From NCBI RefSeq assembly GCF_022637395.1, contig NZ_CP093337.1, positions 2,340,001-2,404,000 on the forward strand: a DNA stretch of 64,000 nt, given 5' to 3'. This document shows positions 1 through 64,000 of this stretch, piece by piece. The notes beneath the pieces are model-generated. The model was not told the origin of the DNA. It saw only the letters and a list, made by a program, of their open reading frames with translations, and ran no database searches. How positions within the stretch are numbered: position 1 is the stretch's first letter; every line of letters begins with the position of its first letter. Position numbers and translations under genes: made by a program. The DNA is from Shinella sp. H4-D48 (GTDB taxonomy: Bacteria > Pseudomonadota > Alphaproteobacteria > Rhizobiales > Rhizobiaceae).

Positions 1-58
1 CCAGCTCGAAGCGGTTGTCTACCTTGTCAATGCAATCTTCAACGGTGACACGGGCCAT
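1..58 (-). CDS. rpoZ: RNA polymerase omega subunit, 5' end only
   Basis: The reverse complement from 58 reads ATG followed by codons for MARVTVEDCIDKVDNRFEL, the highly conserved N-terminus of the alphaproteobacterial omega subunit. Omega binds the beta-prime subunit and helps assemble RNA polymerase. Only 19 codons lie inside the window; the rest of the gene continues to the left. An AAAGGA ribosome-binding site lies just upstream on the minus strand. It is divergent from the NYN-domain gene at 464. Recognition rests on the exact N-terminal motif. Confidence 0.9.
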   Translation of the reverse strand, partial: MARVTVEDCIDKVDNRFEL

Positions 59-463
59 TGCCTGTCCTTTGTGATCGAGAATTTCAGGAGTTTGCATGCC
101 CGATACAGGCAAAGGACGGCAAATTCAAGTTTTTCCTTGCCGGACGCGCCTTTCGCGGACGCCGCAAGCCCGCGCCTGTAATTCCCGGTTGAGGTTTGCG
201 CCCACGAAAAGACGCGGCACGGCGCCCCGAACGGCGAGGATAAAGGCCGGTAAATACTTCCCAATTCCGATATTGTGAAATGCACGGGCACCGTGCTTCT
301 GGAAAAAATGCGCCGCAACCCGTGTTTGCTTGGAAATGCCACCAACCTGCCCTAAATGACAAATAAATGAAATATGCATAATGCCACCGGAAAACGCAGC
401 CATGCACGCCGGCGTGGCGTGGCTTACGCATTATCCGGACCTCTACTTAAGGGATTTTTTGAA
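59..463. other. gene-free divergent intergenic region between rpoZ and the NYN gene
   Basis: About 405 bases with no convincing coding frame; the short frames here have poor codon structure and overlap each other on both strands. It should hold the rpoZ promoter (minus strand) and that of the NYN gene (plus strand). An A+T-rich stretch at about 355-383 is a plausible promoter area. I see no strong hairpin or operator. Confidence 0.5.
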
Positions 464-1039
464 ATGTTCGACCCGCGCGAGAAAATCGCACTCTTCATCG
501 ATGGCGCCAATCTCTATGCAGCATCCAGAACACTCGGGTTCGACATCGATTATCGGAAACTGTTGAAAGCATTTCAAAAACGCGGCTACCTTCTACGCGC
601 TTATTACTATACGGCGCTGATAGAGGACCAGGAATATTCATCCATCCGCCCGCTGATAGATTGGCTCGACTATAACGGCTACAAGGTTGTTACAAAGCCG
701 GCCAAGGAATTTACCGACTCGCTCGGTCGCCGCAAGATCAAGGGCAACATGGACATCGAACTGGCCATCGACGCGATGGAACAGTCCGAGACGGTCGATC
801 ACCTCGTCATCTTTTCAGGCGACGGCGATTTCACGACGCTGGTCGAGGCGCTTCAGCGCCGTGGCCGCAAGGTCTCGGTCGTCTCGACCATGCAGACCCA
901 GCCGCCGATGATCGCCGACGATCTGCGCCGGCAGGCGGACTATTTCATCGATCTTGGCACGCTGAAGGCCGAAATCGGTCGGGATCCCTCCGAGCGCCCG
1001 GCCCGCTCGGCGGAAGCAGCGGAGACCGCCGCAGACTGA
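464..1039 (+). CDS. NYN-domain (LabA/DUF88-like) protein
   Basis: A 191-residue protein of the NYN family (PIN-like fold, predicted metal-dependent ribonucleases of the LabA/DUF88 group). Visible signatures are IALFIDGANLY near residue 8-18 with the first acidic residue (D13), KGNMDIELAIDAM in the middle, and VIFSGDGDFTTLV, the conserved acidic GDGDF box. I chose ATG 464 over an in-frame ATG at 374 because AAGGGA (449-454) precedes it and the homologous sequence starts at MFDP. The C-terminal tail is Ala/Glu-rich and probably disordered. It is cytoplasmic, and its RNA substrate is unknown. In rhizobia this gene typically sits by rpoZ and smpB, which suggests RNA quality control, but that is inference. 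Confidence 0.85.
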   Translation: MFDPREKIALFIDGANLYAASRTLGFDIDYRKLLKAFQKRGYLLRAYYYTALIEDQEYSSIRPLIDWLDYNGYKVVTKPAKEFTDSLGRRKIKGNMDIELAIDAMEQSETVDHLVIFSGDGDFTTLVEALQRRGRKVSVVSTMQTQPPMIADDLRRQADYFIDLGTLKAEIGRDPSERPARSAEAAETAAD

Positions 1040-1225
1040 CATCAGGCAGAAAGGTCGCGCACGAAACGGAACGCTCCCTTTGGAAACGCCTGTGCCCTGC
1101 AAAACCAGACTTTTCAACGCTTCGTTAAACATCGAGGAAAATAGCGCGGAACCCCATTAGTATTCCGCAAGGTTCTGCTGCTATTCAAAATGCGGTAAAC
1201 ACATCCCGCATTGGAATATCCTGTA

Positions 1226-1621
1226 ATGGTCGACGCAGTATCGCTTTCTGGCAACAGCTACCGGGCAGCAACGCAGGCTCTTGCGCTGCGTCCGGCCGCC
1301 CCGACTGGCGAGACCCGTCCAAGCGTTTCGTCGCCCGCCGTTACGCAACCGTCCGATGCTGCGGACGACGTGGGCGACTTGAGCTTTCTCTATGCGACCA
1401 ACGGCCTTCCGGGCAATTCGGCCGCCTCGTCCAGCGCTGTCGAGCGCGCCGTAAATGCCGATACCACACGGCATACGCCCAGCCCGCTCGCCATCCAGAG
1501 CGCCGACCTCAACGCATTGATGTCGTCCTTCCTCACGGCGCGCACGCCGGCCAGCGGCGAAACGGCTGCACGTACCGTCATCAACCAGTCGATGATCGCC
1601 CAGCTCTACAGTCAGTTCTGA
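1226..1621 (+). CDS. hypothetical Ala/Ser/Thr-rich protein
   Basis: A 131-residue frame beginning MVDAVSLSGNSY and ending TVINQSMIAQLYSQF. I recognise no domain, signal peptide or membrane segment. The composition (Ala, Ser, Thr, Pro) and absence of a hydrophobic core suggest a largely disordered protein with a short amphipathic C-terminus. An in-frame TTG at 1211 is an alternative start; neither has a strong ribosome-binding site. The reading frame has G/C-rich third positions like its neighbours, which favours a real gene. It lies between the NYN gene and the convergent smpB, leaving 21 bases to the smpB stop. Confidence 0.55.
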   Translation: MVDAVSLSGNSYRAATQALALRPAAPTGETRPSVSSPAVTQPSDAADDVGDLSFLYATNGLPGNSAASSSAVERAVNADTTRHTPSPLAIQSADLNALMSSFLTARTPASGETAARTVINQSMIAQLYSQF

Positions 1622-1642
1622 CGCGGAACGCGGGGAACCCGT

Positions 1643-2122
1643 TCAGCCGCGGTCGCGCAGCAGGCGGCCCTTCTGGCGGTTCCAGTCGCGTTCCTTCTCG
1701 CTCTCGCGCTTGTCATGGAGCTTCTTGCCCTTGGCGAGCGCAAGTTCCAGCTTCGCGCGGCCGCTATCGTTGAAGTAGACCTTCAGCGGCACCAGCGTCA
1801 TGCCCTCGCGGTTGATCGCGGAACGCAGGCGATGGATTTCCCGCTTCGATAACAGAAGTTTGCGGCGGCGGCGGGTCTCGTGGTTGAAACGGTTCGCCTG
1901 CAGGTATTCCGGCAGGTAGGAATTGATCAGCCAGATCTCGCCGCCCTCGTCCGACGCGTAGGACTCGGCGATGTTCGCCTTGCCCTCGCGCAGGGATTTG
2001 ACCTCCGTGCCGGTCAACACGAGACCGGCCTCGTAGGTATCCACGATCTCGTAGTTGTAGCGGGCCTTGCGGTTCTCCGCGACTATCTTCTTGATCGTTG
2101 TCGGACGTGCCTTGGTTGCCAT
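1643..2122 (-). CDS. smpB: SsrA-binding protein SmpB
   Basis: 159 residues, the normal size for SmpB, the partner of tmRNA in trans-translation (rescue of stalled ribosomes and tagging of the nascent chain). Diagnostic stretches are [22 protein letters not shown] near the N-terminus, SLREGKANI, and the Lys/Arg-rich C-terminal tail ([17 protein letters not shown]) that enters the mRNA channel. The start ATG at 2122 is one base after the TGA of dapA (2126-2124), so the two genes are probably translationally coupled in a dapA-smpB operon. No separate ribosome-binding site is obvious, consistent with coupling. Confidence 0.95.
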
Positions 2123-2123
2123 G

Positions 2124-3008
2124 TCAGTTCAACAGACCAGCATGGCGAAGGGCTGCATCGATGGCGGCCTCCGTTGCCGGCTCCAGGCTGGGAAGCAGGG
2201 GCGAGCGCACCGCACGGTTGCCGCCGCGGATGCGGTGCAGGCCGTATTTCGCGCCACAGACGCCCGGTTCCATGAAGATCGCCTTGTGCAGCGGCATCAG
2301 CTTGTCCTGATAGTCGAGCGCCTTGGCGTAATCCCCCGAAAGCGTCGCTTCCTGGAACTCCGCACACAGGCGCGGCGCCACATTGGCCGTGACCGAAATG
2401 CAGCCGACGCCGCCATGGGCGTTGAAGCCGAGGGCTGTCGCATCCTCACCCGAGAGCTGGACGAAATCCTTGCCGCAGGCGATGCGCTGCTCGGAAACGC
2501 GCTCGATCTTGCCGGTGGCGTCCTTGACGCCGATGATCGACGGGTGCGCCTTATGCAGCGCGCCCATCGTTTCCGGCGTCATGTCGACGACCGAACGGCC
2601 GGGGATGTTGTAGATCACAATCGGCAGTTTCACGCTTTCCGCAATGGCGGAAAAATGCGCGAACAGTCCCTTCTGCGTCGGCTTGTTATAATAAGGTGTC
2701 ACGACGAGGATCGCGTCTGCGCCTGCCTTTTCGGCGTGGCGGGCCAGATCGATCGCTTCCTTCGTGTTGTTGGAGCCGGCGCCCGCGATGACGGGAACGC
2801 GGCCCTTGGCAACCTCGATGCAGAGCTCCACCACCCGTTTGTGCTCGTCATGCGACAAAGTCGGCGATTCGCCCGTGGTGCCGACGGGTACGAGGCCGTG
2901 GCTGCCCTCACCGATCTGCCATTCGACATGGGCGGCGAATGCCGCTTCATCGACGGCACCAGCATCGGTGAACGGGGTGACGAGAGCGGGAATGGATCCC
3001 TTGAACAT
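2124..3008 (-). CDS. dapA: 4-hydroxy-tetrahydrodipicolinate synthase
   Basis: 294 residues, the normal length for DapA, which condenses pyruvate with aspartate semialdehyde in the lysine/diaminopimelate pathway. The N-terminus [15 protein letters not shown], the [14 protein letters not shown] motif (Thr-Thr pair of the active site), the IYNIPGRSV motif with its catalytic Tyr, and the Schiff-base Lys region GVKDATG are all present. AGGAG precedes the ATG. It is the first gene of a dapA-smpB operon. Its promoter lies in the shared region with the divergent transglycosylase gene. Confidence 0.95.
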
Positions 3009-3323
3009 CGAGAACTCCTAGGACCAGAGCCGCCCGGAGGCTTACATGCTTTGGCCGTATTCCGTGGTTAAAAACGAAGGCACAATAGTCATGTGACAGT
3101 CATGCGGCAAGCGGCGTGAAAGGCGTTTTTCGTGCACGATCAAGGCGAAAGTGCCGCAACGACGCGAATATCCGTGTCATTCTGTCCGTCGTTCGAAAGC
3201 GCGGGCCTTCACGGCTTGGTGACCGGACCGGTTAAGCATTCGTTAAGACAACAAAGGGTTAATGATTGTCGAGGATCAGGCGAACCATGACCAACGCCGC
3301 CTGCCAGGCATCCAGGACGTGAG
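3009..3323. promoter_or_regulatory. divergent promoter region with a full CtrA box (TTAA-N7-TTAA) at 3232-3246
   Basis: 315 bases between dapA and the transglycosylase gene with no coding frame. At 3232-3246 the sequence is TTAA-GCATTCG-TTAA, a perfect match to the CtrA binding consensus of alphaproteobacterial cell-cycle control. It is 78 bases before the transglycosylase ATG at 3324, a plausible promoter position. A further TTAA half-site follows at about 3259. CtrA control is inferred from the motif alone. Confidence 0.5.
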
Positions 3324-5393
3324 ATGATCTCAAAACGCAGTCTTGCCCTTTGCGCGCTGTTGCTGGCCGGCGTGGCCGGTCTTTCCCTTCGCCCCTCTCG
3401 CGTGGAAGCGGAGAGTGTCGCCACACCCACGATCAAGCCGCTCGGTTTCGCTGCCGAGATGCCATCGAAGGACATCATCACCAACGCCATTCCGCGCGGC
3501 GACGCCGTGCCTAAAGTGAACCCTGCGCTCAAGGCCGGGCTGGACGCGCTTTCCAACCGGGATGCAGCGGCCGCGATGGTTGCACGCGATCGTCTGTCCA
3601 GGGATAGCCTCGACCGCCATATCCTGACATGGGCCATCGCGGTTTCCGGCCAACGCGGCGTGCCATCGTGGGAGATCGCGGAGGCGCAGAGGGAGTTGAA
3701 GGGCTGGCCGGGCCTGAAGGCGCTGCGTGGCCATTCAGAACGGGCGCTTGCCCGGGAAAATCCACCGACATCAGACGTGCTCGCCGCCTTCGGTACGACC
3801 CGCCCCGAAACGGCGGAAGGCGCCGTCGTGCTTGCCCGCGCGCTCATCGCGACGGGCGATACGGCCCGCGCGACGGACGTGCTGCGTACCTTCTGGCACA
3901 GGGAGGCGATGAACACGGATATCGAAACGCAGATCCTCGACGAATTCGGCAGGCTTCTGACCATCGCGGACCATCGTGCCCGCATGGAAATGCTGCTCTA
4001 CCGGGACCGCGCCGACCAGGCGCAGCGTTTCGGCGATCTCGGTCAGGCGCAATCGCTTTACCGCGCCTGGGCCGCCGTCATCCGCAAGAACAAGAATACG
4101 GCCACGCTCATCAAGGCGGTGGATGCCCGCTGGCAGAACAATCCCGCTTACACCTATCTGCGCATCCGCAACCTGCGCAACAACGAGGAATACCGCGCCG
4201 CCGGCAAGCTCTTCTCGGCCATGCCGGAAGACCCCGCCCGGCTGGTCAATCCGGGCGCATGGTGGAACGAGCAGCGCATCGTCAGCCGCGGCCTTGCCGA
4301 TCTGGGCGACTATCGCGACGCCTACCGGGTTGCCGCCCATCACGGCGCAGATGATGCAACCGATATCGTCGAGGCGGAATTCCATGCCGGCTGGTACGCG
4401 CTGCGCGATCTCGGCGACGCAAAGACCGCGCACAAGCATTTTCAGCGCATCCTGCAAGCCTCCGACCGCCCGCTGTCCGTGTCCCGCGCCTGGTACTGGC
4501 TGGGGCGCGCGGCGGAAAAGGGCGGAACCGGCGACGCGAAGGAATATTTCGCGAAGGCCGCGAACTTTCCCGGCACCTTCTATGGTCAGCTCGCCGCAGC
4601 AAGGCTCGGCCGCACGGCCTTGAATGTCGCCTATCCGAAGCCGACGGCAGAGGAACGCGGCCGCTTCCATGCGCGCGAGGCTGTCCAGGCCATCGCGCGG
4701 CTGCAGGCCGCCGGCCATGGCTGGCGCGGTGACAGCCTCTACCGCGCGCTGGCCGCCGAATTGGTGAGCCCCGGCGAACTGGCGCTGCTTGCGGCACAAG
4801 CGGAAAAGGGCGGCAACCACCAGCTGTCGCTCCAGATCGGCAAGATCGCCTTCGGCCGCGGCATCGATGTGGCGGCACTGGCCTTCCCGGTCGGGGTCAT
4901 TCCCGATGGCGCCAACATTTCCGGCTCGGGCAAGGCGCTGGCCTATGCCATTGCGCGCCAGGAAAGCGCCTTCAACCCGGCGGCCGTTTCGCCGGCCAAT
5001 GCGCAGGGATTGTTGCAACTGATGCCGGCAACGGCCCAGGGTGTCGCGAAACGCTACGGCCTCGCCTATTCAAAGGAGAAGCTGACGACGGACGCTGCCT
5101 ACAATGCCACGCTCGGCGCGCATTATCTCGGCGAGCAGATCAATGACTTCGGCGGCTCCTACGTGCTGACCTTCATCGCCTACAATGCCGGCCCGCGTCG
5201 TGTGCCACAATGGATCGCCCGCTACGGCGACCCGCGCGGCAAATCGGTCGACGAGGTGGTGGACTGGATCGAGCGCATTCCGTTCTCCGAGACCCGCGGC
5301 TATGTCCAGCGCGTGATGGAGAACTACCAGGTCTACAAGACGCGGCTTGGCCAGAAGGCTGATATCGAACACGACCTCGTCGCGGGGCGTTAA
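3324..5393 (+). CDS. soluble lytic murein transglycosylase (Slt70 type)
   Basis: A 689-residue periplasmic enzyme that cleaves the MurNAc-GlcNAc bond of peptidoglycan, forming 1,6-anhydro ends. It begins with a signal peptide (KRSLALCALLLAGVAGLSL, residues about 4-22), followed by a long all-helical superhelix (residues about 40-520) as in Slt70. The C-terminal SLT domain (about 535-660) has AIARQESAFNP with catalytic Glu547, AQGLLQLMPATAQ, and FIAYNAGPRRVPQW. The order and length match the Slt70 family. It is monocistronic, with a terminator hairpin at 5416-5449. A CtrA box upstream (3232-3246) suggests cell-cycle-timed expression. Confidence 0.93.
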   Translation: MISKRSLALCALLLAGVAGLSLRPSRVEAESVATPTIKPLGFAAEMPSKDIITNAIPRGDAVPKVNPALKAGLDALSNRDAAAAMVARDRLSRDSLDRHILTWAIAVSGQRGVPSWEIAEAQRELKGWPGLKALRGHSERALARENPPTSDVLAAFGTTRPETAEGAVVLARALIATGDTARATDVLRTFWHREAMNTDIETQILDEFGRLLTIADHRARMEMLLYRDRADQAQRFGDLGQAQSLYRAWAAVIRKNKNTATLIKAVDARWQNNPAYTYLRIRNLRNNEEYRAAGKLFSAMPEDPARLVNPGAWWNEQRIVSRGLADLGDYRDAYRVAAHHGADDATDIVEAEFHAGWYALRDLGDAKTAHKHFQRILQASDRPLSVSRAWYWLGRAAEKGGTGDAKEYFAKAANFPGTFYGQLAAARLGRTALNVAYPKPTAEERGRFHAREAVQAIARLQAAGHGWRGDSLYRALAAELVSPGELALLAAQAEKGGNHQLSLQIGKIAFGRGIDVAALAFPVGVIPDGANISGSGKALAYAIARQESAFNPAAVSPANAQGLLQLMPATAQGVAKRYGLAYSKEKLTTDAAYNATLGAHYLGEQINDFGGSYVLTFIAYNAGPRRVPQWIARYGDPRGKSVDEVVDWIERIPFSETRGYVQRVMENYQVYKTRLGQKADIEHDLVAGR

Positions 5394-5415
5394 CCGCCCC
5401 TGCCCCTGAAAACTC

Positions 5416-5449
5416 CGGTGCGAAAGCGCTACGCACCGTGCTCTTTTTT
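5416..5449 (+). terminator. rho-independent terminator after the transglycosylase gene
   Basis: Perfect 7-bp stem CGGTGCG (5416-5422) / CGCACCG (5432-5438) with a 9-base loop, followed by TGCTCTTTTTT. Confidence 0.75.
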
Positions 5450-5486
5450 GGTCTAGGCTTTCGCCATCGGACACGAGGGCGCAGGT

Positions 5487-6362
5487 ATGGAAGACTTTAT
5501 CAGCCGCTTCACTACCACGACGGACGGACTGCAACTCCATGTGCGGGACTATGCGCCCGTGTCTGGCGGCGCCTCCCGGCTTCCCGTGATCTGCCTGCCA
5601 GGGCTCAGCCGCAACAGCCGCGATTTCCATCCATTCGCAGAGCGCCTTTCCAAGGATACGACAACGCCACGGCGCGTCGTTGCCATCGATTATCGCGGCC
5701 GGGGCCGCTCGAGCCGCGATCCGGATCCCACACATTATAATGTCGGCGTGGAGTGCAGCGACGTGCTGGCCATCTGTGACGCGCTCGGCATCGCGCAGGC
5801 CATCTTCGTCGGCACCTCGCGTGGCGGATTGATTCTCCATATCATGGCGACGTTACAGCCGGAGCGGATCGCGGCGGCGGTTCTCAACGACATCGGGCCG
5901 GAGATCGAGGCGGAGGGTCTTCGGGATATCCGTGACTACCTCTCGCGGCAGACCGCGCTCGATGATTTCGAAGCGGCGGCCGACCATCTCGAAGCCGTTC
6001 ACGGCCCGGCCTTCCCTGTCCTAACCCGGCAGGACTGGCTGGATATGGCAAACGCAATCTATGTCGAGGACAATGGCTGCCTGGTCGCAGACCACGACTC
6101 TGCGCTTGTGGCGCCCTTGCGGGCCATGGATTTCTCCCAGCCCCTGCCGACGCTCTGGCCACAATTCGCCCTGCTGGCCCAAAAGCCGCTGCTCGTGGTG
6201 CGCGGCGAATATTCCAAGCTTTTTTCCGCGAAGACATTGGCGCGCATGAAGGCGCAGGAGCCGATTATTGAAACCACGACGGCAAATGGCCAAGGCCACG
6301 CTCCCCTACTGCACCAGCCGGGATTGTTCGAGCGGGTCAAGGCGTTTCTGGACAATTACTAA
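5487..6362 (+). CDS. alpha/beta-fold hydrolase
   Basis: 291 residues with the classic alpha/beta-hydrolase layout: oxyanion loop ICLPGLSRNSRDF (about 35-47), a GRGRSS turn, the nucleophile elbow FVGTSRGG with Ser111, an acidic residue near the VRGEYSKLF strand, and a C-terminal GHAP(L)LHQP motif carrying the catalytic His (about 270). The family includes esterases, epoxide hydrolases and C-C hydrolases; the substrate cannot be read from the sequence. There is no signal peptide, so it is cytoplasmic. It follows the transglycosylase terminator and converges on the porin gene. Confidence 0.85.
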   Translation: MEDFISRFTTTTDGLQLHVRDYAPVSGGASRLPVICLPGLSRNSRDFHPFAERLSKDTTTPRRVVAIDYRGRGRSSRDPDPTHYNVGVECSDVLAICDALGIAQAIFVGTSRGGLILHIMATLQPERIAAAVLNDIGPEIEAEGLRDIRDYLSRQTALDDFEAAADHLEAVHGPAFPVLTRQDWLDMANAIYVEDNGCLVADHDSALVAPLRAMDFSQPLPTLWPQFALLAQKPLLVVRGEYSKLFSAKTLARMKAQEPIIETTTANGQGHAPLLHQPGLFERVKAFLDNY

Positions 6363-6400
6363 CGTCCAGCGCGGATGGAACGCCGTATGGCGCGAAAGCC

Positions 6401-6440
6401 TAAAAAACGAAAAACCCGCAGCCTCGAAAAGGCTGCGGGT
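6401..6440 (-). terminator. rho-independent terminator of the minus-strand porin gene
   Basis: Perfect 10-bp stem ACCCGCAGCC (6414-6423) / GGCTGCGGGT (6431-6440) with a 7-base loop. Read on the minus strand, the stem is followed by TTTTCGTTTTTTA, a strong T tract. No T tract follows on the plus strand, so it serves the porin. Confidence 0.85.
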
Positions 6441-6462
6441 CTATTCCTAGCTCAACTTCAGA

Positions 6463-7551
6463 TTAGAAGTTGCGCTGCAGGCGGAGGAAGCCGCGAACGA
6501 AGTCGTCGTTGTCCGCACCGTCATCAACCTTGTTCCAGTCGGCGGTCGCCAGCAGGTTCAGGCCGGATACGACTTCGTAACCGATCGTCGCACCAACGCG
6601 CCACTGATGCGTGTCGTTGACGAAGTCAGCACCACCGAACGACAGCTTGTCGAAGTACTGCACGCCGGGGGTGATCGTCAGGCGCTCCGTGGCCTTAAAG
6701 GCGTAGGAAGCGGCAACGGTCCACTCAGAAGCGGCCCAGTAAGCATTCGGGTCGGAAGCCCAGATACCGGCAAGCTGGAAGGTGCCCGGACCGGCCTCAG
6801 CCGACAGGATAGCGCGGATCGCGCCTTCTTCTGCAGCATTGTCGTAACCACCGAGAACATCAAGGTTCACGCCACCGAGCGAGAAGCCAACCGTACCGGC
6901 AATACCGAAGTCGTGATAGTGATCACCCAGAACGATCGGCGGACCAAAGGAATCGATGATATCATACTCGATTTCGTCAACCGAGAGACCTGCACGCCAG
7001 GTGCCGCCATCGTAGGTGTAAGCGATCGAGTTGAAAGCCGTGATGTTACCAAGGGTGTCGTTCTCACCGTTGATACCGCTATCCCACCAGCTGTAGAACT
7101 TACCGACCTTGAAGCCGGCCAGTTCGATGAAGGCTTCATCGATGTAGAAGTCGTTGCCCGAACGCGAACCAGCACCGCCAGCATTGGCTTCGATGTTGAT
7201 GTACGAACGCAGCGTGCCGAGCTCGGTGTCGTTACGGGCATCGAGGTTCACGTTGATGCGCGTGAACGAATCCCAATCAGAGGCACCGCCGTCACGCAGG
7301 TAGTCCTGGTTCGAGCTAACGCCGACCGGGTCGTTGTCCGAACCAAACGAGGTCTGGAAGCGAACGAAGCCGCCGATCTTGAGGCAGGTTTCGGTGCCCG
7401 GGATGTAGAAGAAGCCGGTGCCGAAGGCGTCGCAAACGCGAACGTATTCCATGGGCTCGGGCTCAGCAGCGACGATGGCGTCGGCGGCCTGTGCGCCGGA
7501 TACTGCCACGAGAGCGGCAGCGGAGCCGATGAGAAGGCTCTTGATGTTCAT
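6463..7551 (-). CDS. rhizobial-type outer-membrane porin (paralogue A)
   Basis: 362 residues of the alphaproteobacterial porin family (PF02530 type, e.g. RopA/Omp2b). A signal peptide MNIKSLLIGSAAALVAVSGA ends around AQA|AD. The mature start DAIVAAEPEPMEYVRVCDAFG and YIPGTETCLKIGG (two Cys) are family hallmarks. The body alternates beta strands and loops, and the protein ends GFLRLQRNF with the C-terminal Phe needed for Bam insertion. The start at 7551 (not further upstream) is fixed by GGAGG 8-12 bases before ATG and by identity to paralogue B. Codons 1-70 are identical at DNA level to the divergent paralogue at 8228. It forms passive diffusion channels. Confidence 0.93.
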   Translation of the reverse strand: MNIKSLLIGSAAALVAVSGAQAADAIVAAEPEPMEYVRVCDAFGTGFFYIPGTETCLKIGGFVRFQTSFGSDNDPVGVSSNQDYLRDGGASDWDSFTRINVNLDARNDTELGTLRSYINIEANAGGAGSRSGNDFYIDEAFIELAGFKVGKFYSWWDSGINGENDTLGNITAFNSIAYTYDGGTWRAGLSVDEIEYDIIDSFGPPIVLGDHYHDFGIAGTVGFSLGGVNLDVLGGYDNAAEEGAIRAILSAEAGPGTFQLAGIWASDPNAYWAASEWTVAASYAFKATERLTITPGVQYFDKLSFGGADFVNDTHQWRVGATIGYEVVSGLNLLATADWNKVDDGADNDDFVRGFLRLQRNF

Positions 7552-7572
7552 TTCTGACCTCCAGTCAAAAAG
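7342..7572 (-). repeat. left arm of a 231-bp perfect inverted repeat (porin A 5' end)
   Basis: The reverse complement of 7342-7572 is identical, base for base by eye, to 8207-8437. The arm covers 21 bases of leader with the ribosome-binding site, the signal peptide and the first 70 codons of the porin. Confidence 0.95.
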
Positions 7573-8206
7573 TTTCAAACGGGTCTGGGTTTTTTGCTGA
7601 AGGACAGCGTTCCCTGCCCCATCCCCAAGTTCAGGAAGCGGACGAACAACCGCCCCTGCTTCCGAAAGTGAAAATACAAGACGCGTTTCCGTAAGCAATC
7701 ATCAAACTGAAACGAGGCAGGGTTTCTGTCAGCCTTCGCCCGTGCCTGTTGCGCAAAGGACACAAAATGGCAGCCGGGATCGCTAAAAGTTTATGGATCC
7801 TTAACAAAAAACCTTATGTAGCCGTCACTTAGCCGGTGGCGCATCCCTGGTGACGCCGTCACAATCCAGGCAGAAAGCCGGCAGACGCGGCCTCTTCGCA
7901 TGACGAGAGCGCGGTTTTTATGGGGCACTTCATGGATTGGGTCACCGCTGCCTCAAGGAAAATCGAGAATCGGTGCGCCATGTGGCTCGTTCGATTCGCC
8001 GGCGAATCGTGACCGCTTACGCAGCCGCTTGATGCGACTTCGCTCTAGGTCCGCACTGAACATTTAAGGCTTTGGATGACGTTGCAATCGGAAAAGCACG
8101 TACACTTCCATTTCGGCGACACACAACCCTCGCACACAAACACACTTTATATATTGCATATGGAAGCCAGGGGTTGATCAACCAGCAGAAAGCCACACGC
8201 GCGGCT
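7573..8206. promoter_or_regulatory. 634-bp intergenic segment between the porin inverted repeats; divergent promoters
   Basis: No credible gene. It must contain both porin promoters and most of both leaders. A perfect 12-bp palindrome GGTTGATCAACC lies at 8172-8183, 44 bases before the porin B ATG. An A+T-rich run (TTTATATATTGCATA) at about 8147-8161 is a possible -10 area for porin B. The segment is bounded on both sides by the 231-bp inverted repeat, so homologous recombination would invert it. Confidence 0.6.
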
Positions 8207-8437
8207 CTTTTTGACTGGAGGTCAGAAATGAACATCAAGAGCCTTCTCATCGGCTCCGCTGCCGCTCTCGTGGCAGTATCCGGCGCACAGGCCGCCGACG
8301 CCATCGTCGCTGCTGAGCCCGAGCCCATGGAATACGTTCGCGTTTGCGACGCCTTCGGCACCGGCTTCTTCTACATCCCGGGCACCGAAACCTGCCTCAA
8401 GATCGGCGGCTTCGTTCGCTTCCAGACCTCGTTTGGT
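8207..8437 (+). repeat. right arm of the 231-bp perfect inverted repeat (porin B 5' end)
   Basis: Identical in reverse complement to 7342-7572. Similarity stops abruptly at 8437/8438 inside codon 70-71 and at 8206/8207 in the leader. Confidence 0.95.
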
Positions 8438-9346
8438 CGTGACATCGGCGGCACTGCAAACGAGATCGACACGAACCTCGCTGGTTCTCACTCCGATTGG
8501 GATTCGTTCACGAAGGTTCAGGTGCAGTTCGACGCTCGCAATGACACCGAACTCGGCACGCTGCGTTCGTACATCGCAATCGAAGCCAATGCTGACTCTG
8601 ATCAGAACGGTGGTGATGGCGATTTCGATATCGACGAAGCCTTCATCGAACTCGCTGGTTTCAAGGTCGGCTTTTTCTATAGCTGGTGGGATAGCGGCAT
8701 CAACGGCGAAACCGACACGAACGGCAACACGACAGAGTTCAACTCGATCGCTTACACCTATGATGGTGGCACGTGGCGTGCAGGCCTCTCGCTTGATGAA
8801 ATCGAGGGCGCTGAATACGTCAAGAACAATCACAATCCTCTCGTCGTTGGCAACAACTTCAACCACAACAATCTTGGCGTAGCAGGTACTGTTGGCTTCT
8901 CACTTGGCGGTGTAAATCTCGACATCCTCGGTGGTTATGACAACGCCGTCGGTGAAGGCGCAATCCGCACAATCCTTTCCGCAGACCTTGGCCCCGGCAC
9001 TTTGCAGGTTCTTGGCGTCTGGGCTTCTGACCCGAATACGTATTGGGATGCATCCGAGTGGAGCATCGCAGCCTCATACGCTTTCAAGGCGACGGAAAAG
9101 CTGACGATTACGCCTGGCGTTCAATACTTTGACAATCTCGCTCTTAGCGGCAAGGTCAAGGGTCTCCCGAGCTACGGATTTAACAAAAACGAAGATCAGT
9201 GGCGCGTGGGCGTGACCGTAGGCTACGAGATCGTATCCGGTCTCAACTTCCTCGGTACGGTTAACTACAACAACCGTGACTCGAATGTTGCCTCGCGTGA
9301 TACGGACTGGACTTCCGGCTTCCTGCGTCTGCAGCGCAACTTCTAA
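8228..9346 (+). CDS. rhizobial-type outer-membrane porin (paralogue B)
   Basis: 372 residues of the same porin family as the divergent gene at 6463-7551, with the same signal peptide, mature N-terminus, EPEPMEYVRVCDAFG motif and terminal LRLQRNF. Shared internal blocks include ARNDTELGTLRSYI, IDEAFIELAGFKVG, SWWDSGING and FNSIAYTYDGGTWRAGLS. The surface-loop segments differ. After codon 70 the codon choice shifts to more A/T-ending codons than in paralogue A, so the gene is a mosaic: a conserved N-terminus joined to a diverged body. A terminator follows at 9379. Confidence 0.93.
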   Translation: MNIKSLLIGSAAALVAVSGAQAADAIVAAEPEPMEYVRVCDAFGTGFFYIPGTETCLKIGGFVRFQTSFGRDIGGTANEIDTNLAGSHSDWDSFTKVQVQFDARNDTELGTLRSYIAIEANADSDQNGGDGDFDIDEAFIELAGFKVGFFYSWWDSGINGETDTNGNTTEFNSIAYTYDGGTWRAGLSLDEIEGAEYVKNNHNPLVVGNNFNHNNLGVAGTVGFSLGGVNLDILGGYDNAVGEGAIRTILSADLGPGTLQVLGVWASDPNTYWDASEWSIAASYAFKATEKLTITPGVQYFDNLALSGKVKGLPSYGFNKNEDQWRVGVTVGYEIVSGLNFLGTVNYNNRDSNVASRDTDWTSGFLRLQRNF

Positions 9347-9378
9347 GCCAATCTGGCTTAGCTTATCCAAAAGCGAAG

Positions 9379-9404
9379 AACCCGGCCTTCGGTCGGGTTT
9401 TTCC
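9379..9404 (+). terminator. rho-independent terminator of porin B
   Basis: Stem AACCCGGCC (9379-9387) / GGTCGGGTT (9391-9399), one wobble pair, TTC loop, followed by a T run. Confidence 0.8.
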
Positions 9405-9495
9405 CGTTCCGGCTAGTTTTTGGGGTTAATTAGCAGGGAATTAATAAGCATTCGATGCAACCAATACGCGCTCAACGTGGCGTAGCAAGGTCGAC

Positions 9496-10395
9496 ATGTT
9501 AAACCCTCCATTGATGAGCGGCCCCTACCGCTTGAATTATCAGTTTCAGAGCGCCCGTAATCAGGCATCGCTTCGCGCCCTGCTCGATCGATACGTCGAT
9601 GTTCTCTGGGAACCGGGCTCGCATAAATACAATGTGACGTCTTTTGTCGGCGAACTCGACGAGGTCCTGCTCGGTGCCGAATTCTCGGAGTTTACCGACG
9701 AGATGATGGACACGCTGACGGGCGCGCTTCGCAAGCGCGGCAACAGCAATGCCACCATCAACCGCAAGATGGCCGCACTCAGCAAGCTCCTGAAGAAGGC
9801 CCAGAAGATGGGCGATATCCAGGGCCTGCCGGAGTTCAAGCGCCTGAAGGAGAAGGCCGGGCGCATCCGCTTTCTCGAGCCGGAAGAGGAAAACCGGCTC
9901 TTTGCCGCCATATCCGAGAAATCGGAGCTCTACGGTCGCTTCTGTACCTTCCTTATCGATACGGGGGCGCGGCTGGGCGAGGGTATCGGCCTTCGATGGC
10001 AGGATCTGAATCAGGATCGCGTGACGTTCTGGCTGACGAAAAGCGGCAAAAGCCGCTCTGTTCCGCTCACCGAGAGGGCAGCCGCGGCCATCCAGGCATC
10101 AGAGCGCAAGCGACGCGGACCTTTCACGAGCATTGTCCAGGCGAAATTCAGGGCGGCCTGGAACGAGGCGAAGCAGGAGGTTGGCCTCGGCTCGGAACCG
10201 GATGTCGTTCCGCATATTCTGCGACACACCTGTGCATCGCGGCTCGTTCAGGGCGGCATCGATATCAGGCGCGTGCAGACATGGCTCGGGCACCAGACGC
10301 TGCAGATGACGATGCGTTATGCGCATCTCGCATCCGGCGATCTCGATGTCTGTGTCCCCGTTCTGGAGCACGCCGCCCGTATCAAGGCGCCGTAG
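9496..10395 (+). CDS. tyrosine site-specific recombinase (phage integrase family)
   Basis: 299 residues. The N-terminal half carries a SAM-like core-binding domain (about 20-120), the C-terminal half the catalytic domain. All catalytic residues are visible: Arg159 (DTGARLGEG), the beta-hairpin Lys (LTKSGKSRSVPL), His240-x-x-Arg243 (HILRHTCASRL), His266 (LGHQTLQM) and nucleophile Tyr275 (MRYAH). It should therefore be active in DNA strand exchange. It is not XerC/D-like in its N-terminus and is closer to phage or island integrases. No excisionase, attachment repeat or other phage gene is nearby. The 5' end of a tRNA-Ser gene is 265 bases downstream. It may be a remnant of an element or a domesticated recombinase. 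Confidence 0.88.
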   Translation: MLNPPLMSGPYRLNYQFQSARNQASLRALLDRYVDVLWEPGSHKYNVTSFVGELDEVLLGAEFSEFTDEMMDTLTGALRKRGNSNATINRKMAALSKLLKKAQKMGDIQGLPEFKRLKEKAGRIRFLEPEEENRLFAAISEKSELYGRFCTFLIDTGARLGEGIGLRWQDLNQDRVTFWLTKSGKSRSVPLTERAAAAIQASERKRRGPFTSIVQAKFRAAWNEAKQEVGLGSEPDVVPHILRHTCASRLVQGGIDIRRVQTWLGHQTLQMTMRYAHLASGDLDVCVPVLEHAARIKAP

Positions 10396-10660
10396 GCAAA
10401 CAGCATGGCGTCGTCATTGGCCGGAGGGAGGCATTCCTCCCCCCGAATCACAGGATTTTGGCAGCAGGTCCGGGCATGATTTGTCAGGGCCTGAAACGGC
10501 GGCAGATGCCCAGACGGCCCTGAGCGGTCAACACGCAAAAGACGGCTGCGCGTGCAGCGGACTGCACATTGGCCTAAGGCGCGAGAAATTCTGGATATTG
10601 TCGCAAAAATCTAAAAATGCCTTGCAATCCCGACCCATGCCGCATAGTGAAATCGCGAGC

Positions 10661-10750
10661 GGAGAGGTGGCCGAGTGGTCGAAGGCGCTCCCCTGCTAAG
10701 GGAGTATACCGGAAACGGTATCGAGGGTTCGAATCCCTTCTTCTCCGCCA
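10661..10750 (+). tRNA. tRNA-Ser (anticodon GCU)
   Basis: A 90-base cloverleaf: acceptor GGAGAGG pairs with CTTCTCC (one G-U), the anticodon stem CTCCC/GGGAG encloses CTGCTAA with anticodon GCT, then a long variable arm typical of class II tRNAs, the T arm GGGTTCGAATCCC, discriminator G and an encoded CCA. It reads AGC/AGU serine codons. Confidence 0.97.
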
Positions 10751-10960
10751 GTTTCCCCTTCTGCCATCTTGTATAATGCCGAATGGTTGCACAGTTCGCT
10801 CCTTGCCGCGAAGTGAGTAGCCGCCTGCCCTGCCGTTAAGATGCATTCGGTCACCCGGTCCCACCGAGACAAATCTGTCCGGGCCTGTCCCTGCACGATC
10901 GTTCAAGAACGGATCTGCAAACACGCCTATTCACCGCGCTCAACAAAGGAGAGCGGCAAG

Positions 10961-11332
10961 ATGGACAGCACGTACCAAACCATCCGATTTTCAGAAAAAC
11001 TGTCCGGGATCAAAGACCTGTGGCAGCCGCGCGTCGTCGCGGAGATGAACGACTATCAGTTCAAGCTCGTGCGCATCGAAGGCGATTTCATCTGGCATGA
11101 TCACCCGGAGACGGATGAGACGTTCATCGTCCTCGATGGAGAATTGCGGATCGATTTTCGCGATGGCGCCGTGACGATTCGGCCGGGCGAAATGTTCGTC
11201 GTTCCGAAGGGCGTGGAACACAAGCCCTTTGCGCAGAGGGAAGTCCATCTTCTGCTGATCGAGCCGCGCGGGGTGCTGAACACGGGCCAAGCCGGCGGCG
11301 AACGTACGGCCGAAAACGATATCTGGATCTGA
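10961..11332 (+). CDS. cupin-domain protein
   Basis: 123 residues forming a single small beta barrel. The first metal motif is [18 protein letters not shown] (His46, His48, Glu53) and the second is PKGVEHKPF (His87), so the usual three-His/one-Glu metal site is intact. The start at 10961 is chosen because GGAGAGCGGCAAG precedes the ATG; the upstream in-frame extension has no gene-like content. Cupins of this size are isomerases, dioxygenases or sugar-binding proteins, and the substrate is unknown. It follows tRNA-Ser and is closed by the terminator at 11386. Confidence 0.85.
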
Positions 11333-11385
11333 CCTGTCGAATTGCGCAGGCTTGAAGGCGCTGGTTAACGACTCCCCGAAACGAG

Positions 11386-11426
11386 AAAGCCTCCGGAAAC
11401 GAACGTTTCCGGAGGCTTCGATTTTT
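11386..11426 (+). terminator. terminator between the cupin and caspase-like genes (probably used in both directions)
   Basis: A 14-bp perfect stem AAGCCTCCGGAAAC / GTTTCCGGAGGCTT (11387-11400 / 11405-11418), GAAC loop, then CGATTTTTC. On the minus strand the stem is followed by TCTCGTTTC, a weaker tail. Confidence 0.85.
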
Positions 11427-11440
11427 CGACCGGCAGCGTA

Positions 11441-14400
11441 TCAGGCGCGGGCGGCGAGGCGATCGATGGCGTTCTGGGTGGAAGCGCCGAAGTCGCCATC
11501 AATTGGGCCGTTGTAGTAGCCACGGTCCTTCAGGATCTGCTGAAACGCCTTGCGGAACTGTGGCGTGAAGTTCGACGGCGAGCCCTTGAGTTCCGAAAGC
11601 TTGCCCTGATCACCACCCTCGATGCTGGCGGCTGCCCAGCGCGCTGCCTCCTTGGCATCGGCGCGGGTGCCGAGACCGTAGTCGTAGAGGCGCGAGAGGT
11701 TGCCCATCGCATAGGTATTGCCGCCATTGGCCGCCTTTTCATACCAGCTGATGGCCTGAGCGTAATCCTGCTTCACGCCGTTGCCGGCATCGTAAAGCCA
11801 GCCCAGCGAGGCCATCGAATAGTAGTCGTTGAAGGCTGCCGCCTTCTCGTACCACTTGCGGGCTTCGGCGTAATCGACGGGAACGCCGAGGCCGGACTGA
11901 TAGGCGTAGCCGACCGAGGACATGGCGTTGATGTCGCCGCCTTCCGCGCCCTTCTTGTACCATTCGAGCGAAAGGGTCAGGTCACGCGCCGTGCCGAGAC
12001 CTTCGCGGTAAAACCACCCCATGGTGGCCTGGCCATTGCCATAGCCTTGTTCAGCGGACTTGCGGTACCACTTGATGGCCTCGTCATAGTCCTTGCGCGT
12101 GCCGTTGTAGCCCTCGCGATAGAGCCAGCCGAGCGAAGCCTGCGCATAGGGATTACCGGCATTGGCACCCTGTTCGAACATGCGGATGCCCTTGGCCATG
12201 TCGACCTGACCATCCGTACCGTAGATCGAATACCAGGCCAGGTTGGTCAGGGCGTAGAGGTTCCCCTCGTCCGCCGCCTTCTGGTAATATTCGCGGGCCT
12301 GGCTGTAGTTGCGCGCCGCATCGTGCGCGCGGCCCAGCATGTTGCGAATGCCGTTGTCGGACGGATTGGCGTTGAGCGCCGCCTCGCAGACCGGGATCGC
12401 ACGACCGTAGTCGATCTGCGTGAAGAGCTTGCCGAGGAAGCCGGGACGCAGGTTCGGCTCGCCGGCCAGTTCGTAACACTGGTCCGCATCCGAGCCGGTG
12501 AGCACCGTCGAGGATTGGCCAGTGGTGATGGTCGACGTGCCGCCGCTGGAGACCGAGGCACTGCCGGTGCGGCCGGTCGCGAGCCCATCGATGGCGGCGA
12601 TCGTCGCCGCGCCGAATTCGCCATCGGACGAACCGCTGTAGTAGCCGCGTTCGCGCAGCAGGTTCTGCAGCTCCGTGCGGAAGGCGACGGTGAAGTTGCC
12701 GGGGGTTTCCTTCAGTTCCTTCAGCTTGTTGGCGTCGCCGCTTTCGACGGCCGCCGCCGCCCAGCGAACGGCTTCCTTGGCATCGGCCGGCGTGCCGAGG
12801 CCCTGATCGTAAAGGCGAGAGAGGTTGCCCATGGCATAGGCGCTGCCGGCATTGGCGGCCTTTTCATACCAGTAGCGGGCTTCCACATAATCCTGCTTCA
12901 CGCCGTTGCCGACATCGTAGAGCCAGGCAAGAGAGGCCATGGAGTAGGCGTCGCCCATATTGGCGGCCTTCTCGTACCAGACCTTGGCTTCGGCATAGTT
13001 CTGCGCGGTACCGAGGCCGTTCTGATAGGCCCAGCCGAGCGACGACATGGCATTGGCATCGCCCGCATCGGCGGCCTTGCGATACCAGGTGAGCGACTGG
13101 ACATAATCCTGCGAGACGCCGAGGCCCTCGCGATAGAACCAGCCCATCGTCGCCATGGCATTGGCGTAGCCCTGATTGGCCGACTGCTGATACCACTTCA
13201 CCGCTTCATTATAATCCTGGCGCGTACCGCCGTAGCCTTCGCGGTAAAGCCAGCCGAGCGAGGCCTGCGCATAGGAATTTCCGGCAACCGCAGCCTTCTC
13301 GAACATCGACAGGCCCTTCGGCACATCGACGGGGCCATCCGTCCCATAGACCGAGAACCAAGCGAGGTTGGTGAGGCCATACATGTTGCCGAGTTCGATC
13401 GCCTTTTCGTAGTTGCGGCGCGCCTCGATATAGTTGCGGTCTGCGTCATGCGCGCGGCCGAGCAGGTTTACGAGCATGCCGTCGGACGGGTTCTCGTTGA
13501 CGGCCTGAGCGCAGGCGGTGAGCGCGCGCTTGGCATCGATCTTCAGGAAGTTAACGCCCATGAAGCCGGGCAGCGACTGCGGCTCGCCGGCGAGCAGGAA
13601 GCAATCGCGCGAGGCCGGCGTTTCCTTGCCGGCGACATTGACGCTGAGCCCCTTCTTGGGTTCCAGCGCGGCGATCAGCTGTTCGGCGTCGCTGCGGTGC
13701 TGGCTGTCGGGATAGCGCTCGATGAAGCGCTGGAGGGCGGCCGCATCGGTCGAGCCCGTGAGCGCCTCCCAGGCGATGCCCGCCGCATCCTGCCCTTCCG
13801 TCTCGGTCGCTTCCTTGAGGCCGGCGAGCTTCTTTTCCGCCAGCATCTTGTAGACCGGGTCCTTGCCGTGCTTGGCGATGAAGGCGTTGATCAGGTCCTC
13901 GTCGGCGAGGTCGCGGATGTTCTGCCAGTCGGCCGCCGCCTCGGACTGGCCGTTGGGCGAGACCTCCTGCGTGTTGCCGCTGTTGGTGATGTTGATGTTC
14001 ACTTCCTTGATGTTCAGGAAGATCTGCGCACCGCCGAGCGAACCGTAGACGAAAGGCTCCTGCTCGCGATTGGTGGCCTGCACCACCTCGTCGCGAACCT
14101 TGCCGAGCGCGATACGCACATCGAGGCCGGGTTCCGTAAGGTACTTGGCAAGCGCGGTGGCAAACGGGCTGTTCTTGCCCTCCCCGTCCAGCGCCACAGT
14201 ACCGGCCTTCGACGCGAAAGCGATCAGCGTATCCGCCGATTCAGGCTCGACGCGCGCAAGGCCGCGCGACACGGCACGCGTGCCGATCGAGCGCGTCATC
14301 TGCGCGGAGAACGGATTGTTGCGGCAGGCATCGAGAATGAACAGCTTCAGCTTCTTGGCGCCCTCCAGCGACCGCTGCACGCGATCGATGGCCACGCTTT

Positions 14401-14788
14401 CGTCCTCGACATCCCTGTCGCTCTTCAGCGCCGCGTCGACGGGGATCAGGTAGTTGACCCCATTCATTTCCATGGCGTGGCCGGAATAATAGACCACCGC
14501 CATGTCCGCATCGACCGATTCGTCCTCGAATTCGCGCAGCGCCTTGACCATGGCGGAGCGGTCGAGATCGAACACCGTCTTGACGGAATCGAAGCCCGCA
14601 TTCTGGAACGAGGCGCGCATCAGCTCCACGTCGTTCGCGGGATTGTTGAGCTGGGCGGTCTCTTCGTATTTCTGATTGCCGATCAACAGCGCAACGCGCT
14701 TCGCCTCCGCAGCGCCCGCATTGAACACCACGACGGCGACAGACACGAAGAATACCGGCGCCCAGTGTTTTTGTACGCGTCTTAACAT
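11441..14788 (-). CDS. secreted caspase-like (peptidase C14) protein with Sel1 repeats and peptidoglycan-binding-like ends
   Basis: About 1115 residues. The start at 14788 is set by GGAGGTAAGGGC before ATG. An N-terminal signal/anchor segment (about 8-30) leads to a caspase-fold domain (about 31-265) with the catalytic dyad His104 (VVYYSGHAME) and Cys155 (LFILDACRNNPF). Two large homologous units follow, starting at Cys396 and Cys771 (period about 375 residues). Each begins C-x-LAGEP, contains a TPR-like block (NPSD...LGRAHDA.RNY), then about six Sel1 repeats (ASLGWLYREGYGGTR type), and ends with a peptidoglycan-binding-like motif (RGYYSG..DGEFGAAT and RGYYNGPIDGDFGAST). The linker between units is Ser/Thr/Gly-rich. 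Bacterial caspase-like proteins cleave after Arg/Lys or Asp; the target here is unknown. The cell-envelope location is inferred. Confidence 0.85.
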   Translation of the reverse strand: MLRRVQKHWAPVFFVSVAVVVFNAGAAEAKRVALLIGNQKYEETAQLNNPANDVELMRASFQNAGFDSVKTVFDLDRSAMVKALREFEDESVDADMAVVYYSGHAMEMNGVNYLIPVDAALKSDRDVEDESVAIDRVQRSLEGAKKLKLFILDACRNNPFSAQMTRSIGTRAVSRGLARVEPESADTLIAFASKAGTVALDGEGKNSPFATALAKYLTEPGLDVRIALGKVRDEVVQATNREQEPFVYGSLGGAQIFLNIKEVNINITNSGNTQEVSPNGQSEAAADWQNIRDLADEDLINAFIAKHGKDPVYKMLAEKKLAGLKEATETEGQDAAGIAWEALTGSTDAAALQRFIERYPDSQHRSDAEQLIAALEPKKGLSVNVAGKETPASRDCFLLAGEPQSLPGFMGVNFLKIDAKRALTACAQAVNENPSDGMLVNLLGRAHDADRNYIEARRNYEKAIELGNMYGLTNLAWFSVYGTDGPVDVPKGLSMFEKAAVAGNSYAQASLGWLYREGYGGTRQDYNEAVKWYQQSANQGYANAMATMGWFYREGLGVSQDYVQSLTWYRKAADAGDANAMSSLGWAYQNGLGTAQNYAEAKVWYEKAANMGDAYSMASLAWLYDVGNGVKQDYVEARYWYEKAANAGSAYAMGNLSRLYDQGLGTPADAKEAVRWAAAAVESGDANKLKELKETPGNFTVAFRTELQNLLRERGYYSGSSDGEFGAATIAAIDGLATGRTGSASVSSGGTSTITTGQSSTVLTGSDADQCYELAGEPNLRPGFLGKLFTQIDYGRAIPVCEAALNANPSDNGIRNMLGRAHDAARNYSQAREYYQKAADEGNLYALTNLAWYSIYGTDGQVDMAKGIRMFEQGANAGNPYAQASLGWLYREGYNGTRKDYDEAIKWYRKSAEQGYGNGQATMGWFYREGLGTARDLTLSLEWYKKGAEGGDINAMSSVGYAYQSGLGVPVDYAEARKWYEKAAAFNDYYSMASLGWLYDAGNGVKQDYAQAISWYEKAANGGNTYAMGNLSRLYDYGLGTRADAKEAARWAAASIEGGDQGKLSELKGSPSNFTPQFRKAFQQILKDRGYYNGPIDGDFGASTQNAIDRLAARA

Positions 14789-14884
14789 GCCCTTACCTCC
14801 GGCATTATTGCCGCCACTATTACGTATGGGCATGCCCGTTTCAATGTGGGGGCATTCGGAATTTTTTATCCTGGCCGGCGGAGC

Positions 14885-16006
14885 TCACCCGGCATCGACC
14901 TCCACCCAGCGCTCCTCGCGATGGGAGCGGGCCATGGCATGCACGGATTTTTCGATGCGCAGGCCATCGACAAAATCGATGGCATGGGATGGTTTCCCGG
15001 CGATGGCGGCCATCAGCTCGCGGCATTCTATGACCTTGAGATCGTTAAAGCCGAGGCCGTGGCCCGGCGCCGGAATGAACCTGTCATAGGGCTTGTGATG
15101 AGGGGCGGTCAGGATTGTGGAAAAGCCCTGTTCGGTGGCGCGACCATCGGTCGTATAGAGCTGGAACTCGTTCATGCGCTCCTGATCGTAGAGGATCGAA
15201 CCCGTCGAGCCATAGATCTGCAGGGCGATGCGGCCCTTGCGCCCCCAGGCGGAGCGGTTCGCCATCAGCACGCCGGAAATGCCGCCGGAAAGGCGCATCA
15301 GAACACTGGCGATATCGTGATTTTCGACGGCGCGCCGACCGCCGTCCTTCGTGGGACGGTCGGCATAGGGCTTGGCAAGCGAGGCGATGACCGCCTCGAC
15401 ATGGCCGAACAGGCTCCACAGCAGCGACAGCGGATGCACCGCGAAATCATCAAGCGCACCATAACCGGATGACGCCTCGCTCTTCCAATAGAACAGCGCC
15501 TGCGGATCGGCCATGAAATCCTCGTCCATCTCGATGCGGACGTGATTGACGGTGCCGATCGCGCCCTCGTCGATCAGCGAACGGATGTGGCGCATGACCG
15601 GGTTCTGGATGTAGTTGTAGCCCATCACGGCGATCTTGCCGGACGCGCGCTGGGCAGCAAGCATGCGTTCTGCATCGCCGATGTCCGTTGCCATGGGCTT
15701 TTCACACCAGACGTGTTTTCCCGCTTCGAGCGCGGCGATCGCCATTTCGGCGTGGAACTGATTGGGCGTGGTGACGGAAATCACGTCGACTTCAGGGTCG
15801 GCCAGCAGATCGCGCCAGTTCGCGGTGGCTTTGGCAAAGCCGAACTCCTTCGCACGCGCAACGGCGAGTTCGCCATTGGCCTCGGCCAGATGCACGAGGC
15901 GCGGGCGATCGACGTCGCCGAAAACCGTACTGACATTGTTCCAGGCGAGCGCATGGCACTTGCCCATATAGCCGGTGCCGATCAGTCCAATGCCAAGAGC
16001 CTTCAT
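14885..16006 (-). CDS. Gfo/Idh/MocA-family oxidoreductase, IolY-like
   Basis: 373 residues: an N-terminal Rossmann domain with GLIGTGYMGKCHALA, the NAD(P)-binding and catalytic EKPMA motif (VWCEKPMATDI), and a C-terminal alpha/beta domain with GALDDFAVHP. This family oxidises sugar or inositol hydroxyls with NAD. It is divergent from iolR with an IolR-type operator between them (16136-16149). In Sinorhizobium meliloti a dehydrogenase of this family, iolY, lies next to iolR and is needed for scyllo-inositol use, so that role is the best guess. In S. meliloti iolY is described as co-directional with iolRCDEB; here the orientation is opposite. Confidence 0.82.
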   Translation of the reverse strand: MKALGIGLIGTGYMGKCHALAWNNVSTVFGDVDRPRLVHLAEANGELAVARAKEFGFAKATANWRDLLADPEVDVISVTTPNQFHAEMAIAALEAGKHVWCEKPMATDIGDAERMLAAQRASGKIAVMGYNYIQNPVMRHIRSLIDEGAIGTVNHVRIEMDEDFMADPQALFYWKSEASSGYGALDDFAVHPLSLLWSLFGHVEAVIASLAKPYADRPTKDGGRRAVENHDIASVLMRLSGGISGVLMANRSAWGRKGRIALQIYGSTGSILYDQERMNEFQLYTTDGRATEQGFSTILTAPHHKPYDRFIPAPGHGLGFNDLKVIECRELMAAIAGKPSHAIDFVDGLRIEKSVHAMARSHREERWVEVDAG

Positions 16007-16135
16007 GACGTCTCCTCCGTCCGCTGAATTCCGCTACGCTCCCGCGCCGGAATTGCTATATCTCGCAAGAGGGGCGCGCTGACGTCATTCATAGCCGGAA
16101 AGATTTGGAATGAAAACTTTCTTTTCCTTGATAAT

Positions 16136-16149
16136 GGAATATTCATTCC
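16136..16149. promoter_or_regulatory. IolR operator (GGAA-N6-TTCC) between the iolY-like gene and iolR
   Basis: GGAA-TATTCA-TTCC matches the palindrome reported for RpiR-type IolR of S. meliloti. It directly follows a possible promoter (TTGGAA at 16105, TTGATAAT ending at 16135), so a bound repressor would block initiation. Its position can serve both divergent genes. Confidence 0.7.
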
Positions 16150-16186
16150 GTTTTTCGCGAAGCGGCAACGTGAGGAGAATGAATGC

Positions 16187-17059
16187 ATGACCAGCAGCGA
16201 AGCGGCCCAGACCCGCGTACCCCGCGATTTTGAAAGCCTGCGCAGCGTCATCATCGAGCGCAAGGAGACCATGCCGAAGCGGCTGGCGCAGGTGGCGGCC
16301 TATGCGCTGTCCAACCCTGACGACATGGCCTTCGGCACCGCAGCGAGCATTGCAACGGCTGCGGACGTGCAGCCCTCGACGCTGGTGCGCCTTGCCCACC
16401 ATCTCGGCTACGACGGTTTTTCCGACCTCCAGAATGTCTTTCGCGCCCGGCTGCGCGACCGCACGCTTTCGTATGAGGAGCGGCTGCTGTCGCTGGAGGC
16501 CGGCGCAACGGCCGGCAGCGATGCCGAACTGCTTTCCGGCTTCCTGAACGCGGCAAGCCAGTCGGTGGCGCGGCTTGCCAGCACGGTCGATGGCGAGACA
16601 TTTTCGAAAGCGGTGGATGTGCTCGCGCGGGCGGAAACGATCTATCTCGTCGCCAAGCGCCGGTCCTATCCGCTGACGGCGCATATTGCCTATGCGTTCG
16701 GCAAGCTCGGCATCCGCCACCAGATCATCGCATCGCCCAACGGCATCGATACCGAAATGGCGCAATTCGCCACCGGCAAGGACGCGGTGATTGCGGCAAG
16801 CTTTTCACCCTACGCCGCCGAAAGCCTGACGCAGGCGCAGGAGTTGGCGGGCCGCGGCGTTCCGATCATCGCGATCACCGACTCGGTGTTCTCGCCGCTT
16901 GCCGCCACCGCCACCCACTGGTTCGAGGTGTCTGAGGCCGATTATGCCGGCTTTCGCTCGCTTTCGGCCTCCATGGCGCTTGCGATGGCGCTGCCCGTTG
17001 CGATCGCCGAGCGCCGGCGCAGTCTCAAGCGCACACCAAGGCGGAATGCCGGAGAATAA
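16187..17059 (+). CDS. iolR: RpiR-family transcriptional repressor of inositol catabolism
   Basis: 290 residues. The N-terminal HTH_6 domain (about 20-95) contains TAADVQPSTLVRLAHHLGYDGFSDLQ, the RpiR recognition region. The C-terminal SIS domain (about 125-265) binds a phosphosugar-like effector (IYLVAKRRSYPLTAHIAYA, VIAASFSPYAAE, PIIAITDS). Immediate linkage to iolC and two GGAA-N6-TTCC sites flanking the gene (16136, 17064) support the IolR call. It is expected to repress the iol genes until an inositol catabolite releases it, and to regulate itself. GAGGAGAATGAATGC precedes the ATG. Confidence 0.9.
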   Translation: MTSSEAAQTRVPRDFESLRSVIIERKETMPKRLAQVAAYALSNPDDMAFGTAASIATAADVQPSTLVRLAHHLGYDGFSDLQNVFRARLRDRTLSYEERLLSLEAGATAGSDAELLSGFLNAASQSVARLASTVDGETFSKAVDVLARAETIYLVAKRRSYPLTAHIAYAFGKLGIRHQIIASPNGIDTEMAQFATGKDAVIAASFSPYAAESLTQAQELAGRGVPIIAITDSVFSPLAATATHWFEVSEADYAGFRSLSASMALAMALPVAIAERRRSLKRTPRRNAGE

Positions 17060-17063
17060 AAAT

Positions 17064-17077
17064 GGAATGAATATTCC
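17064..17077. promoter_or_regulatory. IolR operator upstream of iolC
   Basis: GGAA-TGAATA-TTCC, the second match to the IolR consensus, only 5 bases after the iolR stop. A TTGACA (17081-17086), a possible -35 element, follows at once, so the operator abuts a likely iolC promoter. Confidence 0.7.
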
Positions 17078-17164
17078 GAATTGACATAATAATAGAATTC
17101 ATGTTTCATTTTCCGAGAATGCCGCATCGCCTTCCCGAAGGCGCCGCGAGACCGGGAGGAAGAC

Positions 17165-19102
17165 ATGCCCAACATCGATCGCCGCGAGAGCCCGGCGAAG
17201 TCGCTCGACGTGATCACGATCGGCCGTTCGTCGGTGGATCTCTACGGCCAGCAGCTCGGAACGCGGCTGGAGGACACCGCCTCCTTCGCCAAGTCCGTGG
17301 GCGGCTGCCCGGCCAATATCGCGATCGGCACGGCCCGCCTCGGCCTCAGGTCGGCGCTGATCACCCGCGTCGGTGACGAGCAGATGGGCCGCTTCATTCG
17401 CGAGCAATCCGCCCGCGAAGGCGTCAATGTCGAGGGCATCAGGACCGACAAGGATCGGCTGACCGCGCTCGTGCTGCTCGCCATCGAAGCCGAAGGCGTT
17501 TCGCCGATGATCTTCGTGCGCACCGACTGCGCTGACATGGCGCTGGACGAAGGTGACGTGGACGAGGCCTTCGTGCGCTCCTCGCGCGCCGTTCTGGTCT
17601 CCGGCACGCACTTTTCGCGCCCCAACACGGAAGCTGCGCAGCGCAAGGCGATCCGCATCGCGAAGGAAAGCGGCGGCAAGGTCATCTTCGACATCGACTA
17701 CCGCCCGAACCTCTGGGGCCTTGCCGGCCATGCCGAGGGTTTCGAGCGTTATGTGAAGTCCGACCGGGTGTCCGCCACCCTTAAATCGGTCCTGCCGGAC
17801 TGCGACCTGATCGTCGGCACAGAAGAGGAAATCATGATAGCCTCGGGTGCCGACGACGTGCTGTCGTCGCTCAAGGCGATCCGCGCCGTTTCGCCGGCCA
17901 CCATCGTGCTGAAACGCGGCGCCATGGGCTGCATCGTCTATGACGGCCCGATCTCCGACGATCTGGAAGACGGCGTGGTGGGCGATGGCTTTCCCATCGA
18001 GGTCTATAATGTGCTGGGTGCGGGCGATGCCTTCATGTCCGGCTTCCTGCGCGGCTGGCTGACGGGGGAGGATCACAAGACCTGCGCCACCTGGGCCAAT
18101 GCCTGCGGTGCCTTTGCCGTATCGCGCCTTCTGTGTTCGCCGGAATATCCGAGCTGGGAGGAACTGACCTTCTTCCTGAAGAACGGCAGCAAGCATCGCG
18201 CGCTGCGCAAGGACGAGGCGATCAACCACATCCACTGGGCGACGAACCGCAAGCAGGCCGACATTCCCCTGCTGATGGCACTCGCCTGCGACCACCGCAT
18301 GCAGCTTGTCGATGTGGCCGACGAGTTGAAGGTGCCGCATGACAGGATTTCCGCGTTCAAGCGGCTGACCGTCGAGGCTGCCGCCCGCGTCTCGCAGGGC
18401 CGTCCGGGCTACGGCATGCTGATCGACGAACGTTTCGGCCGCGACGCCTTTTTCGACGCTGCAACCAAGGGTTTCTCGTGGATCGGCCGCCCGGTCGAAA
18501 TGCCGGGCTCCAAGCCGCTACGCTTCGAGTTCAGCCAGGATATCGGCTCGCAGCTGGTGGAATGGCCGCTCGACCATTGCATCAAATGCCTGTGCTTCTA
18601 TCATCCCGACGATCCTGATACCCTCAAGACGGAGCAGCAGGAGAAGCTGCGCACGCTCTTCGAAGCCGCCCGCCGCGTTGGTCGCGAGCTGCTGGTCGAG
18701 ATCATCGCCGGCAAGAACGGCCCGCTCACCGACGACACCGTTTCGACCGCACTCCAGGAACTCTACGATCTCGGTATCAAGCCGGACTGGTGGAAGCTGG
18801 AGCCGCAGGCGTCGAGCGCGGCGTGGAAGAACATCGAAGCCGTCATCGCACGCAACGACGAATATTGCCGCGGCATCGTGCTGCTCGGTCTCGAGGCGCC
18901 GACGGAAGATCTGGTCAAGGCCTTCGAGGCGACCACCGTCGCGCCTTCGGTGAAAGGTTTTGCCGTCGGCCGCACGATCTTCGTCGACGCCGCCCGCGCC
19001 TGGATGGCCGGCAAGATCGACGACGAGGCAGCGATCACGGACATGGCCAGCCGCTTCCGCGAACTGACCGACGCATGGCTGCGCACGCGCAGCCTGCAAT
19101 AA
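17165..19102 (+). CDS. iolC: 5-dehydro-2-deoxygluconokinase fused to a DUF2090 aldolase-like domain
   Basis: 645 residues, about twice the length of Bacillus IolC. Residues about 15-325 are a PfkB/ribokinase domain with VGGCPANIAIGTARLGL near the N-terminus and the catalytic NVLGAGDAFMSGFLRGW near 285. It phosphorylates 2-deoxy-5-keto-gluconate. Residues about 345-640 are the DUF2090 domain (PLLMALACDHRMQL, MLIDERFG), a TIM-barrel aldolase-like region common in proteobacterial IolC. It may carry out the IolJ step (cleavage of the 6-phosphate to malonate semialdehyde and dihydroxyacetone phosphate), but this is inference. GGGAGGAAGAC precedes the ATG. First gene of iolCDEB. Confidence 0.92.
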   Translation: MPNIDRRESPAKSLDVITIGRSSVDLYGQQLGTRLEDTASFAKSVGGCPANIAIGTARLGLRSALITRVGDEQMGRFIREQSAREGVNVEGIRTDKDRLTALVLLAIEAEGVSPMIFVRTDCADMALDEGDVDEAFVRSSRAVLVSGTHFSRPNTEAAQRKAIRIAKESGGKVIFDIDYRPNLWGLAGHAEGFERYVKSDRVSATLKSVLPDCDLIVGTEEEIMIASGADDVLSSLKAIRAVSPATIVLKRGAMGCIVYDGPISDDLEDGVVGDGFPIEVYNVLGAGDAFMSGFLRGWLTGEDHKTCATWANACGAFAVSRLLCSPEYPSWEELTFFLKNGSKHRALRKDEAINHIHWATNRKQADIPLLMALACDHRMQLVDVADELKVPHDRISAFKRLTVEAAARVSQGRPGYGMLIDERFGRDAFFDAATKGFSWIGRPVEMPGSKPLRFEFSQDIGSQLVEWPLDHCIKCLCFYHPDDPDTLKTEQQEKLRTLFEAARRVGRELLVEIIAGKNGPLTDDTVSTALQELYDLGIKPDWWKLEPQASSAAWKNIEAVIARNDEYCRGIVLLGLEAPTEDLVKAFEATTVAPSVKGFAVGRTIFVDAARAWMAGKIDDEAAITDMASRFRELTDAWLRTRSLQ

Positions 19103-19122
19103 CAGAATACGGGAGGAACATC

Positions 19123-20973
19123 ATGGGCAAGACGATCCGGCTGACGATGGCGCAGGCCGTTGCGCATTTCCTGAACGCGCAGAAGACGATCATCGACGGC
19201 AAGACGGTGCCGATCTTCGCGGGTGTGTGGGGCATTTTCGGCCACGGCAATGTCGCTGGCATGGGCGAAGCGCTCTATCAGGTACGTGAGGAACTGCCGA
19301 CGCTGCGCGCCCACAATGAGCAGGGCATGGCGCATGCCGCGGTCGCTTTCGCCAAGGCGAGCTTCCGCCAGCGCTTCATGGCCTGCACGACCTCCATCGG
19401 CCCGGGTGCGCTCAACATGGTGACGGCGGCCGGCGTGGCGCACGTCAACCGCCTGCCCGTGCTCTTCCTGCCCGGCGACATCTTCGCCAATCGCATTCCA
19501 GACCCGGTTCTCCAGCAGATCGAGGATTTCGGCGATGGCACGGTGTCGGTCAATGATGCCTTCCGCTGCGTGTCGCGCTATTTCGACCGCATCACGCGGC
19601 CCGAGCAGATCATCTCGGCGCTCAAGCGCGCCATGCAGGTGCTGACCGATCCGGTCGATTGCGGGCCGGTGACGCTGTCACTCTGCCAGGACGTGCAGGC
19701 CGAGGCCTATGACTATCCCGCCAGCCTGTTCGAGGAAAAGGTCTGGGCGACCCGGCGCCCGCGTCCCGACACGGACGAACTGGCCGCCGCCATCGAAACG
19801 CTGCGCAAGGCGCGGACGCCGCTGATCATCGCTGGTGGTGGCGTGCTCTATTCACAGGCGACCGTAGAACTCCAGGCCTTCGCGGAAACGCATGGTATCC
19901 CCGTCGCCGTCACGCAGGCCGGCAAATCGGCCATCGCGGACGATCATCCGTTGTGCATGGGTTCGGTCGGCGTGACCGGCACCTCGGCTGCCAACGCCTT
20001 TGCGGAGGAAGCCGATGTCATCCTCGCCGTCGGCACGCGCCTGCAAGACTTCACGACGGGTTCGTGGGCGCTGTTCAAGAACGGCGGCGTGACGATGATC
20101 GGCCTCAACACCGCGCCCTTCGATGCCGCCAAGCATGACAGCCAGCCGCTGGTCGCGGATGCGCGGGAAGGCCTGAAGCTGCTTTCGCAAGCGCTAGGCG
20201 GCTGGTCGGCACCCTCGGCTTCCACGCAGACGGCCAAGAGCCGCAAGGGCGAATGGATGGCGGCGGCGAACCGCGCGACGGCACCAACCAATGCCGACCT
20301 GCCTTCCGACGCGCAGGTCATCGGTGCGGTGCAGCGTTCGATCGGCGGCGAGAACTCCGTCCTCGTCTGCGCCGCCGGTGGCCTGCCGGGCGAGTTGCAC
20401 AAGCTGTGGCAGGCGAAGAAGCCGGGCGGCTACCACATGGAATACGGCTTTTCCTGCATGGGCTACGAGATTGCCGGCGCGCTCGGGGTGAAGCTGGCGC
20501 GGCCCGAGGCGGATGTCGTCGTCATGGTTGGCGACGGCTCCTACATGATGATGAATTCCGAGCTTTCGACGTCCATCATGCTCGGCCAGAAGCTGACCAT
20601 CATCGTGCTCGACAATCGCGGCTACGGTTGCATCAACCGATTGCAGATGGGCACCGGCGGCGCGAACTTCAACAATCTGCTCAAGGACTCGATGATCGAG
20701 ATGATGCCCGATATCGACTTCCGGGCGCATGCCGAGAGCATGGGCGCGGTCGCGGTCAAGGTGTCCTCCATCGCCGATCTCGAAACGGCCATCGAGCAGA
20801 GCAAGGGCAACGACCGCACCTCGGTCATCGTCATCGACACCGACCCGCTGATCACCACCGAGGAAGGTGGCCATTGGTGGGATGTGGCGGTGCCGGAAGT
20901 CAGCCCCCGCAGCGAGGTCAACAAGGCGCGCATCGCCTATGTGAAGGCCCGCGCAGCCCAGGCCTTGGGCTAG
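19123..20973 (+). CDS. iolD: 3D-(3,5/4)-trihydroxycyclohexane-1,2-dione hydrolase
   Basis: 616 residues, a thiamine-diphosphate enzyme that opens the ring of the inositol-derived dione to 5-deoxy-glucuronate. It shows the three-domain ThDP architecture: an N-terminal domain with the activating Glu region (AHNEQGMAHAA), a central domain, and a C-terminal domain with the ThDP/Mg motif GDGSYMMMNSEL followed by LDNRGYG. The start at 19123 is fixed by GGGAGGAACATC and by MGKTIRLTMAQAVAHFL, the normal family N-terminus. It is 20 bases after iolC, in one operon. Confidence 0.95.
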   Translation: MGKTIRLTMAQAVAHFLNAQKTIIDGKTVPIFAGVWGIFGHGNVAGMGEALYQVREELPTLRAHNEQGMAHAAVAFAKASFRQRFMACTTSIGPGALNMVTAAGVAHVNRLPVLFLPGDIFANRIPDPVLQQIEDFGDGTVSVNDAFRCVSRYFDRITRPEQIISALKRAMQVLTDPVDCGPVTLSLCQDVQAEAYDYPASLFEEKVWATRRPRPDTDELAAAIETLRKARTPLIIAGGGVLYSQATVELQAFAETHGIPVAVTQAGKSAIADDHPLCMGSVGVTGTSAANAFAEEADVILAVGTRLQDFTTGSWALFKNGGVTMIGLNTAPFDAAKHDSQPLVADAREGLKLLSQALGGWSAPSASTQTAKSRKGEWMAAANRATAPTNADLPSDAQVIGAVQRSIGGENSVLVCAAGGLPGELHKLWQAKKPGGYHMEYGFSCMGYEIAGALGVKLARPEADVVVMVGDGSYMMMNSELSTSIMLGQKLTIIVLDNRGYGCINRLQMGTGGANFNNLLKDSMIEMMPDIDFRAHAESMGAVAVKVSSIADLETAIEQSKGNDRTSVIVIDTDPLITTEEGGHWWDVAVPEVSPRSEVNKARIAYVKARAAQALG

Positions 20974-21078
20974 GAAGTATCGTCTCTGCCACCCTCAGGC
21001 TTGTCCCGAGAGGAAGGCAGAATGAATGGGACAAGACAATCGACAGGGAGGCCGTTGCCTCCCGCCATGGAGCCTCGC

Positions 21079-21996
21079 ATGAAAGCCAAACTCGGCATGT
21101 CGCCCATCGCCTGGTGGAACGACGATCTTCCGGACCTGAGCGACGACGTGTCCCTCGAAGAGTGCCTGCGCCAGTCGCGCACGGCCGGCTTCACGGGCAT
21201 GGAACAGGGCCGCCGCTTTCCGAGCAGCCCGGAGGAAATGCTGCCGATCCTGCGCGCCGCCGACGTCACGCTGTGCGGCGGCTGGTTTTCCGGCACGCTG
21301 GTCGATGAGGAACTGTCGGCCAACAAGGACCGCATCGCCCCGATGATCGAACTGTTCAAGGCCGTCAACGCGCCCTGCATCGTCTATGGCGAAGTCGGCC
21401 GCTCCATCCAGGGCGACCGCTCCAAGCCGCTCGCCACCAAGCCGCGCCTCTCCGACGACGAGATGAAGGCGTATGGTCGCCGCCTCACCGCCTTCGGCGA
21501 ATGGTGCGCCGAACAGGGCATGCCGCTCTCCTACCACCACCACATGGCCGCAGTCGTCGAGACCGAGCCGGAACTCGATGCCTTCATGAGGAATTCCAGC
21601 GAAGGCATTCCGCTGCTGCTCGATGCCGGCCACCTCGCCTTTGCCGGCGGCGACGTGCTGCGCGCCATCGACAACCATCATGCCCGCATCAACCACGTGC
21701 ATGTGAAGGATATCCGCCAGTCGGTCGTGGATGGCCTCGACCGCACGAAACAGTCCTTCCTCGATGCGGTGGCGTTCGGCGCCTTTACCGTTCCGGGCGA
21801 CGGCTCGCTCGATTTCGGCGCCATCGTGCAGCGCTTTGCCGACTACGGCTATGAAGGCTGGTTCGTCGTCGAAGCCGAGCAGGATCCGCGCAAGGCTCCA
21901 CCGGCGAAGATGGCTGAAGTCGGCCATGCCGAACTGATGCGCGTGATGACCGCCGCCGGTTATACTGTCGAGACGGAAGGATTTCCAAAAGGGTAA
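21079..21996 (+). CDS. iolE: myo-inosose-2 dehydratase
   Basis: 305 residues of the xylose-isomerase-like TIM-barrel family. It dehydrates 2-keto-myo-inositol to the trihydroxycyclohexane-dione used by IolD. Family signatures are the N-terminus KLGMSPIAWWNDDLPDL, SYHHHMAAVVE (metal-binding His/Glu region), LLDAGHLAFAGGD and HVHVKDIR. ATG 21079 with GGAG upstream is preferred to in-frame starts at 21001 and 21022, because the conserved N-terminus begins with MKAKLG. 105 bases separate it from iolD, the largest gap in the operon. Confidence 0.93.
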   Translation: MKAKLGMSPIAWWNDDLPDLSDDVSLEECLRQSRTAGFTGMEQGRRFPSSPEEMLPILRAADVTLCGGWFSGTLVDEELSANKDRIAPMIELFKAVNAPCIVYGEVGRSIQGDRSKPLATKPRLSDDEMKAYGRRLTAFGEWCAEQGMPLSYHHHMAAVVETEPELDAFMRNSSEGIPLLLDAGHLAFAGGDVLRAIDNHHARINHVHVKDIRQSVVDGLDRTKQSFLDAVAFGAFTVPGDGSLDFGAIVQRFADYGYEGWFVVEAEQDPRKAPPAKMAEVGHAELMRVMTAAGYTVETEGFPKG

Positions 21997-22032
21997 GCCC
22001 TAGCCGCACGCCTGAATGAAAGGACCGAACCC

Positions 22033-22827
22033 ATGCCGAACCTGCTCGTCAAACCCCAGGGCACCCACGGCCGCGTCAGCCATGTCACGCCCGAAAGCGC
22101 CGGATGGACCTATGTCGGCTTCGACCTGCACCGCATGAAGCCCGGCGAGATCGTGGCGGCGGAAACGGGCAGCCGCGAGGTCTGCCTCGTCTGGGTTTCC
22201 GGCAAGGGCAAGGCGACGGCGGGCGGCGAGGATTTCGGCGTGCTCGGCGAGCGCATGAGCCCCTTCGAAGGCGCACCGCACGCACTCTATATCCCGGCCG
22301 ATTCCAACTGGTCGGTGACGGCGGAGACCGATCTGGAACTCGCCGTCTGCTCGGCCCCGGGCGGCGGCGATTACAAGGCGAAGCCCATTCCCCCGGGTAC
22401 CCATGCGCAGCTTCATCGCGGAAAGGGCTCGAATATCAGGCATGTGCATAACATCATGCCGGAAGACGACAATTCGGCCCATTCGCTGCTCGTCGTCGAA
22501 GTCATCACGCCGAACGGCAACACCTCGTCCTATCCCTCGCACAAGCATGACCGGGACGACCTGCCGAACGAAAGCCTGCTAGAAGAGATCTACTACCATC
22601 GCCTCAACCCGCCCCAGGGCTTCGCCTTCCAGCGCGTCTATACCGACGACCGTACGCTGGACGAGGCCATGGCAGTGGAGGATGGCGACGTGACGCTGGT
22701 GCCGAGGGGGTATCACCCCTGCGCGACCATTCACGGCTACGACCTCTATTACCTGAACGTTATGGCCGGTCCGAAGCGCGTCTGGAAGTTCCACAACGCC
22801 AAGGAGCATGAGTGGCTGCTGGGGTGA
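22033..22827 (+). CDS. iolB: 5-deoxy-glucuronate isomerase
   Basis: 264 residues, the normal size for IolB, a double-cupin enzyme that isomerises 5-deoxy-glucuronate to 2-deoxy-5-keto-gluconate, the IolC substrate. Visible motifs are LEVITPNGNTSSYPSHKHDRDDLP-type metal-binding sequence (around 157-177, given here only by its key residues His-Lys-His), EEIYYHRLNPPQGFAFQRVY, and LVPRGYHPC. AAAGGA precedes the ATG. It is the last gene of iolRCDEB. No strong terminator is visible after it. Confidence 0.94.
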   Translation: MPNLLVKPQGTHGRVSHVTPESAGWTYVGFDLHRMKPGEIVAAETGSREVCLVWVSGKGKATAGGEDFGVLGERMSPFEGAPHALYIPADSNWSVTAETDLELAVCSAPGGGDYKAKPIPPGTHAQLHRGKGSNIRHVHNIMPEDDNSAHSLLVVEVITPNGNTSSYPSHKHDRDDLPNESLLEEIYYHRLNPPQGFAFQRVYTDDRTLDEAMAVEDGDVTLVPRGYHPCATIHGYDLYYLNVMAGPKRVWKFHNAKEHEWLLG

Positions 22828-22996
22828 TTGTGGACCAGAATCATCGGCGCAGGATTGCAATACGAAATCAATCACATCGCCCGGCACCGACCGTCTCGCT
22901 GGCGGCGGCACCGGGTGCCGGAATACCATCGGCTTTATTTTTCAACTCCTTGAAACGTTTCCGGGCGAAGAAACGAAGGGCAGGCCGAAAGCCGGA

Positions 22997-23296
22997 CTAG
23001 AAGGGAAGGATCTCCTCGCGGTCTCCGAGAAAGACCTCCTTGGGATGACGGCGATAGGCGACGATATCGGCCATTTCACCGAGATGAACCCAGTTGCCGC
23101 CCTCGTTTTTCCGCCCCCCGATATGGACGATACCGCGATAGAAAATGAAGCGGCCGGACCGCAGGCGCACATCGACATCGCCGGTCGTGAACGGCGGCAG
23201 GCCGCCATGCCACGGGATCCATCCGTGATCGGGCTCGTCCCGGAAGATTTCCCACCGACCGTCAAACCGGTCGCCTTCCCAATGATTTTCCGTCAC
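22997..23296 (-). CDS. hypothetical protein, possibly phage-derived
   Basis: About 99 residues, acidic and Trp-rich, reading GRWEIFRDEPDHGWIPWHGG, then TTGDVDVRLRSGRFIFYRG. I do not recognise a named domain. The GWIPW-HGG/VDVRLRSG pattern resembles small proteins found in phages and prophages of proteobacteria. I prefer GTG 23296 (GGAG 11 bases upstream) to GTG 23320, which has no ribosome-binding site. It sits alone between iolB and the convergent-side esterase gene. Overlapping plus-strand frames look like shadows. Confidence 0.5.
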   Translation of the reverse strand: MTENHWEGDRFDGRWEIFRDEPDHGWIPWHGGLPPFTTGDVDVRLRSGRFIFYRGIVHIGGRKNEGGNWVHLGEMADIVAYRRHPKEVFLGDREEILPF

Positions 23297-23381
23297 GTCT
23301 TTTATCGCTCCACGATTCACCAGATGTGAATATCACGCGCAGCCAGCGGCAATCAGACGAAAAGCGCGTGCGAGCTTAAGA

Positions 23382-24410
23382 TCAGCGCTTCCACTTGCGC
23401 GTAATGCCCCATTCCTTGGCGATCTCGAGCGTCGAGGAAAAGCCGGCCTGCAGCATGAAGGGTTCCGGTGAGGCCGCGTAGCCACCGCCCTCGCCCGACA
23501 TGACCGGCGTGCCGTGACCCATGCCGTCGATTTCATGGAAGGTGACAAGCGGCTTGCCGTCCTTGTCCGGCCAGATCCGGATGCGGCGGCCTTTCAGGCG
23601 CTTTTCGACGAAGGCATCCTTCGGCAGGCGGTAGAGGTCGCGCCATTGCTCGACAAGCGCGAGGCCGTTTGAAAGCGCGACCGTATCGTCGGCAGTGCCA
23701 TGCCAGATCGAGACCGACGGCTTGCGGCGAATGCGCGGCGAGACCAGCCGAACGAGATCGGCCCAGGCGCGGGGCGTATGATCCGGGGCCTGCGCCATCG
23801 CATCGAAGGCGCGGGTGGCGTCGCGGGCGGCACCGAACGGGAGGCCGGCGATGATGGCGCCGCCGGCGAAGACATCAGGGTAGTTCGCCAGCATCGCAGC
23901 CGTCATGGCGCCGCCGGCCGAAAGGCCCGTTATGAAAATGCGTTGCCGGTCGCTTGCCGCAAGCCCGGCGGCATGGGCCACGATCTGGCGGATCGACATG
24001 AGTTCGCCGCGGTCACGTGTCACCTCGCTCGGGCGAAACCAGGTGAAACACAGACGCGGATTGTTCGCCTCCCGCTGCTGGGCGTAAACGACGGCAAAGC
24101 CACGCTCGTCGGCAAGCGAGGCCCAGCCGGCGGCGCGGTCATAGCTTTCGGCATCCTGCCGGCAACCGTGCAGCACCAGCACGAGCGGGCACCCGGACGG
24201 CAGGCCCTCGGGGATATGTAGAAACATGCGAAGGCCGCCGGGATTGCTGCCGAAGCCACTCGTCTCGACAAGCGGCGAGCCTGTGTCCACGCGGCGGCGC
24301 ACGGCCGGCGTCCTGCGTTCCGTGGTCGGCTGGAACGGCCAGAACAGATCTCCCAGCCGCGTTTCGGCCGGTAACAGTCGCTCGACCGACCGCTTGAAGC
24401 GATCCCGCAT
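23382..24410 (-). CDS. PHB-depolymerase-family esterase (LpqC-like alpha/beta hydrolase)
   Basis: About 342 residues. The core starts with PLVLVLHGCRQDAESYD, the oxyanion region typical of the PHB-depolymerase/esterase family. It continues with the nucleophile elbow FITGLSAGGAMTAAM (Ser) and ends with FHEIDGMGHGTPVM, carrying the catalytic His. The start at 24410 is chosen because GAGAGGCCAAGC precedes that ATG; in-frame ATGs at 24440 and 24428 lack a ribosome-binding site. There is no clear signal peptide, so it is probably an intracellular esterase acting on short polyester or aromatic esters. Confidence 0.85.
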   Translation of the reverse strand: MRDRFKRSVERLLPAETRLGDLFWPFQPTTERRTPAVRRRVDTGSPLVETSGFGSNPGGLRMFLHIPEGLPSGCPLVLVLHGCRQDAESYDRAAGWASLADERGFAVVYAQQREANNPRLCFTWFRPSEVTRDRGELMSIRQIVAHAAGLAASDRQRIFITGLSAGGAMTAAMLANYPDVFAGGAIIAGLPFGAARDATRAFDAMAQAPDHTPRAWADLVRLVSPRIRRKPSVSIWHGTADDTVALSNGLALVEQWRDLYRLPKDAFVEKRLKGRRIRIWPDKDGKPLVTFHEIDGMGHGTPVMSGEGGGYAASPEPFMLQAGFSSTLEIAKEWGITRKWKR

Positions 24411-24639
24411 GCTTGGCCTCTCTTTCATGGAATTGCCCATCGTCAGTTTACTTGCGCAGTGTGCGCGGCAGGATCAAGGCACAGTCGGCGAAATATCGGA
24501 GATGGCTCATTCTGCGGATTCATGAGGGCATTCATAAATAGCCAAAGTGCAACGCCCTGCATTTCGTTCCCGGCCTTTCGAACCCGGTCAAGCTGATGTA
24601 GCACTTCTGCAACGACAGATCCGCGACAGGAGGAACCCC

Positions 24640-25863
24640 ATGAGCGAGCACCACAGCGCCACCCCCGAGCAGGCGCGCGCCAAGATGGCGCCCTTCGACT
24701 GGGCCGACCCCTTCCTGCTTGAAGATCAGCTGACGGACGAAGAGCGCATGATCCGCGATACGGCGCGCGCCTATTGCCAGGACAAGCTCGCCAGCCGCGT
24801 GACCGAAGCCAACCGCCATGAGATCTTCCACCGCGAAATCATGAGCGAGATGGGCGAACTGGGCCTGCTCGGCCCGACCATCCCGGAAGAGTATGGCGGC
24901 GTCGGCGCCAACTACGTGTCCTACGGCCTCGTCGCCCGCGAAGTGGAGCGCGTCGATTCCGGCTATCGCTCGGCCATGTCCGTGCAGTCCTCGCTCGTCA
25001 TGCACCCGATCTTCGCCTATGGCACCGAAGAGACCCGCAAGAAGTACCTGCCGAAACTCGCCTCAGGCGAGTGGGTCGGCTGCTTCGGACTGACGGAGCC
25101 CGACCATGGTTCTGACCCCTCCTCCATGATCACCCGCGCGAAGAAGGTCGACGGTGGTTATCTCGTCTCGGGCGCCAAGAACTGGATCACCAATTCGCCG
25201 ATCGCCGATGTTGCCGTCGTCTGGGCCAAGTCCGACGCGCATGACAACAAGATCAAGGGCTTCGTGCTGGAACGCGGCATGAAAGGCTTCGAAACACCGA
25301 AGATCGAGGGCAAGTTCTCGCTGCGCGCCTCCGTCACCGGCATGATCATGATGCAGGACGTCTTCGTTCCCGAAGAGAACCTGCTGCCGGAAGTGTCGGG
25401 CCTTGCCGGTCCGTTCGGCTGCCTCAACCGCGCCCGCTACGGCATCGCCTGGGGCGCCATGGGTGCCGCCGAATTCTGCTGGCACGCCGCGCGCCAGTAT
25501 ACGCTCGACCGCAAGCAGTTCGGCAAGCCGCTCGCCGCAACGCAGCTCATCCAGAAGAAGCTCGCCGACATGGAGACCGAAATCGCGCTCGGCCTGCAGG
25601 GCGCGCTGCGGCTTGGCCGCCTGTTCGACGAACATCGCGCGCCTGCCGAGCTGATTTCGCTGATGAAGCGCAACAATTGCGGCAAGGCGCTCGATATCGC
25701 CCGCGTTTCGCGCGACATGCACGGCGGCAACGGCGTTTCGGACGAATATGGCGTCATCCGCCACGTCATGAACCTTGAAGCCGTCAACACCTATGAGGGC
25801 ACGCATGACATCCATGCGCTGATCCTCGGACGCGCGCAGACCGGTCTTCAGGCCTTCCAGTAA
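24640..25863 (+). CDS. gcdH: glutaryl-CoA dehydrogenase (acyl-CoA dehydrogenase family)
   Basis: 407 residues. It oxidises and decarboxylates glutaryl-CoA to crotonyl-CoA in lysine, tryptophan and aromatic degradation, passing electrons to ETF. The stretches [36 protein letters not shown] and [14 protein letters not shown] are nearly those of mitochondrial GCDH, including the Arg that binds the glutaryl carboxylate. The catalytic base is Glu386 in [22 protein letters not shown] precedes ATG 24640. It is monocistronic with a terminator at 25890. ETF-ubiquinone oxidoreductase, which receives its electrons, is also encoded in this window. Confidence 0.93.
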
Positions 25864-25889
25864 GCTGACCTGACATTTCGCAATTTCGG

Positions 25890-25922
25890 CGGCCGCTCGT
25901 TAGAATACGGGCGGCCGTTTTT
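25890..25922 (+). terminator. rho-independent terminator of gcdH
   Basis: Stem CGGCCGC (25890-25896) / GCGGCCG (25911-25917) followed by TTTTT. Confidence 0.75.
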
Positions 25923-25982
25923 ACGCTTTCTCCATCCCGTTTCGGTACAGTACCAGTCCGGCAACAGAAGCGGGAGGGCTTC

Positions 25983-26339
25983 ATGCCTCTCGAACATCTC
26001 CACGAACAGGCCCATGCGCGCCAGCCCAAGCGCAGTTTCGTCCAGTACAGGCTGGACCGGCCCGGCTTCATCACGCCGATCGGTCATCACCTCAGCACGG
26101 CGTTGCGCTACACCTGCCTGATCCGCAGCATTTCGAGTGCCGGTGCGGTGCTCTCCATCAATCGGACGCTGACGCTGCCCGAGAACTTCTATCTGGAAAT
26201 CCAGGGCATTCGCGACGGCATTCCCTGCACCGAGTTCAAGCGCGACGGCGACGAGATGGTCGTGCGTTTCAACATGTTCCTCGATACGGAATTCCTCAAG
26301 GTCGTGCTGGGGCGACCGGCCGACCTGCATGAGGCCTGA
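25983..26339 (+). CDS. PilZ-domain protein
   Basis: 118 residues with a PilZ-like barrel: a short basic N-terminus (QPKRSFVQYRL) and CLIRSISSAGAVLSI, corresponding to the D/N-x-S-x-x-G part of the c-di-GMP motif. The usual RxxxR is only approximate (KRSFVQYR), so c-di-GMP binding is uncertain. GGGAGG precedes the ATG. A second PilZ gene follows 121 bases downstream. Confidence 0.75.
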   Translation: MPLEHLHEQAHARQPKRSFVQYRLDRPGFITPIGHHLSTALRYTCLIRSISSAGAVLSINRTLTLPENFYLEIQGIRDGIPCTEFKRDGDEMVVRFNMFLDTEFLKVVLGRPADLHEA

Positions 26340-26460
26340 TCGGCCGCACAAAATATGCGTCGATTAAACTTTTAAAAATTTGCTTCAGCGAAACAAAATA
26401 CTCCGCTGCAACACTGCCTCATCTGTGTCGGACATGATCGTCCTCCTCGGGAGTATCGCA

Positions 26461-26886
26461 ATGAGCATTGGCGCCGATCCGCGTTCCGCCGCGGGCCTTT
26501 ATGAACGCAAGTGGGAGCGTTACGCGGTCAACCGGCAAGGTATGCTGATGACCGTGGGCTTCGATCTGGGCGCGCCGAAGATGCGTAGCTGCCAGTTGAT
26601 CGACATCTCCCAGGGCGGCGCGAGCTTCAGCGTCACCACGACGATCGGCCTTCCGCTGCACTATTATCTTTCCATCGTCGGCGTCACGTCGCGCATCGGC
26701 TGCGCCGAGGTCTATCGCACCGACAGCCGCATCGGCGTGCAGTTCATCAAGGAAATCGACGAGGAGCTGCTGCACACCATCGTGCGCGCCGACTATTTCA
26801 CCGGCGGTGCCGCCAAGCCGAAAGTGCCGGAGCGGCGCTACATGGTGGGTGTCGAAAAGGGCGGCGTGGGATCGCGCATCACCTGA
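26461..26886 (+). CDS. PilZ-domain protein
   Basis: 141 residues. YERKWERYAVNRQG supplies an RxxxR-like N-terminal motif and CQLIDISQGGASFSV the D-x-S-x-x-G motif, the two elements that hold c-di-GMP in PilZ domains. The start at 26461 (MSIGAD) has GGGAG upstream. It is cytoplasmic, probably a c-di-GMP receptor affecting motility or envelope functions; the partner is unknown. Tandem with the PilZ gene at 25983, to which it is only distantly similar. Confidence 0.8.
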   Translation: MSIGADPRSAAGLYERKWERYAVNRQGMLMTVGFDLGAPKMRSCQLIDISQGGASFSVTTTIGLPLHYYLSIVGVTSRIGCAEVYRTDSRIGVQFIKEIDEELLHTIVRADYFTGGAAKPKVPERRYMVGVEKGGVGSRIT

Positions 26887-26971
26887 GCGTTTCGCAACCG
26901 GGGATTATTGGCTAGGGTGCCGGCAAAGCCGATTCCGGCACCTTGTCCGTTCACCGATCCCAGGCGTTTTC

Positions 26972-28084
26972 ATGTCCGCATTTTCCCGCTTTACCGCCAT
27001 TGCCCAGGCACTGCCCTCCACCGTTCCCTTTGTCGGCCCCGAAACAATCGAACGCACCCGCGGCCTTGCGGTCCGCGCCCGCATCGGCGCCAATGAAAGC
27101 GGCTTCGGCCCAGCCCCCTCCGTTATCGAGGCCATGCGCACGGCAGCGACGACGATATGGATGTACAGCGACCCGGAGAATTTCGAGCTGAGGGAGGCGC
27201 TTGCCCTTCATCACGGCATATCGCGCAACAACATTGCCATCGGCAGCGGCATCGACGGTCTGCTCGGCGATATCGCGCGCCTGATCGTGGAGCCGGGCAC
27301 GCCCGTCGTCACCTCGCTCGGCGGCTATCCCACCTTCAACTATCATGTGAACGGCTATGGCGGTCGGCTGGTCACGGTGCCCTATGCGGGCGACCGCGAG
27401 CATCTCGATGGTCTGCTGGATGCTGTGCGGCGGGAAAATGCTCCGCTCGTCTACCTCGCGAACCCCGATAATCCGATGGGCAGCTGGTGGGATGCCGACA
27501 GCGTCGTCGCCTTCGCGAAGGCTCTGCCGGAAACGACGCTGCTCGTGCTGGACGAGGCCTACGGCGAGACGGCGCCGTCCGGAACCATTCCGTCCATTAC
27601 CGCGCTGATCGGCCAACCGAACATTCTGCGCATGCGCACCTTCTCGAAGGCCTACGGACTGGCGGGTGCGCGTGTGGGCTATGCCATCGGCACGCTTGGC
27701 AATGCGCAGGCCTTCGACAAGATCCGCCACCATTTCGGCATGGCGCGGGTGTCGATCGCGGCAGCGCTGGCCGCACTCGATGACCAGGCCTATCTGAAGG
27801 ATGTGATCGGCCGCATCGCGGCATCGCGCGCGCGCATCACCACCATTGCGCAGTCGAACGGCCTTGCGCCACTCCCCTCCGCCACGAATTTCGTCACCAT
27901 CGACTGCGGCCGCGACGGCGCGCATGCCAAGGCCATCGTCGAAGGGCTCATGGAGCATGGCGTGTTCATCCGCATGCCGGGTGTTGCGCCCCTCAACCGA
28001 TGCATTCGCATCAGCACGGGAATGGAAAGCGACATGGCCCTGCTGGAAGAAGCCCTGCCCAAAGTGCTGAAAAAACTGGTATAA
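26972..28084 (+). CDS. PLP-dependent aminotransferase, HisC-like (class I/II)
   Basis: 370 residues. Fold-type I features: NPDNPMGSWWD (PLP-ring contact region), LLVLDEAYGETA (Asp pairing with the pyridine nitrogen), the Schiff-base Lys in RTFSKAYGLAGARVGYAIG, and a C-terminal Arg motif (CIRISTGMESDM). The closest recognised group is histidinol-phosphate aminotransferase. It is away from other his genes, so it may be a second HisC or an aromatic aminotransferase. The start at 26972 gives the normal N-terminus. No strong ribosome-binding site was seen. Confidence 0.85.
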   Translation: MSAFSRFTAIAQALPSTVPFVGPETIERTRGLAVRARIGANESGFGPAPSVIEAMRTAATTIWMYSDPENFELREALALHHGISRNNIAIGSGIDGLLGDIARLIVEPGTPVVTSLGGYPTFNYHVNGYGGRLVTVPYAGDREHLDGLLDAVRRENAPLVYLANPDNPMGSWWDADSVVAFAKALPETTLLVLDEAYGETAPSGTIPSITALIGQPNILRMRTFSKAYGLAGARVGYAIGTLGNAQAFDKIRHHFGMARVSIAAALAALDDQAYLKDVIGRIAASRARITTIAQSNGLAPLPSATNFVTIDCGRDGAHAKAIVEGLMEHGVFIRMPGVAPLNRCIRISTGMESDMALLEEALPKVLKKLV

Positions 28085-28089
28085 ACGCC

Positions 28090-28156
28090 AAGCCTCCCGA
28101 CGAGGCCAACGGAGCTCCGGTTCTGGCGCCGGTTGCCGTGGGTCTGCGGGAGGCTT
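28090..28156 (+). terminator. possible extended terminator hairpin after the HisC-like gene
   Basis: AAGCCTCCCG (28090-28099) pairs perfectly with CGGGAGGCTT (28147-28156) across 47 bases that themselves can fold. Only a short T run follows, so termination is uncertain. Confidence 0.35.
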
Positions 28157-28183
28157 TGCGAATGCCTGTTGAGGCCTGTCTTA

Positions 28184-28453
28184 TCAGTGAAGCGTCATCC
28201 ACTCGCGGGCGGCGCGCAGCGCCATGGCGAGATCTGTCTTCGTCATTGTCGCGGCAAGATCGGCGCGCAGTTCAGCGGCGCGGTCGCACCCCTTGATCGC
28301 GGCGATGTTGAGCCATTTGTGGGCCTGCACCACGTCGATATCGCAACCGCGGCCCGTCGCATACATCAGGCCCATGTCACAGAAGGTTTCGGCGCGGTTT
28401 TCACCGCCAGTCATGGCGGCCGTTTCGGTGTTCTGAAAATCAAAGCGTGCCAT
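28184..28453 (-). CDS. small Sel1-repeat protein
   Basis: 89 residues containing one to one and a half Sel1-like repeats: DMGLMYATGRGCDIDVVQAHKW followed by LNIAAIKGCDRAAELR, given here in two pieces. Sel1/TPR-like repeats are protein-interaction modules. There is no signal peptide. A CAGGGA lies 8 bases before the ATG. It is convergent with the HisC-like gene. Such tiny single-repeat Sel1 proteins are common in rhizobia, and their role is not known. Confidence 0.75.
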   Translation of the reverse strand: MARFDFQNTETAAMTGGENRAETFCDMGLMYATGRGCDIDVVQAHKWLNIAAIKGCDRAAELRADLAATMTKTDLAMALRAAREWMTLH

Positions 28454-28918
28454 TTCGATAGTCCCTGTCTGACTGGTTTACTGTTCTTTTGTCCTGTTTT
28501 ACCTGCCCTTTCGGGCCTCTCCTGGCGCCTGCCGTCTTCGCGGCTTTGGTCTTCCCTGAGAGTTTTGCCGGCCGGTTATTCCGTGCTCGTCTTATGGCTC
28601 CACTATGCCGCGGGGCCTTCAAAATGCGCTTAAAAGGCATGCTTAATTTGAGACAAACAAAATCCAAACGCTTGGTAAAATTGGATTTTCGTTAAACATC
28701 GGACCCTCTGAAATCCGGCGGATTTGCTTCAAAATTTACCGATTGTTCAAACGGCGATTTCAACGCTTTGCTAACCACGGCGAACGGCAGTGATTTTTCG
28801 AACAGCAAGATTTGGGGCTCGTCCACCCCTCTGAAGGCGCCGGATTCCGGCTTTCACGTATATTTACCTTTACGTTTGCGTAAGATATTCTGCGCGCTCA
28901 TTCTGGAGGAGGAAGAGA
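28454..28918. other. 465-bp gene-free region with an A+T-rich inverted repeat
   Basis: The promoter area for the divergent Sel1 and DUF2147 genes. A perfect 9-bp inverted repeat AAAATCCAA (28659-28667) / TTGGATTTT (28681-28689) with a 13-base spacer could be an operator or weak hairpin. Short frames here on both strands lack coding character. No RNA gene recognised. Confidence 0.5.
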
Positions 28919-29260
28919 ATGAAACTGAGGACCTTGCTCATTGCGGCGCTTCTGGCCATGCCTGCTGCCGTTACCCATGCCGCCGAGCCCATCGAGGGCA
29001 ACTGGAAGACGGCGAGCGGCGCGACCGCCGCGATCGCCAAATGCGGCGGCGGCTTCTGCATTACCTTGAAGACGGGAAAACATGCCGGCAAGCGCATCGG
29101 CCAGATGAATGGTGCCGGCACCGATTACAGCGGATCGATCACTGACCCGGAAACCGACAAGACCTATAGCGGCTCGGGCACGGTCACCGGCAGTTCACTG
29201 CGCATGAAAGGCTGCGTGCTGGCGGTTCTGTGCAAGTCTCAGACCTGGACACGGCTCTGA
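28919..29260 (+). CDS. DUF2147-like periplasmic protein
   Basis: 113 residues: a cleavable signal peptide (MKLRTLLIAALLAMPAAVTHA) and a small beta-rich domain beginning EPIEGNWKTASGATAAIAKC, the DUF2147 opening. It includes GKRIGQMNGAGTDYSGSI and a C-terminal Cys pair region (KGCVLAVLCKSQTW). Function of the family is unknown. GGAGGAGGAAG precedes the ATG. A terminator follows at 29271. Confidence 0.8.
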   Translation: MKLRTLLIAALLAMPAAVTHAAEPIEGNWKTASGATAAIAKCGGGFCITLKTGKHAGKRIGQMNGAGTDYSGSITDPETDKTYSGSGTVTGSSLRMKGCVLAVLCKSQTWTRL

Positions 29261-29270
29261 GGAAACCGAA

Positions 29271-29294
29271 AAGCCGGCGCCAGGCGCCGGCTTT
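29271..29294. terminator. bidirectional terminator between DUF2147 and GST genes
   Basis: Perfect 11-bp stem AAGCCGGCGCC / GGCGCCGGCTT with a single-base gap (the loop must open further). It separates convergent genes. The flanking A and T runs are short. Confidence 0.65.
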
Positions 29295-29305
29295 GCTGTG
29301 TTCGA

Positions 29306-30007
29306 TTATTGGGCGCGCTGGCCGAACAGGATCTTCTGCGCTTCCTTGTCCTCGGCAAGGTTGGCCTGACGGGCCCGCTCTTCCTGGCCGACCGCAATGC
29401 CGCGCTCGACAGCCGGTCGCGCCATCAGCGTCTCGAACCACCGCTTGAGATGCGGAAAGTCGTTCAGATCCTGTCCCTGCTTTTCGTAGGACCGCACCCA
29501 GCCGACGCATGCCATATCGGCGATGGAGTAATCGCCAGCCAGATATTCGCGATCGGCAAGCCGCCGGTTCATCACGCCATAGAGGCGGTTCACCTCATTG
29601 GTGTAGCGATCGATGCCGTAGGCAATCTTTTCAGGTGCGTAATCCCGGAAGTGGTGCGCCTGTCCCGCCATCGGTCCAAGCCCGCCCATCTGCCAGAACA
29701 GCCATTGGTCCACCTCGACGCGCCGGCGCTCGTCCGCCGGATAGAACTGTCCATATTTGCGACCGAGATATTGCAGGATCGCGCCGGACTCGAAGATCGA
29801 GATCGGCGCACCATCAGGTCCGTCCGGATCGATGATCGCCGGCATGCGGTTGTTGGGCGCGATCTTCAGGAAGTCAGGCGCGAACTGCTCGCCCTTGCCG
29901 ATATTGATGTAGCTGATGTCATAGGGAACACCCAGTTCCTCCAGCATGATCGTGACTTTGTAGCCATTGGGTGTCGGCCAGTAATAGACTTCGATCGGCG
30001 CGGTCAT
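29306..30007 (-). CDS. glutathione S-transferase family protein
   Basis: 233 residues. The N-terminal thioredoxin-fold domain has YYWPTPNGYKVTIMLEELG, NNRMPAIIDP (cis-Pro) and ISIFESGAILQYLG, the glutathione-contact Glu-Ser. The all-alpha C-terminal domain has SIADMACVGWVRSYEKQG. The pattern is that of YfcG/YghU/Ure2p-type GSTs, often disulfide-bond oxidoreductases. GAAGGAGAG precedes the ATG. Cytoplasmic; substrate unknown. Confidence 0.9.
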   Translation of the reverse strand: MTAPIEVYYWPTPNGYKVTIMLEELGVPYDISYINIGKGEQFAPDFLKIAPNNRMPAIIDPDGPDGAPISIFESGAILQYLGRKYGQFYPADERRRVEVDQWLFWQMGGLGPMAGQAHHFRDYAPEKIAYGIDRYTNEVNRLYGVMNRRLADREYLAGDYSIADMACVGWVRSYEKQGQDLNDFPHLKRWFETLMARPAVERGIAVGQEERARQANLAEDKEAQKILFGQRAQ

Positions 30008-30172
30008 TTCGGTCTCTCCTTCGTGTTTTTCAACACGTAGAGGGTGCCCTGCGCCGCTTCAAGGCACATTCACACCTTTTCTGAACAGGAGATGAACCGG
30101 CCTCTCAGGGAGCGTTCAGTCCCGGAATGCGACAAAGGCGTCACAGCAACATTCTGCGTCAGGGACAAGACA

Positions 30173-30337
30173 ATGGACATTCTCGCTCGCCGCCTCACGA
30201 TCATCACGCTTCTGATGGCGATCTTCGCGATCATGCTCGCTGCTGCCGTCGAGACCGACTACCGCCGCGGCACCCACAATGCCAACGGCAAGCTTGTCGC
30301 ATGCTCCGCACCGCAGATGTGCCGCGCCTCTATCTGA
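30173..30337 (+). CDS. small membrane protein, hypothetical
   Basis: 54 residues starting MDILARRLTIITLLMAIFAIM, one hydrophobic helix (about 8-27), then a short polar tail with VETDYRRGTHNANGKLVACS and two Cys. AGGGA lies 7 bases before the ATG. No family recognised. Divergent from the GST gene and 26 bases before another tiny membrane ORF. Confidence 0.55.
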   Translation: MDILARRLTIITLLMAIFAIMLAAAVETDYRRGTHNANGKLVACSAPQMCRASI

Positions 30338-30363
30338 TACTGAACCGAAAGACGGACCTCACT

Positions 30364-30540
30364 ATGACCGCCGCCCTTACCAACACCGCCGCGACGCTTC
30401 TGCGCATCCTCGCCCTCTCGGCGATGATGATCGCGCCGGTCGGCGGTCTCGCCTGGAGCAATGCCGGCGGCCTCGGCATCGAAAAGCAGGGCGCCGGCCT
30501 CGTTCTCTTCGTCACCCTCCAGCGCCAGTCGATGAGCTGA
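30364..30540 (+). CDS. small hydrophobic protein, hypothetical
   Basis: 58 residues beginning [20 protein letters not shown], with one membrane-like helix (about 10-30) and a Gly-rich second half ([20 protein letters not shown]). Could be an anchored peptide or a shadow. G+C-rich third positions and the close distance to the previous ORF favour a gene pair. No clear ribosome-binding site. Confidence 0.45.
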
Positions 30541-30607
30541 CGCCGGCCTTCCCAGCCGGCTGATCCGTGCTAAACCCGGAGACGTTGACGTTTTCGCGGA
30601 GCGCCGG

Positions 30608-30928
30608 ATGAAATCCCTCCTTCTCTTTTCCGTCGCCGCCCTAGCCGAAATCGCCGGCTGCTTTGCCTTCTGGGCGTGGTGGCGGCTGGACAAGTCCGGT
30701 CTCTGGCTCGTTCCCGGCATGGTTTCCCTCGCGCTGTTCGGCTGGCTTCTGACACAGGCCGACAGCGCGTTTGCGGGACGCGCCTATGCCGCCTATGGCG
30801 GGGTCTACATTGCAGCATCACTGCTCTGGCTGTGGGTTGCCGAGGGCATGCGGCCGGATCGCTTCGACCTTGCAGGCGCGACACTGGCGCTCGTCGGTGC
30901 CGGTGTGATCCTCGCCGCACCTCGATAA
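30608..30928 (+). CDS. YnfA-family (UPF0060) inner-membrane protein
   Basis: 106 residues and four predicted membrane helices, the usual YnfA size. Family signatures are [15 protein letters not shown] in helix 1, [20 protein letters not shown] in helix 3, and [19 protein letters not shown] leading to the last helix. Related to small multidrug-resistance transporters; the substrate in this organism is unknown. Confidence 0.9.
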
Positions 30929-30988
30929 GGCTTGCAGGCGCGCTGAAGTTGTCGTTTGCTTGTCAAAAGACAACACCTATAGTGATTC

Positions 30989-32491
30989 ATGAGCAAACGA
31001 ATCTTCTCGCCCAAGCCGCTTTCCTACGCCACGCCCGCCGCCTACGAGGCCAAATCCTTCGATGATCCGGTGGCCGCCGTCGATGCGCTCGAAGCGCTCT
31101 ACGATCGCAATACGAGCTTCCTGACCGATGCCTTTTCCTCGCTTGCCGGCACCGGCGCGCCGCAGACGCGCTTTCGCGCCTGCTATCCGCAGGTGAGCAT
31201 AGAGACCACCAGCTTCGGCCATGTCGATTCCCGCCTTTCCTATGGTTATGTCGCCTCGCCCGGCGTCTACACAACGACCATCACCCGCCCGAAACTGTTC
31301 CGCCATTACCTGATCGAACAGCTCGGGCTTCTCATGCGCAATCACGGCGTGCGGGTCATCGTGTCGGAATCGACGACACCGATCCCGCTGCATTTCGCCT
31401 TCGGGGAAGGCGCGCATGTAGAAGCGGACGTGGCCGGCGGGATTGACCTGCCGCTGCGCGATCTCTTCGATGCGCCCGACCTTTCGAACACCGATGACGA
31501 GATCGCCAACGGTGCCTATGAGCCCGGCCCCGGCGAGCCCTCGCCGCTTGCGCCCTTCACCGCACAGCGCATCGACTATTCGCTCGCCCGCCTCAGCCAC
31601 TACACGGCGACGAGCGCCACGCATTTCCAGAACTTCGTGCTGTTTACGAACTACCAGTTCTATATCGACGAATTCTGCGAATGGGCCCGCCAGCAGATGG
31701 CCGAGGGCGGCAATGGCTATACGGCCTTCATCGAGCCGGGCAACATCATCACACACGCCGGCTCCGACAGGCCGGACCCGGACATTACCCCCGGCCGCCT
31801 GCCGCAGATGCCGGCCTATCACATCAAGAAGAAAGGCCATGGCGGCATCACCATGGTCAATATCGGCGTCGGCCCGTCCAACGCCAAGACGATCACCGAC
31901 CATATCGCGGTGCTGCGCCCGCACGCCTGGCTGATGCTTGGCCACTGCGCGGGCCTGCGCAACAGCCAGACCCTGGGCGATTACGTGCTGGCGCATGCCT
32001 ATGTGCGCGAGGACCATGTGCTGGACGACGATCTGCCCGTCTGGGTGCCGATCCCGGCGCTGGCCGAAATCCAGGTCGCGCTTGAAGGCGCCGTGGAGGA
32101 GGTCACCGGCCTCGAAGGCTATGACCTCAAGCGCATCATGCGCACCGGCACCGTAGCGACGATCGATAACCGCAACTGGGAACTGCGCGACCAGCGCGGG
32201 CCGGTCAAACGCCTCTCCCAGTCCCGTGCCATCGCGCTTGATATGGAATCGGCGACCATTGCCGCCAACGGCTTCCGCTTCCGCGTTCCATACGGCACGC
32301 TGCTGTGCGTTTCCGACAAGCCGCTGCACGGCGAGCTGAAACTTCCCGGCATGGCCACGGCCTTCTATCGCACCCAGGTCAACCAGCACCTGCGCATCGG
32401 CATCCGCGCCCTGGAAAAACTCGCCGGCATGCCGACGGAAAAGCTGCATTCCCGCAAACTCAGAAGCTTCTTCGAGACCGCGTTTCAGTAG
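30989..32491 (+). CDS. amn: AMP nucleosidase
   Basis: 500 residues, the size of bacterial Amn, which hydrolyses AMP to adenine and ribose 5-phosphate in purine salvage. The N-terminal regulatory domain (SIETTSFGHVDSRLSYGYV, FGEGAHVEADV) precedes the nucleoside-phosphorylase-like domain with MPAYHIKKKGHGGITMVNIG, LMLGHCAGLRNSQTLGDYVL and ALDMESATIAANGFRFRVPY. Cytoplasmic and monocistronic. Confidence 0.93.
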   Translation: MSKRIFSPKPLSYATPAAYEAKSFDDPVAAVDALEALYDRNTSFLTDAFSSLAGTGAPQTRFRACYPQVSIETTSFGHVDSRLSYGYVASPGVYTTTITRPKLFRHYLIEQLGLLMRNHGVRVIVSESTTPIPLHFAFGEGAHVEADVAGGIDLPLRDLFDAPDLSNTDDEIANGAYEPGPGEPSPLAPFTAQRIDYSLARLSHYTATSATHFQNFVLFTNYQFYIDEFCEWARQQMAEGGNGYTAFIEPGNIITHAGSDRPDPDITPGRLPQMPAYHIKKKGHGGITMVNIGVGPSNAKTITDHIAVLRPHAWLMLGHCAGLRNSQTLGDYVLAHAYVREDHVLDDDLPVWVPIPALAEIQVALEGAVEEVTGLEGYDLKRIMRTGTVATIDNRNWELRDQRGPVKRLSQSRAIALDMESATIAANGFRFRVPYGTLLCVSDKPLHGELKLPGMATAFYRTQVNQHLRIGIRALEKLAGMPTEKLHSRKLRSFFETAFQ

Positions 32492-32504
32492 ACTGCGACG
32501 AGAA

Positions 32505-32532
32505 CTAAAAAGGGGCGGTAAACCGCCCCTTT
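32505..32532 (-). terminator. terminator shared by amn and the convergent aminotransferase
   Basis: Stem AAAGGGGCGGT / ACCGCCCCTTT around 32509-32532. On the minus strand it continues into CCTTTTTAGTTC, giving a T tract for the aminotransferase. The plus side has only TTTGTG. Confidence 0.7.
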
Positions 32533-32540
32533 GTGTCCGA

Positions 32541-33914
32541 TCAGCCCTTCATCACCGTCCAGGCATGTTCCAGGCCCTTGCGGGTGATGTCGATCATCTG
32601 GTCGACTTCGGCGTGGGTGATGACGAGCGGCGGGGAGAAGAGCATGCGGTCGCCGGTGGCGCGGAGCACGAGGCCATTGTCCAGGCAATGGTTGCGCACG
32701 GTGACGCCGGCCTTTTCCTTGTCCTCGAAGCGCTTGCGCGTCGTCTTGTCCTCGGCGAGCTGAACGGCGGCCATCAGGCCGACCTGCTGGACTTCACCGA
32801 CGATCGGCAGATCCTCCAGCGACTTCAGGCCGGCGGCAAGATAGGGGCCGATATCGTCGTGCACGCGCTCGACCAGCTTCTCATCCTCGATGATGCGCAG
32901 GTTTTCCAGTGCCGCGGCGGCGCAGACCGGATGACCGGAATAGGTGAAGCCGTGGTTGAAATCGCCGACTTCCTCGACCAGAACATTGCCCACGCGATCG
33001 GATACCATGACGCCGCCGATCGGCAGATAGCCGGAGGAAAGACCCTTGGCGATGGGCGCCAGATCCGGTTCGACGCCGAAATGCTGATGACCGAACCAGT
33101 GGCCGGTGCGGCCGAAACCGCAGATGACTTCGTCCGTGACGAGCAGGATGTTACGCGCCTTGCAGATGCGGGCAATTTCCGGCCAGTAGGTGGCCGGGGG
33201 CACGATAACGCCGCCCGCGCCCTGGATCGGCTCGGCTACGAAGGCGGCGACGTTGTCCTCGCCGAGCTCGTCGATCTTCTCTTCCAGCTGGCGGGCCATC
33301 TTCAGGCCGAATTCGTCGGAGGAGAGATCACCGCCCTCGCCGTACCAGAAGGGCTGGTCGATATGGTGCACACCGGCGATCGGCAGATCGCCCTGTTCGT
33401 GCATCCACTTCATGCCGCCGAGCGAGGCGCCGGCGACGGTGGAGCCGTGATAGCCGTTCTTGCGGGCGATAATGGCCTTCTTGGTCGGCTTGCCCATGGC
33501 GCCCCAGTAGACGCGGGCCATGCGAAACCAGGTGTCGTTGGCCTCCGACCCCGAACCGGTGAAGAAGACACGGTTGATGTTGGGACCGGCATGGGAGGTG
33601 ATCTTCTGCGCGAGCAGCACGGCCGGCGGCGTCGTGGTGCCGAAGAAGGTGTTGTAATAGGGCAGCTCGTTCATCTGCCGCACGACGGCATCGGCGATTT
33701 CCTTGCGGCCGTAACCGATGTTCACGCACCACAGTCCGGCAAAACCGTCGAGATAACGCTTGCCGTGGTTGTCGAAGATGTAGCAGCCCTCGCCGCGCTC
33801 GATGATGCGGGTGCCGGCCGCGTTCAGTTTCTTCATGTCCGAGAACGGATGAAGATGGTGGGCGGCATCGAGGGCACCGAGGTTCGAAACGGCTGCTGCA
33901 CTGGTCTGCGACAT
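32541..33914 (-). CDS. class III aminotransferase, putrescine/omega-amine type
   Basis: 457 residues. Fold-type I class III features: FFTGSGSEANDTW (PLP phosphate), NGYHGSTVAGASLGG, LLVTDEVICGFGRTG (Asp), and the Schiff-base Lys290 in DLAPIAKGLSSGYLPIG. Sequence blocks such as AGLWCVNIGYGR and FTYSGHPVCAAAALENLRI match SpuC-type polyamine:pyruvate aminotransferases. Divergent from a glutamine-synthetase-like ligase 149 bases away (start to start), a pairing typical of polyamine catabolism or amine nitrogen use. The exact amine donor cannot be read from the sequence. Confidence 0.87.
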   Translation of the reverse strand: MSQTSAAAVSNLGALDAAHHLHPFSDMKKLNAAGTRIIERGEGCYIFDNHGKRYLDGFAGLWCVNIGYGRKEIADAVVRQMNELPYYNTFFGTTTPPAVLLAQKITSHAGPNINRVFFTGSGSEANDTWFRMARVYWGAMGKPTKKAIIARKNGYHGSTVAGASLGGMKWMHEQGDLPIAGVHHIDQPFWYGEGGDLSSDEFGLKMARQLEEKIDELGEDNVAAFVAEPIQGAGGVIVPPATYWPEIARICKARNILLVTDEVICGFGRTGHWFGHQHFGVEPDLAPIAKGLSSGYLPIGGVMVSDRVGNVLVEEVGDFNHGFTYSGHPVCAAAALENLRIIEDEKLVERVHDDIGPYLAAGLKSLEDLPIVGEVQQVGLMAAVQLAEDKTTRKRFEDKEKAGVTVRNHCLDNGLVLRATGDRMLFSPPLVITHAEVDQMIDITRKGLEHAWTVMKG

Positions 33915-34063
33915 TTGAATACATCCTTGCAGGTGGAACCCGCCTTATTGAACGACGGGACAGAATGGGTTACGAAAATGCCCATGTAACAGGCATTTGG
34001 CAAGAGATGCTGCGCGAGCAAAATTTCCTGTCGGTGCTTCCCGCCAAACCAAAAGCAGGCACC

Positions 34064-35434
34064 ATGACAAACGACAAGAAGGCTGCCGGTTCGCCGCCAG
34101 TCAACGCGCCCACCAATTCCCAGGCCCGTATCGAAATCCTTCTCGTCGGCATGAACGGCGACCTGCGTGGCAAGCAGATTCCGCCCGAAGCCGAGAAGAA
34201 GATCTGGGATGGCTCGGTCCGCCTGCCCTCCTCCACCCAGTCGCTCGACATCTGGGGCGACGATAACGACGACATTACCGGCCTGTCGCTGTCCGTGGGC
34301 GACCCCGATGGCGTGTGCATTCCCGACAGGCGTTCTCTGACGTCGATGCCCTGGGCACCCGAAGGATCACGCCAGGTGCTGGCCACCATGCACGAATTCG
34401 ACGGCACCGCCTCCTTCATGGACCCGCGCGCCATTCTTACCCGCATGGTGAAGCGCTTCGAGGACCGCGGCCTCACACCGGTCGTGGCGACCGAGCTCGA
34501 ATTCTATGTCGTCGAGGACGACTGGCGCGAAACCGGCAAGCCGCGCCCCCCGGCAGCCCTGATGTATCGCGACGAGCCGAACGGCTTCCAGCTTTACGAC
34601 ATGCGCGCCACCGATGCGCTGGACGGCTATATCCAGACGGTACGCGCGTGGGCGAAGGAGATGGATCTGCCGGCGGACGCCACGACAGCGGAATTCGGCC
34701 CCGGCCAGTTCGAGATCAACCTGCTGCACCGGCCGGACGCGCTTGCCGCCGCCGACGACTGCATCTACCTGAAGCGCATCGCCGAGCAGGCCGCACGCCG
34801 CTTCGGGCTGAAATCCACCTGCATGGCGAAGCCCTATGCCGAGCACGCAGGCTCCGGCCTGCATGTGCATTGCAGCGTCATCGACAAGGACGGCAACAAC
34901 ATCCTCGACGCCAAGGGCCGCGATCCGGTGAAGCTGAAATCGATCTGCGCGGGCATGCTGCAGACGATGCGCGATGCGCAGCTCGTCTTCGCGCCGTTCG
35001 CCAACTCCTACCGGCGTTTCCAGCCGGGCTCGTTTGCACCTGTCGATCTGACCTGGGGCTTCGGCCATCGCGGCACCGCCATCCGCATTCCCGACAAGGA
35101 CGGCCCGGCGGCGCGTGTCGAGCACCGCGTGGCGGGTGCCGACGTGAACCCCTACCTGCTGCTGACAGCGATCCTCGGCGGCATCCTGCTCGGGCTGGAC
35201 AACGAACTCGACCCCGGCCCGGTGACGGAGCCGGGCAAGGACGTGCCAAACGCCAAGCGCCTGACGCACGACTTCCTGACAGCGGTGGAAGAGTTCTCGG
35301 CCTCGCCCTTCATCAATGACGCCTTTGGCGAAGCCTACCAAAAGCTCTATGGCGACACGAAGCGCAAGGAAGCCATCACCTATCTGCGCACCGTCTCGGA
35401 TTTCGACTACCAGACCTATCTGCCACGGATCTGA
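34064..35434 (+). CDS. glutamine-synthetase-family ligase (gamma-glutamylpolyamine synthetase-like)
   Basis: About 456 residues of the GS fold. The N-terminal beta-grasp part contains VGMNGDLRGKQIP. The catalytic domain has VVATELEFYVVEDDW, AEFGPGQFEINLLH, CMAKPYAEHAGSGLHVHCSV and FGHRGTAIRIPDKDGPAARVEHRVAGADVNPYL-type substrate loop residues (around 345-380). The adenylylated Tyr loop of GlnA is not apparent. Position opposite a SpuC-like aminotransferase suggests glutamylation of polyamines (PuuA/GlnA3-like). ATG 34064 is preferred over 33965 because the extra 33 residues are not family-like. Confidence 0.85.
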   Translation: MTNDKKAAGSPPVNAPTNSQARIEILLVGMNGDLRGKQIPPEAEKKIWDGSVRLPSSTQSLDIWGDDNDDITGLSLSVGDPDGVCIPDRRSLTSMPWAPEGSRQVLATMHEFDGTASFMDPRAILTRMVKRFEDRGLTPVVATELEFYVVEDDWRETGKPRPPAALMYRDEPNGFQLYDMRATDALDGYIQTVRAWAKEMDLPADATTAEFGPGQFEINLLHRPDALAAADDCIYLKRIAEQAARRFGLKSTCMAKPYAEHAGSGLHVHCSVIDKDGNNILDAKGRDPVKLKSICAGMLQTMRDAQLVFAPFANSYRRFQPGSFAPVDLTWGFGHRGTAIRIPDKDGPAARVEHRVAGADVNPYLLLTAILGGILLGLDNELDPGPVTEPGKDVPNAKRLTHDFLTAVEEFSASPFINDAFGEAYQKLYGDTKRKEAITYLRTVSDFDYQTYLPRI

Positions 35435-35491
35435 GAGGTTCGGGCTCATTTTCCGCTTGCGGAAAAGGATAGTGCTGGGCCGTGCCTTTTC

Positions 35492-36430
35492 TTAAGCCGC
35501 CGCCGTCTCCGTCGTGGACATGTTGCCGGCCTGCACCTTCGGCACGATCACCTTGAGTTCGCCGGGATGCAGGCGGATCGAGACGTCGCGATCCATCGGC
35601 AACAGCTCGCCGTCGATCACACAGTTGATCGACCGATCGACCCGCGGGAAATGCAATTCGACTTCGCGGCCGGTCATCTCGCGCACATCGGCGTTCTCGC
35701 GCAGCTTGCCACGCAGGATATCGAAGGCAAGGCGCGCAACGCCGGCCGGCTTCAACGGGCCGGTGGTATAGAAACCGAGATGTCCGCCGGACAGATCATC
35801 CGCATAGAGCAGGCCATTGTCGCCGAACCGGTTGTTGGAGACATTGATGGCCGAGACCTTGCGACTTTCCGCAACGCCGTCGACCTCGAACTCCACCTCG
35901 AATTCGGGCGGATCGAAGATCACGCCAAAGGCAGCGCGCGTGTTGGCGACGATCTTTCCCACACGCGAGCGGTAGGTCATGGCATTGCGCAGGCGCACCA
36001 TGCGGGCGTGGAGGCCTGCGGAAAACTGATGCACGAAGGGCCGGTCGTCCGCTGTGCCGATATCGGCAGCGGCGATATCACCATCCGCCAGCGCATCGAT
36101 CGCCTCCCAGATATCGAGAGGGATCTTCAGCGATCGGGCAAAGAGGTTCATCGTGCCGGCCGGGATGATGCCGAGCGGCATGCCGCTCTGCCAGGCAAGC
36201 CCGGCAGCAGCAGAGATCGTGCCATCACCGCCACCGGCCAGCATCGCGTCCAGATCCGTGCGTTCCGCGCAGCGGCGCAGAACCATCTCGATATCGGAGC
36301 TTTCGACGATGTCACAGTCGAGATGGTGCCCCGCCGCGGCGAAGACCTCTTCCGCATGGCGGGCGTAGGCCTCCATGTCGGTGGTCCGAAACGTTCCGCC
36401 ATCCCGGTTGAAAATCGCCTGAACTCTCAT
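35492..36430 (-). CDS. diacylglycerol-kinase-family lipid kinase (YegS/LCB5-like)
   Basis: About 312 residues. The N-terminal DAGK catalytic domain shows VQAIFNRDGGT, the nucleotide-binding MLAGGGDGTISAAAG, and GMPLGIIPAGTMNLFARSL. The C-terminal beta domain contains FSAGLHARMVRLR and INVSNNRFGDNGLLYADDL. The family phosphorylates lipid hydroxyls (diacylglycerol, sphingoid bases). GGAGTAGACGA before ATG 36430 supports this start over 36445. Confidence 0.88.
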   Translation of the reverse strand: MRVQAIFNRDGGTFRTTDMEAYARHAEEVFAAAGHHLDCDIVESSDIEMVLRRCAERTDLDAMLAGGGDGTISAAAGLAWQSGMPLGIIPAGTMNLFARSLKIPLDIWEAIDALADGDIAAADIGTADDRPFVHQFSAGLHARMVRLRNAMTYRSRVGKIVANTRAAFGVIFDPPEFEVEFEVDGVAESRKVSAINVSNNRFGDNGLLYADDLSGGHLGFYTTGPLKPAGVARLAFDILRGKLRENADVREMTGREVELHFPRVDRSINCVIDGELLPMDRDVSIRLHPGELKVIVPKVQAGNMSTTETAAA

Positions 36431-36727
36431 TCGTCTACTCCGCATCCTGGCCGAGAACGCCTGAAGGCTCTCTATGGCTGCATTAGATAGGGGAGAAAGC
36501 GGCGATTCACAGGCGGTCAGGAAAGGGAATGCAATAAATCGTGAAGTCGGCGTGCACCGCTCAACCGGTGCGGGCGAAAAATCACAGTAGGCATCCGCAC
36601 CTGTTTTGATATATCTCAGGCAGCCGCGTGCGTCGGGAAGACGCCTGCCGGCCTGAATCTATCCCCATTGCGGCCAACCCGGCCGAACCGCACCGCAAAG
36701 CAGCCAGGAGGAGTGGCCGCCCTTGTG

Positions 36728-38014
36728 ATGGTTCGTGGCCGGATGTGCCGCATGGCCACATCCTGCGGAGCCACCGTGTCCGAACATAAACTGCCCGATG
36801 CCGCCCTCTCCTCCGGGCAGCCGCCACTTCCGGCGTTGACCGTCACCCTCATCATCCTGGCGCTCGCCGTGGGCAGCTTCGGCATCGGCACGGGCGAGTT
36901 CGCCATCATGGGCCTCCTGCCCGATGTCGCGGGCACGTTCGGCGTCAGCAATGCGACGGCGGGGCATGTCATCAGCGCCTATGCCTTTGGCGTCGTGGTC
37001 GGCGCGCCTTTCATTGCTGTCATCGGCGCGCGCTTTCGCCGCCGCGACCTCCTGCTGGTGCTGATGGGCGTTTTCGCCGCCGGCAATCTTGCAAGCGCGG
37101 CTGCCCCAAGCTTCCACAGCTTCATGCTGTTCCGGTTTCTCTCCGGCCTGCCGCATGGCGCCTATTTCGGCGTGGCAGCACTTGTCGCGGCCTCCATGGT
37201 GCCCGTCAACAAGCGCACGCAAGCGGTCGGCAAGGTCATGCTGGGCCTGACGGTCTCGACCCTGATCGGCACGCCGCTTGCCGCCTTTTTCGGGCAGATC
37301 CTCAACTGGCAGTTCATGTTCGTAGCCGTCGGCGTAACGGGGCTTCTGACGATCGGGCTGATCGCCACCTTCCTGCCGCGCGACAAGGCCCCCAAGGGCG
37401 TGAACGCCCTGACGGAACTCGGCGCGCTCAAGCGTAAGCAAGTCTGGCTGACGCTCGGCATCGCCGCTACCGGCTTTTGCGGCATGTTCGCGGTCTTCAC
37501 CTATATTTCGCCGATCGTGACCGACGTGGCCCGGCTCAATGTCGGCATGGTGCCGGTCTATATGGCGATCTTCGGCGCGGGCATGATCGTCGGCAACCTT
37601 TTCGGCGCCAAGCTTGCCGATCTCTCATTGATGCGCACCATCGGCTGGTCGCTGGTCCTGTATTTCGGGGTTCTCGTCGCCCTGTCCCTGGTGGCGCACG
37701 ATCCCGTGCTGCTCGGGCTGTGCTGCTTCCTTATCGGGTGCAGTTTCGTGGTTGGCCCCGCCTTGCAGACGCGCCTGATGGATGTGGCCGGCGACGCGCA
37801 GACGCTGGCCGCCGCCCTCAATCACTCCGCCTTCAACATCGCCAATGCGCTCGGCGCACTGTTCGGCGGCATGGCGATCAATGCCGGGTACGGCTACGAA
37901 TCGATGGGCTTCGTGGGGGCTGCAACGGCCGTAATCGGCTTCGGCGTCTTCCTCGTCTCGCTTGCGCTCGAAAAGGCGGAGCGCGCCGCATCCCCGGCCT
38001 GCCCGGCGGAGTGA
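36728..38014 (+). CDS. MFS transporter, DHA1 (AraJ/YdhP-like) type
   Basis: About 428 residues with 12 predicted membrane helices after a polar N-terminus of about 35 residues. Helix 1 reads LAVGSFGIGTGEFAIMGLLP, followed by PDVAGTFGVSNATAGHVISAYA. Helix 4 is FRFLSGLPHGAYFGVAALV, the marker of the AraJ/YdhP drug or sugar efflux group. An AGGAGGAG (36706-36713) lies upstream; starts at 36725 (GTG) and 36745 are also possible. It is a proton-driven exporter of unknown substrate. Confidence 0.87.
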   Translation: MVRGRMCRMATSCGATVSEHKLPDAALSSGQPPLPALTVTLIILALAVGSFGIGTGEFAIMGLLPDVAGTFGVSNATAGHVISAYAFGVVVGAPFIAVIGARFRRRDLLLVLMGVFAAGNLASAAAPSFHSFMLFRFLSGLPHGAYFGVAALVAASMVPVNKRTQAVGKVMLGLTVSTLIGTPLAAFFGQILNWQFMFVAVGVTGLLTIGLIATFLPRDKAPKGVNALTELGALKRKQVWLTLGIAATGFCGMFAVFTYISPIVTDVARLNVGMVPVYMAIFGAGMIVGNLFGAKLADLSLMRTIGWSLVLYFGVLVALSLVAHDPVLLGLCCFLIGCSFVVGPALQTRLMDVAGDAQTLAAALNHSAFNIANALGALFGGMAINAGYGYESMGFVGAATAVIGFGVFLVSLALEKAERAASPACPAE

Positions 38015-38038
38015 AAGCCTCCGGTCAATCGCAAACCT

Positions 38039-38443
38039 TCAGGCGGCGTCCCTTCCCGGGGACGCCGTTTCCTTTTCATCGGCAAGGCGGATGACGTTGC
38101 GGCCGTTGTCGCAGATGACATTGCGTGCGCCCCACGCCGCAAGCGCCATGATGACAGGCTTGAGACTGCCCCCGATGGCCGTCAGCTCATAATCGACGCG
38201 CGGCGGGACGACGGGGAAAACGGTGCGTGACACGATACCCGCCTCCTCCAGCTCGCGCAGCTGCTTGGTCAGCATGCGCTGCGTGACGCTCGGAAGCTTG
38301 CGGCGCAGTTCGTTGAAGCGCAGCTTGCCGTCAATAAGGTGAAAGAGGATCACGCCTTTCCATTTTCCATCAAGAAACGACAGGGTCGATTCCACGGGGC
38401 AACCCGGGAAATTGCTGGTGAGCTTGGCGCGTGGACGCGACAT
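38039..38443 (-). CDS. HxlR-family winged-helix regulator
   Basis: 134 residues. CPVESTLSFLDGKWKGVILFHL is the HxlR opening with its conserved Cys15 (residues about 15-36), followed by the HTH LRFNELRRKLPSVTQRMLTKQ and the wing REVE-like segment (VVPPRVDYELTAIG). HxlR proteins often sense electrophiles or quinones through that Cys. Start 38443 has AAGGA. It is divergent from an oxidoreductase gene of the type such regulators control, and a palindrome overlaps its ribosome-binding site (38449-38464). Confidence 0.88.
   Translation of the reverse strand: MSRPRAKLTSNFPGCPVESTLSFLDGKWKGVILFHLIDGKLRFNELRRKLPSVTQRMLTKQLRELEEAGIVSRTVFPVVPPRVDYELTAIGGSLKPVIMALAAWGARNVICDNGRNVIRLADEKETASPGRDAA
38044..38070 (+). 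terminator. possible terminator of the MFS gene inside the 3' end of the HxlR gene
   Basis: Stem CGGCGTCCC (38044-38052) / GGGACGCCG (38059-38067) followed by TTTCCTTTTC on the plus strand. It lies within the last codons of the convergent HxlR gene, so its termination role is plausible only. Confidence 0.45.
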
Positions 38444-38448
38444 CGACG

Positions 38449-38464
38449 GTATCCTTTTGGATAC
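38449..38464. promoter_or_regulatory. palindromic operator candidate for the HxlR regulator
   Basis: GTATCC-TTTT-GGATAC, perfect 6-bp arms, lies between the divergent HxlR and oxidoreductase genes and covers the HxlR ribosome-binding region. A direct repeat ACTAT-GAAC-ACTAT follows (38462-38475 approximately). Confidence 0.45.
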
Positions 38465-38544
38465 TATGAACACTATTTGTGCATTCTTGCGCAAAGCGAC
38501 GCTACCCTTCATCTAGTTTCCATTCAACGCGAAAGGAACCCACG

Positions 38545-39558
38545 ATGCGCGCCACCGCCTACCAGACCCCACAGCCCATCGCCGCCGAAACCGCCCTTGT
38601 CGATATCGAACTGCCGACGCCCGAACCGCTGGGCCGCGACCTCTTGGTCGAGATCAAGGCCGTTTCGGTGAACCCGGTCGATACGAAGGTTCGCAGCAAG
38701 GCAGTGCCGCCGGAGGGCGAATGGCGCGTTCTGGGCTTCGACGCCGCCGGCATCGTTAAGGCTGTCGGACCGGATGTGACCTTGTTCAAGCCCGGCGACG
38801 CCGTCTTTTACGCCGGCTCCATCGACCGGCCCGGCACGAATGCCGAATTCCACCTCGTCGATGAGCGTATCGTCGGCCGCAAGCCCGCCTCGCTCGGCTT
38901 CGCTGCCGCCGCGGCATTGCCGCTCACCGCCATCACGGCCTGGGAAATGCTGTTCGACCGGCTGAAGGTGCGCGACGGCGTGTCCGGTGCCGCCAACGCC
39001 ATCCTCATCATCGGCGGTGCCGGCGGCGTCGGTTCTATCGCCGTGCAGCTCGCCCGCAGCCTCACGGATCTCGCTGTCATCGCCACGGCGTCCCGGCCCG
39101 AGACGGCAGCATGGGTGAAGGAGCTCGGCGCGCACCACGTCGTCGACCACAGCAAGCCGCTGGCGGCGGAAGTGGAGGCACTCGGCATCGGGGCGCCGGC
39201 CTTCGTGTTCTCCACCACCAGCACCGCGCAACACCTGCCCGCCATCGTCGAGACCATTGCACCGCAGGGCCGCTTCGGTCTGATCGACGACCCCGCCACG
39301 CTCGATGTCATGCCCTTCAAGCGCAAGGCGGTGTCGACCCATTGGGAACTGATGTTCACGCGTCCGCTCTTCCAGACACCCGACATGATCGAGCAGCACA
39401 ATCTGCTGAACGCGGTGTCGCAGCTTGTCGATGATGGCAAGATCCGCACGACACTCGCCGAGACGGTCGGCACGATCAACTCGGAGAACCTGCGCAAGGC
39501 ACATGCTCAGATCGAGAGCGGCCGCACCCGCGGCAAGCTGGTCCTGGAGGGATTTTGA
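38545..39558 (+). CDS. medium-chain dehydrogenase/reductase, quinone-oxidoreductase-like
   Basis: 337 residues of the zinc-independent MDR group. N-terminal GroES-like domain: VEIKAVSVNPVDTKVRS, DAAGIVKAVGPDV. Rossmann domain: ILIIGGAGGVGSIAVQLARS binds NAD(P)H. The Cys/His zinc ligands of alcohol dehydrogenases are absent, so NADPH-dependent reduction of quinones or enals is likely. AAAGGA precedes the ATG at 38545. Divergent from the HxlR regulator, which probably controls it in response to reactive electrophiles. Confidence 0.88.
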   Translation: MRATAYQTPQPIAAETALVDIELPTPEPLGRDLLVEIKAVSVNPVDTKVRSKAVPPEGEWRVLGFDAAGIVKAVGPDVTLFKPGDAVFYAGSIDRPGTNAEFHLVDERIVGRKPASLGFAAAAALPLTAITAWEMLFDRLKVRDGVSGAANAILIIGGAGGVGSIAVQLARSLTDLAVIATASRPETAAWVKELGAHHVVDHSKPLAAEVEALGIGAPAFVFSTTSTAQHLPAIVETIAPQGRFGLIDDPATLDVMPFKRKAVSTHWELMFTRPLFQTPDMIEQHNLLNAVSQLVDDGKIRTTLAETVGTINSENLRKAHAQIESGRTRGKLVLEGF

Positions 39559-39707
39559 CACGCCTCTGAAATTTACGAGGGTTATTTTTCGGGCAGCACA
39601 ACCCGCACCGAATCTCTGCTAGACAGGATCGTACCGCTCCCGCTGTCGAAAGGCGTGCGGGAGCGGGCGAACCGGCCCGTCGCGGCCATGTCATCGGAGA
39701 GACAAGA

Positions 39708-40103
39708 ATGACCGCCTTCGTCGAAAGCATTACCGGCAGCCGTGCCTTCGGCTTCGTTGCCCGCCTCGTCCTTACATCCATGTTCTGGTTGTCCGGCATC
39801 GCCAAGCTGGCCGACTTCAATGGCGGCGTGGCCGAGATGGCCCATTTCGGCCTCGAGCCGCCCGCCCTCTTCAACATCGCCACCGCGGTGGTCCAGCTCG
39901 TCGGTTCGGCGCTCATCATCGCCAACCGCTGGACATGGCTTGGGGCCGGCATGCTCGCTGTCTTCACAGCACTGACCATTCCGCTGGCCCACAATTTCTG
40001 GACCATGGAAGAGCCAATGCGCACCGTCGAGTTCTATATCGTGATGGAACACATCACCGTCATCGGCGCCCTGATGGTCGTGGCCTGGAAGACGGCCCGC
40101 TGA
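39708..40103 (+). CDS. DoxX-family membrane protein
   Basis: 131 residues and four predicted helices. The first helix region LVLTSMFWLSGIAKLADFNG is the DoxX signature, followed by LEPPALFNIATAVVQLVGSALI and a last helix near MEHITVIGALMVVAWK. Some DoxX proteins join oxidoreductases at the membrane; the function here is unknown. GGAGAGACAAG precedes the ATG. Terminator at 40110. Confidence 0.85.
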   Translation: MTAFVESITGSRAFGFVARLVLTSMFWLSGIAKLADFNGGVAEMAHFGLEPPALFNIATAVVQLVGSALIIANRWTWLGAGMLAVFTALTIPLAHNFWTMEEPMRTVEFYIVMEHITVIGALMVVAWKTAR

Positions 40104-40109
40104 ACGAGA

Positions 40110-40144
40110 AAGGGCGCCCACGGCCTTTGCCGGGGCGCCCCTTG
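40110..40144. terminator. strong hairpin between convergent doxX and ABC-permease genes
   Basis: AAGGGCGCCC ... GGGCGCCCCTT stem with an inner CGGCC/GCCGG-like segment. Short T/A runs flank both sides, so it probably terminates transcripts from both directions. Confidence 0.65.
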
Positions 40145-40164
40145 TCTTGCGGACCGGTTCCGGA

Positions 40165-41052
40165 TCAGCCGTGAACGATCTCGCGATGCTTCTGCAGGCG
40201 CTTGCCGAAGGCCTGGCTGACGCGGTCGAAGATGATCGCGATGCCGACGATGGCCAGACCATTGAAGATGCCGAGCGTGAAGTACTGGTTGGAGATGGCC
40301 TTCAGCACCGGCTGGCCAAGGCCCTGCACGCCGATCATCGAGGCGATGACCACCATGGCGAGCGCCATCATGATCGTCTGGTTGATGCCGGCCATGATGG
40401 TGGGCAGCGCCAGCGGCATCTGCACGTTCTTCAGCTTCTGCCAACCCGAAGACCCGAACGCGTCGGCAGCCTCCAGCACATCCTTGTCCACCAGGCGGAT
40501 ACCGAGATTGGTGAGGCGGATCATCGGCGGAATGGCATAGATCACCACGGCGATCAGGCCGGGCACCTTGCCGATGCCGAGCAGCATGACCACGGGAATG
40601 AGATAGACGAAACTCGGCATCGTCTGCATCACGTCGAGGATCGGATTGATGACGTTCTGGAACCTGTCGGAGCGCGACATCAGAATGCCGATCGGTATGC
40701 CGATGACGATGGAGAGGACCGTACAGACGAAGATCATCGAGACCGTCTTCATCGTATCGTCCCACATGTCGAGATAGCCGATCACGAGAAGCGTGGCGAT
40801 TGCACCGACGACGATCTTCCAGTTGCGGCTGGCAAACCATGCGATCAGGGCAATGAGAATGAGGATGATCGGCCAAGGTGTGCGCGTCATGAAGCGCTCG
40901 GACCAGATCAGAAAATGCTGCAACGGCTCGAAAAGGGATTCGATGCTGTCGCCATAGGCGCGCGTGAAACCACGGAAGCCTTCATCGATCGCCTTTTTCA
41001 GATCGCGAAGTGATCCCGCGTCCATCGTCGGAAATTTTGTCAACCATTCCAT
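40165..41052 (-). CDS. glycine betaine/choline-type ABC transporter permease (ProW/ChoW-like)
   Basis: 295 residues. An amphipathic N-terminus precedes about six membrane helices. The EAA loop that contacts the ATPase reads EAADAFGSSGWQKLKNVQMP (about 188-207), typical of quaternary-amine transporters. GGAAGGGG precedes ATG 41052. It lies 157 bases downstream of the binding-protein gene in the same direction. No ATP-binding subunit gene follows: DoxX and a terminator come next. Confidence 0.88.
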   Translation of the reverse strand: MEWLTKFPTMDAGSLRDLKKAIDEGFRGFTRAYGDSIESLFEPLQHFLIWSERFMTRTPWPIILILIALIAWFASRNWKIVVGAIATLLVIGYLDMWDDTMKTVSMIFVCTVLSIVIGIPIGILMSRSDRFQNVINPILDVMQTMPSFVYLIPVVMLLGIGKVPGLIAVVIYAIPPMIRLTNLGIRLVDKDVLEAADAFGSSGWQKLKNVQMPLALPTIMAGINQTIMMALAMVVIASMIGVQGLGQPVLKAISNQYFTLGIFNGLAIVGIAIIFDRVSQAFGKRLQKHREIVHG

Positions 41053-41209
41053 ATCAATCCCCTTCCGCTCCACCGGTCTTGTGCCGGTTTGCGAGCCCAA
41101 CCCTGATGCATGTCAAAGGAAAGTGCGCATCGATTTGCGCCATAGGCATGCATCGAAACGAAACGTGAGCGGCGGCACGCATTGCGCGCCGCCGCATCGT
41201 GTCAGGCGA

Positions 41210-42208
41210 TCAGAGTGCTGCCTTGATCTTTTCGGCAGCTTCCGGCGAGACCCATTCCGTCCACATCGCCTCGTTTTCCTCGAGGAAATGCTTGGCGCCG
41301 TCGTCGCCGCTCGCCTGGTTATCGGTCATCCAGGCCATCAGCTTGTTGACGGTGTCGTTGGTCCACGCACGCTTGTTGAGGTAGCCCATGACGTCTTCGC
41401 CAGCGCGTTCGGAGAACTTCTTGGTAACGAGCGTCTGCACCTTGTCCTTCGGCCAGTCGTTCTTCTTCGGATCCGGGCAATCGGCTACGGTGTTGCAACG
41501 CTTCCACTCGGCTTCGTCATAGGCAACGCCGTGCTCGAGCTTCACCATGTCGTACTTGCCGAGCAGCGCGGTCGGCGCCCAGTAGTAGCCGACCCAGCCT
41601 TCCTTGCGCTCGTAGGCCTTGGCGATGGAGCCATCCAGGCCGGCAGCCGAGCCGGTATCGACCAGCGTGAAGTTGGCCGCCTCGCCGCCGTAAGCCTTGT
41701 AGAGCTGGCTCGTTACGACCGTGCCGCCCCAGCCCTGCGGGCCATTGTGCACGGCGCCCTTGCTCTTGTCTTCCGGATCGGGGAACAGTTCCGGGTGCTT
41801 GAAGACGTCATCGATGGTCTTGATGTCGGGATGCGCGTCGGCGATGTATTTCGGGATCCACCAGCCCTGAACGGCACCGTCGGAGAGCGCGACAGCCGCA
41901 CCGACCAGCTTGCCTTCCTCGATGCCGCGGTTGACGACGTCAGGCAGCAGGTCGACCCAGCCTTCCGGCGCGAGGTCGGGATCGCCCTTCTCGGTCATGG
42001 AGGTGATGGTCGGAACCGTATCGCCGACGATAACTTCGGCATTGCAGCCATAGCCTTCGCTCAGGATGAACTTGTCGAGCGCGGCGAGAACCTCGGCGCT
42101 CTGCCAGTTCATGCTGGCAATGGTCACGTTGCCGCATTCGGCGCGCGCCGCACCCGTCATGGCCATGAGACCGACGACGAGGCAGGTGGAAGCGAGAAGA
42201 TGTTTCAT
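41210..42208 (-). CDS. glycine betaine/proline-type ABC substrate-binding protein
   Basis: 332 residues: signal peptide MKHLLASTCLVVGLMAMTGAARA, then an OpuAC-type periplasmic binding domain. Aromatic residues that could cage a quaternary ammonium are visible (GWVDLLPD, GWWIPKYIAD, GWVGYYWAPTALLGKYDM). Two Cys (ECGNVT at the mature N-terminus, and GYGCNAEV) could form a disulfide, and RCNTVADCPDP could form another. A substrate such as glycine betaine, choline or proline betaine is expected. The permease follows; the ATPase must be elsewhere. Confidence 0.88.
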   Translation of the reverse strand: MKHLLASTCLVVGLMAMTGAARAECGNVTIASMNWQSAEVLAALDKFILSEGYGCNAEVIVGDTVPTITSMTEKGDPDLAPEGWVDLLPDVVNRGIEEGKLVGAAVALSDGAVQGWWIPKYIADAHPDIKTIDDVFKHPELFPDPEDKSKGAVHNGPQGWGGTVVTSQLYKAYGGEAANFTLVDTGSAAGLDGSIAKAYERKEGWVGYYWAPTALLGKYDMVKLEHGVAYDEAEWKRCNTVADCPDPKKNDWPKDKVQTLVTKKFSERAGEDVMGYLNKRAWTNDTVNKLMAWMTDNQASGDDGAKHFLEENEAMWTEWVSPEAAEKIKAAL

Positions 42209-42563
42209 GATGGTTCCCTTTTTATGGCGGTGTCGTTGTGCCCCATCGGACCCGCTGCACCGCCGCCGAGCCCGTTATCCTCCGCGGATCGTATTCGGAC
42301 AGGCACAGATGCAGCGCCTGATCCGCGATTACCGCATTCTCGACTTTTGCAGCTACTGCATCGAATGCCGGTATGAATGCGTCTGCCACTAAACCCGATG
42401 CGTCATGTGGTATCAAATTATTAATACCACCAAGAGCAGACCGGGCCCCGCGGGGATGCTCGCAATCCTATGATAACGAACAGCTTTTTCAACCTTAAAA
42501 AGGAAAAGACCGGCTTTCGCCAGCCTTTTGACCTTTTGCGACGATGCTGTGTGCGCTGGAAAC
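42209..42563. promoter_or_regulatory. 355-bp upstream region of the ABC operon with a GntR-like palindrome (42407-42430)
   Basis: No gene. GTGGTAT (42407-42413) and ATACCAC (42424-42430) are perfect arms around a 10-base A+T-rich spacer, the style of operator bound by GntR/FadR-type regulators. It is about 200 bases upstream of the binding-protein ATG. The far right end holds the terminator of the L,D-transpeptidase gene. Confidence 0.4.
42497..42525 (-). terminator. rho-independent terminator of the L,D-transpeptidase gene
   Basis: On the minus strand GGCTGGC-GAAA-GCCGGTC (7 bp with two G-T pairs and a GNRA loop; 42525-42508) is followed by TTTTCCTTTTT. Confidence 0.8.
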
Positions 42564-43193
42564 TCAGGCCTCGCGGCGACCTTGGATAACGTGCACGCGG
42601 CCACCGGTCTTCACACGCTCATAGAGGTCGATCACATCGTGATTGAGCATGCGCACGCAACCGCTCGACATGGCCTGCCCGATCGACCACGGCTGGTTCG
42701 TGCCATGGATTCGGAACATCGTGTCATTGCCGTTCTGGTAGAGATAGATGGCGCGCGCACCGAGCGGGTTGTTCAGGCCGCCGGGAACGCCGCCCGCATA
42801 TTTCAGGTTCTTCTGGGGATCGCGACGGATCATGTTCGGGGTCGGCGTCCAGCTCGGCCATTCCGCCTTGCGGCCGATATAGGCGCTGCCGGCCAGCGAG
42901 TAGCCCTGCCGGCCGACGCCGATACCATAGCGCACCGCCCTGCCACCGCCGAGCACGTAGTAGAGCCGGCGGGCCGGCGTATCCACCACGACGGTGCCGG
43001 GGGCATGGGTCGTGGCATAGGCGACTTCCTGACGCCGCAGCTCCGGCTTGATCTTGTCGAGCGGCATCGCCTTGAACGGATGACGCTCATCCAGACGGTC
43101 GCCGTAATTGGCGCGGTCGCTGTTGCCGTTGGTAGCGCAGCCTGCGAGCAGCGCGGATGCGCCTAGCAGGAATCCGCGGCGGGAAATCGACAT
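42564..43193 (-). CDS. L,D-transpeptidase (YkuD family), lipoprotein
   Basis: 209 residues. The N-terminus MSISRRGFLLGASALLAGCA combines a twin-arginine-like SRRGFL with a lipobox ending in Cys19, so the mature protein is probably lipid-anchored in the envelope. The YkuD domain (about 65-205) ends with the catalytic HGTNQPWSIGQAMSSGCVRM (His163, Cys179). These enzymes make 3-3 peptidoglycan cross-links or attach proteins to murein; in Rhizobiaceae they dominate polar growth. A CtrA box lies 55-69 bases upstream of the ATG. Confidence 0.92.
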   Translation of the reverse strand: MSISRRGFLLGASALLAGCATNGNSDRANYGDRLDERHPFKAMPLDKIKPELRRQEVAYATTHAPGTVVVDTPARRLYYVLGGGRAVRYGIGVGRQGYSLAGSAYIGRKAEWPSWTPTPNMIRRDPQKNLKYAGGVPGGLNNPLGARAIYLYQNGNDTMFRIHGTNQPWSIGQAMSSGCVRMLNHDVIDLYERVKTGGRVHVIQGRREA

Positions 43194-43247
43194 GGTTAAG
43201 GCCCCCTGAATATATGATCCGTCGGGGCGAAAACTATGCAGTTATGG

Positions 43248-43262
43248 TTAATCGAAGGTTAA
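43248..43262. promoter_or_regulatory. CtrA box upstream of the L,D-transpeptidase gene
   Basis: TTAA-TCGAAGG-TTAA, a perfect match to TTAA-N7-TTAA, 55 bases upstream of the minus-strand ATG at 43193. It is the only other full match I noticed in a promoter in this window besides 3232-3246. Confidence 0.5.
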
Positions 43263-43379
43263 ACGGCCAGTTGCGGTTGCAAGACGGATTAACCAGCGTG
43301 GCCGGAAAAAGGCGAGATCGAACGAAAAAGGCCACCTGGAGGGCGGCCTTTCGGTCTCGGTAATCGCTGCGGGATTTAG

Positions 43380-43405
43380 ATGTTCGGATAGACCGGCCCT
43401 TCGCC
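43380..43405 (-). repeat. 26-bp copy of the ETF-QO gene 3' end (downstream copy)
   Basis: Identical to 43453-43478 at 73 bases offset. Both copies, read on the minus strand, encode G-PVYPN then one residue and a TAA. This copy lies outside the gene, beyond its stop. Confidence 0.85.
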
Positions 43406-43448
43406 GCGCTCTTGCCTGCGGGGGTCCGTGCGGCCGTCTCCGCGAACA

Positions 43449-45113
43449 TTACATGTTCGGATAGACCGGCCCTTCGCCCCCTTGCGGCGGCACCCAGTTG
43501 ATGTTCTGGTTGGGGTCCTTGATGTCGCAGGTCTTGCAGTGCACGCAGTTCTGCGCGTTGATGACGTAGACGTCCTGGCCATCCTTCTCGACCCACTCGT
43601 AGACGCCGGCCGGACAGTAGCGCGTCGACGGGCCGGCGTAGATGTCGAGTTCGGACGTCTTCTGCAGCTCGGGATTCTTGACCTGCAGATGGACCGGCTG
43701 GTCTTCCTCGTGGTTGGTGTTCGACAGGAACACCGAGGACAGGCGGTCGAAGGTCAGCACGCCATCCGGCTTCGGATAATCGATCCGCTGGTGCTTGGCC
43801 GCCGGTTCCAGCGAGGCCGCATCGGTCTTGCCGTGCTTGAGCGTGCCGAAGAACGAGAAGCCGAGAAGCGTGTTCGTCCACATATCGAGACCACCCAGCG
43901 CCACGCCGATCGCCGTGCCGAACTTCGACCAGAGCGGCTTGACGTTGCGCACCTTCCTGAGGTCCGAGCCGATGGCGCTGTCGCGCCAGCCCTGCTCGAT
44001 CTCGATCGGCTCGTCATTGGCGCGGCCGGCCGCAATCGCATCCGCCAGCTTCTCGGCTGCCAGCATGCCCGACAGCACCGCATTGTGGCTGCCCTTGATG
44101 CGGGGCACGTTGACGAAGCCGGCCGAGCAGCCGATCAGCGCACCGCCCGGGAAGGACAGTTTCGGCACCGACTGGTAGCCGCCCTCGGTGATCGCACGCG
44201 CGCCATAGGACAGGCGCTTGCCGCCCTCGAAGGTGCCGCGGATCGCCGGATGCGTCTTGAAGCGCTGGAACTCCTCGAAGGGATAAAGGTAGGGGTTCTT
44301 GTAGTTGAGATGCACCACGAAGCCGACGGCGACCATGTTGTCTTCGAGGTGATAGAGGAACGAGCCGCCGCCGGTCTTCATGCCGAGCGGCCAGCCGAAA
44401 GAGTGCTGCACGAGGCCGGGCCTGTGGTTCTCCGGCTTGACCTGCCAGAGTTCCTTGAGGCCGATGCCGAACTTCTGCGGCTCGCGATCCTTCTGGAGGT
44501 CGAACTTCGCGATCAGCTGCTTGGCGAGCGAACCGCGTACGCCCTCGGAGATCAGCGTATATTTGCCGAGCAGCGCCATGCCGCGCGTGTAGTTCGGGCC
44601 GGGCTCGCCGTTGCGCTCGATGCCCATGTCGCCGGTGGCCACACCGATGACGGCGCCTTCGTCATTGTAGAGCACTTCGGTGGCGGCAAAGCCGGGATAG
44701 ATCTCGACGCCGAGCTCTTCCGCCTTGGTCGCCAGCCAGCGACAGACATTGCCGAGCGAGACGATGTAGTTGCCGTGGTTGTTCATCAAGGGTGGCATGA
44801 AGGCGTTGGGCAGGCGCACCGAGCCGGCCGGGCCGAGGAACAGGAAATGGTCGTCCGTGACCTCGGTCTTGAACGGATGATCGGCATCCTCGCGCCAGTC
44901 CGGCAGCAGGCGATCGATGCCGATGGGATCGACCACGGCACCGGAAAGAATGTGCGCGCCGACCTCCGAGCCCTTTTCCAGCACGACGACGGTAAGATCA
45001 GGATTGACCTGCTTCAGCCGGATCGCCGCCGAAAGGCCGGCAGGACCCGCACCGACGATCACAACGTCGAATTCCATGCTTTCGCGTTCGGGGAGTTCCA
45101 TTTCTTCGCTCAT
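43449..45113 (-). CDS. electron-transfer flavoprotein:ubiquinone oxidoreductase
   Basis: 554 residues, the normal ETF-QO length. It passes electrons from acyl-CoA dehydrogenases, via ETF, to membrane ubiquinone. The N-terminal FAD motif is VVIVGAGPAGLSAAIRL. The quinone/membrane region sits in the middle. A C-terminal 4Fe-4S cluster motif (RYCPAGVYEW, NAQNCVHCKTCDIKDP) has all four Cys. GAGGAGAG precedes the ATG. The final residues GEGPVYPNM are duplicated downstream at DNA level (43380-43405). Metabolic partner of the glutaryl-CoA dehydrogenase at 24640. Confidence 0.95.
   Translation of the reverse strand: MSEEMELPERESMEFDVVIVGAGPAGLSAAIRLKQVNPDLTVVVLEKGSEVGAHILSGAVVDPIGIDRLLPDWREDADHPFKTEVTDDHFLFLGPAGSVRLPNAFMPPLMNNHGNYIVSLGNVCRWLATKAEELGVEIYPGFAATEVLYNDEGAVIGVATGDMGIERNGEPGPNYTRGMALLGKYTLISEGVRGSLAKQLIAKFDLQKDREPQKFGIGLKELWQVKPENHRPGLVQHSFGWPLGMKTGGGSFLYHLEDNMVAVGFVVHLNYKNPYLYPFEEFQRFKTHPAIRGTFEGGKRLSYGARAITEGGYQSVPKLSFPGGALIGCSAGFVNVPRIKGSHNAVLSGMLAAEKLADAIAAGRANDEPIEIEQGWRDSAIGSDLRKVRNVKPLWSKFGTAIGVALGGLDMWTNTLLGFSFFGTLKHGKTDAASLEPAAKHQRIDYPKPDGVLTFDRLSSVFLSNTNHEEDQPVHLQVKNPELQKTSELDIYAGPSTRYCPAGVYEWVEKDGQDVYVINAQNCVHCKTCDIKDPNQNINWVPPQGGEGPVYPNM
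43453..43478 (-). repeat. 26-bp repeat, in-gene copy at the ETF-QO 3' end
   Basis: The coding copy of the direct repeat whose second copy is at 43380-43405. Confidence 0.85.
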
Positions 45114-45375
45114 TTTTCTCTCCTCGCCGCAACCCTCGAAAGCCGCGGAAATACCCTCTGGTGGACCCTCTCATGACAAATACCAGAAATCTTGTCGAGC
45201 CGTTCTGCGACAGAGCGTCCCCGCATTTGCGCATGAGGTGATGACACCGGTCGAATTTTTATTGACTTTAACGTAAACGTCAACCGCCGTAACGGATCCA
45301 AGCCGGCCTGTACTTGATTCTGGCATGCCGCGGGACTAGGCATGCGCAGCCAAGCTGTTTGCCCAAGACCTTTCC
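45114..45375. promoter_or_regulatory. ETF-QO upstream region with an ACGT-containing palindrome (45262-45284)
   Basis: Part of a 459-bp region without a firm gene (45114-45572). TTGACTTTAACGTAAACGTCAA is given only by its arms here: TTGAC at 45262 and GTCAA ending at 45283, with 18 of 22 positions symmetric. It is about 150 bases before the ETF-QO ATG and resembles operators of MerR-type regulators of branched-chain amino acid and fatty acid degradation (LiuR type), from memory. Confidence 0.4.
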
Positions 45376-45531
45376 ATGTACGAGATTATCCGAATGTCCG
45401 TACGAGACTTGAACGATTTCGGCGGCATGCTCCACCATATCGGAGGCAACCGTCGAGACGCCGGCTTGCGGCGCGCCCGCAGCACCAGAGCCGCCCTCGC
45501 CGCGGAAATCCGTCACATCTCGACAAAATAG
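45376..45531 (+). CDS. possible tiny basic protein
   Basis: 51 residues starting MYEIIRMSVRDLNDFGGMLH and ending AEIRHISTK; rich in Arg and Ala. No recognised domain, though the size and basic, helical character recall DUF1127-like peptides. No ribosome-binding site is evident and the codon signal is weak. May be spurious. It ends 41 bases before the SDR gene. Confidence 0.28.
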   Translation: MYEIIRMSVRDLNDFGGMLHHIGGNRRDAGLRRARSTRAALAAEIRHISTK

Positions 45532-45572
45532 GCCGATCGCGCCGAGCGGGCGCTCAATAAAAGGACAATACC

Positions 45573-46361
45573 ATGGATCTCGGCATCGCCGGCAAACGCG
45601 CCCTCGTTCTCGCCTCTTCCCGCGGCCTCGGCAAAGGCATCGCCGTTGCGCTTGCCCGCGAGGGCGCGCATGTGCTGCTGTGCGGCCGCAGCGCGGAAAC
45701 CTTGAAGGCGAACTGCGAGGCCATAAACGCCGAAGGCCCAGGCCGCGCGGACTGGGTGCAGGCCGATCTTTCGGACGACGGTTTCGTCGAGACGGTGGCG
45801 AATGCCGTTGCGGAGAAGCTCGGCAGCGTCGACATCCTCGTCAACAATTCGGGCGGCCCGACGCCGGGTTCGACCGAAGACATGAGCGTGGAAAAGCTCA
45901 CCACCTATTTCCAGTCCATGGTGTTGGGCATCATCACGCTGACGAACCGGCTGCTTCCCGGCATGAAGGAGCAGCGCTGGGGCCGCATCCTGACCGTCGC
46001 CTCCTCCGGCGTGATCGAGCCGATCCCCGGGCTCGCGCTTTCCAACACGCTGCGGGCGGCGCTGGCCGGGTGGTCGAAGACGCTTTCGGGCGAGGTTGCG
46101 CAATACGGCATCACCAGCAACCTGCTGCTGCCCGGCTCCATCATGACCGACCGCCTGACAAGCCTCGATGCCGCGGCCGCCGAGCGCAGCGGCAAGAGCG
46201 TGGAAGAGGTGCGCGCCGCCTCGGAAGCCGCCATCCCGGCCCGGCGCTACGGCACCGTGGCGGAGTTCGCCGCCACCGCTGCCTTCCTGTGCAGCGCTCC
46301 CGCAAGCTATGTCACCGGCAGCCTGGTGCGCTGCGACGGCGGAGCGGCAAGCTCGCTCTGA
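45573..46361 (+). CDS. short-chain dehydrogenase/reductase, atypical (no catalytic Tyr)
   Basis: 262 residues with an SDR Rossmann fold: cofactor loop ASSRGLGKGIA (in place of TGxxxGIG), DILVNNSGGPTPG (NNAG-like), catalytic-region Ser in TVASSGVIEP, and C-terminal GSLVRCDGGAASSL. Where YxxxK is expected it reads PGLALSNTLRAALAGWSKTL, with Ser/Asn in place of Tyr. This matches a known SDR subgroup of beta-ketoacyl-reductase-like proteins without the canonical Tyr, so the activity is uncertain. AAGGA precedes the ATG. Confidence 0.88.
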   Translation: MDLGIAGKRALVLASSRGLGKGIAVALAREGAHVLLCGRSAETLKANCEAINAEGPGRADWVQADLSDDGFVETVANAVAEKLGSVDILVNNSGGPTPGSTEDMSVEKLTTYFQSMVLGIITLTNRLLPGMKEQRWGRILTVASSGVIEPIPGLALSNTLRAALAGWSKTLSGEVAQYGITSNLLLPGSIMTDRLTSLDAAAAERSGKSVEEVRAASEAAIPARRYGTVAEFAATAAFLCSAPASYVTGSLVRCDGGAASSL

Positions 46362-46501
46362 GCCGCCGCCCTCCCCTTGCCATCGGCCGCGGCCTGTGCC
46401 ATCTGGCGCGCTCTCCAAAATCAGGGCGCACCTGACGCGCCTCCTCGCACGGGGCCAACTGCCCCGGTTCAATCCATTTTTGCAATGACAGGGGCACGGC
46501 A

Positions 46502-47794
46502 ATGGCACGGGCACTCGGCCTCGATTTCGGCACGACCAATACCGTCATGGCGCTGGCCACCGGCGACAACGACACACAATCCATGCGCTTCGAAAGCAGC
46601 GCCGGCATTACCGACACGATGCGCACGGCGCTTTCCTTCATGAAGGATCCGGTGGTTGGCGCGCAGGCGTTGAAGGTCGAGGCCGGCCAGGCGGCGATCC
46701 GCCAGTTCATCGACAATCCCGGCGACTGTCGTTTTCTCCAGTCGATCAAGACGTTTGCGGCAAGCGCGCTCTTCCAGGGTACGCTCGTCCACGCGCGCCG
46801 CCACAGCTTCGACGACCTGATGGAAATCTTCCTGCGCCGCCTGAAGACCTACGCCGGCGACGGATGGCCTGCGGACGTATCGCGCGTGATCGCCGGCCGG
46901 CCGGTGCAGTTCGCCGGTGCAAGCCCCAACCCGGACCTCGCAATCGAGCGCTACAACGCGGCACTGACGAAGCTCGGCTTTCCGGAAATCCACTATGTCT
47001 ATGAGCCCGTCGCGGCCGCCTATTATTTCGCGCAGACGCTGAAAACCGATGCCACCGTTCTCGTCGCGGATTTCGGCGGCGGCACCACGGACTATTCGCT
47101 CATCCGCTTCGAGCGGCAGGCAGGACGGCTGACGGCAACGCCGATCGGCCACTCCGGCGTCGGCGTCGCGGGCGACCATTTCGATTCCCGCATGATCGAG
47201 CATCTCGTGGCACCGGAAATCGGCAAGGGCTCGCACTTCAAGAGTTTTGACAAGGTGCTGGAAGTGCCCTCGGGCTACTATGCCAACTTCTCGCGGTGGA
47301 ACCAGCTGTCGATCTTCAAAACGACGCGCGAATTCTCTGACCTCAAGTCGCTGGTGCGCTCGGCACTGGAGCCTGAAAAGCTGGAACTCTTCATCGATCT
47401 CGTGGACCATGACGAGGGCTACCCGCTCTATCAGGCGATTTCTGCCACCAAGATGGCGCTGTCGGCAGACGAGGAAGCGGCATTCCACTTCCCGCCGCTC
47501 GGAGCCGCGGGGCGCAAGACGGTGAAGCGCGCCGATTTCGAACAATGGATTGCACCGGACCTTGCCCGCATCGAGGGTGCGCTCGACGAAGTGCTGGAGA
47601 AGACCGAAACGCCGGCTTCGGCCGTCGACAAGGTGTTTCTCACCGGCGGCACATCCTTCGTGCCTGCGGTGCGCGGGATCTTCACGCGCCGCTTCGACGG
47701 CGACAAGATCGAAAGCGGCGGCGAGCTTCTGTCTATCGCCCACGGTCTCGCCCTGATCGGCGAAAGCGACGACATCGCAACGTGGGTAGCATGA
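46502..47794 (+). CDS. Hsp70-family chaperone-like ATPase (YegD type)
   Basis: 430 residues, only the actin-like ATPase part of Hsp70 with no substrate-binding domain, as in YegD. Motifs: phosphate-1 LGLDFGTTNTVMAL (residues about 5-18), EPVAAAYYFAQ, phosphate-2 LVADFGGGTTDYSLI, and adenosine motif VFLTGGTSFVPAVRGIF. Function is not established. AGGGG precedes the ATG. It is followed after 44 bases by a uracil-DNA-glycosylase family gene in the same direction. Confidence 0.9.
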   Translation: MARALGLDFGTTNTVMALATGDNDTQSMRFESSAGITDTMRTALSFMKDPVVGAQALKVEAGQAAIRQFIDNPGDCRFLQSIKTFAASALFQGTLVHARRHSFDDLMEIFLRRLKTYAGDGWPADVSRVIAGRPVQFAGASPNPDLAIERYNAALTKLGFPEIHYVYEPVAAAYYFAQTLKTDATVLVADFGGGTTDYSLIRFERQAGRLTATPIGHSGVGVAGDHFDSRMIEHLVAPEIGKGSHFKSFDKVLEVPSGYYANFSRWNQLSIFKTTREFSDLKSLVRSALEPEKLELFIDLVDHDEGYPLYQAISATKMALSADEEAAFHFPPLGAAGRKTVKRADFEQWIAPDLARIEGALDEVLEKTETPASAVDKVFLTGGTSFVPAVRGIFTRRFDGDKIESGGELLSIAHGLALIGESDDIATWVA

Positions 47795-47838
47795 GGGCGG
47801 TGCTTTCCTCCGCGCCGCCGCTTCGCTAAGGTGCGGCC

Positions 47839-48699
47839 ATGAACACCGCCAGCGACCTTCATCCCGAGCAGCTTCGTGCGCTTCTGCATTTCTATGCGGA
47901 TGCGGGCGTCGACTGGCTGCTGGAGGAAGAGGCTGTCGACCGCATAGCCGAATTCGAGGCGATGCGCGCGGCACGCGGCATGCCGGCCCGGCAAGAGGCC
48001 CCACCGGAGCCGCAGCGGCCTACAAGGCAGGCGCCGCAACGGCAGGAGCAGCCCCGCCCCGCCGCGCCGGCCCCCATGCCGAACGTCGCGATCCCGGACG
48101 GCCAGGCGGTCGCGGAAGCGGAGTTTGCCGCCAGCAGCGCCCGCTCGCTGGAGGAACTGCGCACGGCGATGGAAGCCTTCAACGGCTGCAACCTGAAGAC
48201 TAGCGCGCGCTGCCTCGTCTTTGCCGAGGGCAATGCCAAGCCCGCCGTCATGGTGATCGGCGCCATGCCGAATGCCGAAGACGACCGCGACGGCCAACCC
48301 TTCTCCGGCCGGCAGGGCGCGATGCTGGACCGCATGCTCGCCGGTATCGGATTGACGCGTGCCGAGATCCTGTTGACCAATATCGTGCCGTGGCGGCCGC
48401 CGGGCAACCGCCCGCCATCGCAGCGCGAGGCCGATATCTGCCGGCCGTTCATCGAACGCCAGATCGCGCTGGCCGAGCCGAATCACCTGCTCGTTCTCGG
48501 CAATTTCGCTGCCCGTTTCCTGTTCCGGTCGAACGATACGATCCATCAGCTCCGTGGCGAATGGCGTGAAATCGAAGTTTCGGGCAGAACCATCCCCGCT
48601 TTTGCGACATTGCATCCGCAGGATCTGGTCACCGCGCCGATCAGCAAGCGGCTGGCCTGGCTGGACCTGCTCGCTTTTCGTGCAGGGCTGCAAGACTAG
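47839..48699 (+). CDS. uracil-DNA glycosylase superfamily protein (family 4-like)
   Basis: 286 residues. A Pro/Gln-rich linker (about 50-85) separates a short N-terminal part from the UDG domain (about 105-285). The domain shows CNLKTSARCLVFAEGN (two Cys, Fe-S candidates), VIGAMPNAEDDRDGQPFSGR (motif A region), NIVPWRPPGNRPPSQREADI and a following Cys, then HLLVLGNFAARFLF and FATLHPQDLV (motif B-like His). Family-4 enzymes use a 4Fe-4S cluster to excise uracil. MPNAEDD differs from the usual APG-x-x-ED. AAGGTG precedes the ATG. Confidence 0.87.
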   Translation: MNTASDLHPEQLRALLHFYADAGVDWLLEEEAVDRIAEFEAMRAARGMPARQEAPPEPQRPTRQAPQRQEQPRPAAPAPMPNVAIPDGQAVAEAEFAASSARSLEELRTAMEAFNGCNLKTSARCLVFAEGNAKPAVMVIGAMPNAEDDRDGQPFSGRQGAMLDRMLAGIGLTRAEILLTNIVPWRPPGNRPPSQREADICRPFIERQIALAEPNHLLVLGNFAARFLFRSNDTIHQLRGEWREIEVSGRTIPAFATLHPQDLVTAPISKRLAWLDLLAFRAGLQD

Positions 48700-48911
48700 G
48701 CATTTCATGCATGCCATATTTTTCAATTACTTAACGATACACGCTGAATGAGGATCAATCGCGGTGCCGCGATTCTGCCTCAAGCATGAACAAAATGTTT
48801 CGCCAGCCATGCGAATTGCACATATCTGCCGGGCGGAATGTCGCATTGCAAAATCCATGTTGCGGCGCAATATACAGGCATGGGAGGGACAGGATTTAAG
48901 GAACTGAACCC

Positions 48912-49088
48912 ATGACCGCCCGTTTTCGGCCCATCCACTCGAGCTTTGAGACGCTCCGCCATTCCGGTCTTCGCACCGGCCGTGGCTTCGGCGGCATCTG
49001 CGCGCCGGCCAACGAGCAGCTTACGGCCATCGGCTTTTCCCGCATCAACCGTCCTGCCCAGCTCTTCGCCGAGTTCGTCACACGCTGA
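48912..49088 (+). CDS. tiny hypothetical protein
   Basis: 58 residues starting MTARFRPIHSSFETLRHSGL and ending INRPAQLFAEFVTR, with a DUF1127-like phrase EQLTAIGFSRI. AAGGA lies 9 bases before the ATG. No membrane segment. It is followed 52 bases later by another tiny ORF with its own ribosome-binding site, so the two may be co-transcribed. Confidence 0.45.
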   Translation: MTARFRPIHSSFETLRHSGLRTGRGFGGICAPANEQLTAIGFSRINRPAQLFAEFVTR

Positions 49089-49140
49089 TGCGGATCGGGT
49101 GCGTGAGAGCGTGCCCGGCAGATGCACACAGGAGCAAGCC

Positions 49141-49284
49141 ATGCTGAAATTTCGCCGACTGGTTTCCGATATCGCCGATATCCGTGCGGCCGTGAATGCC
49201 GCACGCGAATATTCGGTACTGGCATCGCTGCCGCGCGACGCTGCCCAGCGGCATGATCCGCTGAAGGCCTTCCTGCCGAACTGA
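49141..49284 (+). CDS. tiny hypothetical protein
   Basis: 47 residues, MLKFRRLVSDIADIRAAVNA then AREYSVLASLPRDAAQRHDP and FLPN after a short break. The amphipathic helical N-terminus resembles small DUF1127-type regulators of rhizobia, but the terminal LxxIGL signature is absent. AGGAG lies 8 bases upstream of the ATG. Confidence 0.5.
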   Translation: MLKFRRLVSDIADIRAAVNAAREYSVLASLPRDAAQRHDPLKAFLPN

Positions 49285-49330
49285 CCGGCTTTGTCCATGG
49301 CCAAAAGCCGTGATATGATCTCTGCCGTGA

Positions 49331-49470
49331 GGAGGTGAGACGCCTTTCCTTCCGGTAGAGACTAGGCCGAAGCCCGATCTCCGTTCTGTTATCGGCTTAC
49401 TGTCAGAGTCAGGCGCCAACCGAACAGTCTGACAATAACCGAAACCCGGATTCTCAAGCGTGTAACCTCC
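49331..49470. ncRNA. candidate structured RNA with a three-way junction (strand uncertain)
   Basis: P1: GGAGGT (49331-49336) with ACCTCC (49465-49470), extended by ACGC (49340-49343) with GCGT (49458-49461). P2 hairpin 49353-49383: CGG/CCG, AGA/TCT, GGC/GCC around a CGAA tetraloop. P3 hairpin 49392-49442: 7 bp TGTCAGA/TCTGACA, then 3 and 4 more pairs with one mismatch and one bulge. A further 7-bp hairpin TGCCGGG/CCCGGCA follows at 49479-49498. P1 pairs a Shine-Dalgarno-like with an anti-Shine-Dalgarno-like strand. It could be a leader of the MFS gene at 49643 or an independent sRNA on either strand. I cannot assign an RNA family. Confidence 0.45.
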
Positions 49471-49642
49471 TTTCGGTATGCCGGGCATGCACCCGGCACT
49501 TCCTTCACAACATTGCTCCTCCGAGAAACCCTCCGCACTCCGGAAAATCTTCCTGGTTACGCCAGCGATTGTCGCCATGGACAGAGCATGGCCGGCGCAA
49601 TAGAGCGACATTCTGAAACTGGATGCCTTTCGCGGAGCCCCC

Positions 49643-50929
49643 ATGCTGGCAAGCCTTGTCTCCATTCTGAGCCTGATGCTGTCCACCCTCCTGATGATGG
49701 TGGCCTTCGGCTTGCAAAGCTATGTCGTGCCGGTGCGTGCCGTCGCGGAGGGCTGGTCGACGCAGACCATCGCCATGATCGCTACCGGCTACACGGTCGG
49801 CTTCACGCTTTCATGCATCGTCACGCCGAAGTTCGTGCTGCTCGTCGGCCATGTGCGCGTCTTCGTGGCGCTCATCACGCTTCTCGCCATCGGCATCCTG
49901 CTCTGCGCGCTGGTGGTGGACTGGCGGGCGTGGATGCTGTTTCGCGCTGTATCGGGTTTTGCCATCGCTGGCAGCTATCTTATCATCGAAAGCTGGCTCA
50001 ACGAGCGCGTCACGAACGACAACCGCGGCTCGATCTTCTCCGTCTATCTCATCACCACTATGGTCGGAACGATCGGCGGACAGTATCTCGTGCCGCTCGG
50101 CGATCCCACCAACACCTCACTCTTCATTCTCTGCGGCATAATCTTTTCCGTGGCGCTGCTGCCGACCGCGCTGACCTCTTCCCCGCTGCCGGCCCCGCCG
50201 ACGCAGGCACGCTTCAACGTGCCGACGCTCTATCGGCGCTCGCCCGTCGCTGTCATCGGTGCCTTCCTTGCCGGTGCGCTTTCCGGCGCGTGGCTCAATC
50301 TCGGCGGCGTGTTCACGCAGCGCACGGGACTTTCCACCGCCGAGGGTGCGACGCTACTCGCCTCGGTGCTCATCGGCAGCGCCCTGTCACAAATTCCCAT
50401 CGGACGCGCATCCGACCGGATGGACCGACGGCGCGTCATGGTCGCCTGCGGAGCGTTCGGTGCGCTCTCCTGCGCCGTCATGGCCGCCGTTTCCGGCGGG
50501 CCGCCGGTGCTGCTCTACGCGGTGGCAGCCTGCGTCGGTGCGGTGATCTTCCCGATCTACGCGCTGAATGTCGCCCATGCGAATGACCTTGCCCAGCCGG
50601 ACGAATATGTCGAGGTTTCCTCAGGCATGATGATCGTCTACGGCGTCGGCACGATTTCGGCTCCGATCATGGTGGGGCCGATCATGGACCGGTTCGGCCC
50701 CGGCTCCCTCTTTGTCGTGCTGGCCTGCTATTTTGCCCTCTACAGCGCCTATGCCGCCTGGCGCATCAGCCGCCGCGAGGAGAATGATGGCCTTGTCGTC
50801 AAGACGGACTTCCAGGCTATGGCGGTACAGCCGCTTGGCGCCGACGCCGCCGCTGCCGCCTTGCAGCCCGACGCGCCGACGGAGGAGCCGATGGAAGACA
50901 CCACGACGCCGGAATGGCGTCAGCCCTGA
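49643..50929 (+). CDS. MFS transporter (YcaD-like)
   Basis: 428 residues, 12 predicted helices. The signatures YLIIESWLNERVTNDNRGSI (loop 4-5) and IPIGRASDRMDRRRVMVACG (loop between helices 8 and 9) mark the YcaD/CynX-like MFS group. The C-terminal tail (about 375-428) is polar and Glu/Pro-rich, probably cytoplasmic. GGAG precedes the ATG. Its last 10 bases overlap the end of the convergent EamA gene. Substrate unknown. Confidence 0.88.
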   Translation: MLASLVSILSLMLSTLLMMVAFGLQSYVVPVRAVAEGWSTQTIAMIATGYTVGFTLSCIVTPKFVLLVGHVRVFVALITLLAIGILLCALVVDWRAWMLFRAVSGFAIAGSYLIIESWLNERVTNDNRGSIFSVYLITTMVGTIGGQYLVPLGDPTNTSLFILCGIIFSVALLPTALTSSPLPAPPTQARFNVPTLYRRSPVAVIGAFLAGALSGAWLNLGGVFTQRTGLSTAEGATLLASVLIGSALSQIPIGRASDRMDRRRVMVACGAFGALSCAVMAAVSGGPPVLLYAVAACVGAVIFPIYALNVAHANDLAQPDEYVEVSSGMMIVYGVGTISAPIMVGPIMDRFGPGSLFVVLACYFALYSAYAAWRISRREENDGLVVKTDFQAMAVQPLGADAAAAALQPDAPTEEPMEDTTTPEWRQP

Positions 50930-51858
50930 GGCGTGACGTGCTTGCGCGCCGCGCGCCGCTGCAGACCCAGACGGTGTTCGCGCAGGATGATGAAGATGCC
51001 GGCGCTCACCACGATGGCCGTGCCGATCAGCATCGCTGACGTCGGGATGTCATCGAACAGGAAATAGCCTACCGCCAGCCCGAGAACGATCGAGGTGTAT
51101 TCGAAGGGCGCGATGGTGGAGACGTCGGCATAGCGGTAGCTTGCCGTCAGCAGGAGCTGTGCGACCCCGCCGCAGAAGCCGGCCATTGCCAGAAGGCCGA
51201 GCGCCTCCCAGCCGAGCGCATTCCAGCCGAAGGGCAGCGTGGCGAGCGAAAAGACGGAGGCCGAGAGCGAGAAATAGAGCACGATCGTATGCGTGCGTTC
51301 CGTCTTCACGAGCTTTCGGACCAGCACCATCGCCACCGCGCCGAGTGTCGCGGATAGCAGTACCGCGAGCGCGCCCATCGCCTCCGCCGAGCCGACGCCG
51401 CCCTCGCGGAACAGGGTCAGCCGCGGCCAGGTGATGATGAAGACGCCCGTCAGCCCGACGAGCACCGCCGACCAGCGATAGATGCCGACCTTTTCCTTGA
51501 GGAAAACCGCCGCGATGACGACGGCGATGAGCGGCATGGCATAGCCGATGGCGATGGCCTCCGGCAGCGGCAGGTGCACGAGGCCGTAGAAGCCGAAGCC
51601 CATAGCCAGGATGCCGACGAAACCGCGCTTCAGGTGGCCCATGACATCGCGGGTACGGAAGGCATCGACGAGCTGTCCCTTGAACGCCAGGAAGACGACG
51701 ATCGGCACCATGGCGAAGGCCGAACGCAGGAAGGTGATCTGCCCGGCCGCCATATCCTTGCCCGCCGCCTTGATCAGCGTGGACATGCACAGGAAGATCA
51801 CAACGGAAGCGATCTTGAGGAAAATACCCCTCATGGGGTCGTGGTGCGGCATATCCAT
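50920..51858 (-). CDS. DMT-superfamily (EamA) transporter
   Basis: 312 residues with ten predicted helices in two EamA halves: MSTLIKAAGKDMAAGQITFL (half 1, helix 1-2 region), LPLPEAIAIGYAMPLIAVVI, and APFEYTSIVLGLAVGYFLF (half 2). The family exports amino acids, purines or other metabolites. The short Arg-rich C-terminus is cytoplasmic. Start 51858, with an in-frame alternative at 51852 (MPHHDP). Confidence 0.87.
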   Translation of the reverse strand: MDMPHHDPMRGIFLKIASVVIFLCMSTLIKAAGKDMAAGQITFLRSAFAMVPIVVFLAFKGQLVDAFRTRDVMGHLKRGFVGILAMGFGFYGLVHLPLPEAIAIGYAMPLIAVVIAAVFLKEKVGIYRWSAVLVGLTGVFIITWPRLTLFREGGVGSAEAMGALAVLLSATLGAVAMVLVRKLVKTERTHTIVLYFSLSASVFSLATLPFGWNALGWEALGLLAMAGFCGGVAQLLLTASYRYADVSTIAPFEYTSIVLGLAVGYFLFDDIPTSAMLIGTAIVVSAGIFIILREHRLGLQRRAARKHVTPQG

Positions 51859-52204
51859 GAAAAGCTCTGCGCGACCGGCAGGTCGCGGCGTCAGATGTTT
51901 GGCGCATCGGGAATCGATCCGGACGCGGCCACTCTAGCGGGACAAACCGGCCCGTGGGCATCAAATATGATGATATGTCGCGGAAAAATATGCGCGCCGC
52001 CTGAGCGAAGCGCCGCGCTCGCGGGTGCGGCGTGCATGCCAACCTGTCTCAAGTCAGCACAAAGTTGTGAACGGCGGTTCCGTGGAAATGAGATGTTAAG
52101 CGAATAAGCATATCAATCGGTGGAATTTGGGGGCAATGCGCCCGGCGGGATGTCGCGTCATGCACGAACGGGACAGGCCGGAGCGATAGAAACAGGACAT
52201 ATCC
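51859..52204. other. 346-bp gene-free divergent region
   Basis: Between the EamA and pepN genes. It should hold both promoters. A+T-rich patches at about 51960-51990 and 52090-52115 are candidate promoter sites. No repeat or hairpin of note. Confidence 0.45.
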
Positions 52205-54853
52205 ATGCGGACTGAGAACGGCCAGATCATTCATCTGGCGGACTATCGCCAGACTGACTTCGTTCTCGAGCGCGTCGACCTGACTTTCGAACTGGACCCC
52301 ACGGAAACCAAGGTCGAGGCACGCCTGATTTTCCATCGTCGCGAAGGCGCGGACGTGGCCGCACCGCTGGTTCTTGACGGCGACGAGCTCGTCATGACGG
52401 GCCTACTGTTCGACCAGATGGAAATGGATGCGGCGCGCTATGACGCCACGCCGGACAGCCTGACCATCCGCGACCTGCCGGCGAGCGAACCCTTCGAAAT
52501 CACGATCACCACGATGATCAACCCGGAGGCCAACACCCAGCTTATGGGCCTCTATCGCTCGAACGGCGTCTATTGCACGCAGTGCGAGGCCGAGGGCTTC
52601 CGCCGCATTACCTATTTCCCGGACCGGCCGGATGTTCTTGCGGTCTATACGGTCAATATCATCGCCGACAAGGCAAGTTGCCCGCTGCTGCTCTCCAACG
52701 GCAACTTCCTCGGCGGCGCCGGCTATGGCGAGGGCAAGCATTTCGCCGCCTGGTTCGATCCGCACCCGAAGCCGTCCTATCTCTTCGCGCTCGTTGCCGG
52801 CGACCTCGGCGTCGTGGAGGACACGTTCACCACGATGTCCGGGCGCGAGGTAACGCTGAAGATCTATGTCGAGCACGGCAAGGAAGCGCGTGCGGCCTAT
52901 GCGATGGACGCGTTGAAACGCTCCATGAAATGGGATGAAGAGGTGTTCGGCCGCGAATACGACCTCGACATCTTCATGATCGTCGCCGTCTCCGACTTCA
53001 ACATGGGTGCCATGGAGAACAAGGGGCTCAACGTTTTCAACGACAAATATGTGCTGGCCGACCCGGAAACGGCGACCGACCAGGACTATGCGAATATCGA
53101 GGCGATCATCGCCCACGAATATTTCCACAACTGGACCGGTAATCGCGTCACCTGCCGTGACTGGTTCCAGCTGTGCCTGAAGGAAGGCCTCACGGTCTAC
53201 CGCGACCATGAATTCTCCGCCGACCAGCGCTCGCGCCCGGTCAAGCGCATCGCGGAAGTGCGCCATCTGAAATCGGAGCAGTTCCCGGAGGATGCCGGCC
53301 CCCTCGCCCATCCGGTACGGCCGACGAAATACCGCGAAATCAACAACTTCTACACGACGACTGTCTATGAGAAGGGCTCCGAGGTGACGCGCATGATCGC
53401 GACCATCGTCGGCCATGACGGTTTCAAGAAGGGCATGGATCTCTATTTCGAGCGCCATGACGGCGATGCCGCCACCATCGAGGACTTCGTAAAGTGCTTC
53501 GAGGACGCCAACGGCATCGACCTCACGCAGTTCTCGCTCTGGTATCATCAGGCCGGCACGCCGCTCGTCAGCGTTTCCTGCGCCTACGATCAGGCGAAGG
53601 GCGAATTCACGCTTTCGCTGGAGCAGATGATACCGCCGACGCCCGGCCAGAGCGTCAAGGAACCGATGCACATTCCGCTGCGCTTCGGCCTATTGCTGGG
53701 GGACGGTTCGGAGGCAAAGACCGCAGCCGTGAGCGGTGCCGACGTCACGGGTGATGTATTGCATCTGAAGGAGCGCCGCCAGACGGTGACGTTCTCCGGC
53801 ATTCCGTCGCGCCCGGTCCTGGTGCTCAACCGCAGCTTCTCCGCGCCCGTCAACCTGCATTTCGAGCAGGCTCCGGCCGATCTCGCCCATATCGCGCGTC
53901 ATGACAGCGATCTCTTCTCGCGCTGGCAGGCGCTGAACGACCTCGCCCTGCCAAGCCTCGTCGAGGCGGCCCGCAGGGCACGCGCCGGAGAGACGGTCGA
54001 GACGAGCGCCGTGCTCGCCGACACGCTGATCGCCATCGCCGGCGACGAAAATCTGGAGCCCGCCTTCCGCGCGCAGGCGTTGGCGCTGCCGTCGGAATCC
54101 GATATCGCCCGGGAACTGGGCAGCAACAACGACCCCGATGCCATCCGAACTGGCCGCGAAGCCGTGCTGGCTTTCGTCGCCAACCGTGGTGCGGCGGTCT
54201 TTGCGACGTTGTTCGAACGTCACCGCACACAGGGTACCTTCACGCCGGATGCGGCAAGTGCTGGCCACCGGGCATTGCGCAATGCCGCCCTCTCGTATCT
54301 CGCCGTCAGCGACGGCACACCGGCGCGCGCGGCCGAGGCCTTTGCCAGCGCCGACAACATGACCGACCGCAGCACTGCCCTGACGGTGCTGGCACACCGC
54401 TTCCCGGCAGCGCCGGAAACGGCGGAGGCGCTTGAATCCTTCCGCGCCCGCTTTGCCGACAATGCGCTCGTCATCGACAAATGGTTCGCCATCCAGTCGA
54501 CCATTCCGGGCGATGGAGCACTTGCGCGCGTTCAGGCGCTGATGACGAGCCCGCATTTCGCCAAGTCGAACCCGAACCGCGTTCGCGCCCTCGTCGGCAC
54601 CTTCGCCTTCTCGAACCCGACCGGCTTCAACCGGGCGGATGGCGCGGGCTACCGTTTCCTCGCCGAGCAGATCCTCGAGATCGACCCGAAGAACCCGCAG
54701 CTGGCCGCGCGCATCCTCACCTCCATGCGCTCCTGGCGCGCGCTGGAGGAGGTCCGTTCCGATCACGCCCGCAACGCGTTGCGCACCATCGCTGCGGGCG
54801 AGAAGCTCTCCTCCGACGTCTCCGACATCGTGGAGCGCATGCTGAAGGGTTGA
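52205..54853 (+). CDS. pepN: aminopeptidase N (M1 metallopeptidase)
   Basis: 882 residues, the size of bacterial PepN. It shows the substrate-anchoring GAMENKGLNVFN (exopeptidase GxMEN motif), the zinc site HEYFHNWTGNR with His304, His308 and Glu305, and the third ligand Glu327 in LCLKEGLTVYRD. The C-terminal helical domain (about 540-882) is present. It removes N-terminal amino acids from cytoplasmic peptides. AGGA precedes the ATG. Convergent with the VOC gene with a 9-base gap. Confidence 0.96.
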   Translation: MRTENGQIIHLADYRQTDFVLERVDLTFELDPTETKVEARLIFHRREGADVAAPLVLDGDELVMTGLLFDQMEMDAARYDATPDSLTIRDLPASEPFEITITTMINPEANTQLMGLYRSNGVYCTQCEAEGFRRITYFPDRPDVLAVYTVNIIADKASCPLLLSNGNFLGGAGYGEGKHFAAWFDPHPKPSYLFALVAGDLGVVEDTFTTMSGREVTLKIYVEHGKEARAAYAMDALKRSMKWDEEVFGREYDLDIFMIVAVSDFNMGAMENKGLNVFNDKYVLADPETATDQDYANIEAIIAHEYFHNWTGNRVTCRDWFQLCLKEGLTVYRDHEFSADQRSRPVKRIAEVRHLKSEQFPEDAGPLAHPVRPTKYREINNFYTTTVYEKGSEVTRMIATIVGHDGFKKGMDLYFERHDGDAATIEDFVKCFEDANGIDLTQFSLWYHQAGTPLVSVSCAYDQAKGEFTLSLEQMIPPTPGQSVKEPMHIPLRFGLLLGDGSEAKTAAVSGADVTGDVLHLKERRQTVTFSGIPSRPVLVLNRSFSAPVNLHFEQAPADLAHIARHDSDLFSRWQALNDLALPSLVEAARRARAGETVETSAVLADTLIAIAGDENLEPAFRAQALALPSESDIARELGSNNDPDAIRTGREAVLAFVANRGAAVFATLFERHRTQGTFTPDAASAGHRALRNAALSYLAVSDGTPARAAEAFASADNMTDRSTALTVLAHRFPAAPETAEALESFRARFADNALVIDKWFAIQSTIPGDGALARVQALMTSPHFAKSNPNRVRALVGTFAFSNPTGFNRADGAGYRFLAEQILEIDPKNPQLAARILTSMRSWRALEEVRSDHARNALRTIAAGEKLSSDVSDIVERMLKG

Positions 54854-54862
54854 AACCTTTGC

Positions 54863-55231
54863 TTATTTATCCGGCGGGCAAACGCGGATGCGGTGCCCGT
54901 CGGGATCGAGAGCCACGAAGGTGCGTCCGAAGACAGCTGTAAACGGCGGTTGCTCGATGGCAACGCCCGCCGCCTTCCACGTGTCATGCAATGCGTCGAT
55001 CTTGTCGTCGCCGTCGATGGCGATGGCGATTTCCGAGCGATGCCCCGTGCCCGCGGAGACGAATTCCGGCGAACTGGTCGACCAGAGACCGAGGCTGAGC
55101 CCGCTTTCGAACGCGAAGCCGACATATCCGGGCGACTGGAAGGCCGGCGCCTGTTCCAGAATTTTTTCATAGAAGCCGCCGCTACGGGCAGGATCTTCGA
55201 CATAGAGGATCAGGAGGTTGGGAGAGGTCAT
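54863..55231 (-). CDS. VOC-family (glyoxalase/bleomycin-resistance-like) protein
   Basis: 122 residues: LLILYVEDPARSGGFYEKIL at the N-terminus and FVALDPDGHRIRVC at the C-terminus frame a VOC beta-alpha-beta-beta-beta module, probably dimeric. Most metal ligands of glyoxalase I are not clearly conserved. Start to start it is 75 bases from a divergent YafY-type regulator, which often controls such genes. Substrate unknown. Confidence 0.87.
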   Translation of the reverse strand: MTSPNLLILYVEDPARSGGFYEKILEQAPAFQSPGYVGFAFESGLSLGLWSTSSPEFVSAGTGHRSEIAIAIDGDDKIDALHDTWKAAGVAIEQPPFTAVFGRTFVALDPDGHRIRVCPPDK

Positions 55232-55305
55232 GGGAAGCGTCCTTTCGCTGTGTTGACGAAGGGATACTAGGCGACACCACTGCCAGAAAATGGCAGTATC
55301 GTTCC

Positions 55306-56019
55306 ATGGCCCGTTCGGAAAGACTGCTCGCCCTCCTCCAGCTTCTCAGGCGCCATCGGCATCCGGTGAGCGGCGCGACGCTCGCCCGCGAACTCGGCGT
55401 CAGCATCCGCACGCTCTACCGTGACATCGCCACGCTGCAGACACAGGGCGCCGACATCGAGGGCGAGCCGGGCGTCGGCTATGTGCTGCGCCCCGGCTTC
55501 ATGCTGCCGCCCCTGATGTTTTCGCAAAGCGAGCTGGAAGCGCTGATACTCGGTTTTCGCTGGGTTCAGAAGTTCGCAGACATGCCCGTGACCAAGGCGG
55601 CATCGGATGCGCTCGCCAAGATTTCGGCCGTGCTGCCGGCGGAACTGCGCGACGAACTGGAAAACACGGCGCTGCTGGTCGGGCCGCGACGGGTCGTCGA
55701 TGCGGAAGTGGTGGATCTGGTGCTGCTGCGCAGCGCCATCCGCCGTGAGCGAAAACTGCGTCTTGCCTATGCGGACGGTGCCGGCACCTTTACGGAACGC
55801 GTCATCTGGCCGGTTGCGCTCGGCTATTTTGAAGAAACGCGCATGCTCGTCGCGTGGTGCGAGACGCGGGACGATTTCCGGCATTTCCGCACAGACCGGA
55901 TGCGCGAAATCGCGCTCATGGAAACACGCTATCCGCGCCGGCGCGCCCTGTTGCTGAAGGAGTGGCACGAGCAGGACAGCAGGCCACGGCGGCCCGAAGA
56001 CGGCCAGAGCTGCGCTTAA
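55306..56019 (+). CDS. YafY-type HTH/WYL transcriptional regulator
   Basis: 237 residues: an N-terminal HTH_11 domain (RLLALLQLLRRHRHPVSGAT and LGVSIRTLYRDIATLQTQGA, residues about 4-52), then a WYL-like domain (about 140-220; LRLAYADGAGTFTERVIWPV, where WYL is altered to WPV, and FRTDRMREIALMETRYPRR). WYL domains bind ligands or nucleic acid. Probably controls the divergent VOC gene and itself. Confidence 0.88.
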   Translation: MARSERLLALLQLLRRHRHPVSGATLARELGVSIRTLYRDIATLQTQGADIEGEPGVGYVLRPGFMLPPLMFSQSELEALILGFRWVQKFADMPVTKAASDALAKISAVLPAELRDELENTALLVGPRRVVDAEVVDLVLLRSAIRRERKLRLAYADGAGTFTERVIWPVALGYFEETRMLVAWCETRDDFRHFRTDRMREIALMETRYPRRRALLLKEWHEQDSRPRRPEDGQSCA

Positions 56020-56171
56020 GTGCCGGTTTGGTCTACCAAATCGCACCCGTCAAAAATGGTTAAAAAAGTTTTACCTTTTTCTATAGACAAGCCGAATCAC
56101 AATTGATTCATTATGGCAGATTCGGGCGAGCGGCGCGCCGAATCACGAGAGGGTTACAAGGTTTGAAGACT

Positions 56172-58520
<2,349 letters not shown>

Positions 58521-58531
58521 GGGCGCGACAG

Positions 58532-61483
58532 TCAGCCCTTGACCGTCGCATGGAAGATCTTGCGCACCGCCTTGGAGACACGCCGGATTTCCGCCTCCAG
58601 CGTGCGCAGGTCCGGGCACTCGCCTGCGCGGCAGACGAGATCGATCAACCCGGCGGGCGCCTCCTTCGGATCAAAGCCGCCATCCACGCACAGACGCACG
58701 ATCTGCGAGATTTCCGTATAGAGCGACAGCGCGCCCTGCACGGTCTCGAGATCGTTCGGATCCATCATGGCTTGGCCGAGCTCGGCAAGCGCCTCTGCGG
58801 TGGGGAGCGCCCCTTCCGGTTGGGCCGCGCCGCGCGCAGGTGCGACCAGCGCAAGGAACTGAGCGATGAACTCGATATCGATCAGGCCACCGGCGATCAG
58901 CTTCAGGTCCCAGATGTCCTTCGGCGGCTTTTCCTGATCGATGAGCGTGCGCATCTCGGCAACGTCCTTTGCCGTCTTGGCGGTATCGCGCTTGCGGCCC
59001 AGCACGCCGCGGAAGATTTCTCCCGCCTCTGCCACCAGGCTGTCATCGCCGCAGAGAAGGCGCGCGCGGGTCAGCGCCATGTGCTCCCAGGTCCAGGCCT
59101 CTTCCGCCTGGTACTTGGCAAAGGATGTGATGCGCGTGGCGACCGGCCCCTTGTTGCCGGAAGGCCGCAGGCGCATGTCCACCTCGTAAAGCACGCCCTC
59201 CGCGGTGGGCGCCGAGAGCGCGGCGATCAGGCGCTGGGTGATGCGGGTGAAGTATTTGATATTGTCGAGGGGCTTTGCACCATCCGACTCGAAGGCGTCG
59301 CTGTCGTGATCGTAGAGGAGGATGAGGTCGATATCGGAGCCCGCCGTCAGCTCGAAGCTGCCGAGCTTGCCCATGCCGACCAGCGCCACACGCCCGCCGG
59401 GGAACTTGCCGTGCGCCGCCTCGACCTCGTCGAGCACCGCCTTGAGCGCCGCCGCGACGATGAGGTCTGCAACATGGGTGAAGGCACGTGCAGCCTGCTT
59501 TCCGGTGATTGCCCCCGTCAACAGGCGAATGCCGATCAGAAAGCGCTGCTCGGCGGCGATGATGCGCAGGCGGTCGAGAATTTCCTCATAGTGGCGCGCG
59601 CCCGAAACGAAACCCTCGATGCGATCGGCAAGATAGGCGCGCGTCGGCAGCTCCGCCAGAAGGCCGGGATCCAGCATGCCGTCGAAGACATGCGGCTTTG
59701 CCGCGATGACCTCGGCAAGGCGCGGCGCCGAGGACATGATGTTGACGATAAGGGAGAGCAGCGCGGGATTGTTGCCGAGCAACGAGAACAGCTGAATGCC
59801 GGCAGGCAGGCCGGAAATGAAGCTGTCGAAGCGCAGCAGCGCTTCGTCGGCCCGCTTGCTCTGGCCGAAGACGCGCAGCAGTTCCGGCGTCAGTTCCGTC
59901 AGCCGCTCGCGCGCCTCGACGGACTGCGTGGCGCGGTAGCGGCCGTAATGCCAGGTGCGGATGGTGCGGGAAATGTCGGCGGGACGCTCGAAGCCGAGCT
60001 TCTTCAACGTCTCCAGCGTATCGGGATCGTCCTTCTGACCGGTGAAGACGAGATTGCCGGCCTCCGACGACAGCTTTGCCTCCTGCTCGAACAGGGCGGC
60101 GTAGCGGCGCTCGACGGTCTTGAGCACGGACACGAGCTTTTCGGAGAAGCCCGCCGTATCCGCAAAGCCGAGCATGAAGGCGATGCGTTTCAGTTCCGAT
60201 TCGGTCTCGGGCAGGACGTGGGTCTGCTCGTCGCGGACCATCTGCAGGCGGTGCTCGACGTCGCGCAGGAACCAGTAGGCTTCCGTCAACTCGTCGGCCG
60301 TCGCCGTGTCGATCCAGTTGGCATTGGCGAGTTCTGCGAGCATAGGTTCAGTCGCGCGCAGGCGCAGTGCGGGCACGCGCCCGCCCGCGATAAGCTGCTG
60401 CGTCTGTACGAAGAACTCGATCTCGCGGATACCGCCGCGGCCGAGCTTGACGTTATGCCCCTTCACTGCGATCTCGCCATGCCCCTTGTGGACATGGATT
60501 TGCCGCTTGATCGAGTGGATATCGGAGATTGCCGCATAGTCGAGATATTTGCGGAAGACGAAGGGAATGAGGCCCTTGAGGAAGTTGCGGCCTGCTTCGA
60601 TATCGCCAGCAACGGGCTTGGCCTTGATGAAGGCGGCGCGCTCCCAGTTCTGGCCTCGGCTCTCGTAATAGAGCATCGCGGAATCGAAGGAGATGGCGAG
60701 CGGCGTGGCCCCCGGATCGGGCCGCAGGCGCAGGTCGGTGCGGAAGACGTAACCGTCGGCGGTGCGCTCCTGCATGATACGGATGAGGCGGCGTACAAGA
60801 CGGGAAAACGTCTCTACCGCCTCCGTTGGATCCGTCGCGATGTCCGCCATCGGGTCGAAGAAAACGACGAGGTCGATATCGGAGGAGTAGTTCAGTTCCG
60901 CGGCACCGAGCTTGCCCATGCCAAGCACGATGAGGCCGGATTTCTCGCCGGGATGGGCAGGGTCCGGCAACTTTACCTTGCCGCTTTCATGGGCGGACAG
61001 GAGCAGATGATCGATGGCAGCAGATGTCGTGGCTTCGGCAAGCTCGGTCAGAAGCGCCGTCGTCCGGCGGGCATCGAAGATGCGCGCAAGATCGGCAAGC
61101 GCGGTAAGGAAGGCAACCTCGCGCTTGGCAACGCGAAGCCGCGTCATCAGCACCGCCTCCGTCACCTCTCCTTCGCCCGGCTGCCAGGCGGCACGGGCGC
61201 GGGCAATGGCCGCCTCGATGACGGGCAGGACGGGCTCTTCCACCGCCCGGACCAGCAAGGCGGGATCGATGCGGGCCGTATCACGCAGATAGGGAGACAG
61301 AGAAAAAGCCGCGACGATGAAATCCTTGAGCGGCCCATCCGTGGAGAGAAGGCCGGCAATAGCGGGGTGGTCGCGGCCCCAGTCCTTCAGATCGGACAGG
61401 ACCGACTTGGCGTCCGTCTGGCTCAGGGGCCGGATCGGAGATGCCGTAAGATCGGATAGCCGCGTTGCCGTCGTCACGCTCAT
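58532..61483 (-). CDS. glnE: bifunctional glutamine synthetase adenylyltransferase / adenylyl-removing enzyme
   Basis: 983 residues, full length for GlnE. Two nucleotidyltransferase domains carry the G-S-D-x-D-type signatures LNYSSDIDLVVFFDP (deadenylylase, N-terminal half) and LTAGSDIDLILLYDHD (adenylylase, C-terminal half). Both end with regulatory GlnD_UR_UTase-like helices (GRGGIREIEFFVQTQQL and LIAGGLIDIEFIAQFLAL). It sets glutamine synthetase activity according to PII state. GAGGAG precedes the ATG. It is convergent with pleC, 11 bases apart. Confidence 0.95.
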   Translation of the reverse strand: MSVTTATRLSDLTASPIRPLSQTDAKSVLSDLKDWGRDHPAIAGLLSTDGPLKDFIVAAFSLSPYLRDTARIDPALLVRAVEEPVLPVIEAAIARARAAWQPGEGEVTEAVLMTRLRVAKREVAFLTALADLARIFDARRTTALLTELAEATTSAAIDHLLLSAHESGKVKLPDPAHPGEKSGLIVLGMGKLGAAELNYSSDIDLVVFFDPMADIATDPTEAVETFSRLVRRLIRIMQERTADGYVFRTDLRLRPDPGATPLAISFDSAMLYYESRGQNWERAAFIKAKPVAGDIEAGRNFLKGLIPFVFRKYLDYAAISDIHSIKRQIHVHKGHGEIAVKGHNVKLGRGGIREIEFFVQTQQLIAGGRVPALRLRATEPMLAELANANWIDTATADELTEAYWFLRDVEHRLQMVRDEQTHVLPETESELKRIAFMLGFADTAGFSEKLVSVLKTVERRYAALFEQEAKLSSEAGNLVFTGQKDDPDTLETLKKLGFERPADISRTIRTWHYGRYRATQSVEARERLTELTPELLRVFGQSKRADEALLRFDSFISGLPAGIQLFSLLGNNPALLSLIVNIMSSAPRLAEVIAAKPHVFDGMLDPGLLAELPTRAYLADRIEGFVSGARHYEEILDRLRIIAAEQRFLIGIRLLTGAITGKQAARAFTHVADLIVAAALKAVLDEVEAAHGKFPGGRVALVGMGKLGSFELTAGSDIDLILLYDHDSDAFESDGAKPLDNIKYFTRITQRLIAALSAPTAEGVLYEVDMRLRPSGNKGPVATRITSFAKYQAEEAWTWEHMALTRARLLCGDDSLVAEAGEIFRGVLGRKRDTAKTAKDVAEMRTLIDQEKPPKDIWDLKLIAGGLIDIEFIAQFLALVAPARGAAQPEGALPTAEALAELGQAMMDPNDLETVQGALSLYTEISQIVRLCVDGGFDPKEAPAGLIDLVCRAGECPDLRTLEAEIRRVSKAVRKIFHATVKG

Positions 61484-61514
61484 GATGTCTCCTCGCTTTT
61501 GAGGAGGAGATGTA

Positions 61515-62939
61515 TCAGTCCGGCAGGACGGGGAAAACCATCCTGACCGTCAGGCCACGGTTGTTTTCCCGGTCGGGATGGGTGGCGTCGAGTTCCAGAC
61601 GACCCTGGTGCATTTCCATGACCGCCGCGACCAGCGACAGGCCAAGCCCCGTTCCCGGCTTGGAGCGGCTGGCATCGAGCCGCACGAAGCGTTCGATCAC
61701 GTCGCCATATTTGTCTTCCGGCACGCCCGGGCCGCTGTCCGCCACAGCAAGCACGACCTCGTTATCCCGCCGTGCAAGCGAGATACGTATATCCGGCTCG
61801 CCGTCGCTGCCCTCGGCATATTTGATCGCGTTGTCGATAAGGTTTCCGAGTGCCTGACCGACGAGCTCACGATTGCCCTTGACCTCGATACCTTCGGCAA
61901 TGTCGGTAGTAAATTTCAGACCGCAATCCTCAGCAACGGGCTCGTAGAGCTCGGCGCTGTCATGTGTAATGCCGCTGATATCCACCGCGCTCATTTCCGC
62001 CGGCGCCTGCCCGGCTTCGACGCGGGAGATCATCAGGAGCGCATTGAAGGTGCGGATAAGCTGGTCGGATTCGACGATCATCTCTTCCAGAGCGCTGCGG
62101 TGATCAGCCCCGTCTCCAACTGCCAGCGCAGCCTCAGCCTTGTTGCGCAGCCGTGTCAGCGGCGTCTTGAGGTCGTGGGCGATGTTGTCGGAAACCTGCT
62201 TCAGCCCCTCGCCGAGTTTCTCGATACGGCCGAGCATGGTGTTGAGCGATTCGGAAAGGCGGTCGAATTCGTCCCCGGATCCGCTGGTCGGCAAACGCTG
62301 TGAAAGGTCGCCGGCCATGATCCGCTGGCTGGCGTCCGACATGCGATCCATGCGCTTGAGGGCGTTGCGCCCGATGAGATACCAGATGGCAAGCGCGCCG
62401 ACGCCCATGACGCCAAGCGCCACCATCAGGGCCTGCCGCACCAGCTTGCGAAAGTTTTCCGGTTCGCCGAGGTCGCGACCAACCAGGATGCGAAGCCCGT
62501 TCGACAAGACATTGACCTGCGCATAGGCCATGGGGCGGTTTGTGCCGCGCGCCTCTTCCTGGTAGCGCTGATAACGGAAGGGTATTGTCGTCCAGCCTTC
62601 CGTGTCCAGCACGCCCGGCTGGATGGAGGCCACGTTGCCGGCCAGCACCTCGCCCGTGGGGCTCGCGATGATGTAGAGATTGGCACCCGGCTGGCGCGCG
62701 CGCCGCTCGAGCGTGCGCAGTAGGCCGTTCATGCCGTTGTTGTCGAAGATGCGCTCGATCTGCTCGGCCTCCTGGGCCACGGCCTCGCGCATCTGCTGTT
62801 GCAGCAGGCCTTCGGACATGGAGGAAACGTAGAAGACGAGAACGGCCGCGCAGGCGGCAAACAGCAGGAGATAGACCGCCGAAAGGCGCACGGCGGTCGT
62901 GCGATAGAGTGCGGTCAGCCGGCCAAGCAGTCGTTGCAT
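61515..62939 (-). CDS. membrane sensor histidine kinase (EnvZ/PhoR-like layout)
   Basis: 474 residues: TM1 about 16-36, a periplasmic loop, TM2 about 165-190, HAMP (NALKRMDRMSDASQRIMAGD), HisKA SDNIAHDLKTPLTRLRNKAE with His255, and HATPase with GNLIDNAIKYAEG (N box), ADSGPGVPEDKYG and GTGLGLSLV (G boxes). Its gene begins 4 bases after the response-regulator stop, so the pair is an operon. It sits near a DegP protease gene, suggesting envelope stress sensing, by context only. Confidence 0.92.
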   Translation of the reverse strand: MQRLLGRLTALYRTTAVRLSAVYLLLFAACAAVLVFYVSSMSEGLLQQQMREAVAQEAEQIERIFDNNGMNGLLRTLERRARQPGANLYIIASPTGEVLAGNVASIQPGVLDTEGWTTIPFRYQRYQEEARGTNRPMAYAQVNVLSNGLRILVGRDLGEPENFRKLVRQALMVALGVMGVGALAIWYLIGRNALKRMDRMSDASQRIMAGDLSQRLPTSGSGDEFDRLSESLNTMLGRIEKLGEGLKQVSDNIAHDLKTPLTRLRNKAEAALAVGDGADHRSALEEMIVESDQLIRTFNALLMISRVEAGQAPAEMSAVDISGITHDSAELYEPVAEDCGLKFTTDIAEGIEVKGNRELVGQALGNLIDNAIKYAEGSDGEPDIRISLARRDNEVVLAVADSGPGVPEDKYGDVIERFVRLDASRSKPGTGLGLSLVAAVMEMHQGRLELDATHPDRENNRGLTVRMVFPVLPD

Positions 62940-62943
62940 CGGT

Positions 62944-63627
62944 TCAGACCGCCGCCTCTTCCTTCATCATGTATCCCGCGCCGCGCACGGTGCGCAGCAG
63001 CGGCTGGTCGAAATCCTTCTCTATCTTCGAACGCAGCCGCGAGACATGCACATCGATGACGTTGGTCTGGGGATCGAAATGATAGTCCCAGACGTTTTCG
63101 AGCAGCATGGTGCGCGTCACGACCTGCCCGGCATTCTTCATGAGATATTCGAGAAGACGGAACTCGCGCGGCTGGAGCAGGATTTCCTTGCCGGCGCGCT
63201 TGACGGTGTGGGACAGACGGTCGAGTTCGAGATCGCCCACCCGGTAGACCATATCCTGTTCCGGCGTGCCCTTGCGGCGGCCGAGTACCTCCACACGGGC
63301 GAGCAGCTCGCTGAACGCATAAGGCTTCGGCAGGTAGTCGTCGCCGCCGGCGCGAAGGCCCGTCACGCGATCATCGACCTGCCCGAGGGCGGACAGAATG
63401 AGCACGGGCGTGTGGATGTTGCGCTGGCGCAGCTCTGAGATCAGCGAAAGGCCGTCACGCCGCGGCAGCATGCGGTCGATGACCAGCACGTCGTAGCTGT
63501 TTTCCGTGGCCAGGAAGAGGCCGCTCTCGCCGTCGCTGGCATGATCGAGAACGATGCCGGCCTCGCGAAAAGCCTTCGCGAGATAAGCGGCTGCCTCCAG
63601 ATCGTCTTCCACAATCAATAACTTCAT
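62944..63627 (-). CDS. OmpR/PhoB-family response regulator
   Basis: 227 residues. The receiver domain (1-115) has acidic ExDD pocket LLIVEDD, phospho-acceptor Asp51 (VLVIDRMLPRRDG), Thr/Ser (LILSALG) and Lys (DYLPKPY). The winged-helix DNA-binding domain (about 125-222) contains LLQPREFRLLEYLMKNAGQVV and NVIDVHVSRLRSKIEKDF. Partner of the kinase at 61515-62939. Downstream of the degP-type gene by 115 bases in the same direction. Confidence 0.95.
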   Translation of the reverse strand: MKLLIVEDDLEAAAYLAKAFREAGIVLDHASDGESGLFLATENSYDVLVIDRMLPRRDGLSLISELRQRNIHTPVLILSALGQVDDRVTGLRAGGDDYLPKPYAFSELLARVEVLGRRKGTPEQDMVYRVGDLELDRLSHTVKRAGKEILLQPREFRLLEYLMKNAGQVVTRTMLLENVWDYHFDPQTNVIDVHVSRLRSKIEKDFDQPLLRTVRGAGYMMKEEAAV

Positions 63628-63742
63628 GGCGGAACCTTACAGCATGTTCGGCGGGATTTACCAGCAGCACGCGCCGGATACGGCAGCGCCGCGAAATCGT
63701 TCGATCCCGCGGCGCCGTCAATGCGAAGATTTACGGAGCCGG

Positions 63743-64000
63743 TCAGCCCTGGTCGATGGGCAGAGCCAGGAAGCGGCTGCCATCCTTGGTCTCGACCTGG
63801 AACAGCGCCTTGGAGCGACCATCCTTGCGGGCGGCTTCGATCACCTTCATCACCTCGTCCGCAGACTTGACGGTCTGGTTGTTGACGGAGGTGATGCGGT
63901 CGCCTTCCTTGAGGCCGCGATCGCTGGCGTCGGAGTCCGGATCGACAGAGGAGACGGTCAAGCCGTCGTCGCCGGCCGTGACCGAGATACCGAGATCGGC
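63743..64000 (-). CDS. degP: DegP/HtrA-type serine protease, C-terminal PDZ part only
   Basis: The last 85 codons of a gene that continues beyond the right edge. The readable part is a PDZ domain end: LGISVTAGDDGLTVSSVDPD, SDASDRGLKEGDRITSVNNQ, SADEVMKVIEAARKDGRSKA, and FLALPID before the stop. This is the second PDZ of rhizobial DegP1-like proteases, which act in the periplasm on misfolded proteins. The neighbourhood (two-component pair, glnE) matches the degP locus of other rhizobia. The protease domain is outside the window. Confidence 0.85.
   Translation of the reverse strand, partial: ADLGISVTAGDDGLTVSSVDPDSDASDRGLKEGDRITSVNNQTVKSADEVMKVIEAARKDGRSKALFQVETKDGSRFLALPIDQG

What the first reader, a model, noticed from the sequence alone, without database searches (positions are those of the whole stretch)
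7342..8437. Perfect 231-bp inverted repeat between divergent porins could invert their shared promoter region
7342-7572 and 8207-8437 are exact reverse complements (checked line by line). Each includes the ribosome-binding site, signal peptide and first 70 codons of a porin, and they enclose a 634-bp intergenic segment with both promoters. Recombination between the arms would flip that segment and give each porin the other's promoter and leader without changing either protein. This would be a simple switch for outer-membrane composition. Perfect identity beside diverged gene bodies implies recent exchange or ongoing gene conversion.
Basis: partly seen in the sequence, partly recalled or inferred. 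Interest (0 to 1): 0.75.

Follow-up and report, generated by a model that had tools for sequence, protein, structure and literature searches.

The report
Flippable promoter segment between two porins
Two outer-membrane pore genes that point away from each other share identical starts, and comparison with related bacteria shows that the DNA between them, which holds their control region, has repeatedly turned around during evolution, probably switching which pore gene gets the main promoter.

Summary
The predicted inversion is supported on the evolutionary scale. The locus belongs to a Rhizobiaceae module: porin<, spacer, porin>, tyrosine recombinase>. In 83 such loci from 28 genera the spacer lies in two orientations, 63 as here and 20 opposite; 8 genera, Shinella (the window's genus, inferred) included, hold both; at least 13 changes on the recombinase tree, 8 forced. 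Four sister comparisons show both porins in place and only the spacer turned. A tRNA-Ser(GCU) gene inside 52 of 73 non-Shinella spacers changes strand exactly with the spacer. One spacer end carries a conserved leader (P_A), the other a variable one, so inversion hands P_A to the other porin. The recombinase (9496-10395) is under purifying selection; in the listed matches it accompanies inverted porin pairs (22 of 22) and not direct tandems (0 of 19), with exceptions elsewhere. Not shown: inversion within one population, any effect on expression, or whether this enzyme or homologous recombination does it. Gene conversion also homogenises the arms, as in Brucella omp2.

The parts
7342..7572 (-). 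left arm of the perfect inverted repeat: leader and codons 1-70 of porin A
   Evidence: identical to the reverse complement of 8207-8437
8207..8437 (+). right arm of the perfect inverted repeat: leader and codons 1-70 of porin B
7573..8206 (.). 634-bp spacer, the segment that is found in both orientations among relatives
   Evidence: same orientation in 9 of 10 Shinella pairs (window included), inverted in S. fusca; 63 and 20 of 83 loci in the family
7573..7857 (-). P_A side of the spacer: conserved leader/promoter region, next to porin A here
   Evidence: a match to at least the first 261 nt in 21 of 21 Shinella genomes, own included; 85-92% identical over 282-347 nt in seven same-orientation pairs and 83% over the whole spacer in L101; family-wide conservation of P_A
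7858..8206 (+). P_B side of the spacer: variable upstream region of porin B; the exact border with P_A is not known
7552..7568 (-). 17-nt leader element TTGACTGGAGGTCAGAA over the ribosome-binding site (copy A)
   Evidence: only two exact copies in the window's genome, both here; core GACTGGAGGTCA in 165 of 166 arms of 83 pairs
8211..8227 (+). 17-nt leader element (copy B), possible crossover site
   Evidence: role as crossover site is inference
6463..7551 (-). porin A, 362 aa
   Evidence: PF02530
8228..9346 (+). porin B, 372 aa
   Evidence: PF02530
9496..10395 (+). XerC/D-like tyrosine recombinase linked to the porin pair
   Evidence: PF00589 E 1.3e-28; R159 K182 H240 R243 H266 Y275 identical in 83 of 83 sequences, dN/dS 0.06-0.14 against nine congeners
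10661..10750 (+). tRNA-Ser(GCU); in 52 of 73 non-Shinella loci this gene lies inside the spacer
5487..6362 (+). alpha/beta hydrolase that marks the left flank
   Evidence: PF00561; synteny

Best explanation
The spacer is an invertible control segment. It carries two unlike upstream regions, a conserved one (P_A) and a variable one (P_B). Recombination between the two inverted copies of the porin start (leader element plus signal-peptide codons) turns the spacer around; both coding regions stay intact because the arms are alike, but each porin receives the other's upstream region. SHOWN by comparison: the spacer has inverted repeatedly in the family, by itself, with ends inside the arms. INFERRED: this changes which porin is mainly made, a selectable change because such porins are phage receptors in rhizobia. 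INFERRED, less surely (about 0.55): the crossover is made by the neighbouring tyrosine recombinase at or near the leader element; otherwise RecA-type recombination through the arms does it. Gene conversion between the arms runs alongside and keeps them alike.
For: Two-state orientation in 83 loci, 63 and 20, with 2517 of 2533 similar pairs consistent; both states in 8 of 28 genera; at least 13 changes on the recombinase tree, 8 forced by starred branches. Four sister comparisons (L172/L179, L168/L176, L176/L187, L194/L195) are collinear up to 16-20 nt upstream of each ATG, and what can be aligned between is inverted; in L172/L179 the bodies are not swapped, 0.87 and 0.89 in place against 0.66 and 0.63 crosswise. 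tRNA-Ser(GCU) inside the spacer is on + in 35 of 35 same-state loci that hold it and on - in 17 of 17 opposite-state loci that hold it. With spacers brought into one sense, the motif CCAGACCC is in the last 80 nt of P_A in 75 of 83 and of P_B in 2 of 83. Recombinase: in 11 of 21 Shinella genomes, the same 11 that carry two porins at this locus; among adjacent porin pairs readable in the roughly 150 best matches that one search lists, 22 of 22 with it are inverted (17 divergent, window included; 5 convergent, one genus) and 19 of 19 without it are direct tandems. Some opposite-state assemblies have few contigs: G195 1, G360 5.
Against: No within-population or strain-level inversion was tested. 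Orientation is clustered on the tree (13 against a shuffled mean of about 18, 0 of 500 as low), so switching is not fast and free; g41 and g94 are 6 of 6 one way. The leader core is also in the ten single-porin Shinella loci without the recombinase and at the first copy found in 19 of 19 tandems, so it may be kept for translation. High 5' identity also occurs in tandems: median 0.935 of the first 200 nt in 13, against 0.975 in 83 inverted pairs. Exceptions to the association: Shinella G009 has the recombinase between two porins in direct order, and a Ciceribacter locus (L076) has a divergent pair with no recombinase hit in the fetched stretch, with the core at only one of its porins. The recombinase also travels with single porins on plasmids. 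Three of 83 recombinase sequences had a stop inside the tblastn match. In S. fusca, the one inverted Shinella, the history of the bodies is ambiguous and the assembly is a draft of about 40 contigs.
Confidence: 0.72

Rival explanations
1. Homologous (RecA) recombination and gene conversion between duplicated porins explain everything: inversions are rare accidents between inverted copies, neutral or nearly so, and the recombinase has no part.
For: Arms of over 100 bp are ample for RecA (general knowledge); gene conversion is evident (G016 porins identical over 1125 nt); in Agrobacterium a phage-resistant clone arose by recombination between tandem ropA1 and ropA2 (PMC10132094, passages); 5' identity is high in tandems too; orientation is phylogenetically clustered.
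Against: Association of recombinase and inverted pairs (22 of 22 against 0 of 19 in the listed matches; exceptions); exact arms as short as 16+72 nt in L172/L179, where inversion is seen; recombinase under purifying selection with six catalytic residues kept in 83 of 83.
Confidence: 0.35
2. The recombinase is the integrase of a mobile porin cassette (porin plus recombinase); it brings in second porins, and inversions are a by-product of the resulting inverted homology.
For: Porin-recombinase units without a second porin in the stretches fetched from plasmids of S. meliloti, S. medicae, Pseudorhizobium flavum and Ensifer adhaerens, and two such units in tandem next to a third porin in S. meliloti Ak57; in Shinella G009 the P_A-type leader precedes one porin, then come the recombinase and the other porin; a tRNA gene, a usual integration target (general knowledge), is next to or inside the module.
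Against: No second exact copy of 16 nt from the tRNA 3' end in 13 family loci checked or in the window; three of the five stretches from the plasmid collection (L284, L285, L287) lack the exact leader core; the layout porin<, porin>, recombinase> recurs in 75 of 120 fetched loci, which looks like long residence.
Confidence: 0.35
3. The opposite orientations are assembly errors: short reads cannot be placed across identical inverted arms.
For: Many assemblies end within about 2.5 kb of the recombinase, at or near the porin (contig starts); S. fusca and many other opposite-state genomes are drafts.
Against: Opposite state also in a 1-contig (G195) and a 5-contig (G360) assembly, the latter against 5-contig G225 of the same genus; in L172/L179 exact arms are only 88 nt, less than a usual read.
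Confidence: 0.05

Closest known systems
Brucella omp2a/omp2b porin locus
   Same: Two linked porins in opposite directions about 830 bp apart, extensive gene conversion, only one copy reported as expressed (PMC7050475, abstract and passages)
   Different: That paper describes gene conversion of the genes; the words promoter, recombinase, integrase, upstream and intergenic do not occur in its main text as held. Whether Brucella has the recombinase or an inverting spacer was not tested here.
Invertible promoter switches with linked tyrosine recombinase (E. coli fimS with FimB/FimE; Bacteroides fragilis invertible promoters)
   Same: Control segment between inverted repeats, both orientations in nature, linked tyrosine recombinase; the window enzyme has weak matches to two NCBIfam tyrosine-type DNA invertase models (37.6 and 30.2 bits, cut-offs 222 and 221)
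   Different: Those have short repeats and usually switch one operon on or off (recalled); here the repeats reach into both coding regions, two porins exchange upstream regions, and in many genera the segment carries a tRNA gene. B. fragilis example: PMC4747536, search listing only; fim is recalled.
Tandem ropA1/ropA2 of Agrobacterium
   Same: Porin pair of rhizobia; recombination between the copies gave phage resistance (PMC10132094, passages)
   Different: A deletion between tandem copies, not an inversion; the 19 direct tandems read have no recombinase hit
XerC/XerD
   Same: Tyrosine recombinase family (PF00589) and catalytic residues
   Different: Scores 86.7 and 88.4 bits against cut-offs of 335.15 and 329.6; the genome has 12 other PF00589 places

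Membership tests
Invertible promoter (phase-variation) switch | Control region between inverted repeats | tested here: met
   Perfect 231-bp inverted repeat around the shared upstream region; that it holds promoters is inferred
Invertible promoter (phase-variation) switch | Segment found in both orientations in nature with flanks unchanged | tested here: met
   63 and 20 of 83 loci; four sister comparisons with collinear flanks; between species, not within one strain
Invertible promoter (phase-variation) switch | Both orientations within one clonal population | not testable with these tools
   No reads; one genome per species
Invertible promoter (phase-variation) switch | Orientation changes expression | not testable with these tools
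   P_A and P_B differ strongly in conservation, but expression was not measured
Invertible promoter (phase-variation) switch | Dedicated recombinase acts on the repeats | tested here: inconclusive
   Linked, conserved and associated, with exceptions; catalysis not testable here
Brucella omp2-type porin pair | Two PF02530 porins in opposite directions | tested here: met
   that omp2 genes are PF02530 is recalled
Brucella omp2-type porin pair | Gene conversion between copies | tested here: met
   Genome-specific variants shared by both arms; identical pair in G016
Brucella omp2-type porin pair | Same locus by descent | not tested
   No record named Brucella was fetched
XerC or XerD | Passes NCBIfam equivalog cut-off | tested here: not met
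   TIGR02224 86.7 of 335.15; TIGR02225 88.4 of 329.6 bits

The most novel reading that the evidence does not exclude
Rhizobiaceae carry a dedicated porin switch: a porin-linked tyrosine recombinase inverts a promoter segment, which in many genera contains the tRNA-Ser(GCU) gene, at a leader element that doubles as ribosome-binding site, so that the main promoter is moved between two porins with like starts and different pores and receptors. It would be a family-wide phase-variation device for the major outer-membrane protein, and the Brucella omp2 pair may be a relic or member.
Probability: 0.45. Interest if true: 0.9.

Novelty: new variant of a known kind. Interest (0 to 1): 0.78.

Why it matters
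Main porins of rhizobia can be phage receptors (S. meliloti RopA1; PMC6256558 and PMC10132094, passages) and set what enters the cell. A segment that hands the conserved promoter from one porin to another would be a simple way to change receptor and permeability without mutating either gene, and would bear on why one of the two Brucella omp2 genes is reported as silent. It is directly testable with PCR or long reads in harmless strains. My searches of the open library for invertible, inverted or recombinase-linked porins (no paper; nine papers each, judged by titles and abstract starts, four's opened for passages) showed no description; subscription papers were not covered.

Tried and rejected
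Whole-pair inversion (bodies and spacer together) was considered first, because S. fusca looks like a mirror of G011; four sister comparisons elsewhere show spacer-only inversion, but for S. fusca itself the question stays open.

The leader element as proof of a recombinase site was rejected: it is also in single-porin genomes without the recombinase. The core is kept in 165 of 166 arms of inverted pairs and missing at the second copy of 5 of 13 tandems (six further tandems gave only one start in my script and are not in the 13), which is suggestive only.

Integration into tRNA-Ser with a duplicated 3' end was looked for by exact match and not found. The conserved block in the spacer of other genera was first taken for a possible small RNA; it is the tRNA-Ser gene. 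Rfam gave nothing in window 7300-8500 at E 1 or better. Sigma-70 and terminator scans gave nothing.

Rows dropped: of 139 family genomes with the recombinase, 5 are Shinella, 120 of the other 134 were fetched; the 14 not fetched have the weakest or partial matches with few exceptions. 75 of the 120 had the divergent layout in my annotation; 2 of these (L201, L226) were dropped because the start codons were not recognised, leaving 73, plus 10 Shinella pairs = 83. The other 45 were cut by contig ends or had other layouts. L239 is kept although the porin taken as its right-hand one is a third, nearer copy; it accounts for the one arm without the core. L263 is kept although a hydrolase match lies in its spacer. 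The 22-of-22 and 19-of-19 counts were read by eye from the roughly 150 best matches that one search lists; more matches exist, and closely related genomes are not independent. The state labels rest on whole-spacer similarity, so the P_A/P_B contrast is not independent of them; the tRNA strand is read separately but lies in the same sequence.

Full report
Observation. The two arms are identical over 231 of 231 bases and end at mismatches on both sides (repeat finder 241 nt at 98%, 634 nt apart). They hold 21 nt of leader and 70 codons of two PF02530 porins of 362 and 372 aa. Past the arms the genes share 67% of residues and 50% of third codon positions over 288 codons, so the identity is the result of exchange, not of protein conservation alone.

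Where it lies. The window is G000:C1 2,340,001-2,404,000 of a genome in three contigs; a search with porin B finds two porins at E 0.001 or better, these two. The pair stands between an alpha/beta hydrolase (5487-6362) and a tyrosine recombinase (9496-10395), followed by tRNA-Ser(GCU) at 10661-10750.

Congeners. All 21 Shinella genomes searched, own included, match at least the first 261 nt of the spacer, and I read the locus in the 20 others. Ten of 21, the window included, have the divergent pair; one (G009) has two porins in direct order with the recombinase between; ten have one porin at this locus. The recombinase is in exactly the 11 genomes with two porins here. In all ten divergent pairs the arms are exact for 110 to 1125 nt into the genes and 17 to 22 nt upstream, and genome-specific variants are shared by both copies, which is concerted evolution. 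In nine of ten the spacer has the window's orientation; in S. fusca it is inverted relative to both flanks, in both halves.

Family. The recombinase was found in 139 of 394 family genomes at E 1e-50 or better. I fetched 120 of the 134 that are not Shinella; 75 have porin<, spacer, porin>, recombinase>; 73 with recognised starts and the ten Shinella pairs give 83. Compared all against all, their spacers fall into two orientations relative to the recombinase, 63 like the window and 20 opposite, with 2517 consistent and 16 inconsistent pairs. Both states occur in 8 of 28 genera. On a tree of the 83 recombinases (quick method, SH-aLRT only) the state needs at least 13 changes, 8 of them forced by starred branches; shuffled labels need about 18 on average and none of 500 was as low. 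So inversion is recurrent, yet heritable over some time. The tree is of a linked gene, not of the genomes.

Only the spacer turns. In L172/L179, L168/L176, L176/L187 and L194/L195 direct collinearity runs through the left porin to 16-20 nt upstream of its ATG, what can be aligned of the spacer is inverted, and direct collinearity resumes 16-20 nt upstream of the right ATG. Because the two porins resemble each other, weaker inverted matches run on into them. In L172/L179 body identities are 0.87 and 0.89 in place against 0.66 and 0.63 crosswise; in L168/L176 0.80 and 0.87 against 0.72 and 0.74. Several other comparisons, L194/L195 and S. fusca among them, cannot be judged from bodies because copies have been homogenised or exchanged.

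An independent kind of marker. Rfam (four loci) and ARAGORN (all 73 non-Shinella loci) show a tRNA-Ser(GCU) gene inside the spacer of 52 of 73: on + in 35 of 35 same-state loci that have it and on - in 17 of 17 opposite-state loci that have it; 21 loci (19 same, 2 opposite) lack it. None of the ten Shinella spacers has it; it lies downstream of the recombinase in the window and in six of the other nine divergent pairs, and was not in the fetched stretch of three.

What changes hands. With all spacers brought to one sense, the P_A side has 91 of 229 columns conserved at 80% or more, the P_B side 18 of 187, nearly all in the leader element; the motif CCAGACCC lies in the last 80 nt of P_A in 75 of 83 and of P_B in 2 of 83. 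A consensus structure of the P_A leader in 45 sequences has two small hairpins, one of them over the ribosome-binding site, z -7.95 against 40 column shuffles, a weak control, and with little covariation. Inversion therefore gives the other porin the conserved leader and presumably the main promoter. Expression was not measured. In Brucella only omp2b is reported as expressed (PMC7050475, abstract and passages), which fits one main promoter for two genes.

Who does it. The recombinase keeps R159, K182, H240, R243, H266 and Y275 in 83 of 83 sequences (that these are the catalytic residues is recalled; counts) and has dN/dS (NG86) 0.06-0.14 against nine congeners; three of 83 sequences had a stop inside the tblastn match, not followed up. 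It is not XerC or XerD by NCBIfam cut-offs. Among adjacent porin pairs readable in the roughly 150 matches that one search lists, the 22 in genomes with it are inverted and the 19 in genomes without it are direct tandems; G009 and a Ciceribacter locus, L076, are exceptions outside that list. The leader element TTTTTGAC-TGGAG-GTCAGAAA is a near-palindrome over the ribosome-binding site; a 17-nt part of it occurs exactly twice in the window's genome and its 12-nt core in 165 of 166 arms. Against a simple story: the element is present without the recombinase, tandem porins also have alike 5' ends (median 0.935 in 13 against 0.975 in 83, Mann-Whitney p 0.003 without correction for kinship), and the recombinase is found with single porins on plasmids and in tandem units in S. 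meliloti Ak57, which suggests a mobile porin cassette. I put the recombinase as inverter at about 0.55 and homologous recombination at about 0.35-0.4; the cassette idea can be true together with either.

Artefact. Identical arms invite misassembly and many assemblies end near the porin. But opposite states are also in assemblies of one contig (G195) and five contigs (G360, against five-contig G225 of the same genus), and where exact arms are 88 nt.

Literature. Searches for recombinase- or inversion-linked porins gave no paper or papers that by title and abstract start are on other matters; one search lists Bacteroides invertible promoters. Of one search's nine I saw passages of four: they concern large chromosomal inversions or other matters, and one cites in its reference list a 1.7-kb inversion in the Brucella omp25/omp31 family, another outer-membrane locus, which I did not read. 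Rhizobial porins as phage receptors: PMC6256558 and PMC10132094, passages.

Verdict. Repeated natural inversion of the spacer is well supported; its use as a switch and its enzyme are inferences that simple experiments can settle.

Noticed in passing
L172, L179, L168, L195 and 48 further family loci, inside the porin spacer; window 10661-10750: tRNA-Ser(GCU) lies inside the invertible segment in 52 of 73 non-Shinella loci and changes strand with it; in Shinella it sits beyond the recombinase, or, where found, upstream of the single porin on either strand.
   Followed up: partly
L116 (G016): The two divergent porins are identical over the whole gene (374 aa) although its nearest relative on the recombinase tree, L117, has two different ones: complete homogenisation.
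   Followed up: no
L284-L288: Porin plus recombinase units without a second porin nearby on rhizobial plasmids, and two units in tandem beside a third porin in S. meliloti Ak57: a possible mobile porin cassette.
   Followed up: partly
L155-L157, L159, L160, L162: In these loci the porins converge on the recombinase (porin> recombinase> <porin), so the inverted copies enclose the recombinase instead of the upstream regions.
   Followed up: partly
L185 and L203 (genus g51): Mixed spacers: one outer end matches relatives in one sense and the tRNA block in the other, as if an inner part had turned by itself; they account for most of the 16 inconsistent pairs.
   Followed up: no
window 7552-7700, minus strand: The P_A leader is strongly conserved across the family and can form two small hairpins, one over the ribosome-binding site; no Rfam family.
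   Followed up: partly
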